Made by a program: the position numbers and the translations under genes. Under the pieces are notes generated by a model. It saw only the letters and a program-made list of their open reading frames with translations. It did not search any database and was not told the origin of the DNA. Below are positions 1 to 42,344 of a DNA stretch of 42,344 bases, one piece after another (position 1 is the first letter of the stretch; every line of letters starts with the position of its first letter). Source of the stretch: Flavobacteriaceae bacterium (GTDB lineage: Bacteria > Bacteroidota > Bacteroidia > Flavobacteriales > Flavobacteriaceae); the NCBI GenBank assembly GCA_029247985.1, contig JAQWKF010000003.1:1-42344 (forward strand). Reading direction: 5' to 3'.

Positions 1-225
1 GGATATCTAGATCCGAGGGTGGTCTCTTTTGTCAATGCTAAAAAAGCAATTTATGTATCCCATGGCAAACAAGATATGGTTGTCCCTTATGCATGGGCAG
101 AGCAATCCGTTTCGGTGCTTAAAAAAAATGGATATCAGCCAACATTTCTATCCTATCAACAAGGACATGGAGTAAATCAAGATAATTTGACGAGCCTCAT
201 TCAGTGGCTTCAGAGACAGCTTTAA
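1..225 (+). CDS. alpha/beta hydrolase (phospholipase/carboxylesterase-like), C-terminal fragment, 5' truncated by window edge
   Basis: Frame open from base 1; 'AIYVSHGKQDMVVPYAWAEQ...GHGV' resembles the Asp/His C-terminal region of the esterase family. Confidence 0.7.
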   Translation, partial: GYLDPRVVSFVNAKKAIYVSHGKQDMVVPYAWAEQSVSVLKKNGYQPTFLSYQQGHGVNQDNLTSLIQWLQRQL

Positions 226-388
226 CGCTCTGGATAAGTAGAATAGAATCTTGCAGCTTTTTAATCTTTTCAGACTGAGACTCAATTTTTGATTGTGAAA
301 ACGCAAGACGCTTACCATAGTCCGCAATCAAATAAACATTGATAAGGATTGAAAACACCAACAGGTAAAAAAGTATTTTTTGTTTCAT
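197..388 (-). CDS. small membrane protein: one N-terminal TM segment plus coiled coil
   Basis: 63-aa ORF starting 1 bp after the stop of the MBL gene; MKQKILFYLLVFSILINVYLIADYG TM, then a charged heptad-like region; overlaps the hydrolase 3' end by 29 bp. Confidence 0.55.
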   Translation of the reverse strand: MKQKILFYLLVFSILINVYLIADYGKRLAFSQSKIESQSEKIKKLQDSILLIQSVKAVSEATE

Positions 389-389
389 G

Positions 390-1160
390 CTAGATTGTAA
401 TTGTTAGATTATCGTATGCCAGATGGATATTTGGGGGCAATGAAGCTTGCACTTCATCGTGAAAACCAAGGCGGTGACTGATATGTGTAAAATACGTTCG
501 TTTTGCACCTATTTTTTGTGCAAATGCAATGGCTGCATCTAGATGCAAATGTGATGGATGTGGCTCAATGCGCAATGCATTGACAACAAGCACTTCTATA
601 CCCGCCAGTTTTTCTGCCTCAACGTCGGAGATAGAAAACATATCCGTGATATAGGCAAAGAGGCCAAAGCGGAATCCCAATACCTCCAAACCATAATGTG
701 ACACCACTAAGGGAGTAATGGTCTTAGAAGCCGCAGTAAAGGGTTTAGCTGGGTCAATAATAGTTGTGGTTACAGAGGGGGCTCCTGGATATTTATTTTC
801 ATCACTGAAAATATAATCGAATCTTTTTGCCAAATTTTTTATAACACGTTCAAGACCAAAAACAGCAAGGGCACCAACCTTAAAAGCAAAAGGACGAATG
901 TCATCAAGTCCAGCGGTATGGTCTGCGTGCTCGTGTGTAAATAAGAGTGCGTCAACCTTGGGGCATTTGCTGGAGAGCATTTGCTGTCTAAAGTCCGGAC
1001 CACAATCTACTACAATATCCATTTCGTCCCACTGTAGCCAAATGGAAGATCTCAGACGTTTGTCTTTTGGATTTTTACTCAGACAAACCGGATGTTTACT
1101 TCCAATTATAGGGATGCCTTGAGAAGTACCTGTTCCTAAAAAATAAACTTTTAAAGCCAC
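390..1160 (-). CDS. MBL-fold metallo-hydrolase (PhnP-like)
   Basis: FLGTGTSQGIP, FTHEHADHTAGLDDIRPF, YFTHISHRLG metal-binding motifs; GTG start. Confidence 0.85.
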   Translation of the reverse strand: MALKVYFLGTGTSQGIPIIGSKHPVCLSKNPKDKRLRSSIWLQWDEMDIVVDCGPDFRQQMLSSKCPKVDALLFTHEHADHTAGLDDIRPFAFKVGALAVFGLERVIKNLAKRFDYIFSDENKYPGAPSVTTTIIDPAKPFTAASKTITPLVVSHYGLEVLGFRFGLFAYITDMFSISDVEAEKLAGIEVLVVNALRIEPHPSHLHLDAAIAFAQKIGAKRTYFTHISHRLGFHDEVQASLPPNIHLAYDNLTITI

Positions 1161-1164
1161 AGCA

Positions 1165-1172
1165 CAAAATTA
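1165..1172 (-). promoter_or_regulatory. -7 box TAATTTTG, 4 nt from GTG start of the MBL gene
   Basis: Matches Bacteroidetes TAnnTTTG consensus. Confidence 0.5.
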
Positions 1173-1228
1173 CGCTAAAGATGTGCATCCTTGTGGATAA
1201 GTTTCATAATTTTGAAAAAACCTTTTTC

Positions 1229-2665
1229 ATGGCTATCCAACTTGCGGGAGATCATCCATTTGAAAACACCCCTTCACTAGAGGCAAAAGCACTTCGCATC
1301 AATCTTAATGATAATATTTACGGCACCTTTGCCGAAATAGGTGCTGGTCAAGAAGTGGCACGTCATTTTTTTAGATGCGGTGGTGCATCTGGTACTATTG
1401 CAAAAACCATGAGTGCCTATGACAAAGATTTTAGCGATGCTATTTACGGCAGAGAAAACGATGGTAGGTATGTGTCCGAATCTCGTTTAAACAAAATGCT
1501 GGATTGGGAAATCAGCCTACTTGAAAAGCGAATTGATAGATCCAAAAACAAAGAAAAGTTCTTTTTTGCTTTTGCCAATACCGTTACCACGATCGATTTT
1601 GCCAAAAAATTTAAAGGACATGGCTGGATGGGCATCCGTTTTCAAACCAAACCAGATGAGCCGTATTCCATGATTACGACTCACGTGCGATTTAGAGAAA
1701 ACGACACCAAGCAACAACAGCTTACCCTTGGCGTAATTGGTGTAAATCTAATTTACGGCGCCTTCTATCAAAACGATAGACCAAAAAAGATGCTTCAATA
1801 TCTCTACGACCATATAGATCGTGATGCGATAGAAATTGATACGATCAATTTTACAGGGCCTCTTTTTGAGGGTATTGACAACAGAGTGTTGAGTTTGGAA
1901 CTCGTCCGACTTGGTATGACAGATGCCGTCATGTTTGGTCCAGATGGGAACAACCTGCTTCCAGCGAGAGAACTTTACAAGAAAAACATCATTGCCATGA
2001 GAGGTAGTTTCCGTCCTGTTACTAAGGTCAATGTGGATATGTATCGAAAATCACTAAGCATATTTGAGAAAGAACCCAATTCTGATCCAGACAATTCACT
2101 GGTTATTTTTGAAATTACATTATCAAACCTCATGACTACAGGTGCTATTGATGAAGAGGACTTTATGGATCGTGCCAAGCTGCTGTGTTCTTTAGGACAA
2201 ACGGTAATGATATCAAACTTTAAAGAATACTATAAGCTCGCCGAGTATTTCTCGGAATACACCAAGAAGAAAATTCGTCTTACCATGGGGGTTAACAACC
2301 TTGTCGAGATCTTTAATGAAAAGTATTACCGTAATTTAAGTGGTGGTATTCTAGAAGCTTTTGGCAAACTGTTTTTCAAAAACCTCAAAGTATATCTGTA
2401 CCCCATAATTGATCCAAAAACTGGTAATATAGTTGACAGCAACTCGCTAAGGGTAAACCCAAGATTAAAAGAGCTTTACAACTTCTTTAAGTACAACGAC
2501 AAAGTGGTAGACATATTAGACTACAACACCGAAGACATGAAGATATTTTCAAGAGATATTCTTGAACAAATCAAAAAAGGTGAAAAAGGATGGGAAGACA
2601 AACTTCCAGAAGGTGTTTCCAAGCTTATCAAAAACAAAAAACTATTTGGCTTTAAAAGCCAGTAG
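1229..2665 (+). CDS. conserved hypothetical protein (about 478 aa), probably cytosolic
   Basis: Long ORF; ATG at 1229 (MAIQLAGDHPFENTPSLEAKALRINLNDNIYGTFAEIGAGQEVARHFF) preferred over ORF-track start 1181; TAATTTTG box at 1207-1214. Confidence 0.7.
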   Translation: MAIQLAGDHPFENTPSLEAKALRINLNDNIYGTFAEIGAGQEVARHFFRCGGASGTIAKTMSAYDKDFSDAIYGRENDGRYVSESRLNKMLDWEISLLEKRIDRSKNKEKFFFAFANTVTTIDFAKKFKGHGWMGIRFQTKPDEPYSMITTHVRFRENDTKQQQLTLGVIGVNLIYGAFYQNDRPKKMLQYLYDHIDRDAIEIDTINFTGPLFEGIDNRVLSLELVRLGMTDAVMFGPDGNNLLPARELYKKNIIAMRGSFRPVTKVNVDMYRKSLSIFEKEPNSDPDNSLVIFEITLSNLMTTGAIDEEDFMDRAKLLCSLGQTVMISNFKEYYKLAEYFSEYTKKKIRLTMGVNNLVEIFNEKYYRNLSGGILEAFGKLFFKNLKVYLYPIIDPKTGNIVDSNSLRVNPRLKELYNFFKYNDKVVDILDYNTEDMKIFSRDILEQIKKGEKGWEDKLPEGVSKLIKNKKLFGFKSQ

Positions 2666-2668
2666 CCT

Positions 2669-3118
2669 TTATCCTTCCATAATTTGAGCAGCGTGGTCTT
2701 TGGTTTTAACCTTGTTGATTACCCGCGCTATAACTCCAGACTCATCAATTACAAAAGTTGTTCTGATGATTCCTTCGTATTCTTTCCCTTGAAACTTTTT
2801 GGGTCCCCAAACGCCAAAGGCCTTTATGGCGCTGAGGTCTTCATCGGCCAATAATGGATATGGAAATGAAAATTTGGCAGCAAAACTCGCTTGTTTCTTG
2901 ACGCTATCGGCACTTACACCAAGCAACTCATATCCTTTGGCTTGAAGAGCGGCATAGTTATCGCTTAAATTACAGGCTTCTGCCGTACAACCAGGCGTAT
3001 TGGCACGTGGATAAAAGAACACAATAAGCTTTTTTCCAGCGTAGTCTTCATGTGATATGGGTTCTCCCAAATGATTTAAACCTGAAAAAGCAGGTAGTTG
3101 ATCCCCTTCTTGTAGCAT
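2669..3118 (-). CDS. bcp: thioredoxin-dependent thiol peroxidase (Bcp/PrxQ peroxiredoxin)
   Basis: FFYPRANTPGCTAEACNLSDNY peroxidatic and resolving Cys motif. Confidence 0.93.
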   Translation of the reverse strand: MLQEGDQLPAFSGLNHLGEPISHEDYAGKKLIVFFYPRANTPGCTAEACNLSDNYAALQAKGYELLGVSADSVKKQASFAAKFSFPYPLLADEDLSAIKAFGVWGPKKFQGKEYEGIIRTTFVIDESGVIARVINKVKTKDHAAQIMEG

Positions 3119-3150
3119 TTTGTTTATTTTTAGATGTTAAAAATACAAAA

Positions 3151-3798
3151 ATGAATAAAGCCGATAAGGTATCTTTTGCAATTAAAACCTTAGCAGAACG
3201 CTATCCTACCATTCCAATTCCGTTAGATCACAAAGATCCTTATACTTTATTGATTGCTGTACTCCTATCGGCGCAAAGTACAGATGTACGCGTAAATCAA
3301 ATTACACCAAAGCTTTTTGCCAAGGCCGACAACCCTACTGATATGGTTAAAATGAGTGTTGAACAAATCAGAGAAATTATAAAACCTGTGGGCTTATCTC
3401 CTATGAAGTCAAAAGGTATTTATGGCTTGTCGCACATTCTTTTAGAAAAACACAACGGAAAAGTGCCACAAAGTTTTGAGGCGTTAGAAGCCTTGCCAGC
3501 AGTGGGACATAAAACTGCTAGTGTAGTTATGGCTCAGGCCTTTGGCGTGCCTGCATTTCCAGTAGATACGCATATACACCGCTTAATGTACCGTTGGGGA
3601 TTGTCAAGCGGAAAAAATGTGGTGCAAACAGAACGAGACGCCAAACGCTTATTTCCAAAAGAAAAATGGAACGATTTACATCTTCAAATCATATGGTACG
3701 GACGTGAGTATTGCCCAGCAAGAGGGTGGGACTTATCAAAAGACATTATTACCAAAACCATTGGCAGAAAAAGCATACTTAAAAAATTCAATTGCTAA
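3151..3798 (+). CDS. nth: endonuclease III
   Basis: HhH-GPD motif LPAVGHKTASVVMAQAFGVPAFPVDTHIHR; start refined to ATG 3151. Confidence 0.93.
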   Translation: MNKADKVSFAIKTLAERYPTIPIPLDHKDPYTLLIAVLLSAQSTDVRVNQITPKLFAKADNPTDMVKMSVEQIREIIKPVGLSPMKSKGIYGLSHILLEKHNGKVPQSFEALEALPAVGHKTASVVMAQAFGVPAFPVDTHIHRLMYRWGLSSGKNVVQTERDAKRLFPKEKWNDLHLQIIWYGREYCPARGWDLSKDIITKTIGRKSILKKFNC

Positions 3799-3935
3799 TT
3801 GGCAATGGTATCTACATGACCATTAGCTATTTTCAAAGGTTGGTAGGCGGCAGCATACTGAAGAATCAGTGCTACAGAATTGGCACTTGGTTTTGGTTTT
3901 GATTGTTGTGTAGGTAGCGTGTAAAATTTATCCAT
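3795..3935 (-). CDS. 46-aa small protein downstream of the sigma factor gene
   Basis: Own translation: MDKFYTLPTQQSKPKPSANSVALILQYAAAYQPLKIANGHVDTIAN; ATG at 3935, TAG at 3795-3797; below ORF-track cutoff; 35 nt after the sigma-factor stop. Confidence 0.6.
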   Translation of the reverse strand: MDKFYTLPTQQSKPKPSANSVALILQYAAAYQPLKIANGHVDTIAN

Positions 3936-3970
3936 ATAATGTTTAATTGGATAACGATACGCTATTGATT

Positions 3971-4552
3971 TTATTGTGTCATGGTCAAATTTCGCTCGTC
4001 TATCAATTTCCGTAAATTGATAAGCCCATAACGCATCCTGCCCAACGAGGTATTAATGCTTACATCGGTTCTTTCAGCAATTTCTTTAAAACTCATATCT
4101 TGAAACAAGCGCATTTTAAGCACCTCATATTGATTTTTTGGAAGCTCAAGCATCAGCGCGTTTATATCAGTTTTAATCTGACTATCAATAATCATGTCTT
4201 CAATATTTTTTGTAGGCTCTGACAAACGATAAAACACATCTTGTTCACGATCATAGGTATCGTACACCGGCATGCGCTGTTGCCTTCTAAAATGATCAAT
4301 TATTAGGTTATGTGCAATTCGCATAACCCAAGAAACGAATCGTCCCTTTTCGTTATATGCTCCTTTTTTTAGGGTTTGAATTACTTTAATGAAGGTATCT
4401 TGAAAAATATCATCAGCAATATCCCTATCTTTTATTTTGGAATAAATAAAGCTGTAAATGCGTTGTTTGTACTTATTCAAAAGAATCTCGAAAGATTCGT
4501 TATCTCCTTTTAAATATTGTTGAATAAGAATATTGTCGGGTAGTATAGACAT
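3971..4552 (-). CDS. RNA polymerase sigma factor, sigma-70/ECF family
   Basis: DDIFQDTFIKVIQTL region 2, LPKNQYEVLKMRLFQDMSFKEIAERTDVSINTSLGRMRYGLINLR region 4. Confidence 0.9.
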   Translation of the reverse strand: MSILPDNILIQQYLKGDNESFEILLNKYKQRIYSFIYSKIKDRDIADDIFQDTFIKVIQTLKKGAYNEKGRFVSWVMRIAHNLIIDHFRRQQRMPVYDTYDREQDVFYRLSEPTKNIEDMIIDSQIKTDINALMLELPKNQYEVLKMRLFQDMSFKEIAERTDVSINTSLGRMRYGLINLRKLIDERNLTMTQ

Positions 4553-4637
4553 AGATTACTCTGTTTAAAAAAATAAATTTAGTTGAGTATATGTCTTTCT
4601 TATAAGCAAATGTTATGCCGCTAATATAAAAATTATA

Positions 4638-4652
4638 TTTTACAGTGTAAAA
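4638..4652. promoter_or_regulatory. perfect inverted repeat TTTTACA-G-TGTAAAA, candidate operator
   Basis: 7-bp perfect dyad in the divergent sigma factor/uvrA intergenic region. Confidence 0.35.
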
Positions 4653-4713
4653 AACATCGATTGGTTTTTAATTCGTTTGCTATTTGATATATTTATAGCT
4701 TGTTTAAAAAGCA

Positions 4714-7470
4714 TTGAAAAAGGAAGCAAGTATCGATATTATTGGGGCACAAATGCACAACCTCAAAAACGTGGATGTGCAAATCCCAAGACACAAACTT
4801 GTAGTTATAACAGGCTTGTCGGGTTCAGGAAAATCTAGCCTTGCATTTGATACGTTATACGCTGAAGGGCAGCGTCGATATGTGGAAAGCTTATCTTCTT
4901 ATGCAAGACAATTTTTAGGTCGCTTAAACAAGCCTAAAGTTGAAAAAATCAAAGGAATTGCGCCTGCAATTGCCATTGAGCAAAAAGTCATCAGCAACAA
5001 TCCGCGTTCTACCGTAGGCACCGTCACAGAGATTTACGATTACCTCAAATTGTTGTTTGCCAGAATTGGCGTAACCTACTCCCCTGTATCTAGTAAAGTC
5101 GTCAAGAAAAACGATGTAAAAGACGTAGTTGAGTATATTAAAAAATTTGAGCAGGGAACAAAGCTATTAGTCCTTGCCCCAATTGTTATAAGCAAGAACC
5201 GAACGCTTGAGGGTATGCTAGATGTATACAAACAACAGGGGTATGCCCGTTTGCTAGTCAATGATACTGTAGTCCGAATAGATGATTTTAAGCCATCGAA
5301 GTCTGATAAAATTAAGTTAGTGGTTGATCGTGTGGTTGTAAAGCATGAGGACGATGCTTTTAACAGGATAGCTGAATCCATTGAAACAGCGTTTCACGAA
5401 GGTGATGGCACCGTTGTTGTTCATAGTTTAGCCAACAATAAGAATCAAGCCTTTTCAAATCGCTTTGCCTTAGACGGTATTACGTTTACACTGCCCAACG
5501 AGCATATGTTCAGCTTCAATAATCCGCTTGGTGCGTGTACGGCATGTGATGGTTATGGCGATTTAATTGGCATTGACGAGCAGTTGGTCATACCCAATAC
5601 CAGCCTTTCTGTATTTGAAGGAGCAGTTGCCCCCTGGAAAGGAGAGCGATTACAGCGCTTAAAAAACGATTTTATTGATGCTGCCTATCAATACGAATTT
5701 CCTGTACACAAGCCCTATTTTGAGCTCAGCAGCGACCAAAAAAACCTTTTATGGGAAGGCGCTAAAGGCATTAAGGGCATCAATCACTTTTTTGCTAAGC
5801 TAGAAGCCAAAAACTATAAAATTCAAAATAGGGTAATGCTTTCGAGATACAGAGGTAGAACAAAATGTGGAGCTTGTCAAGGAAAACGATTGAACGAGAA
5901 AGCTTCATACGTTCGTGTTGATGAGCACACCATGAGTGATTTAGTTGATATGCCTATCACCCAACTTGCAGAGGAGATAGCAAACCTAAATTTAAACAAA
6001 CACCAACAACATATTTCCAGAAGATTATTGGTTGAAATAAAGGATCGCCTTGAGTTTCTACAACAGGTAGGACTTGGGTATCTAACCCTTAACCGTCGTG
6101 CCAGTACGTTGTCGGGAGGAGAATCGCAACGCATAAACCTTGCCACTTCATTGGGCAGCAGCTTGGTTGGTTCGCTATATATTCTTGATGAGCCAAGTAT
6201 TGGGTTACACCCGAAAGACACCAAAAGACTCATTAAGGTTCTGCACGGACTTCGTAATTTGGGAAATACTGTAATTGTAGTAGAACATGACGAAGATATC
6301 ATGCGCGCTTCTGATGAAATTATTGATTTAGGTCCTGATGCGGGAGTTTTTGGCGGAGAGGTGGTCGCGCAAGGCAGCTTTAAGGAATTGTTAAAAGCAG
6401 AAACTTGGACAGGAAAATACCTCTCCAAGCGAGCACAAATTGAAATCCCTAAAAAGAGGATTGCACCCAAAAAATTCCTCCATATAAAGGGTGCCCGTGA
6501 ACACAACTTGAAGAATATAGACGTTTCTTTTCCGCTACAAATGCTGACGCTAGTCACTGGGGTCTCTGGGAGTGGGAAAAGTACCTTAGTTAAAGATATA
6601 CTGCTGCCAGCTGTAAGAAAAGCCAAAGATATTTATGGCGATAAGCTTGGTGAGTTTAGTAGCTTGATCGGAGACTTGGATGCTTTTCAAGAAATTCAAT
6701 ATATAAGCCAAAAACCTATCGGATTGTCGTCACGCTCTAACCCAGTGACTTATATCAAAGCATACGACGAAATAAGAAAGTTATTTGCAAGCCAGGCGCT
6801 CTCAAAACAAAGAGGCTATCTAACCAAACACTATTCCTTTAACGTTGATGGTGGCCGTTGCCCCAATTGTAAAGGCGAAGGAACAGTGAAAATTGAAATG
6901 CAATTTATGGCTGACGTTGATCTTATTTGCGATGAATGCGCTGGAAAACGTTTTCAAAAGGAACTCCTCGAAGTTAATTTTGAAGGTAAGAATATTCACG
7001 ACGTGTTGACTATGAGTATAGATGAAGCGATAGCTTTCTTTGAACAGCACAAACAAAACAAAATAAGTGATCGCCTTCAACCTCTTCAAGATGTGGGCAT
7101 GGGCTATGTGTCTTTAGGACAATCCTCCTCTACCCTTTCAGGCGGAGAGGCACAGCGTATCAAACTGGCTACTTTTTTATTAAAGGGAGCACAAAAAACA
7201 AAAACCCTTTTCCTCTTTGACGAACCTACTACTGGACTCCATATGCATGACATCAAAAAGCTTGTTGGTTCCTTTCGTGCACTTATTGAACGTGGTCATT
7301 CCTTAATTGTGATTGAACATAACGTAAGTCTTATTGAACAAGCAGATCATATTATTGATTTGGGTCCCGAAGGTGGGATTCGTGGAGGTCATTTGTTGGC
7401 AACTGGAACACCAGAAGAAATCAACGCAAATAAAAAATCAAGCTTATACAAGCATTTACTTAGCGATTAG
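4714..7470 (+). CDS. uvrA: excinuclease ABC subunit A
   Basis: GLSGSGKSSLAFDTLYAEGQRRYVESLSSYARQFLG; two Walker A and two signature motifs; CxxC zinc modules; TTG start. Confidence 0.97.
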   Translation: MKKEASIDIIGAQMHNLKNVDVQIPRHKLVVITGLSGSGKSSLAFDTLYAEGQRRYVESLSSYARQFLGRLNKPKVEKIKGIAPAIAIEQKVISNNPRSTVGTVTEIYDYLKLLFARIGVTYSPVSSKVVKKNDVKDVVEYIKKFEQGTKLLVLAPIVISKNRTLEGMLDVYKQQGYARLLVNDTVVRIDDFKPSKSDKIKLVVDRVVVKHEDDAFNRIAESIETAFHEGDGTVVVHSLANNKNQAFSNRFALDGITFTLPNEHMFSFNNPLGACTACDGYGDLIGIDEQLVIPNTSLSVFEGAVAPWKGERLQRLKNDFIDAAYQYEFPVHKPYFELSSDQKNLLWEGAKGIKGINHFFAKLEAKNYKIQNRVMLSRYRGRTKCGACQGKRLNEKASYVRVDEHTMSDLVDMPITQLAEEIANLNLNKHQQHISRRLLVEIKDRLEFLQQVGLGYLTLNRRASTLSGGESQRINLATSLGSSLVGSLYILDEPSIGLHPKDTKRLIKVLHGLRNLGNTVIVVEHDEDIMRASDEIIDLGPDAGVFGGEVVAQGSFKELLKAETWTGKYLSKRAQIEIPKKRIAPKKFLHIKGAREHNLKNIDVSFPLQMLTLVTGVSGSGKSTLVKDILLPAVRKAKDIYGDKLGEFSSLIGDLDAFQEIQYISQKPIGLSSRSNPVTYIKAYDEIRKLFASQALSKQRGYLTKHYSFNVDGGRCPNCKGEGTVKIEMQFMADVDLICDECAGKRFQKELLEVNFEGKNIHDVLTMSIDEAIAFFEQHKQNKISDRLQPLQDVGMGYVSLGQSSSTLSGGEAQRIKLATFLLKGAQKTKTLFLFDEPTTGLHMHDIKKLVGSFRALIERGHSLIVIEHNVSLIEQADHIIDLGPEGGIRGGHLLATGTPEEINANKKSSLYKHLLSD

Positions 7471-8914
7471 ACCATTTTGCTACCCAACCATTAACTGTAT
7501 CAGAAAGCCTCAATATAGCAATCAATACACCATATACAAGTGTAATCAGAGTAGATTTAAGTACAATTGAAGCTAATGGATGTATATTTAACTCTAGCAT
7601 GCTACTAGCCGCAAACAATAGTCCTATAACAACAAATGCTTTCAAGGTATTTTTATTGTAAGGATGCACATGGAAATAGCGATAAACAAACGCCATGCGT
7701 ACATAGGTAAAGACCACCAAAACCACTAGTGTTGACAATGCTGCGCCATTGATTCCATATAATGGAATAGTCAAGCGATTCCCGATGAAGACAAATACGG
7801 CCATAAAAATGGTAAGTGTAAGCGATATACGGTACTGCTTCGAATTGATAAGCATGGTGTTTGAGGCCCCCGAGCTCATCACGATAAGCTTTGCAAACGA
7901 AATCATCAAGACCACCAGTGCGGCCGTTTCATAACCATCTACTTGTATCAAATCAAATGATGCATTGATGCTGCCGTTTACCAGCAAGAAGAACCACCCA
8001 CCCAATAACAATAGATTGATGGAGCTATCCTTATATAACTTGGTCAAATGAACTTTATCTTGGTTGTTAATAGCCTTTGCAATCAAAGGGTTTAGAATTT
8101 GAAACAAGGCACGACCAGGAACTTCAATAAGGGCAGCGGTAAAAATCCCCACAGAATAAAAGGCCGTTTGAGCAATTGCTTTGTACTGTGGGAGCATAAA
8201 CTTATCAATATCGATTATTAAGCTTCCAGCGGAACCAGCCAAAACCAAATAAAAAGAATAGCGCAAAAGCTCGGAAACATTCTTTGGCGCTTTAAAAGAT
8301 ATGGCAGGAGGTTGAATTCGGAAAGCTATGAACATCATCATGAGCATTCGCAAGTAATACAAGGCAACCAATAAGATAAAAAACTGATCTAAATCAATTA
8401 CATCAACTTCGTAAGCAAGCAACAAAACAAATATTATAAAGCGAGGATAAATTTCTTTAAAAATATTTCCGATCACGGATTTAAAATGCACACGTGCCCA
8501 TGAATAGAAAATTTCAAAGTAAGCTGTAGCAAAAGCAACAGCAAAAATAACCCATGTATAATGGGCAATTATGGGGTTTTTAACAGAAAGTAATGTCGCA
8601 ATTGTGTTATGAAAATATATAGCCAAAAAACCAAAGGGAAGTACCATTAGCAATGGAATAATCACGATAAAGGAAAGAAAGTTTTGACGCTCGTGTTTGG
8701 CATAGCCACTGTGAAATTTAATAACAGTTTGGGCAACACCAAATCCAATAAGTGGCATTAGTAAATTGGATGAGGACAACAAAAAAACGACTAGCCCCTG
8801 ATTGGAAGCCCCAAAAAAATGGGGATACAGTATAAGTGTATTCACCGCACCTATGCAAAAAGCAAACATGATGCTCAGCAAGTTTTTTGACGATTGAGAG
8901 GTGATCATATTCAT
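7460..8914 (-). CDS. oligosaccharide flippase / polysaccharide biosynthesis protein (Wzx-like)
   Basis: Multi-TM, MATE/flippase-like; start refined to ATG 8914, overlapping upstream TGA as ATGA. Confidence 0.8.
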   Translation of the reverse strand: MNMITSQSSKNLLSIMFAFCIGAVNTLILYPHFFGASNQGLVVFLLSSSNLLMPLIGFGVAQTVIKFHSGYAKHERQNFLSFIVIIPLLMVLPFGFLAIYFHNTIATLLSVKNPIIAHYTWVIFAVAFATAYFEIFYSWARVHFKSVIGNIFKEIYPRFIIFVLLLAYEVDVIDLDQFFILLVALYYLRMLMMMFIAFRIQPPAISFKAPKNVSELLRYSFYLVLAGSAGSLIIDIDKFMLPQYKAIAQTAFYSVGIFTAALIEVPGRALFQILNPLIAKAINNQDKVHLTKLYKDSSINLLLLGGWFFLLVNGSINASFDLIQVDGYETAALVVLMISFAKLIVMSSGASNTMLINSKQYRISLTLTIFMAVFVFIGNRLTIPLYGINGAALSTLVVLVVFTYVRMAFVYRYFHVHPYNKNTLKAFVVIGLLFAASSMLELNIHPLASIVLKSTLITLVYGVLIAILRLSDTVNGWVAKWSNR

Positions 8915-10158
8915 GTCAACAAACGGATTAGGTCGAGGTATTTTTGTGCAATTACATTTCGTTCGTAAGACGCAATACTCTTTGAAGGTTGAGGTAAATC
9001 GTTGTTTACAAACCAATTTATTAAGGTTTTTTCGATCAAAGCCGCTTCATCAAATGAAGCATAAACGCCCAATTGATGCTTTTCAAAAAGCGGTTGCATG
9101 TCACTTGGCTTTGGTCCAATTCCCAAAACAGGACGCTGAGCTGCCATATATTCAAAAAGCTTTCCGTGAATAACATTAGCGGTCATGGGCATATTTATAC
9201 CTAACAATAATAAGGATTTTGCATTTGCCAGTTGCGCGTCAATAATTTCTTTAGGTTGATAATCCAAAAAATGTACATGTGAGTCAATACCGAGTGATTT
9301 TATTTCCGCCTTAATCGAAGTGGCTACTTTGCCGTAAATATCCAGAGAAAAAGCATTACTGAAAGCGGCATTTGACTTGATTAAAGACGCAATAACCTTC
9401 CACAAAGCTGTTGGATTTTGTTGCGCTTTCAAACTTCCTGCATACACCATACCAGCAGTAGGTGCTGAACCCGTGGGCAGGCGCTGCTCATAGCCGTTGG
9501 TGAGTACAGCAATGTTGTGGTTATGGACTATAAAATCCTCTTTTAAAGTTGGAGCGGTTACTACAACGTGATCTGCACGTTGCAACACTTTTTGTTCTAA
9601 ATGCGTGTGCTTTTGCCTTGTTCTTTTGCTTAGAGGCAAGCTTCGGTTTTGAAAAAACCCCGTCCATGGATCTCTAAAATCTGCAACCCAAGCAACACCC
9701 GTTTGTTGTTTGGCCTGCAAGCCAATTAGATGCAACGAATGTGGTGGTCCAGAAGTAATAATTAAATCATAAGGGGTTTCCTTGTGATACTTAAAAAAGA
9801 CTTGTGCCGCAGCATTTGCCCAATACACTCTTGCATCTGGAATAAAAAAGTTAGCACGCACCCACAACATAAAGCGCTTTAGCACTCCTGGCTTTTCGCC
9901 TAGGTTCTCCCCTATGGGTTTTTTGGAGTGTTGTAATGGTTCCCAGCCCGCGACCTTTATTTCCGTAATTTCAGCGTGAACTTTTTGCTCTAAGGCATCA
10001 TCGCGTTGGGCAATACGTGGATTATCGGGTACAAAAACGCTTATATCCAACCCGTTGGCAGCAAAATAATTTGCCAAAAACAACCAACGCTGCACTCCTG
10101 AACCTCCAGAAGGAGGCCAGTAATACACCATAATTGCAATGCGTTTGATATCAGCCAA
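8911..10158 (-). CDS. glycosyltransferase, family 4 type
   Basis: MVYYWPPSGGSGVQRWL N-terminus, WVADFRDPWTG, HGKLFEYMAAQRPVLGIG; likely TTG start at 10158, just inside the YfhO 3' end. Confidence 0.85.
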   Translation of the reverse strand: MADIKRIAIMVYYWPPSGGSGVQRWLFLANYFAANGLDISVFVPDNPRIAQRDDALEQKVHAEITEIKVAGWEPLQHSKKPIGENLGEKPGVLKRFMLWVRANFFIPDARVYWANAAAQVFFKYHKETPYDLIITSGPPHSLHLIGLQAKQQTGVAWVADFRDPWTGFFQNRSLPLSKRTRQKHTHLEQKVLQRADHVVVTAPTLKEDFIVHNHNIAVLTNGYEQRLPTGSAPTAGMVYAGSLKAQQNPTALWKVIASLIKSNAAFSNAFSLDIYGKVATSIKAEIKSLGIDSHVHFLDYQPKEIIDAQLANAKSLLLLGINMPMTANVIHGKLFEYMAAQRPVLGIGPKPSDMQPLFEKHQLGVYASFDEAALIEKTLINWFVNNDLPQPSKSIASYERNVIAQKYLDLIRLLT

Positions 10159-12568
10159 GTTTGCTCTCTTTTTGTTGACGCATAAGCACTCCAATCATGA
10201 GCAAGAACAATACCCAGCCCGATGCCATCAGTAAGGTGCCATTACGTATTACAGTTGGCTCAAAAGAAAATACAATCTCATGTTTTCCAGGAGGCACTAC
10301 AATTCCTCGAAGCATATAATTAACCTTATGATAGTTTTGCAAGGTCCCATCTATTTCCAACGACCAACCACTGGGATAGTACATCTCCGAGAACACAGCT
10401 AAACGCTCATGTGTTGTGGATACAGTGTATCGCAATAGGTTGTTACGTTTTTCAATCAATGAAATGGTGTCCGTTTCAACTGGCGTGTATTCTACTGACG
10501 TAATCGTTTGAGATAATGCCTGAGTTTTAGGATCAATTTTATTCAGCTTTAAAATGGCCTCATTGGCTGATGCTACTTGAACAACTTCATCAACAAACCA
10601 TACTGGTCCAAGTGCAGATGGGCGCTTTTTCATTCCTTCAGCATATTGGTCATCAATGATAAATTTTACATTTAGCATATCAAGCACCACACTGTCTTGT
10701 TGTTTTAAATAGAAATCATAAACGTCTTGCAGCAAAGCGGGTTTTGCGCCGTGATAGCCTCCTAAACTATTGTGAAAGTAGGCTGTTCTTGAAGACGAAA
10801 AACCAAGCCTGGGCTCAAAAACACGATAAGTAGAATCGTCTTTCAAAATGGATTTGTCCTGAGCAGTTTTATCAAAAGGATAGTCGTATTGGTATTTTCC
10901 TTTAAACTGTTCTGCATTAAAAAAAAGTCTGTTATACTGCCACAAATCAGCCATAGCTATTATTGCAATAACAACGGAAAATACAAACCCGGAAAATAAC
11001 TTGCGCCAGAGAGCAAATAAAGCCAGCACGATTAAAGATAGATAGGTAATGATATGCCATACATCGTCCCAAACAAATAGTTTTCTTGAAGCCTGAATCG
11101 GCTCCAATAAGACGTTTGGCAAATTAGACATCCCCTCAGCAGTTGAAGTAAATGAAAAGAAACCTTTTGCCCCTCCTATTAAAAACAAGATTATGGTAAT
11201 GAAAAAAACTACAACACCATACACGTTCACAAGCTTTTTCCTAGTAATACCCATTCCTTGAGTCAAGTATTGCAAGCCCAACATAGCCGCATAGGGCACG
11301 CAAAGCATGATCATGATTTGCGCGGAACTAACGGCCCTAAATTTACTGTACAAAGGAAAGTAGTCGATAAAAAATTGAGTTATCTCGGGTGTATTTTTAC
11401 CCCAAGAAAAAAGCAAGGAAACGGCAATTATTGACAACAATACTAAACGCGTATTCCTATTGGTAACCACCAAACCCAAAAGCGCAAAAAACACCACCAC
11501 CACACCCAAATAAACAGGGGCAGCAACGAAAGGTTGGTCGCCCCAATACGGTCTAAATTGACGTAGCAAACCAACAGCAGTATCGTAGTCTAAACTCCCA
11601 TCACCTAATTTAGCTTTAATAAACTGCATAAAGGGGCTGTCATCTGCAAAACCCTCGCTTGAACTTCCGCCCATAATATTGGGCGAGATAAAGGTCATAG
11701 ACTCTAAAATACCATAGCTGTAAGAAGTGATATAGTCAAACGAAAGACCGTCAGAAGCTACTTTATCCGATCCATCTGGATTAATAGTCAATTCACTTGA
11801 TCCTCGTGTACTAAATTTGGTGTAATCCAAAGTTGCAAGTACGCTTTGAGCATTTAAAACAAGTGCTAGCATTCCTGAAACAAGTATCGTAAAAACAGGT
11901 TTAAGTGTACTTGATATACTGTGCTTATACCAACTATAAATGCTCCACATAAGGGATATGATAAACACCATAACCAAAGTGTAATAAGTCATCTGCAGAT
12001 GATTGGCATGGAGTTGCAACGCCAACCCAAATGTAAGCCAAAGTATTCCCCATTTTTTGCGATCAAACAGTACTTGAAATAGTCCTAAAAACACAAGCGG
12101 CGCATAGGCTAAGACCATGGCTTTTGTGTTGTGCCCAACCATCAAGATAACAATGTAATAAGAGGAAAAACCATAAGCAAGTGCACCAACTACGGAAACA
12201 GGAACTGAAAAGCGCCTACTTTGCGCAAATAGATAGAAAAAAAACAGGTATAAAAACAGCATATCGGCAGGACGTGGTAGGAAACGCAAAACAGCATCTA
12301 CATATCGCAACACATCATAAGGATAACGACTTGTAATTTGATATGTAGGCATTCCCACAAAGGCATTATCAATCCAGTATGGTTCTTCGTCAAATTCAGC
12401 CCTATGCTCTAAAATTTGACGTTGCATTCCCTTGTATTGTACAATATCGGATTGCTCGAGATACTTATTGGATAGTAAAGGGTAAAAATATGCCAATGAA
12501 ATAACGACAAACAAAACAGTAACTAACGAATGCGGCAGTAAAAAACGTAAAACTGGATTTTTCATCAT
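10151..12568 (-). CDS. YfhO-family integral membrane protein
   Basis: 805 aa, many TM helices; 'YPSGWSLEIDGTLQNYHKVNYMLRGIVVPPGKHEIVFSFEP' YfhO-like C-terminal domain. Confidence 0.85.
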   Translation of the reverse strand: MMKNPVLRFLLPHSLVTVLFVVISLAYFYPLLSNKYLEQSDIVQYKGMQRQILEHRAEFDEEPYWIDNAFVGMPTYQITSRYPYDVLRYVDAVLRFLPRPADMLFLYLFFFYLFAQSRRFSVPVSVVGALAYGFSSYYIVILMVGHNTKAMVLAYAPLVFLGLFQVLFDRKKWGILWLTFGLALQLHANHLQMTYYTLVMVFIISLMWSIYSWYKHSISSTLKPVFTILVSGMLALVLNAQSVLATLDYTKFSTRGSSELTINPDGSDKVASDGLSFDYITSYSYGILESMTFISPNIMGGSSSEGFADDSPFMQFIKAKLGDGSLDYDTAVGLLRQFRPYWGDQPFVAAPVYLGVVVVFFALLGLVVTNRNTRLVLLSIIAVSLLFSWGKNTPEITQFFIDYFPLYSKFRAVSSAQIMIMLCVPYAAMLGLQYLTQGMGITRKKLVNVYGVVVFFITIILFLIGGAKGFFSFTSTAEGMSNLPNVLLEPIQASRKLFVWDDVWHIITYLSLIVLALFALWRKLFSGFVFSVVIAIIAMADLWQYNRLFFNAEQFKGKYQYDYPFDKTAQDKSILKDDSTYRVFEPRLGFSSSRTAYFHNSLGGYHGAKPALLQDVYDFYLKQQDSVVLDMLNVKFIIDDQYAEGMKKRPSALGPVWFVDEVVQVASANEAILKLNKIDPKTQALSQTITSVEYTPVETDTISLIEKRNNLLRYTVSTTHERLAVFSEMYYPSGWSLEIDGTLQNYHKVNYMLRGIVVPPGKHEIVFSFEPTVIRNGTLLMASGWVLFLLMIGVLMRQQKESKLG

Positions 12569-12572
12569 GTTT

Positions 12573-12580
12573 CAAAAATA
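12573..12580 (-). promoter_or_regulatory. -7 box TATTTTTG, 4 nt from ATG of the YfhO gene
   Basis: TAnnTTTG consensus match. Confidence 0.5.
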
Positions 12581-12616
12581 CAACTCTAAGTATAATGACG
12601 GAATTTTTAATTGATG

Positions 12617-12624
12617 TATCTTTG
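12617..12624 (+). promoter_or_regulatory. -7 box TATCTTTG, 3 nt from ATG 12628
   Basis: TAnnTTTG consensus match; argues for 12628 rather than 12595 as the start. Confidence 0.5.
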
Positions 12625-12627
12625 AAT

Positions 12628-13719
12628 ATGCGCTTAATGTCACTATCTATTTTGTGTTTTTCAGCGATGTTGACTATACCCCAAATGTCAATAGCGCAAT
12701 ATACTGATGTCATAAACAGTAACCGTCCAAGTCAATCTATGGGCGCCTTTAGTGTAGGTAAGCGTGTTTATCAATTAGAACAGGGATTATCGTTTCGAAT
12801 GGGTAATTTTAGTTCTTTTCAAGATGCTTCTTTCATAGGCATAGGCGCTAGATCTCAAATCCGCATTGGTTTATTTAAAGAACAATTGGAGTTGGTTGGC
12901 ACTGCTGATTATCAAATTGATGCGTTGCGCTATACTAACAATGTTGGAACATACAATATTGAAAGGAATGCCTTGCGCGATTTAGGAGCTGGTGCTAAAT
13001 ATTTAATATATGACCCCTTTCGAAAGGTTGATAACTACAAACCAAACTTTTACAGTTGGCACGCAAACAATAAAATACGCTGGCGTGATTTAATCCCTGC
13101 AGTATCAGTGTATGCAGGTGCTCAGTTTAGTACAGGCGGCTTTTACCCCTATCAAGAAAACTTTTTGCCATTATTTGATTATAATTATCGCCCCATAATT
13201 GAGCCTTTTGTTTCTGGTACAGCCATGCTTATCTTACAACAACATCTTCGACCAGGGTTGGTAGTGGTACATAATATTGGTATGCGCTATATAATGGCCG
13301 ATGTACAGCAAAAAAAACTGTTAGGAACTGTTACATACAGCACTCGATCAAAATGGTCATTTTTTGGTGAATACACTATTGATGAAAGTCCGCTTTACAG
13401 AGATTTAACGCTTGGCGCTGGTGTGGCATATTTGTTTAATAGTAACTTTCAACTCGATGTGGCCGTACAACAAAATCTAAAGACAACCCCTAGTTTGTTG
13501 ACTGCGGGCATTGGGATTTCCTACAGAATAGACCGTCATAATATTTGGAACGAAGAACCACAAAATATTGATCTAAGGAAGCAAAAAAGGGAAGCCCAAA
13601 AAAACGATAGAAAAGAAAATAAGAAAGTTAGAAAAGCAGATAAAAGAACTGGGCGGGGACTAAAAAAATTAGACAGAAAACAAAAGAAAATTGAACGAAA
13701 AATCAAGCGTGTAAAATGA
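12628..13719 (+). CDS. outer-membrane beta-barrel/transporter-like protein with Lys/Arg-rich C-terminal tail
   Basis: Signal peptide MRLMSLSILCFSAMLTIPQMSIAQ; repeated amphipathic strands; tail KQKREAQKNDRKENKKVRKADKRTGRGLKKLDRKQKKIERKIKRVK. Confidence 0.75.
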   Translation: MRLMSLSILCFSAMLTIPQMSIAQYTDVINSNRPSQSMGAFSVGKRVYQLEQGLSFRMGNFSSFQDASFIGIGARSQIRIGLFKEQLELVGTADYQIDALRYTNNVGTYNIERNALRDLGAGAKYLIYDPFRKVDNYKPNFYSWHANNKIRWRDLIPAVSVYAGAQFSTGGFYPYQENFLPLFDYNYRPIIEPFVSGTAMLILQQHLRPGLVVVHNIGMRYIMADVQQKKLLGTVTYSTRSKWSFFGEYTIDESPLYRDLTLGAGVAYLFNSNFQLDVAVQQNLKTTPSLLTAGIGISYRIDRHNIWNEEPQNIDLRKQKREAQKNDRKENKKVRKADKRTGRGLKKLDRKQKKIERKIKRVK

Positions 13720-14846
13720 TTGAGATTATAGAAGTAACTTCAAGACAACAGCACCGTGCTTTTTTTCAATTTCCATTTGACCTCTATCGTAATTGCCCTC
13801 AATGGGTTCCCACAATTACAAAGGAAGAAATGGATATTTTTAACCCTCAAAAAAATGCTGTTTTTGAGCACGCCATGGCACGGCTTTTCCTTGCGACCAA
13901 AAAAGGTAAAATAGTAGGCCGTATCGCTGCTATGATTAACTGGGTTGAAGTTGAAGAACTCAAAAAAACCAAAGTGCGTTTTGGCTGGTATGACACCATA
14001 GACGATTTGGAAGTTAGCCAAAAGCTCATCGAGGCAGTTGAGGCGGTTGCCATCGCTGAGGGCATGACCTATATTGAAGGACCAATGGGTTTTTCAAATA
14101 TGGACAAGGCAGGACTTCTAGTGCAGGGATATGAGCACATGAACACCATGATTACTTGGTATCATTACCCCTATCAAAAGGAACATCTAGAAAAATTAGG
14201 TCTTCAAAAACAGAGCGAGTGGATTGAGTTTAAAATTGATATTTACGATGCCAAAGACTCCCCTGAAAAGGTCAAGAAGTTTGCGCGTGTCATCAAAGAG
14301 CGCTACAAACTTAAATCGCTTGAATTTAAAACAACAAAAGATGTTGAGCCTCACGTAGATAAGATGTTTGAATTACTCAATCAAACCTATAACAAATTGC
14401 AGTCTTTTGTACCTATTCAACAACATCAAATTGAAGTGTACAAAAAGAAGTATTTACCCTATGTGCATCCCGATTTTATCAAATGTGTGGTTGATGAAAA
14501 CGATGAAATGATTGGGTTTGCCATTACCATGCCCTCATTTACCAAAGCACTCAAACGTATCAATGGGAACATGTTCCCGTTTGGGTTTTACCATTTGTGG
14601 CGTGCCTTACGTAAAAATAACAGGGCTTCATTTTATTTGATTGGCATAAAAGAAAGCTATCAAAGTAAAGGCGTTACTGCCATTATCTTTCAAGACATAC
14701 AGGAAATGTTTAACAAACGTGGCATTACTGAAGTAGAAACCAATCCTGAATTGGAAGAAAACAAGGCAATTCAATCCATGTGGAAAAACTACAAACACGA
14801 GCTACACAAGCGACGTAGGACTTACCGTAAAGACATTTCACTTTGA
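13716..14846 (+). CDS. GNAT-like acyltransferase-fold protein
   Basis: 376 aa; 'VGRIAAMIN', 'SYQSKGVTAIIFQDIQEMFNKRGITEVETNPELEENKAIQSMWKNY' GNAT-type region; ATGA overlap with upstream gene. Confidence 0.7.
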   Translation: MIEIIEVTSRQQHRAFFQFPFDLYRNCPQWVPTITKEEMDIFNPQKNAVFEHAMARLFLATKKGKIVGRIAAMINWVEVEELKKTKVRFGWYDTIDDLEVSQKLIEAVEAVAIAEGMTYIEGPMGFSNMDKAGLLVQGYEHMNTMITWYHYPYQKEHLEKLGLQKQSEWIEFKIDIYDAKDSPEKVKKFARVIKERYKLKSLEFKTTKDVEPHVDKMFELLNQTYNKLQSFVPIQQHQIEVYKKKYLPYVHPDFIKCVVDENDEMIGFAITMPSFTKALKRINGNMFPFGFYHLWRALRKNNRASFYLIGIKESYQSKGVTAIIFQDIQEMFNKRGITEVETNPELEENKAIQSMWKNYKHELHKRRRTYRKDISL

Positions 14847-16237
14847 ACATTAACAACACCATAGTTGCACTGTCAACTGCCCCAGGTGCTGCTGCCATAG
14901 CGGTAATACGCTTGAGTGGAGACGAGGCGATTTCGATAGCTGAAAAAGTATTTAAATCTCGTTTTGGGAAAAAATTAGATCACCAAAATACCCATCAGGT
15001 TTTGTTGGGTGATATACATTATAAAAATGCACTTGTAGACGAAGTCTTGGTATCTGTTTTTAAAACCCCCAATTCCTACACTGGAGAAGACGTGGTAGAA
15101 ATTTCTTGCCACGGATCTGTTTATGTGCAACAAAAAATCTTAGGAGTATTGCAAGATATGGGAGCACGGTTGGCCGAGCCGGGTGAGTTTACACTACGTG
15201 CCTTTTTGAATAAAAAAATGGATTTAGCACAGGCAGAGGCTGTTGCGGATTTAATAGCTGCCGAAAATGAAGCGGCACATCACATTGCGGTACAACATCT
15301 GCGTGGTGGTATTAGTAAAAGTCTAGGAGCGTTGCGAGAAAGACTCTTATCCTTTGCTTCACTTATTGAGCTAGAGCTTGATTTTAGCGAAGAAGATGTT
15401 GCTTTTGCCGATAGAACACAATTGCGTGAACTTGTAGACGACATTCGCACAACACTAAAAAACCTATTGGATTCTTTTGAAACGGGTAATGCGGTAAAGC
15501 TCGGAATACCAGTGGCTCTTATAGGTATGCCTAATGCAGGTAAATCTTCGCTATTAAATGCCTTACTGGAAGAAGACAAAGCCCTTGTTTCTGATATTGC
15601 AGGGACAACTCGTGATAGCATAGAGGACACATTAACTATAGGCGGTATTCAGTATCGTTTTATAGATACCGCAGGACTTCGCAAAACAACAGACCTTGTT
15701 GAAGCCATGGGTGTGGAACGTACACAAGAAAAAATGGACAAAGCTAGCATATTGATGTATGTTGTTGATCCAAAAACACAATCACCACAAGCGGTTATGA
15801 AAGCCTTAAACGAAATTAAGCGTGATGACACTACCCTATTGCTTGTTATTAACAAAAAGGATTTACTCGGAAAGGCTAAACTGCATGACTTCTTCGAGAG
15901 GCTAGAACGTTTGGACGTGGATGCCATCATTTATGATAAAGTGGCTATCAGTACCAAAGACAAAAGCGATATTGCCGCATTAAAGCAGCGCTTTGCTGGC
16001 TTGATTGAATGGAACACAGGAAGCGCATTGGTGAGCAATCAACGGCATTGGGCGGCATTACAAACGGCCATGGCAGGAATCTTAGAGGTAATTCAAGGAA
16101 TTGAAGAAAACCGAAGCAGCGATTTGCTGGCTATTGATATTCGCCAAACCTTACACGAACTGGGTACCATAACTGGTGAGGTCACTACTGATGATATCCT
16201 TGGCAATATCTTCGCAAATTTTTGTATTGGAAAATAG
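14843..16237 (+). CDS. mnmE: tRNA modification GTPase MnmE (TrmE)
   Basis: GMPNAGKSSLLNALLEEDKALVSDIAGTTRDSIED; C-terminal FCIGK; TTG start overlapping upstream TGA (TTGA). Confidence 0.97.
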   Translation: MNINNTIVALSTAPGAAAIAVIRLSGDEAISIAEKVFKSRFGKKLDHQNTHQVLLGDIHYKNALVDEVLVSVFKTPNSYTGEDVVEISCHGSVYVQQKILGVLQDMGARLAEPGEFTLRAFLNKKMDLAQAEAVADLIAAENEAAHHIAVQHLRGGISKSLGALRERLLSFASLIELELDFSEEDVAFADRTQLRELVDDIRTTLKNLLDSFETGNAVKLGIPVALIGMPNAGKSSLLNALLEEDKALVSDIAGTTRDSIEDTLTIGGIQYRFIDTAGLRKTTDLVEAMGVERTQEKMDKASILMYVVDPKTQSPQAVMKALNEIKRDDTTLLLVINKKDLLGKAKLHDFFERLERLDVDAIIYDKVAISTKDKSDIAALKQRFAGLIEWNTGSALVSNQRHWAALQTAMAGILEVIQGIEENRSSDLLAIDIRQTLHELGTITGEVTTDDILGNIFANFCIGK

Positions 16238-16402
16238 ATTGAGCTAATCTCTTAACCTACTTTTCCTTGCCTGATCATAATTTAATCTATAACGAATGGG
16301 CATAAAAAGCGAAAAGGCCAAAAAGAGAGCCAACCATAGCTATTCAATTTGACCAATTCATTTAGGAAATGCGAATGTATAACAAATATGCATACAAACC
16401 CC

Positions 16403-16918
16403 TTATTCAGTTGCTAAAATGGGTTTAGCATATTGATTTAAATAACTGACTTTATCTCCAGTAAACGCAAAGGCTTCCATCCATGAATAACTAGACTTTT
16501 GCCCATCAGCAGTTTCAATTGTTCCGTTATCCCACAGTAAAACCCACTCAACATCGTTTTCGCCAACTACTGTAAAGTTCACTGCTACGGAATAGTCGTT
16601 AATGGAAACGGCTGAATAGGCTTCCTTCATGAACTGAAGTACGCTTTCTTTTCCTTCTAATGAGGTGCCGTTATCCAAGTTAAATACCACATCATCCGTA
16701 AGGTAGCTGACAGCCTTATCATAATCTTTATTTATAATGTGCTGGTGCATTTCTTGAATGAGGAGTACCTTTTCGTCACTACCCATCTCAAAAGAAGATT
16801 GGTAGGTGGGCTGGTAAATGAATTCAACCGCTTCTGCATGCGCACCAGATGCTTGTTTTGGGTTAGTACAAGAAAGCACTGTAGCAACAATAAATACTAT
16901 TAGAATTGTGTTTTTCAT
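16403..16918 (-). CDS. lipoprotein with NTF2/SnoaL-like domain
   Basis: Lipobox VATVLSCTN; 'HQHIINKDYDKAVSYLTDDVVFNLDNGTSLEGKESVLQFMKE' NTF2-like. Confidence 0.75.
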   Translation of the reverse strand: MKNTILIVFIVATVLSCTNPKQASGAHAEAVEFIYQPTYQSSFEMGSDEKVLLIQEMHQHIINKDYDKAVSYLTDDVVFNLDNGTSLEGKESVLQFMKEAYSAVSINDYSVAVNFTVVGENDVEWVLLWDNGTIETADGQKSSYSWMEAFAFTGDKVSYLNQYAKPILATE

Positions 16919-16966
16919 GTTTTGAATTTGTTTAAATTAAACTTCTTAAAAATAATAATTTTGGGT

Positions 16967-16974
16967 TAAATTTG
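16967..16974 (+). promoter_or_regulatory. -7 box TAAATTTG upstream of the TonB-dependent receptor
   Basis: TAnnTTTG consensus match. Confidence 0.4.
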
Positions 16975-16991
16975 TAAGAAGTCAAAAAAAA

Positions 16992-19469
16992 TTGAAAAAA
17001 AAATTCTTTTCCTCGAGCATTTCGCTGCTATTCTTCGCTTATATCCTATTGCAATTCCAATACGGATTTTCTCAACTGAAAGCAACTATAACAGACGAAT
17101 TAGGTAATCCATTAGAATACGCCACGGCTGCCTTATATGATAATAATGGTACACTGGTATCTGGCGTTGTTTCACAAACAAATGGTGTTGTTAAAATCAA
17201 CAATATCAAAACGGGAAAATACAACCTTGAAGTTTCGTTCATAGGATATGAAGTCTACAAAGTTGCAAATTTGTTATATGACAAGACTTTAGATCTAGGA
17301 GCAATAAAATTAACACTAGGCAATTTACTAGATGATGTTGTTGTTTCAACTACACAAAAAACCATTATCAATAAAATTGACAAACAAATTTATAATCCAA
17401 AAGCGTTCAAGAATGCACAAGGAGGTACAGCACTCGATGTGCTAAAAAACCTTCCTGCCATAAGTGTTAGCGGTAATGATGAATTGATTGTCAGGGGTTC
17501 CAGCGGCTTTGTAGTGTTGCTCAACGGCAAACCAACGCAGAGCACGCCAACTACCATCATGGCACAACTACCAGCAAATGCCATTAGCAGTATTGAACTC
17601 ATTACCGCCCCATCTGCCAAATATGACCCTGAGGGCAAGGCTGGAATCATCAATATTATAACGAGCAAGGGGGTTACTGAGGGCGTTTTTAGTCAATTAA
17701 ATATTAAAGGTGGTTTTCCCTCTACAGAAACATATGGAAACGAATTAGCTCACCAACGCTTTGGAATTGACGGAACGTACAATGTGAATACAGAAAAGTT
17801 AAATATTTCCATTGGCGCAAATTACCAAAGAAACGATTTGGGTGGTAGACGCGAAGGTAATGTGTATACCATAATTGATGATGTATTTACGGGGCTTCCA
17901 TCAACGGGTGAGCGCAGTTTTGATGAAACCAATTATAACGGCCGTTTCACGCTTGAGTATGCACCCAACGCATCAGACGAATTATCGGTTGGCTTTTATG
18001 CAGGAAAAAGGTCAAAAAAGCGATTGGCAGATATCGTTTATTTCAATAACCAAACCATTGCCCCTCAAGGGAGTACAAATATTACAAATCTTCCCTCCTA
18101 TTTTAACCACAATTTAAGAGAGCGAAAAAGCGATTTCATTTTAGGCAATATAGATTACGCTCATGTTTTTCAAAACAAATCCGAACTTTCATTTTCTCTT
18201 TTGTATGAATATACTTTATTGGGCGGGCCTACCGTTAATCAAAACTTAGGGCATCCTGATAATGACGTATTATACCAAGATGAGTACAATACGAACGACA
18301 ACCCATTATATGGCTTTCGGGCGCAAGTAGATTATATTTTTTCTCCTTTTGAAGGGGGAGAGATTGCAATGGGCTATCAATTTCGTAACCTAGACCACAA
18401 AGGTGATTTTCTGTATGAGCGACGTACCAGTTTTAACGATCCTTTTGTAATGGTCCCTGCATTTTCTAGTGAGGTTAATCTAGTCCGTGAAATACATGCA
18501 ATTTATGGACAACTATCAGCATCCAAGGGGGCACTTGCTTACAACATAGGCTTACGCATTGAGCAAATGAATCGAGATTTGATGCTAAAAGACAAAGCAA
18601 ATACGATTGATGATACCCGAAATTATGCATTTACTAAGGCATATCCATCGGCTTCAATACGGTATACCATAAATGATAAGACCAAAGCCAAATTGGCTTA
18701 CAGCAAACGAGTAGCCCGTACCACAACCTTTAAAATGAACCCTTTTCCTGAACGCGAGCATGCTGAAACCCTAGAGCAAGGTGATCCAGATCTAAAGCCT
18801 GAATTTATTGACTTAATTGAATTGGGCTTAGACAGAAAAATTTCTGATAATACCAGTGCTTTTGCTACTGCTTATTACCGTAATTCAATAAATGTAGTAA
18901 ACCGCGTGAACACGGTGTACAGCAGCACCATATTAAACCGTATTTATTCAAATGTAGGTAACGCCAAAACCTTTGGAGTTGAGTTTGGAACTCAGCTAAA
19001 GTTTGCTGCCAAGTGGGATGCCTATTTTGGTGGAAATATTTATCAATATGATCTGAACGGTTCGTTTGACAACAGACCGGTAAACACAAAAACGACTGTT
19101 TACAGTTTTAATGCTAATACCAATTATCGTTTTTGGGATAATGCCGCTGTTCAGTTTTCTATAAATTATATTTCGGACAGAGTAACAGCACAAGGGGAAG
19201 ATTCAAGGTACTATACGCCTAACCTTAGTATTCAAAAATCATTTTTAAACGACAAACTCAAATGCACATTACAATGGCTAAATATAGACATGGGGTTATT
19301 AGATACCAACGAGCAACGCATAACAACCTGGCGGGATAACGAGTTTTACACTACTACCAACTATATATACGAAGTAGACATGATCACGCTGAACCTTTCG
19401 TACATATTTCAAAATGGAAAAAACAGATCTAATTTCATTGATAGTGAGTTTGGTAAAAGAGAATTTTAA
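16992..19469 (+). CDS. TonB-dependent receptor / outer membrane beta-barrel family protein with N-terminal carboxypeptidase-regulatory-like domain
   Basis: Signal peptide; 'ATITDELGNPLEYATAALYD...VSFIGYE'; plug-like 'LDVLKNLPAISVSGNDELIVRGSSGFVVLLNGKP'; TTG start. Confidence 0.9.
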   Translation: MKKKFFSSSISLLFFAYILLQFQYGFSQLKATITDELGNPLEYATAALYDNNGTLVSGVVSQTNGVVKINNIKTGKYNLEVSFIGYEVYKVANLLYDKTLDLGAIKLTLGNLLDDVVVSTTQKTIINKIDKQIYNPKAFKNAQGGTALDVLKNLPAISVSGNDELIVRGSSGFVVLLNGKPTQSTPTTIMAQLPANAISSIELITAPSAKYDPEGKAGIINIITSKGVTEGVFSQLNIKGGFPSTETYGNELAHQRFGIDGTYNVNTEKLNISIGANYQRNDLGGRREGNVYTIIDDVFTGLPSTGERSFDETNYNGRFTLEYAPNASDELSVGFYAGKRSKKRLADIVYFNNQTIAPQGSTNITNLPSYFNHNLRERKSDFILGNIDYAHVFQNKSELSFSLLYEYTLLGGPTVNQNLGHPDNDVLYQDEYNTNDNPLYGFRAQVDYIFSPFEGGEIAMGYQFRNLDHKGDFLYERRTSFNDPFVMVPAFSSEVNLVREIHAIYGQLSASKGALAYNIGLRIEQMNRDLMLKDKANTIDDTRNYAFTKAYPSASIRYTINDKTKAKLAYSKRVARTTTFKMNPFPEREHAETLEQGDPDLKPEFIDLIELGLDRKISDNTSAFATAYYRNSINVVNRVNTVYSSTILNRIYSNVGNAKTFGVEFGTQLKFAAKWDAYFGGNIYQYDLNGSFDNRPVNTKTTVYSFNANTNYRFWDNAAVQFSINYISDRVTAQGEDSRYYTPNLSIQKSFLNDKLKCTLQWLNIDMGLLDTNEQRITTWRDNEFYTTTNYIYEVDMITLNLSYIFQNGKNRSNFIDSEFGKREF

Positions 19470-19496
19470 CTTGAATTGCTCAAAAAATATCCACAG

Positions 19497-19733
19497 ATGA
19501 AAAAAATAATATCTGGAATACTATTGCTTTTTCTCTCTTGTAAATCAGACGACAAATGCGGAGAAATTTTAGACAAGATCAGTACGTCTGAGCAGTATAT
19601 TTTTGTGATCTGCTTCGATGGGTGTGATCGAATTACTTCCAATGAATACCAAGGAAGTATGCGAAGTGATGTTCAGGTAGATGCAGCAACCTTTGAAAAA
19701 TTTAGCGCGGGTGACAACTATTGTGTTGAGTAA
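19497..19733 (+). CDS. small Cys-rich lipoprotein, unknown function
   Basis: MKKIISGILLLFLSCKSDDKCG lipobox; five Cys in the mature part after the lipobox Cys; ATG 19497 preferred over TTG 19476. Confidence 0.6.
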   Translation: MKKIISGILLLFLSCKSDDKCGEILDKISTSEQYIFVICFDGCDRITSNEYQGSMRSDVQVDAATFEKFSAGDNYCVE

Positions 19734-19821
19734 AACATATATTTTTTTTAATAGTTTAACACAAGAAAGCGTCTCAATACTCGTTTTTATAGTAATTTTA
19801 GACTCTTAAATATTTTTATAA

Positions 19822-20685
19822 ATGAAAAGAACACGCATCTTATTAATTGTAATCCCTGCACTTCTGGCCTCTTGTGTGTCGCAGAAGAAATACACTGCTT
19901 TAGAATCTGACCACAAAGAAACCAAAGATCTGTTGAACTCCGCTACTGTACGCCTGAATTCATGTATTGACGAAAAGGCAAAAAGTGATGCGGACGTTTC
20001 TGCGCTTCGTGACCAAATTACTTTCCTAAAAGCTAACAATCAAGAGCTTATCAATAATATGGGCAACTTAACAACGCTGTCTCAAAAAGGTGCTGAAAAT
20101 CTTGAGCGCTCACTAGAGTCTTTAAAAGAAAAAGATATGCGCATTACTCGTATGCAGGATGCCGTTACACGTAGAGATTCGGTTACCTTGGCATTGGTTA
20201 CTAGTCTTAAGGGTGCGCTTGTGGACATTAACGATTCTGATATTGAGGTTAATGTTGAAAAGGGGGTTGTCTTTATTTCCATCTCTGACAAACTGTTGTT
20301 CAGAAGTGGTAGCTATACGGTCACCGCTCGTGCCAAAGAAGTACTTGGAAAGGTTGCGCGTGTCATAAACGACAAAACAGACTTGGAGTTTATGGTTGAA
20401 GGGCATACTGATAATGTACCCGTTAAAAAAGACAGCAATGTACTTGTAGACAACTGGGATTTGAGTGTGAAGCGCGCAACGGCTGTTGTACGTATACTGC
20501 AAAACGATTTCTTGGTTGATCCCGCGCGCATGACTGCAGCAGGACGGAGTTCTTATGTACCACTCGAAGATAATGAAACGCTTGACGGACGCGCTAAAAA
20601 CCGCAGAACACGCATTGTTGTGTTGCCCAAGCTTGATCAATTCTTTGATTTACTTGAAAAAGGTATGGAGGCTGCTTCCAAATAA
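19822..20685 (+). CDS. OmpA-family lipoprotein with coiled coil
   Basis: Lipobox ALLASCVS; 'EFMVEGHTDNVPVKKDSNVLVDNWDLSVKRATAVVRIL...ARMTAAGRSSYVPLEDNETLDGRAKNRRTRIVV' OmpA C-terminal motif. Confidence 0.92.
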   Translation: MKRTRILLIVIPALLASCVSQKKYTALESDHKETKDLLNSATVRLNSCIDEKAKSDADVSALRDQITFLKANNQELINNMGNLTTLSQKGAENLERSLESLKEKDMRITRMQDAVTRRDSVTLALVTSLKGALVDINDSDIEVNVEKGVVFISISDKLLFRSGSYTVTARAKEVLGKVARVINDKTDLEFMVEGHTDNVPVKKDSNVLVDNWDLSVKRATAVVRILQNDFLVDPARMTAAGRSSYVPLEDNETLDGRAKNRRTRIVVLPKLDQFFDLLEKGMEAASK

Positions 20686-20706
20686 AGGGTAATAATAAAA
20701 AAAATC

Positions 20707-20732
20707 AAAGCTACCTTAGGGTGGCTTTTTTT
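20707..20732. terminator. bidirectional intrinsic terminator between ompA-like and helicase genes
   Basis: AAAGCTACC-TTAG-GGTGGCTTT (one G:U pair) followed by T-run on +; A-run upstream gives a U-tract on -. Confidence 0.75.
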
Positions 20733-23037
20733 ATGAAACTACCTTAAGTTTTGCAAAGCGCAACAGTACATTTTTTTCCCCAGATTGATCAAAACGGATA
20801 AGAGCCTTTGCATCATTACCTACCCCATCGGTACTTAAGACGGTTCCAAACCCAAAACGGCTATGTGAAACTCGAATGCCCTGTTGGATTTCGGATAAAT
20901 CTAATGTGGGACCACTGCTAGGTGCCGCTTTAGCTAAAGATTTCATGCGCGCTTTAGGTGGTACTGCTGCTGGGGGTTTCTTTTTTACGGGAGGCTTAAA
21001 GCGGACTTTGTTTGGGTCTGGCGCGTCAAAGACGGAGGTATCCATAAAAGGCTTAAATGAATAATCGTCATTCACCACTTGATTGTCAATGTAAGCCTCG
21101 TCAATTTCAGCCAAAAATCTGCTGGGTTCTGCATCAATAATTTTTCCCCATCGATATCTCGACAGCGTATAAGTCAGCGTAACACGTTTTTCAGCGCGCG
21201 TAAGTGCAACATAAAACAACCTTCGTTCTTCTTCCAGTTCTGCCCTAGTGTTTACGCTCATGGCAGAGGGAAATAAATCCTCCTCTAAACCAACAATATA
21301 CACGTTTGGAAACTCCAAACCTTTAGCAAGGTGAATGGTCATAAGCGAAACAGCTTGCTGATCTTTGACTTCATTGTCAAAGTCAGTAGCCAATGCAACG
21401 TCTTCTAAAAACTCAACCAAAGAACCAGTAGCATCAACGAGTTCGCGCTGCCCATCAACAAAATCTTTGATGCCATTCAGCAATTCTTCAATGTTTTCAA
21501 TACGGGTAACGGCTTCCGGTGTCCCCTCTTTTTTAAGTTCTGAAACCAAACCTACCTTCTTGGTAACCATATCGGCCAATTCAAAAGCATCTAGTGTTGT
21601 GAGTTGGGTTTTAATCGACTCTATAAGGGTATAGAAGTCTTGCAATTTGGTTCGTGTTCCCGCATTGATGTTAAGGGGGAGTTCTTGAATCTTCTCCAAT
21701 ACCTGATATAGCGTACAATCGTGCGTCTTTGCTGCTACGATAAGTTTGTTGATAGTCGTTTGCCCAATACCTCGCATGGGATAGTTTATTACTCGCTTTA
21801 AGCTTTCCTCGTCATTGGGATTGATCAGCAAGCGCAAATAGGCCAATACATCCTTGATTTCCTTGCGCTGGTAGAAAGAAACACCTCCATACACACGATA
21901 CGGAATATTACGCTTTCGCAAGGCGTCTTCCATAGCACGAGACTGTGCATTGGTGCGATATAATATGGCATAATTTTCATAGCCCTGTTGCGTTTGCATC
22001 GCACGTTCAAAAATATCACCTGCAACATATCTACCTTCTTCTCCATCTGTTGGACTGCGATGTAAAATAATTTTATGCCCCTCAGGGTTTTCGGTCCAAA
22101 CGTTCTTTTCTAATCTGTTTTGATTGTGTGCAATTACGGCATTAGCCGCTTGAACTATGGTTTTGGAGGAACGATAGTTTTGTTCCAATCGATACACTGC
22201 TGCATCGTCATAGTCGCGTTGAAAATTGAGAATATTCTGAATGTTTGCACCCCGAAAGGCGTAGATGCTTTGAGCATCGTCACCTACCACACAAACGTTT
22301 TGATAGCGATCTGCCAAAGCCCGTACAATCAAGTATTGAGAGTGGTTGGTATCTTGGTACTCATCAACCAAAATGTAGCGAAAACGTTCCTGATATTTAG
22401 CAAGGACGTCTGGAAACCTATTTAACAACTCATTGGTTTTAAGAAGTAGATCGTCAAAATCCATGGCGCCAGCCTTAAAGCAACGATCTACATACTCTTT
22501 GTAAATGCTACCCATTTCTGGACGCTTGGATTCCCGATCTGCCTCAACCAACTCTGGGTTGTTGTAGTAGGCACGTACCGTAATCAGACTGTTTTTAAAT
22601 GAAGAGATGCGCGCACGAATTTGTTTAACCTTATACAGATCTTTATCGAGTTGTAGCTCTTTGATGATGGAGCTCAACAAACGCTCGGAGTCTTGGGTAT
22701 CGTAAATCGTAAAGCTTGAGGGATAGCCCAAACGGTCGGCTTCCGCACGAAGGATACGAGCAAACACAGAGTGAAAAGTACCCATCCAAAGATTTTTGGA
22801 TTCGCTCTCACCAACAATTTGGGCAATCCGAGCTTTCATTTCGCGTGCAGCTTTGTTGGTAAACGTCAATGCTAATATGGAAAAGGAATCAACTCCTTGC
22901 TGCATCAAGTAGGCAATACGGTATGTGAGCACGCGCGTTTTACCAGAACCAGCGCCTGCAATAACCATAAGAGGTCCCTCTTTGTGGACAGTAGGTTTTT
23001 GCTGGGCTTCATTAAGCAGCTTGAGGTAATCTTCCAA
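20731..23037 (-). CDS. uvrD: UvrD/PcrA-family ATP-dependent DNA helicase
   Basis: VIAGAGSGKTRVLTYRIAYL, DEYQDTNHSQY, VALTRAEKRVTLTYT; TTG start at 23037 (LEDYLKLLNEAQ) proposed; ORF track starts 23070. Confidence 0.95.
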   Translation of the reverse strand: MEDYLKLLNEAQQKPTVHKEGPLMVIAGAGSGKTRVLTYRIAYLMQQGVDSFSILALTFTNKAAREMKARIAQIVGESESKNLWMGTFHSVFARILRAEADRLGYPSSFTIYDTQDSERLLSSIIKELQLDKDLYKVKQIRARISSFKNSLITVRAYYNNPELVEADRESKRPEMGSIYKEYVDRCFKAGAMDFDDLLLKTNELLNRFPDVLAKYQERFRYILVDEYQDTNHSQYLIVRALADRYQNVCVVGDDAQSIYAFRGANIQNILNFQRDYDDAAVYRLEQNYRSSKTIVQAANAVIAHNQNRLEKNVWTENPEGHKIILHRSPTDGEEGRYVAGDIFERAMQTQQGYENYAILYRTNAQSRAMEDALRKRNIPYRVYGGVSFYQRKEIKDVLAYLRLLINPNDEESLKRVINYPMRGIGQTTINKLIVAAKTHDCTLYQVLEKIQELPLNINAGTRTKLQDFYTLIESIKTQLTTLDAFELADMVTKKVGLVSELKKEGTPEAVTRIENIEELLNGIKDFVDGQRELVDATGSLVEFLEDVALATDFDNEVKDQQAVSLMTIHLAKGLEFPNVYIVGLEEDLFPSAMSVNTRAELEEERRLFYVALTRAEKRVTLTYTLSRYRWGKIIDAEPSRFLAEIDEAYIDNQVVNDDYSFKPFMDTSVFDAPDPNKVRFKPPVKKKPPAAVPPKARMKSLAKAAPSSGPTLDLSEIQQGIRVSHSRFGFGTVLSTDGVGNDAKALIRFDQSGEKNVLLRFAKLKVVS

Positions 23038-23118
23038 CGCATTAAATTTAAAGTGAAAATAGCCAAACACATACGGTTGATAAAGAAGCCTGAGGAATAG
23101 TTATTAACAGGAAACTGC

Positions 23119-23126
23119 TATCTTCG
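23119..23126 (+). promoter_or_regulatory. -7-like box TATCTTCG, 5 nt from recG ATG
   Basis: TAnnTTTG with one mismatch. Confidence 0.35.
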
Positions 23127-23131
23127 TTTTT

Positions 23132-25231
23132 ATGTCGGCATTGTTGCAAAAACCTATCGAATATTTAAAAGGCGTTGGTCCAAACAGGGCGCAATTGCTT
23201 AAAAAAGAGTTGGGCATATACACATTGCAAGACATTCTTTATTTTTTTCCACACCGCTATATTGACAAAAGTAACTATTACACACCTGGAGAACTACCCC
23301 AAACCACCGCAGATGTGCAAGTGTTGGGGAGCATTTCCCGTATTGAAACCATTAAGCAAAAACGAGGCAGTCGCTTGGTGGCTACTTTTACAGATGGTGA
23401 GCACAGCATGGAACTTGTTTGGTTTCGAGGACAACAGTGGATTCAAAAATCAATACAGTTAAACACGCCCTATATGGCATTTGGGCGACTCAATTGGTAT
23501 GGAAAAAAATGTTCCATTTCGCATCCAGAACTAGAACTTATATCGGATCACGAACAACGAAAAGGAAATTTTCAAGCGGTTTACCCATCAACAGAAAACT
23601 TGACTAAAAGCGGCATTTCTCAGCGTATTGTGCGACAAATAGTAGAAAATTTATTTGATGAGATGCAAAACAATTTGCAAGAAGTTTTGTCTGATGAGAT
23701 ACGTAATACATATCGGTTGATTGAGAAAAATGAAGCTCTAAAAGCCATTCACTTTCCCAAGTCGCAGGAAGCATTAGCACGTGCACAATACCGAATGAAA
23801 TTTGAAGAATTGTTTTTTGTACAGTTGCAATTAGGCCTAAAAAAACAACATCGGAAAGAACGCATAAAAGGCATCCCCTTTCCTAAAATTGGGTCGTATT
23901 TTAATCGCTTTTTTCACGACCACCTACCCTTTCCCTTAACCGAAGCACAAAAACGTGTTGTGCGGGAAATTAGAACTGACTTAAACAGTGAGGCACAAAT
24001 GAACAGGTTGCTACAGGGCGACGTTGGTTCAGGGAAAACCATCGTAGCCGTTCTATGTATGTTAATGGCCTTGGACAATAATGTGCAAGCTACCCTAGTT
24101 GCACCAACAGAAATTTTAGCACAACAGCACTTCAGCAGTATAAAGGGCTTGTTGACGCCTCTTGGTGTCGAGATTGGTTTACTCACCGGCTCTGTAACCA
24201 AGAAAGAGCGTGAACCACTGTTTGAAAAATTGGCAAATGGACAATTGCAAATACTTATTGGCACCCATGCAGTACTTGAGGAAACCGTAAATTTTAAACA
24301 ACTTGGACTTGCTATAGTTGATGAACAACATCGTTTTGGCGTGGCACAACGTGCTAAACTATGGCGAAAAAACAGTACACCTCCAAACATATTAGTAATG
24401 ACAGCCACCCCTATCCCCAGAACCTTGGCAATGACCGCTTATGGCGACTTAGATCTATCAGTGATTGATGAATTACCGCCAGGGAGAAAGCCCATTACAA
24501 CAACGCATCGGTTTGACAGCAAACGCTTGGCTGTATTTCAATTTATGCGAGAGGAAATTGCCAAGGGGCGACAAGTATACATTGTTTATCCGCTTATTCA
24601 AGAGTCCAAAGTTTTGGACTACAAAGATTTGATGGATGGCTATGAAAGCATTGTACGCGAATTTCCACTACCAGACTTTCAAATTAGCATTGTTCACGGC
24701 AGAATGAATGCCAAGGACAAAGCTTATGAGATGGAGCGTTTTATTTCTAAAAAAACACAAATTATGGTGGCCACTACGGTCATTGAAGTAGGTGTTGATG
24801 TTCCCAATGCAAGCATTATGATTATTGAAAGTGCCGAACGCTTTGGCTTATCACAACTTCACCAACTCAGGGGGCGTGTTGGTCGTGGTGCTAGTAAGAG
24901 TTATTGTATTTTGATGACAGGATCTAAACTTAGCCAAGATGCGCAAACACGCATACAAACCATGGTCAGAACGCAAGACGGCTTCGAATTGGCAGAAGTA
25001 GATTTATCCCTTCGTGGACCAGGAGATGTTATGGGTACTCAGCAAAGTGGGGTTTTACCGTTTCTGATTGCTAATCTGAAAAAAGATGTAGACATACTAA
25101 AAACGGTGCGTCATGCAGTAGATGCGCTACTTCAAAATGATCCGAATTTATCCCTTTCAATAAACGAAAACATACGTTTGGCGCTCTCCTTAACACAACA
25201 AGGAAAAAGTATTTGGAAGTACATTGGGTAA
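23132..25231 (+). CDS. recG: ATP-dependent DNA helicase RecG
   Basis: LLQGDVGSGKTIVA, DEQHRFGVAQRAKL, VVTT-type motif MVATTVIEVGVDVPNA, LRGRVGRG. Confidence 0.97.
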   Translation: MSALLQKPIEYLKGVGPNRAQLLKKELGIYTLQDILYFFPHRYIDKSNYYTPGELPQTTADVQVLGSISRIETIKQKRGSRLVATFTDGEHSMELVWFRGQQWIQKSIQLNTPYMAFGRLNWYGKKCSISHPELELISDHEQRKGNFQAVYPSTENLTKSGISQRIVRQIVENLFDEMQNNLQEVLSDEIRNTYRLIEKNEALKAIHFPKSQEALARAQYRMKFEELFFVQLQLGLKKQHRKERIKGIPFPKIGSYFNRFFHDHLPFPLTEAQKRVVREIRTDLNSEAQMNRLLQGDVGSGKTIVAVLCMLMALDNNVQATLVAPTEILAQQHFSSIKGLLTPLGVEIGLLTGSVTKKEREPLFEKLANGQLQILIGTHAVLEETVNFKQLGLAIVDEQHRFGVAQRAKLWRKNSTPPNILVMTATPIPRTLAMTAYGDLDLSVIDELPPGRKPITTTHRFDSKRLAVFQFMREEIAKGRQVYIVYPLIQESKVLDYKDLMDGYESIVREFPLPDFQISIVHGRMNAKDKAYEMERFISKKTQIMVATTVIEVGVDVPNASIMIIESAERFGLSQLHQLRGRVGRGASKSYCILMTGSKLSQDAQTRIQTMVRTQDGFELAEVDLSLRGPGDVMGTQQSGVLPFLIANLKKDVDILKTVRHAVDALLQNDPNLSLSINENIRLALSLTQQGKSIWKYIG

Positions 25232-25258
25232 ATAATGCCCAAAAAACCATCTTAATTG

Positions 25259-25266
25259 TATCTTTG
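25259..25266 (+). promoter_or_regulatory. -7 box TATCTTTG upstream of pheT
   Basis: TAnnTTTG consensus, 17 nt before ATG. Confidence 0.5.
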
Positions 25267-25283
25267 TTGTTCAAATTACACGC

Positions 25284-27692
25284 ATGCAGATTTCTTTTAA
25301 CTGGTTACGAGATTTCATAAAAACCGATTTAAGTGCCTCAGAAGTAGGTGAAATACTAACCGATCTAGGTTTAGAAGTTGAGGGAATCAATCAATACCAA
25401 TCGATACAAGGTGGGCTTGAGGGCGTTGTCATTGGTAAAATATTGACTTGTGACAAACACCCCAATGCCGACAAACTTAAAATCACACAGGTTGATATAG
25501 GTGAGGCGGAGCATGTTCAAATTGTATGCGGAGCACCTAATGTAGCAGCTGGACAAACGGTTCCAGTAGCCACGATTGGCACAACACTTTACTCTGAAAA
25601 TGGGGAATCTTTCGTCATTAAAAAAAGTAAGATTAGAGGAGAACTTAGTCAAGGAATGATTTGTGCCGAAGACGAATTAGGTCTGGGCAAAAGTCACGAA
25701 GGTATTATGGTGCTTGAAAATCACCACAAGGCTGGCAAACCCTGTAAAGAAGTTTTTGAAATCGTAACCGATGAAATATTTGAAATCGGACTTACTCCTA
25801 ACCGATCGGATGCCATGAGTCATTATGGAGTGGCCAGAGATTTACGTGCAGCACTAGCCCAAAAAGAAGATACTACTACGCTTATTACGCCCTCCATAAG
25901 TTCGTTTCACACTGATAACTATAAAGGAGCTATCAAAATTGATGTACGTGACGCTGATGCCGCACCACGCTATTGTGGCTTACGCATAACAGGAGTTGAG
26001 GTAAAGCCTTCACCCGAGCATATACAGCATCGCTTAAAGGCAATAGGATTGAAACCTATAAATAATATCGTTGATGCAACAAACTATGTCTTACATGAGA
26101 TGGGACAACCATTGCACGCTTTTGATGGGGCCAAAATAAGCAGTGGCGTGGTGCGCGTGCAAAAACTTAAAGAAGGAACTCCCTTTGTTACTTTAGACGG
26201 CGTTGAACGTAAATTAAGTAGCGAAGACTTGGTCATATGCAATGGCGATACACCTATGTGCTTAGCAGGTGTTTTTGGAGGTCTAGAATCTGGAGTAACA
26301 GAACAAACAACAGAAGTATTTTTAGAGAGCGCTTACTTTAATCCTGTCAGTATTAGAAAAACAGCAAAACGTCACGGGCTGAGCACAGATGCTTCGTTTC
26401 GTTATGAACGTGGAATTGATATCGAGTTAGTCAAATATAGCCTTAGGAGAGCAGCCATACTTATTCAAGAAGTTGCTGGAGGAGCTGTTAGTTCAGAAAT
26501 TATTGATGAGTACCCAATCAAGCATAAGCCCCACCAAGTTTTACTAAAGTATGACTACATTAATGGGCTTATAGGTCATGAAATTCCAAGAGAGAAAATC
26601 AAAAAAATCATTCAAGATTTAGATATTAAAATTGCCCATGTTACAGAAACCTCAGTTGGCTTAGAAGTTCCTACCTACCGTGCAGATGTACGAAGACCTG
26701 CCGATATTGTCGAAGAGATTTTAAGGGTGTACGGATACAATAATATCCCAACAGGAATCAAACTAAACAGCTCTATCCCTGACCTAACAAAAAACAATAC
26801 CAATCAACTGGAAACACGCATTTCCCAACAACTTGTCGCTCAGGGTTTTTATGAGATTTACAATAACTCCCTGACATCACCAAGGCACGATAGCAACCCC
26901 ACTGGCATGGTAGAAATACTCAACCCATTGAGTAGTGAATTATCTGTTATGCGTACCAACTTGATCTATGGAATGTTAGAGGCAGTGCAGTTCAATATTA
27001 ACCGACAGCAGCAAGACTTGCGTTTTTTTGAATTTGGAAACCAATATCACAAAACAGAAGAAGGAACTACTCAAGAAGCTACACTTGGCATAATGCTTAC
27101 CGGAAAACAATTGCAGAACAACTGGGTTATTTCAGCGTATAAATCAGATTTCTTCTACTTAAAGGGAATCGTCAATAGCTTATTAAATCGTTTAGGGCTC
27201 AACGTGAAAGAATCGCCTGAAGAAAATTCTAGTTTTAAAGAAAGCATAACATTGAGTGTAGGCAAAACTAAAATTGGCACTTATGGCTGGATTGATTTAA
27301 AAGGTTTTAATGACATTTCTATTGATCAAGATGTGTTTGCTTGTACATTAGATTTGGATGTGCTCACACAATTTGTAAAACAAACTGTTAAGGTCGAAAA
27401 GTTATCCAAGTTTCCATCGGTTCATCGAGACCTTGCCCTATTGGTAGACAAAAGCACTTCTTTTAAAGAATTATTTCAAATTGCAAAGAAAACAGAACGA
27501 CATCTACTCGAGGACATTGGGCTATTTGATGTGTTCACTGGGAAAGGAGTTCCTGAAGGAAAAAAATCCTATGCGCTAAATTTTACGTTACGCGATAAAG
27601 AGAAAACACTTACCGATAAATTGATTGATAAGACCATGCAAAAAATTGCAGACCAATACCACAAACAATTAGGTGCTGAGCTTCGAAAGTAA
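25284..27692 (+). CDS. pheT: phenylalanine--tRNA ligase subunit beta
   Basis: MQISFNWLRDFIKTDLSASEVGEILTDLGLEVEG; tRNA-binding, B3/B4 and FDX-ACB domains readable. Confidence 0.97.
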   Translation: MQISFNWLRDFIKTDLSASEVGEILTDLGLEVEGINQYQSIQGGLEGVVIGKILTCDKHPNADKLKITQVDIGEAEHVQIVCGAPNVAAGQTVPVATIGTTLYSENGESFVIKKSKIRGELSQGMICAEDELGLGKSHEGIMVLENHHKAGKPCKEVFEIVTDEIFEIGLTPNRSDAMSHYGVARDLRAALAQKEDTTTLITPSISSFHTDNYKGAIKIDVRDADAAPRYCGLRITGVEVKPSPEHIQHRLKAIGLKPINNIVDATNYVLHEMGQPLHAFDGAKISSGVVRVQKLKEGTPFVTLDGVERKLSSEDLVICNGDTPMCLAGVFGGLESGVTEQTTEVFLESAYFNPVSIRKTAKRHGLSTDASFRYERGIDIELVKYSLRRAAILIQEVAGGAVSSEIIDEYPIKHKPHQVLLKYDYINGLIGHEIPREKIKKIIQDLDIKIAHVTETSVGLEVPTYRADVRRPADIVEEILRVYGYNNIPTGIKLNSSIPDLTKNNTNQLETRISQQLVAQGFYEIYNNSLTSPRHDSNPTGMVEILNPLSSELSVMRTNLIYGMLEAVQFNINRQQQDLRFFEFGNQYHKTEEGTTQEATLGIMLTGKQLQNNWVISAYKSDFFYLKGIVNSLLNRLGLNVKESPEENSSFKESITLSVGKTKIGTYGWIDLKGFNDISIDQDVFACTLDLDVLTQFVKQTVKVEKLSKFPSVHRDLALLVDKSTSFKELFQIAKKTERHLLEDIGLFDVFTGKGVPEGKKSYALNFTLRDKEKTLTDKLIDKTMQKIADQYHKQLGAELRK

Positions 27693-27695
27693 CAT

Positions 27696-27715
27696 TGTTT
27701 AACGACTGTTAAACA
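27696..27715. promoter_or_regulatory. perfect inverted repeat TGTTTAAC-GACT-GTTAAACA
   Basis: 8-bp arms, 4-bp spacer, directly after pheT stop and upstream of the next promoter box. Confidence 0.35.
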
Positions 27716-27738
27716 TTTGATTGTATGATAGTTATGCG

Positions 27739-27746
27739 TATATTTG
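27739..27746 (+). promoter_or_regulatory. -7 box TATATTTG
   Basis: TAnnTTTG; TTG located about 20 nt upstream could serve as -33. Confidence 0.5.
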
Positions 27747-27768
27747 AACATTGCTAAAAAGAAATTCC

Positions 27769-28404
27769 ATGTTCACTCATACCGATATTTATAAAGAATT
27801 AAACAAAGCCAAAGCAGTTACTCAAGCTCCTTTAACCACATCAACTTTAAATAACTTTGATTTGGATAAAGTTGAATCCAATCGCATATTTCACATCAGT
27901 CAAATAAAGAAAACATGTATTGATTTCAGATTGCGTTTCTTGGATGCTACTTTGTTTAAAGGTGAATTTCCGCTAGAGGCAATATCGCAAATCAAATCCA
28001 TTGAGGCCACACATAACACCATCCTTTCTGATCTTAAAATCATGGCTCCTTCTAAGCTATTTAAATTAGAAAATGCCGACGATCCGCTGCTGTTTGCTCC
28101 TATGGGTAATGGATATTATTACCTAATCCACCAATGGGGCGATGACTTGCATCCCTTCCGCAAGGCTATGGTTTGGCCATTTAAGAATATTATAACTGCT
28201 TGTATTTCACTATTAGTGTTTAGCTTTTTTCTAAGCTTCTTTGTTCCTATGTCGTTATTTACACCCAATCCAACGACCCGTGACTTTATCATGATTTACT
28301 TCTTCATGTTCAAAGCGGTAGCTGCAATTGTAATTTATTATACATTTGCTAGAGGAAAGAACTTTAATAGAGCTATTTGGAATAGTAAATACTACAACAG
28401 CTGA
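27769..28404 (+). CDS. conserved hypothetical membrane protein (two C-terminal TM helices)
   Basis: MFTHTDIYKELNKAKAV...; TM segments IITACISLLVFSFFLSFFVPM and FIMIYFFMFKAVAAIVIYYTF. Confidence 0.65.
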   Translation: MFTHTDIYKELNKAKAVTQAPLTTSTLNNFDLDKVESNRIFHISQIKKTCIDFRLRFLDATLFKGEFPLEAISQIKSIEATHNTILSDLKIMAPSKLFKLENADDPLLFAPMGNGYYYLIHQWGDDLHPFRKAMVWPFKNIITACISLLVFSFFLSFFVPMSLFTPNPTTRDFIMIYFFMFKAVAAIVIYYTFARGKNFNRAIWNSKYYNS

Positions 28405-28607
28405 TGAACGATTCGTTTACCCTTCTATGTGCAAGCAATGTTATCGAAACACAACGGGTAAAAGCGCTTTTGGAAGAACACAATATATTCCCCATTATCA
28501 AAGACGAAAGTGAGTCTGCTCGCTTGGCTGGATTTGGCGCTGCATCCATGATGCAACAGGTTTGGGTTGCCAATTCTGATCTCGAAAAAGCAAAAAGCCT
28601 TATCTAG
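28404..28607 (+). CDS. DUF2007-like putative signal-transducing protein
   Basis: 'LLCASNVIETQRVKALLEEHNIFPIIKDESES...QVWVANSDLEKAKSLI'; overlaps previous stop by 1 nt. Confidence 0.75.
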   Translation: MNDSFTLLCASNVIETQRVKALLEEHNIFPIIKDESESARLAGFGAASMMQQVWVANSDLEKAKSLI

Positions 28608-30226
28608 GCATACATCTTATCACGCAGCTCCTTAATTTTAGGATCAGCCATATACTCATCAAATGTCATATGACGATCAATAACCCCTTTTGGCGTTAAC
28701 TCAACTACCCTATTTCCAACAGACTGTGCAAATGCATGGTCGTGTGTGGTCAACAGTACTGTTCCTTTAAATTTAATAAGTGAATTGTTGAATGCGGTAA
28801 TGGATTCCAAGTCAAGGTGGTTTGTGGGCTCATCTAACATCAACACATTGGCGCGTACCATCATCATACGTGACAACATACAACGCACTTTTTCACCTCC
28901 AGAAAGGACTTTCGCAGATTTCAATGCCTCGTCCCCACTAAATAACATTTTACCCAAAAAGCCTCGTAAGAAAACTTCTTCCCGCTCTTCATCTGTTTTG
29001 GCGTATTGACGCAACCAATCTACAAGCGATTCTTCATCTTCAAAATATCTGGCGTTATCTAATGGCAAATAACTCTGGTTGGTGGTTACCCCCCATTGAA
29101 AGGAACCCGCAGTAGCTTGTTGATTGCCGTTTATGATTTCATAGAATGCTGTGGCAGCACGAGCATCCTTGCTGTAAACTACTACCTTATCACTTTTGGC
29201 AAGATTGATGTCTATTGCTGAAAAAAGCACTTTCCCATCTGCTTCAGCAGCAAGATTTTCTATGTTGAGAATTTGATCTCCAGCTTCGCGCTCTTGCTCA
29301 AATATAATGGCAGGATAACGTCTCGAAGACGGACGTATATCTTCAATATTGAGCTTATCAATCATTTTCTTTCTTGAAGTTGCTTGCTTCGACTTGGCGA
29401 CATTTGCACTAAAGCGTGCAATAAATTCTTCTAACTCCTTTTTCTTTTCTTCTGATTTTTTGTTCTGTTGTGCACGTTGCTTGGCTGCCAATTGACTCGA
29501 CTCATACCAAAAGGTATAATTACCAGAGTAGTGATTGATTTTTCCAAAGTCTACATCTGAAATGTGTGTACAAACGGCATCTAAAAAGTGACGGTCGTGT
29601 GATACCACTATAACGGTATTGTCATAATTCGCTAAAAAGTTTTCGAGCCATTGGATGGTTTCGTAGTCCAAGTCGTTTGTAGGCTCATCCATAATCAGCA
29701 CATCGGGGTTACCAAACAAAGCCTGAGCCAAAAGTACACGTACCTTTTGCTTTCCATCAAGATCTTTCATCAGCGTATAGTGTTGTGCTTCCGAAATATC
29801 TAGGTTAGACAACATGGCAGCAGCATCACTTTCAGCATTCCAGCCATTCATTTCTTCATACTTGATTTGAAGTTCCCCTACTCTATCGCTATCTGCATCA
29901 GAAAAATCAGGTTTAGCATAGAGATCGTCCATTTCTTTTTTTATGGCATAAAGCGGTTTATTCCCTCTAATAACTGTTTCCAAAACAGGAAAGTCATCGC
30001 ACGCAAAGTGATCTTGCTCCAATACCGACATACGCTTACCCGACTCCAGGTGAACATTTCCAGAATTAGGCTCCATTACACCCGTCAAAACCTTGAGAAA
30101 GGTAGATTTACCAGCACCATTAGCACCAATAATACCGTAGCAATTGCCATGATTGAAAGAAGTGTTTACTTCGTCAAAAAGAACGCGTTTGCCAAATTGA
30201 ACAGAAAGATTCGATACCGATAACAT
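28604..30226 (-). CDS. ABC-F family ATPase (translation-factor/resistance type)
   Basis: Two ABC domains: GANGAGKSTFLKVLTG, DLDGKQKVRVLLAQALFGNPDVLIMDEPTNDLD, LSGGEKVRCMLSRMMM...LMLDEPTNHLD; no TM. Confidence 0.93.
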   Translation of the reverse strand: MLSVSNLSVQFGKRVLFDEVNTSFNHGNCYGIIGANGAGKSTFLKVLTGVMEPNSGNVHLESGKRMSVLEQDHFACDDFPVLETVIRGNKPLYAIKKEMDDLYAKPDFSDADSDRVGELQIKYEEMNGWNAESDAAAMLSNLDISEAQHYTLMKDLDGKQKVRVLLAQALFGNPDVLIMDEPTNDLDYETIQWLENFLANYDNTVIVVSHDRHFLDAVCTHISDVDFGKINHYSGNYTFWYESSQLAAKQRAQQNKKSEEKKKELEEFIARFSANVAKSKQATSRKKMIDKLNIEDIRPSSRRYPAIIFEQEREAGDQILNIENLAAEADGKVLFSAIDINLAKSDKVVVYSKDARAATAFYEIINGNQQATAGSFQWGVTTNQSYLPLDNARYFEDEESLVDWLRQYAKTDEEREEVFLRGFLGKMLFSGDEALKSAKVLSGGEKVRCMLSRMMMVRANVLMLDEPTNHLDLESITAFNNSLIKFKGTVLLTTHDHAFAQSVGNRVVELTPKGVIDRHMTFDEYMADPKIKELRDKMYA

Positions 30227-30240
30227 AGATTAGTTTTTTG

Positions 30241-30248
30241 CAAAAATA
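30241..30248 (-). promoter_or_regulatory. -7 box TATTTTTG upstream of ABC-F gene
   Basis: TAnnTTTG, 14 nt before ATG. Confidence 0.4.
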
Positions 30249-30249
30249 G

Positions 30250-30278
30250 AAAAGCCCACAGAAATACTGCGAGCTTTT
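30250..30278 (-). terminator. intrinsic terminator downstream of transaldolase gene
   Basis: Minus strand AAAAGCTCGCAG-TATTT-CTGTGGGCTTTT, 12-bp stem with two G:U pairs, then TTTTCTATTTTT. Confidence 0.7.
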
Positions 30279-30297
30279 AAATATGATTGTGTTTGTT

Positions 30298-30951
30298 TTA
30301 GTTCCCCTTCTTGTAGTCAGCTAAAAATTTAGCCAAACCAATATCGGTTAACGGATGCTTTGCCAAACCAGCAATGGCACTCAACGGACCTGTCATAACA
30401 TCGGCACCGATATGTGCACAGTCAATAACGTGCATGGTGTGACGCACAGAGGCGGCTAAGATTTCTGTAGTAAATGAATAGTTGTCGTAAATATTTCTAA
30501 TGTCTTCAATCAACTGAAGCCCATCAGTAGAAACATCATCTAAACGACCTATAAAAGGCGAAACATACGTGGCACCGGCTTTTGCTGCAAGCAATGCCTG
30601 ACCCGTTGAAAAGACTAGGGTACAGTTTGTCTTGATGCCTTTGTCTGAAAAATACTTGATGGCCTTAATACCTTCTAATATCATGGGTATTTTAACTACA
30701 ATTTGCGGATGAAGTGCCGCAAGGGCCTCACCTTCTGTAATCATTCCCTCATAGTCAGTTGCGATAACTTCAGCAGAAACATCCCCTTCTACGATTTCAC
30801 AAATGGCTTTGTAATGGGCTATGATATTATCTTGTCCCGTAATTCCTTCTTTGGCCATCAAAGATGGATTGGTTGTAACCCCGTCTAAAATGCCAAGGGA
30901 TTGTGCTTCTTTGATTTGATCTAAATTGGCAGTATCGATAAAAAATTTCAT
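30298..30951 (-). CDS. fsa: transaldolase / fructose-6-phosphate aldolase family
   Basis: [36 protein letters not shown], '[14 protein letters not shown]', '[32 protein letters not shown]'. Confidence 0.93.
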
Positions 30952-30955
30952 GTGT

Positions 30956-31768
30956 TTAATTTAAATTATAAAAGGATGCTATAAGGTTTTCATAAGCTCG
31001 TTGGGGCAACAAAAACTTAATTATTGGCGAAAGTACTTCTAAAAATGGACCTACGCTGTAATGTGGCTTTAATTTCTTTTTATTTAATAGTTTTTCAATT
31101 TTTATAGCCACACTAATCGGCGGAAGTCCCTTATTGACATGACTGTCCATGTCTGCTAGTGAAGCCTTGTATTGTGTATAATACATGGAATCCTCAGAGA
31201 GGGGGGCATAATACCGGTTTTCAGCAATGGCTGTTTTAATAGAGCCTGGAGATAATACGGTACACTGTATGGGTGTGTGGCGCAATTCTAAGCGTAAGCT
31301 TTCGCTAACGCGCATAAGTGCTGCTTTTGAGGCAGCATAAATACTCCGGAAAGGCAAACCATTATCTCCCGCAAGAGAAGCCACATTGATAATAACACCA
31401 GATTGCTGCTTGTGCATAAACGTTAATGTATGTTGCATAACACGTATTGGGCCATTTAAGTTTGTGTTCATAAGGCTGTCAACCGCCTTCAAATCCATTT
31501 CTTCCAAAGGACCAGCCATACCCATACCGGCATTGTTAATTAACACGTCTATTCGTGAAAACTGTCCAATTACAACATCAATTCCATCTTTTACAGAAGT
31601 GTTGTCCAACACGTCCATAGCTATTAAGGGAAATGGATGATTAGGGTATTTATCGGGGTTTCTACTTGTACCCACAACTTGATATTGTAATGAAGATAGG
31701 TATTGCCCTACTGAAAGACCTATTCCTGAAGAAGCACCTGTAATGAGAACAACGCGTGAATTTTTCAT
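30956..31768 (-). CDS. SDR-family oxidoreductase
   Basis: [26 protein letters not shown] motifs. Confidence 0.92.
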
Positions 31769-31776
31769 AAAAAAAA

Positions 31777-31870
31777 GGCAGGCTACCTACAGCACACCGC
31801 TACGACCACTTACCCTTGCTGCGTTTCCGCCCTGGGGGATTCAGCAGGAGCTGGTTGTGTAGAACCTGCC
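31777..31870 (-). ncRNA. ffs: bacterial small signal recognition particle RNA (4.5S-type)
   Basis: Minus strand GGCAGGTTCTACACAACCAGCTCCTGCTGAATCCCCCAGGGCGGAAACGCAGCAAGGGTAAGTGGTCGTAGCGGTGTGCTGTAGGTAGCCTGCC: helix-8 core CAGGGCGGAAACGCAGCAAGGG, closing stem GGCAGG/CCTGCC and CTACA/TGTAG, U8 tail. Confidence 0.92.
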
Positions 31871-31875
31871 CAATG

Positions 31876-31883
31876 CAAATATA
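31876..31883 (-). promoter_or_regulatory. -7 box TATATTTG of the SRP RNA gene
   Basis: TAnnTTTG, 5 nt before the first base of the SRP terminal stem. Confidence 0.65.
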
Positions 31884-31930
31884 CGGGCTTTGTGTATTTT
31901 ATTAGAGACAATATTCATATTTTTAAACAA

Positions 31931-31938
31931 TATATTTG
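31931..31938 (+). promoter_or_regulatory. -7 box TATATTTG, 4 nt from ATG 31943
   Basis: TAnnTTTG consensus match. Confidence 0.55.
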
Positions 31939-31942
31939 TAAA

Positions 31943-32965
31943 ATGAATCTTCGCTTATTAACCTTTCTGGCCCTTGCCCTACTTCTGCTTTCGGCTTGCT
32001 CATCGAAACAGTCGCTCCGCTACAAAATAACCACTACCTCTAGTGCTAAAAATCCAAGCATAGCGGACACCATCTTTTTATCGATTAAGCCAGCTGTTGA
32101 ACAACAGTCTATCAGTTTTTATCACGATGATGAGGTACTTCAAGTACCCTATATAATTCCGTCAAAAACAGGAGAGCAAACGGTAAAAGCAGTTATTGAA
32201 ACAGCTGATGGAAACAGCGAAATATCGAAAACCATTAGAGTGTTTGCGCCTAATAAACCTAAAGTGTTTGGGTATGAATTAATTCAAAGCTACCCACATG
32301 ATATTAACGCTTACACCCAAGGTTTGGAGTTTGTCAACGGTACATTGTTTGAAAGCACTGGTCAGTATGGCAATTCATCGTTGCGAAAAGTAAATTTTAA
32401 GACGGGAGAAGTCATTCAAAAACTACCTATCGACAAAGCTTATTTTGCAGAAGGCATCACCCATTTTGACGGTAATATCATCCAATTAACCTGGAAAAAG
32501 AAAGTAGGGTTTGTCTACAATTCCGATGATTTAACTCTAGAAAAATCGTTTTCATATACCAAAAGCCCTGAGGGTTGGGGACTGTGTAGCGACGGTAATT
32601 TTTTATACAAAACCGATGGCAGTCAAAAGCTTTGGAAGCTTGATCCCAATACTTTCGAAGAACTATCCAGTCAAGACATAGTTACTCACAACACTTTTCT
32701 CTCTAAAGTAAACGAACTTGAATATGCTAATGGTAAGATTTATGCCAACACCTATCAGTTTAATAAAGATGTGGTTGTTATTTTTGACCCAAATACAGGG
32801 ATTGTTTCTGGTGTTGTTGACTTTTCCGGACTCAAAAAAAAGGTTACCCAACACAATCAATTAGACGTATTTAACGGAATCGCCTATCACCCAGAGCGCA
32901 AGACTTTCTTTGTAACAGGAAAATACTGGGACAAACTATTTGAAGTAAAAATAATTGAAAAATAA
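31943..32965 (+). CDS. glutaminyl-peptide cyclotransferase, lipoprotein
   Basis: Lipobox ALLLLSACSS; 'SYPHDINAYTQGLEFVNGTLFESTGQYGNSSLRKV' hallmark; start refined to 31943. Confidence 0.9.
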   Translation: MNLRLLTFLALALLLLSACSSKQSLRYKITTTSSAKNPSIADTIFLSIKPAVEQQSISFYHDDEVLQVPYIIPSKTGEQTVKAVIETADGNSEISKTIRVFAPNKPKVFGYELIQSYPHDINAYTQGLEFVNGTLFESTGQYGNSSLRKVNFKTGEVIQKLPIDKAYFAEGITHFDGNIIQLTWKKKVGFVYNSDDLTLEKSFSYTKSPEGWGLCSDGNFLYKTDGSQKLWKLDPNTFEELSSQDIVTHNTFLSKVNELEYANGKIYANTYQFNKDVVVIFDPNTGIVSGVVDFSGLKKKVTQHNQLDVFNGIAYHPERKTFFVTGKYWDKLFEVKIIEK

Positions 32966-34520
32966 CGCCTATTCATTCTTGCGAGATGCAATCCTATTGC
33001 TAGGATTAGTCCTTTTGGTCTCGCTGTATAGCAGCTGTCGAAAAGACTTTGACTTTCGACCAGTACAAAACAGTGAGTTGCGCTTTAGTCGTGATACTGT
33101 GTATTTGGACACGGTTTTTACCAATATTAGCTCTGCTACCTACACATTAAAGGTTTACAACAAGTCAGATGACCCGATCTCTATTCCTTCCATTTACCTA
33201 GAAAATGGCGCAGCATCTAATTTTAGACTTAATGTGGATGGCAGGAGTGGCAAATCATTCGATGCAGTGGAGCTATTACCAAAAGATAGTATGTATGTTT
33301 TTGTAGAAACAACAGCTGATATTGAGCAATTAACAAGTACTGACACCCAGTTTTTATACGAAGACAAAATTCACTTTTCAGATGTTGGTGCTGTTACGCT
33401 ATTGACACTTGTACAAGATGCCGTTTTTTTATATTCAGATAAGGACAGTCAAGGTATTAAAGAAAGCATTCCGATTGGAATAGACGATGTTGGAAATACG
33501 GTTGGGCTAGAAGGTTTCTATTTAGATGATACCGAATTGGTGTTTACCAATGAAAAGCCATATGTAATTTACGGCTATATGGGTGTACCATCTGGCAAGA
33601 CTGTGACTTTTGAAGCAGGTGCCCGTATACATTTTCACAAAAACTCTGGAATTATTGTCGCCAAGGATGCCACCATGATAGTCGACGGCACAGTGAGCAA
33701 CGATCCAGAAAAACTTGAAGGAGAGGTTGTTTTTGAAGGCGACAGGCTTGAACCACTTTATGACTTTATTCCGGGTCAATGGGGCGCCATTTGGCTTACG
33801 GCTGGAAGCACACAACATCAATTTAATCACGCCACAATCAAAAATGCATCTGTTGGTATATTGATGGACTTTAATGATGAAACCAATAGCCCTACCTTAA
33901 CATTAGAAAATACTCAAATTCACAACAGCGCTGCATTTAATCTTTGGGGGAAAACGGCACATATCTCTGCCGTAAACAGCGTTTTTGGAAATGCGGGGCA
34001 ATCCTCATTTGCCGGAACCATTGGAGGAAAATACAATTTTAAGCACTGTACGTTTGCAAATTATTGGAACAAAGGATTTAGATCCGTTCCTGCGGTATTA
34101 CTCAACGATTATGCTCAACTAGCAGATGGAAGCAACTTTATACAACCACTTACAGAAGCTACATTCGAAAACTGTATTATTGAAGGAAACCAGTTTGTTG
34201 AGTTCTATGTAGAACAAGAAGGCAGCGATGCGGTAAACTTTTATTTAAACCACACGGCCATACAGTTTGAATCTTCAAACACATCAATTATCAACAATCC
34301 ATTTTTTGACTGGGATAATAATTCCTATTACAATCAAATTATCCGCAACGGAACTCCCGCCTTTGTGCTAGCAGAAGACAACGACATGCGTATAAGCCAA
34401 GAGAGTGAATTTATACGAAAAGGAGATACAAGTGTGAATGTTCCTGTAGACTTAGCAGGAAAAGCACGAACATCACCACCCGATTTGGGTGCTTATCAAC
34501 ATGTAATTATAGAAGACTAA
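32955..34520 (+). CDS. conserved hypothetical lipoprotein, beta-rich, possible right-handed beta-helix
   Basis: Lipobox LVSLYSSC; '[34 protein letters not shown]' and repeated short beta segments; TTG start overlapping upstream gene by 11 bp. Confidence 0.7.
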
Positions 34521-35797
34521 GCGTTGAAGAGTGGACGATGTGCCATCATCTTGTGCACTTGCGCAGCAACCCCTTCAATTACTTTTTCATTTTCAGGCTT
34601 CTGAATAACCTCATCAATAAGCGAAACGATAGGCTCCATGTCCGAGGGGTTTAGTCCTCGTGTTGTAATGGCAGCTGTACCGAAGCGTATTCCAGAAGTA
34701 ACAAATGGCGATTTGTCATCAAAGGGAACCATATTCTTATTCGCGGTAATCTCGGCTTTTACGAGGGCTTGCTCTGCTTGTTTTCCAGATATGTTTTTGT
34801 TGCGCAAGTCAACCAACATCATATGATTGTCCGTGCCTCCAGAAATAAGGTCGTATCCCCTATCCACAAAGGCTTTGGCCATGGCTTGAGCATTTTCGCG
34901 CACACGTAACATGTATTGTAAAAAGTCATCTGTAAGTGCTTCACCAAAAGCAATGGCTTTTGCACCAACAACGTGCTCGAGTGGACCACCTTGATTTCCA
35001 GGAAAGACGGCCATATCCAACAAAGAAGACATCATGCGCAAGTTCCCATTTTTAAATTTTAATCCAAATGGATTTTCAAAGTCCTGCCCCATCATCATCA
35101 AGCCACCACGAGGACCACGAAGGGTTTTGTGTGTTGTAGTAGTAACAATATGACAATGCGGTAACGGATCGTTTAAGATGCCTTTGGCTATCAATCCAGA
35201 AGGGTGTGAAATGTCAGCCAAAAGAAAGGCACCAACACTGTCGGCAATTGCTCTAAAGCGCTTAAAATCAATGTCACGAGAGTATGCAGATGCACCTGCA
35301 ATGATCATATTGGGTTTTTCTCTTGCTGCAATTTCTTCAATTACATCATAATCCAAGCGACCTGTTTCCTTATCTACCCCGTAAAAGACAGCGTTGTATA
35401 GACGACCTGAAAAATTTACAGGAGAACCGTGGGTAAGGTGACCTCCATGAGACAAATCAAAGCCCATAATTTTGTCACCAGGCTTGATAAAGGCATGGTA
35501 AACAGCTGTATTGGCCTGCGAGCCAGAGTGCGGCTGCACATTGGCATAAGCGGCACCAAACAAAGCTTTTGCTCTATCAATAGCAATGGTTTCTATTTCA
35601 TCAACCACTTCACAACCGCCGTAGTATCGCTTACCAGGATAACCTTCGGCATATTTGTTAGTGAGGATGGAGCCTGTGGCTTCCATAACTTGTGGGCTGG
35701 TGAAGTTTTCAGAAGCAATTAGTTCAACTCCGCCTATTTGGCGTGCTCTTTCTGCTTCGATTAACTCAAAAATCTGTTCGTCGCGTTGGATTTTCAT
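34517..35797 (-). CDS. glyA: serine hydroxymethyltransferase
   Basis: [46 protein letters not shown]; '[15 protein letters not shown]'; start refined to ATG 35797. Confidence 0.97.
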
Positions 35798-35894
35798 AGC
35801 ATAATTTATATCGCCAAAAATAACAATAGCTGACACAATTCACATTATAAAAAAAAGCATTTATTAAAAACAAATGAACATCGCTATTATGTTA

Positions 35895-35902
35895 TACTTT
35901 TG
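35895..35902 (+). promoter_or_regulatory. -7 box TACTTTTG, 4 nt from smpB ATG
   Basis: TAnnTTTG consensus match. Confidence 0.5.
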
Positions 35903-35906
35903 CAGC

Positions 35907-36368
35907 ATGCAGCAGCAGGTCAACATAAAGAATAAACGTGCGCGTTTTGAGTACGAACTGATGGATCAGTATACTGCTGGCATTGTGCTAACAGGTACAG
36001 AAATCAAGTCTATTCGTGCGGGTAAGGCTTCTATTGCCGAAAGTTTCTGTAGTTTCAGCGAACAAGGCGAGTTGTTTCTTATCAATATGCATATAGAAGA
36101 ATACAGCCATGGTGGTTACGTAAATCACAAGACCAAAGGAGATCGGAAATTGCTATTGCAAAAAAAAGAAATAAAAAAACTGCTCAAAGAAGTTCAAAAC
36201 GTAGGGCTTACCATTGTGCCGTTGCAGGTTTTTATCACAGATAAAGGCTGGGCAAAGGTTCTTATTGCGCTTGCAAAGGGTAAGAAAATACACGATAAGC
36301 GGGAAACCATCAAGGACAGGGAAAACAAACGCCAACTTGATCGCGTTAAAAAAGGATTTCGTCGCTAA
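35907..36368 (+). CDS. smpB: SsrA-binding protein
   Basis: INNKRARFEYEL-type start KNKRARFEYELMDQYTAGIVLTGTEIKSIRAGKASIAESF; start refined to ATG 35907. Confidence 0.96.
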   Translation: MQQQVNIKNKRARFEYELMDQYTAGIVLTGTEIKSIRAGKASIAESFCSFSEQGELFLINMHIEEYSHGGYVNHKTKGDRKLLLQKKEIKKLLKEVQNVGLTIVPLQVFITDKGWAKVLIALAKGKKIHDKRETIKDRENKRQLDRVKKGFRR

Positions 36369-37009
36369 TTTTTATCTCCTAACAAAGGGACAAATCTAAA
36401 ATCACCAAGTACCAATTGTTCAAAATCAGCATCCGAGGTACGTGTAATGACAGTCATCTTTTGATTTTTTTCCCCAACAGGAATAACCATTTTGCCCCCA
36501 ATAGACAATTGTGCCAATAAGGCTTCGGGGATAAATGGAGCGCCTGCTGTTACAATAATTCTATCAAAAGGTGCTTTTTCAGCAAACCCTTTGTAACCAT
36601 CTCCAAAAATGAGTTTCTTGGCCTTAAACCCAAGTGCAGGAAGTCTTTTTAGACTTGTACGAAACAGTTCGTGCTGCCGCTCAATAGAATAAACCTCTGC
36701 CCCCATATGACACAATACAGCTGTTTGATATCCTGAGCCCGTGCCAATCTCCAATACTTTAGTGCCCGGTGAAACTATGAGTTGCTGGCTTTGAAAGGCT
36801 ACAGTGTAAGGCTGTGATATGGTTTGGTCAGCACCTATAGGAAATGCCTTATCTTGATAGGCGTGGTCTTCAAAACTACTGTCCATAAACAAGTGGCGAG
36901 GTATGTCGCCAATGGCTTTTAAAACAGCCTTATCGTTGATCCCCTTGTCTTTTAATATATCAACCAACTGACGACGTCTTCCTTGGTGTTTGGTCGTATC
37001 TTCCCTCAT
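36365..37009 (-). CDS. pcm: protein-L-isoaspartate O-methyltransferase
   Basis: 'QTISQPYTVAFQSQQL', 'KVLEIGTGSGYQTAVL', 'ERIIVTAGA'-like FDRIIVTAGAPFIPEALLAQL. Confidence 0.94.
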   Translation of the reverse strand: MREDTTKHQGRRRQLVDILKDKGINDKAVLKAIGDIPRHLFMDSSFEDHAYQDKAFPIGADQTISQPYTVAFQSQQLIVSPGTKVLEIGTGSGYQTAVLCHMGAEVYSIERQHELFRTSLKRLPALGFKAKKLIFGDGYKGFAEKAPFDRIIVTAGAPFIPEALLAQLSIGGKMVIPVGEKNQKMTVITRTSDADFEQLVLGDFRFVPLLGDKN

Positions 37010-37014
37010 ATCTT

Positions 37015-37022
37015 CAAAAATA
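37015..37022 (-). promoter_or_regulatory. -7 box TATTTTTG, 5 nt from pcm ATG
   Basis: TAnnTTTG consensus match. Confidence 0.5.
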
Positions 37023-37056
37023 CAAAATCATACGGCTAGCCACCGCCTAAACTTAT

Positions 37057-37064
37057 TACATTTG
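37057..37064 (+). promoter_or_regulatory. -7 box TACATTTG, 4 nt from ATG 37069
   Basis: TAnnTTTG consensus match. Confidence 0.5.
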
Positions 37065-37068
37065 TAGA

Positions 37069-38052
37069 ATGAGCAAAACATTAAAAGCAGGAGTGCTTGG
37101 TGCAGGCCACTTGGGAAAAATACACCTTAGACTATTGAACCAGTCAGACAAATTTGATTTAGTAGGTTTTTACGACCCTAGTCCAGACGTTCGTGAAAAA
37201 ATATCAGATGAATACGGCTTTAAAGCCTTTGACTCTGAGGAAGATTTGATTGCTGCTGTTGAGGTAGTAGATATCGTTACTCCTACCCTATACCACCACA
37301 AATTGGCAAAAAAAGCCATCGAAATGGGAAAGCACGTCTTTCTGGAAAAGCCCATAACACAAACAGTAGACGAAGCAAATGAGTTAATAGAGCTTGCTAA
37401 AAAACACCAGGTGCTGGGGCAAGTGGGGCATGTGGAGCGATTTAATCCTGCTTTTTTAGCTGTCAAGGATGATATCAATGACAGTATGTTTATTGAAACT
37501 CACCGATTAGCAGAATTCAATCCAAGAGGTACCGATGTGCCAGTTGTTTTGGATTTGATGATACACGATATCGATACGGTATTGAGTTTGGTGGATTCGC
37601 AAGTGTCTGCTATTTCAGCTAGTGGTGTTGCCATCATCAGTGAAACACCAGATATTGCAAATGCAAGAATTGAGTTTGAAAACGGATGTGTTGCTAACCT
37701 AACAGCCAGCAGAATATCACTTAAAAACATGCGTAAGGCTCGCTTTTTCCAAAAAGATGCCTACATCTCTGTAGATTATTTTAGCAAAAGTGCTGAAGTA
37801 GTTAAAATGGAGAACGCGCCCGAAGACGTTGGAGATTTTGATATGGTATTGGAAAACGCACAAGGCAAGAAAAAGCGTGTCTTTTTTGACAACCCTAAAA
37901 TACCAGAAGTCAATGCCATCTTAATGGAATTGGAATGCTTTGCCGATGCCATACTAAACAATACAGCAGTTATCGTACCGCTTGAACAGGGTAAAAATGC
38001 CCTTGACGTCGCCCTACAAATAACAGCCCTTGTTGAAAAGTCATCTGCATGA
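37069..38052 (+). CDS. Gfo/Idh/MocA-family oxidoreductase
   Basis: GVLGAGHLGKIHLRLL Rossmann; GKHVFLEKPITQTVDEA; DLMIHDIDTVLSL. Confidence 0.92.
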   Translation: MSKTLKAGVLGAGHLGKIHLRLLNQSDKFDLVGFYDPSPDVREKISDEYGFKAFDSEEDLIAAVEVVDIVTPTLYHHKLAKKAIEMGKHVFLEKPITQTVDEANELIELAKKHQVLGQVGHVERFNPAFLAVKDDINDSMFIETHRLAEFNPRGTDVPVVLDLMIHDIDTVLSLVDSQVSAISASGVAIISETPDIANARIEFENGCVANLTASRISLKNMRKARFFQKDAYISVDYFSKSAEVVKMENAPEDVGDFDMVLENAQGKKKRVFFDNPKIPEVNAILMELECFADAILNNTAVIVPLEQGKNALDVALQITALVEKSSA

Positions 38053-38690
38053 TTGTAGCCAACCTAAAACAAATAAAAAGTGATGTACCAGCTGCAGTAA
38101 CCGTTGTGGCAGTATCCAAAACAAAACCAGTTGATGCCATCCAACAGGCTTATAATGCTGGGCATTTGGACTTTGGGGAGAACAAGGTGCAAGAGCTTTG
38201 TCAAAAACAGGAAACACTCCCTAAGGATATACGCTGGCACATGATTGGTCACCTTCAAAGAAATAAGGTTAAATATATTGCGCCCTTTGTACACCTCATT
38301 CACGGAGTAGACAGCGAGAGACTGCTCAATGAAATCAATAAGCAAGGTGCCAAAAATAACCGTATTATTGATGTGCTGCTCCAAATTCACATTGCAGAAG
38401 AATCTACCAAGTTTGGTTTTTCGTATGAAGAAGCTGAAGCAATACTTTCGAAAGCAAATGCCTTTGAAAATGTGCGCATTACAGGGTTAATGGGTATGGC
38501 CAGCTATACCGACAACAACGGACAACTCACATCAGAATTTAGTGGACTTCAAGACTTCTATATCAAATTAAAGGAATCAAATAATTGGACTACTCTATCG
38601 ATGGGCATGAGTAATGATTACAAACTTGCTGTAAGCCTAGGAAGTACTATGATACGTGTGGGCAGTCTAATCTTTGGAAGTAGAAATTAA
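38049..38690 (+). CDS. YggS-family PLP homeostasis protein
   Basis: VAVSKTKPVDAIQQAYNAGHLDFGENKVQEL; 'HMIGHLQRNKVK'; 'LSMGMSNDYKLAVSLGSTMIRVGSLIFGSRN'; ATGA overlap. Confidence 0.94.
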   Translation: MIVANLKQIKSDVPAAVTVVAVSKTKPVDAIQQAYNAGHLDFGENKVQELCQKQETLPKDIRWHMIGHLQRNKVKYIAPFVHLIHGVDSERLLNEINKQGAKNNRIIDVLLQIHIAEESTKFGFSYEEAEAILSKANAFENVRITGLMGMASYTDNNGQLTSEFSGLQDFYIKLKESNNWTTLSMGMSNDYKLAVSLGSTMIRVGSLIFGSRN

Positions 38691-38695
38691 GAGTT

Positions 38696-40069
38696 ATGTA
38701 TGCAGTTGTCGACGTCGAAACTACAGGTGGAAAATATAACGAAGAGGGCATTACAGAAATTGCCATTTTTAAGTTTGATGGTAATAAAATTGTAGATCAG
38801 TTTATCAGCCTGGTCAATCCTGAACGGCCCATTCAACCTTTTGTAGTACAGCTCACGGGCATTAACGAAAAAATGCTGCGGAATGCACCAAAATTCTACG
38901 AAATAGCAAAGCGTATTATCGAAATAACGGAAGATTGCACCTTAGTCGCACACAATGCTAGCTTTGACTACAGAATGCTTTGTACCGAATTTAACAGGTT
39001 GGGGTTTGTCTTTGAGCGTCCTGCCCTATGCACTGTTGCCTTATCAAAAAAACTCATTCCCGAACAAGCGTCCTACAAATTGGGAAAACTCGTAAGGGCA
39101 TTGGGTATTCCACTTAGCGATAGACATCGTGCCGCAGGAGATGCACGCGCAACAGTAAAACTGCTGAAACTATTGTTAGACAAAGACAGTAAGAAAACTA
39201 TTGTTAAAGAAGTACTTCGAACAAAAGACCAAGACAAGGTAGCACGTAAGTTCCAAGCCCTAATGGAACAAGTCAAACCTGTTACGGGAGTTTATTATTT
39301 GCATAACCAAAAGGGAGATGTAATTTATATTGGCAAAAGTCTCAATATGCGCAAGCGTGTTAACCAACACTTTACTGGTAAGAGCAGAAAGGCATTAAAA
39401 ATACAGCTTGAAACACATAGCGTAAGTACTGAAGAAACAGGGAGCGAACTGATTGCTCTACTAAAAGAAATAGACGAGATTCAGCTGCACAAACCCAAGC
39501 ACAACAGGGTACACAAGAATGATCGTATTCGATTTGGCTTACAGGAGGCAGTGAACAGTAATGGGTATCGTCTGTTGCGTATTGTTCATGCAGAGGATGG
39601 AACAAATTACATTACGACCTTTAAGAATCTAAGTAATGCAAGAAAAACACTCTATTTCTTTGCACACAAATACACACTTTGCTTAAAATATGTTGGGCTT
39701 GAATCGCCCAAGGAAGCATGCTCAGATGTTGAGATCAACAAATGTTTAGGTGCCTGTGCAGAAAGGGAAGCTGTCGAGCTCTATAATAAGCGTGTGCAGA
39801 ATTGTATTGATCAGCTGCGCTTTTCCTCCCCTAATTTATTGATAGTAGACAAGGGACGTAGTCATGATGAGCGAAGTATTGTGCTTATACAAAATACTGA
39901 ATATAAAGGATTTGGATATGCTGATTTAAATTATCAAATCAATAATTTGGATATGGTGAAAAATCTCATTACACCCATGAAAAATTCACGAGCTGCACGT
40001 CATATACTGCAATCGTTTATTAGAAAAAACAAAGTAAAACAAGTGATTGATTTAAATGAAAAAGCATAA
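38696..40069 (+). CDS. DnaQ-type 3'-5' exonuclease fused to GIY-YIG nuclease (UvrC/Cho-like) domain
   Basis: VDVETTGGKYNEEGITEIAIFKFDG (ExoI), HNASFDYRML, 'HRAAGDARAT'; then GVYYLHNQKGDVIYIGKSLNMRKRVNQHF GIY-YIG. Confidence 0.9.
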   Translation: MYAVVDVETTGGKYNEEGITEIAIFKFDGNKIVDQFISLVNPERPIQPFVVQLTGINEKMLRNAPKFYEIAKRIIEITEDCTLVAHNASFDYRMLCTEFNRLGFVFERPALCTVALSKKLIPEQASYKLGKLVRALGIPLSDRHRAAGDARATVKLLKLLLDKDSKKTIVKEVLRTKDQDKVARKFQALMEQVKPVTGVYYLHNQKGDVIYIGKSLNMRKRVNQHFTGKSRKALKIQLETHSVSTEETGSELIALLKEIDEIQLHKPKHNRVHKNDRIRFGLQEAVNSNGYRLLRIVHAEDGTNYITTFKNLSNARKTLYFFAHKYTLCLKYVGLESPKEACSDVEINKCLGACAEREAVELYNKRVQNCIDQLRFSSPNLLIVDKGRSHDERSIVLIQNTEYKGFGYADLNYQINNLDMVKNLITPMKNSRAARHILQSFIRKNKVKQVIDLNEKA

Positions 40070-40964
40070 GCTTATTGTTATTTCAGGACCTACTGCTGTG
40101 GGTAAAACTTCGTTTGCAGTTGCCTTAGCCAAGCTATTTAACTGCCCTATATTATCCAGTGATGCCAGGCAGTTTTACAAAGAAATGTGCATCGGCACAG
40201 CCGTACCATCAAAAGCGGAACAGCAAGGCGTCATACACGATTTTGTTCAGCATATAAGTATTCACGATTCTTACAGTGTTGGTGATTTTGAAAAAGACGC
40301 CCTATCCTTGCTAAAAAAATACCACAAAAAGCATACTGTTGTGATTATGGTTGGTGGTTCTAACCTGTACAACGATGCCATAATGCATGGGCTAGACACA
40401 TTTCCAGAAGTACCTGAGGAAATAAAAGACCATTGGCAATTAGCATACGAGAAAAAGGGGCTAACGTTTTTACAGCAAGAGCTTAACAAATTGGATCCCG
40501 ATTATTTTCAAACTGTTGATCTAAATAATCACGTGCGATTATTACGCGCCTTGCACATATGCACGGTTGCGGGCAAGCCCTACTCCACTTTCTTAGGGCA
40601 AAACAAAAAACAAAGAGACTTTGACAGCATGAGCATTGAGATTTGTATGCCCAGAAAACAACTGTACGATAACATCAATAAGCGTGTTGACATCATGATT
40701 GATAAGGGCTTGGTTGCCGAAGCCAAATCACTTTATCCATACAAACACCTCAATGCCCTGCAAACAGTTGGCTACAGAGAGTTATTTCGATATTTTGAGG
40801 AAAAACAACGCTTAGCAGAAGCTATAGAAGATATCAAAACCAACACCAGAAGATTTGCAAAGCGACAACTCACATGGCTTAGAAACCATCCTTGTACGCA
40901 TAAGCTTTCTTATGATACTGCAGTAAATGCAGCGTTGATTAGTCAACTAGGACTGGAAATATAA
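40056..40964 (+). CDS. miaA: tRNA dimethylallyltransferase
   Basis: [42 protein letters not shown]; '[15 protein letters not shown]'. Confidence 0.96.
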
Positions 40965-41882
40965 ATCAAGGTTGTGTTGCATTCTATTTGCAACGTCTGA
41001 AAAATCAGCTTTTATAAATTTCTTTCCTGTTATGTGCTCATAAAGCTCTATATAACGTTCCGAAACTGTTACGATGTAGGCGTCTGACATTTCGGGAAGC
41101 GTTTGTCCTTCAAGTCCTTGAAAACCGTGTTCAATGAGCCATCGGCGCACAAACTCCTTTGAAAGCTGACGTTGTGGCGTTCCTTCAGCCTGACGTGCCT
41201 CATATCCATCGGCATAGAAATAACGAGATGAATCAGGTGTGTGAATTTCATCAATCAACACTATATTTCCTTCCTTATCTTTTCCAAACTCATATTTAGT
41301 ATCAACCAAAATCAACCCTTGCTTGGCAGCCATTTCAGTACCTCGTTTAAACAATGCTTTGGTATACCTAGCTAATTGCTGGTATTCTTCTTGAGTGACT
41401 ATGTTACGAGCAACCAATTCTTCAGGCGTAATGTCTTCATCGTGATCGCCTTGCTCAGCTTTGGTTGCAGGTGTGATGATGGGTTCTGGAAACGCATCAT
41501 TCTCACGCATACCTTCTGGCATAGGGGAACCACATAACAAGCGCTTTCCCAAGGCGTATTCGCGCGCGGCATGACCTGCTAAATATCCCCTAATCACCAT
41601 TTCGACTTTAAGAGGTGTACACGCTTTGCCAACGGCAATGTTTGGATCAGGCACTGCTTCTAACCAGTTAGGTACGATATCAGCTGTAGCTTCAAGCATA
41701 TGGGCAGCTATTTGGTTTAAAATCTGTCCTTTGTATGGAATTCCCTTCGGCATCACCACATCAAAGGCAGAAAGGCGGTCGCTAGCTACCATAACCAAGG
41801 TGTCATCTTCCAGATGATAAACCTCTCTAACTTTTCCGTTGTATTTACTTTTGCAACCCTTAAGTTGCAAGTCAGACTGCAT
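40947..41882 (-). CDS. purC: phosphoribosylaminoimidazole-succinocarboxamide synthase
   Basis: [47 protein letters not shown]; '[34 protein letters not shown]'; N-terminus lies at the composition break. Confidence 0.95.
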
Positions 41883-42344
41883 GATGGTTTGCCTCGGCGT
41901 TTGTCATGTCCTGTCCCCAGGTCTGTTCATCAATCCACCCGTCGACCATTCCACGCGACGTTGTAGACATCGCGTTACACGGACGGCCCTTCTGCGTCGA
42001 CAGAAGGCGTTGATTCGTTAGATGAGGCGGTTCTTAGCGCATCTGAAGTGGCTCGATGTCTTGCATACGCATCTGCGCGAAATGAGGCGCACGATTTGAC
42101 CGCGTACTGTGGAACGGCGGTGGGAGGACACGCGGATTGCGCGTCTGGTGGAACGTCCGCCCAAGTGGCTTGCGTGCCACAATTCGTGTCTCCTTGACCT
42201 GGTGATTCGAGCGTTCCGACTTCGGATGCCTCGTTGGTGACCTGTTGCTGTGCAAGCCAACATGCGTGCTGTTTCCAAAGCTGTGCGTGCACTTCAATAG
42301 ATTTGGCCATTGCGTTGCACGACTCGAGGGTCAACCTGCAGTGT
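41883..42344. other. GC-rich terminal segment of probably foreign origin (chimeric end)
   Basis: Hand-counted 60-nt lines: 36/60 G+C (41941-42000) and 40/60 (42121-42180) versus 26/60 in purC (41581-41640); CpG-rich; no flavobacterial-looking gene. Confidence 0.7.
41975..42334 (-). CDS. possible 3' portion of an unknown, compositionally biased ORF in the foreign segment
   Basis: 119-aa open frame rich in Ala/Ser/Thr/Gln ending in TAA; three other frames also partly open, so weak. Confidence 0.25.
   Translation of the reverse strand: MTLESCNAMAKSIEVHAQLWKQHACWLAQQQVTNEASEVGTLESPGQGDTNCGTQATWADVPPDAQSACPPTAVPQYAVKSCASFRADAYARHRATSDALRTASSNESTPSVDAEGPSV

Follow-up and report, generated by a model that had tools for sequence, protein, structure and literature searches.

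Introduction

In E. coli, the promoter of a stable RNA drives a downstream protein gene in the metY-nusA-infB and tRNA-tufB operons. In such tRNA-mRNA operons, RNase P and 3' processing release the tRNA ends, and the parts are not separated by a terminator hairpin with a U-tract. In gammaproteobacteria, ssrS (6S RNA) and ygfA (5-formyltetrahydrofolate cyclo-ligase) are cotranscribed, and their linkage is conserved with unclear function (PMC2848244; PMC4064990). The principle of a stable-RNA leader is already known from these 6S RNA and tRNA operons. None of the papers searched described an SRP RNA as an mRNA leader of such kind, and searches for read-through of ffs or SRP RNA in Bacteroidota returned nothing; neither ffs nor SRP is mentioned in the main text of the transcriptome paper on Flavobacterium psychrophilum (PMC9723704).

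Here we analysed a contig stretch of 42,344 nucleotides from a Flavobacteriaceae bacterium (the window), in which ffs, the gene of the small SRP RNA, precedes a short-chain dehydrogenase/reductase (SDR) gene and fsa. Like ssrS-ygfA, the locus has a metabolic gene directly behind the gene of an abundant structural RNA, but the RNA is the SRP RNA, phylum and gene are different, and the SDR ATG borders directly on the terminator U-tract; cotranscription has been demonstrated for ssrS-ygfA, whereas we infer it for ffs-SDR. With the tRNA-mRNA operons the locus shares a stable-RNA promoter ahead of a protein gene, and it differs from them by its terminator hairpin and U-tract. Larger Flavobacteriaceae genomes have the same genes in the same order and on the same strand, but with a gap of 40–200 nt enriched for a predicted SDR promoter. 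Together these genomes form a clean evolutionary series from spaced neighbours with promoter-enriched gaps to fused neighbours without a promoter, which illustrates how streamlining can make a stable-RNA gene an mRNA leader; ffs-SDR is also a case in which expression through a leaky terminator can be put to the test. We lean, with somewhat better than even confidence, towards the account that streamlining removed the spacer and its promoter and that SDR-fsa is expressed by read-through of the ffs terminator.

The ffs-SDR junction

The features of the locus are collected in Table 1. The ffs match covers the full length of RF04183 (model positions 1–107), well above the gathering score of 55.2 bits, and the related model RF00169, run against the window's assembly (1.29 Mb, 64% complete), did not find a second copy. 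Read on the minus strand, the closing stem of ffs (...GTAGCCTGCC) has its last base at 31777 and reads CCTGCC directly before eight T (31776–31769), which run into the SDR ATG (31768–31766). The original prediction had described this succession of 3' stem, eight T and ATG, with a transaldolase gene 4 bp behind the SDR gene, and had proposed an Rfam comparison for fixing the ends of ffs; the sequence, the full-length match from 31878 to 31772 and the 4 nt between the SDR stop and the fsa start (30951) bear it out. An assembly error or chance as the source of the junction was rejected, as ffs occupies the corresponding place in all 11 close relatives (orthologues 65–94% identical, separate assemblies), with 7–9 nt from stem to ATG and a U-tract of U6–U9, sometimes followed by A or C. 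The abutment in the window is real.

Table 1. Coordinates of the features at the ffs-SDR-fsa locus of the window
Feature	Position	Strand	Assignment or remark
fsa/talC-type fructose-6-phosphate aldolase / transaldolase gene	30298..30951	-	TIGR00875
SDR gene, 270 aa	30956..31768	-	Pfam adh_short, E 3.5e-45
U8 tract	31769..31776	-	ffs 3' end, intrinsic-terminator-like; the same 8 nt precede the SDR start codon
ffs, small SRP RNA (4.5S type)	31772..31878	-	RF04183, 98.6 bits, E 1.5e-19
TATATTTG, predicted sigmaA -7 box of the ffs promoter	31876..31883	-	just upstream of ffs
Glutamine cyclotransferase lipoprotein gene	31943..32965	+	PF05096, E 2.8e-86; divergent, other side of ffs

The fsa product scores 283.3 bits against the TIGR00875 cut-off of 245.95. 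The best NCBIfam match of the SDR protein is 3-ketodihydrosphingosine reductase (KdsR, NF049977), with 204.9 bits against a curated cut-off of 400 bits, and because of this shortfall we file the protein only as an SDR.

The start context of the SDR gene is poor. Its translation looks inefficient, because positions -8 to -1 are all U, which leaves -3 without an A, and the SRP stem, ending 9 nt before the AUG, falls inside the expected ribosome footprint; initiation in F. johnsoniae benefits from an A at -3 and from low structure (PMC6847099). The poor context and the missing promoter (see below) would both be understandable if the gene began further in, or if it were decaying and needed no expression, but we regard this as extremely improbable. 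The in-frame codons upstream of the ATG read TTT TTT CTT TGC GCC GTA TAG, placing a stop (31789–31787) 21 nt upstream with no ATG, GTG or TTG between it and the ATG at 31768, and the Rossmann motif TGASSGIG starts at residue 10, so the start at 31768 is forced and an internal start was rejected. In agreement, the N-termini align across all orthologues. Comparison with the five closest orthologues gives a dN of 0.03–0.06 and a dS of 0.5–0.96 (dN/dS about 0.05–0.08), so the gene is under purifying selection, is functional and has to be expressed.

Conservation of the neighbourhood

We sampled 182 ffs loci across Flavobacteriaceae, mostly one genome per genus. An SDR homologue is the next gene on the same strand at 166 of the 182, followed in most cases by fsa within the DNA examined. 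The synteny proposed for checking is therefore family-wide, and the same-strand linkage typical of an ssrS-ygfA-like dicistron of structural RNA and mRNA is present. Synteny as proof of cotranscription was nevertheless rejected, for the divergent glutamine cyclotransferase gene upstream of ffs, which cannot be cotranscribed, is equally conserved (164/182).

Beyond the family, the SDR gene is absent from the 23 ffs loci of other families of the order. In five of these (L252, L260, L261, L265 and L274), fsa lies downstream of ffs without the SDR gene, at about 43–95 nt in the first four and about 700 nt in L274. Because fsa follows ffs in families that lack the SDR gene, the ffs-fsa linkage seems to be the older one; the SDR gene was either inserted between ffs and fsa in the ancestor of Flavobacteriaceae or lost elsewhere. 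The SDR homologues of Weeksellaceae (about 40% identity) were not used as orthologues, as the ffs pattern was not matched in their flanks (up to 3 kb per side, less on short contigs).

Some genomes depart from the common arrangement. G016 has two above-cut-off ffs matches on different contigs (L212 and L216), neither with SDR, fsa or cyclotransferase nearby. Two compact genomes reported as 95% complete, G093 and G189, yielded no match to SRP RNA even when E values up to 1 were allowed, reflecting either assembly gaps or a divergent ffs.

Spacing and genome compaction

The gap between ffs and the SDR gene has a median of 75 nt among 165 loci (interquartile range 54–118) and is at most 20 nt in 28, hereafter called tight; it is 40–200 nt in most genomes and 7–18 nt in compact ones. 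Gap and genome size are correlated (Spearman 0.50, p 7.6e-11, n=153 genomes), a statistic that ignores kinship, and the median genome size is 1.7 Mb at gaps of 20 nt or less versus 3.3 Mb in loosely spaced genomes, again with kinship ignored. A tree built on SDR+FSA gathers the tight loci in one main clade, with an MRCA support of 0.93 and including two members with gaps of 26 and 54 nt, while L022, L131 and L206/L193 stand separately; on this tree, tight abutment appears to have arisen about four times. The spacing between SDR and fsa shrinks in parallel in the same genomes, to 4–6 nt in the compact clade (5 nt), the median of loose genomes being 92 nt.

Compaction is general in the window genome. 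In a survey of 40 contigs and the window (331 kb), 47% of same-strand gaps were 10 nt or shorter. Where the gap was at least 40 nt, 42 of 112 genes had a perfect promoter box (TAnnTTTG, see below) upstream, compared with 4 of the 69 that were packed to within 15 nt. Tightly packed genes here therefore normally share or borrow an upstream promoter.

Promoters around ffs and the SDR gene

A perfect TAnnTTTG within about 25 nt of the ffs start was found at 162 of 165 family loci, compared with 5.9 +/- 2.4 in shuffles. The profile of these 162 ffs promoters (L001–L031, L112–L251) also has a TTG 22–20 nt upstream of the box, an A-rich AAAAG kept between the two, and a C directly after the box. In the window, the TATATTTG box, which is kept in close relatives, is the sole predicted promoter for ffs-SDR-fsa, and a TTG at the usual spacing from it is not evident. 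As the sigmaA box of F. psychrophilum occupies -12 to -5 (PMC9723704), the same spacing would make the first G of the closing stem, near 31871, the mature 5' end of the ffs RNA.

We trained a two-box score on the ffs promoters, whose own median is 17.5. No TAnnTTTG-like box lies between ffs and the SDR ATG in the window, as had been claimed, and the best two-box score there is -5.6. The 28 tight loci behave alike: no promoter-like box scores above 1, and the best scores over the 60 nt that precede the ATG have a median of -5.6. Loose gaps contain a perfect TAnnTTTG in 31 of 132 cases versus 11.3 +/- 3.2 in dinucleotide shuffles, with a median two-box score of 4.46 versus -0.67 when shuffled and higher box scores on the forward than on the reverse strand (p 2e-20). 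The box often lies 15–25 nt before the SDR ATG, and at 15–19 nt in 12 of the 21 loose gaps scoring 9 or more, which fits the short flavobacterial leaders (median 24 nt in F. psychrophilum; PMC9723704); typical cases are found in eight genera, where TTTGG...CATCTTTG stands 16–19 nt before the ATG. The SDR gene thus likely has its own predicted promoter in many loose genomes. With a perfect box in only about a quarter of the loose gaps, such a promoter is not predicted for every one of them. By sequence, the tight genomes offer no room for one. The lack of a promoter between RNA and protein gene, as in an ssrS-ygfA-like dicistron, thus applies to the compact clade (28 loci), whereas many loose genomes have a box. 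For fsa, a strong promoter-like box (score 10 or more) was found within 60 nt upstream in 9% of the 128 genes scored across all loci; given this and the wider SDR-fsa spacing of loose genomes (median 92 nt), the compact clade may have lost a separate fsa promoter too.

The original prediction had offered three routes by which SDR-fsa could be expressed, namely read-through of ffs, an unrecognised promoter inside ffs or a start codon further in. The third falls with the in-frame stop and the residue-10 motif, and the absence of a sigmaA box leaves the first two for the compact clade. An unrecognised promoter might lie outside the TAnnTTTG model, either as one for an alternative sigma factor or as a degenerate box in the 3' half of ffs, and would give a leaderless or nearly leaderless SDR mRNA starting at or near the U-tract. 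We consider this rather unlikely. Alternative-sigma motifs account for about 7% of transcription start sites and leaderless mRNAs for 5.5% in F. psychrophilum (PMC9723704), and an AUG directly after a U-tract would suit such an mRNA. However, the sigmaA-type score of the tight genomes (about -5.6) equals that of the same ffs stretch in loose genomes, which gives no sign that a promoter has evolved inside ffs; the ffs sequence is moreover constrained by its RNA. The two-box scan was negative for a promoter inside ffs at all 28 tight loci, and it found no sigmaA box at the distance from the AUG that a leaderless mRNA would require.

Terminator and possible route of expression

The closing duplex of ffs has a predicted energy of -22.6 kcal/mol and is followed by U8, the stem and U-tract expected of an intrinsic terminator. 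Since both look like parts of a good terminator, termination at the U-tract could be near complete. Partial termination at predicted intrinsic terminators has been described in F. psychrophilum, with 67 transcribed regions (PMC9723704). Closing-stem energies of tight and loose genomes lie in the same range (p 1.0), and the U-tract is longer in the window's clade (mean 7.5, U7–U9); in tight genomes outside this clade it is slightly shorter, with 6.3 vs 6.9 (p 0.006, with kinship ignored). Selection for a weakened terminator was rejected on the unchanged stem and the longer U-tract; nor does selection for strong read-through fit well with the terminator of the window's clade, which is intact.

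As a single promoter remains, SDR-fsa most likely relies on leakage past the ffs terminator, and read-through is the likeliest route that we infer for the compact genomes. In the course of events that we propose, ffs, SDR and fsa are old neighbours in Flavobacteriaceae, as the family-wide pairing shows, and most genomes have kept a spacer after the ffs terminator, statistically enriched for a predicted sigmaA promoter that is presumably active. In streamlined genomes, the spacer and any promoter in it appear to have been deleted, leaving the SDR start codon directly on the ffs U-tract. SDR and fsa are still kept by purifying selection, as seen for SDR, and hence have to be transcribed. Incomplete termination at the U-tract would then let a small fraction of transcripts from the ffs promoter continue into SDR-fsa, and the resulting SDR mRNA would carry the SRP hairpin until 8 nt before the AUG. 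Alternatively, and more speculatively, cleavage at the mature 3' end of the SRP RNA might yield a near-leaderless SDR mRNA, which would ease the poor start context.

The original prediction saw an unusual leader that could couple metabolism to SRP RNA, a reading that did not hold up well. Such a regulatory 5' leader, with SDR-fsa tied by selection to SRP RNA synthesis or processing, could draw on the family-wide ffs-SDR linkage, the position of fsa next to ffs in certain other families of the order and the repeated origin of the tight abutment, yet it strikes us as very doubtful. The divergent cyclotransferase gene is just as conserved without being cotranscribed, most members of the family keep a gap enriched for promoter boxes, SDR and fsa have moved together in the same genomes, and the closing stem is not weakened in tight ones. 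The abutment instead reads as streamlining because the pair is family-wide, most gaps are promoter-enriched, the divergent neighbour is equally conserved and gap follows genome size; ancient synteny combined with genome streamlining is most likely its best explanation. Although conceivable, a dedicated link to SRP RNA levels is a reading that we do not favour. We hold it decidedly doubtful that the SRP RNA is an obligate 5' leader of the SDR-fsa mRNA in a large marine flavobacterial clade, where 3'-end formation (termination versus read-through or cleavage) would set the expression of the two enzymes and tie them to protein-export capacity.

A second candidate in the window genome

The window genome has another stable RNA that runs into a coding sequence. 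A tRNA-Val(GAC) gene precedes a UPF0047 (PF01894) gene at L295 (9716–9231, minus strand, contig C20), with a TACTTTTG box upstream; an in-frame ATG of UPF0047 lies 4 nt after the end of the tRNA, leaving no room for a second promoter. The pair is repeated at L284 (contig C9), which may be an assembly duplication. Judged by this arrangement, the tRNA is a second candidate leader in the same genome. Both loci combine a structural RNA with an upstream box, and the tRNA pair differs from ffs-SDR in having no terminator between its parts.
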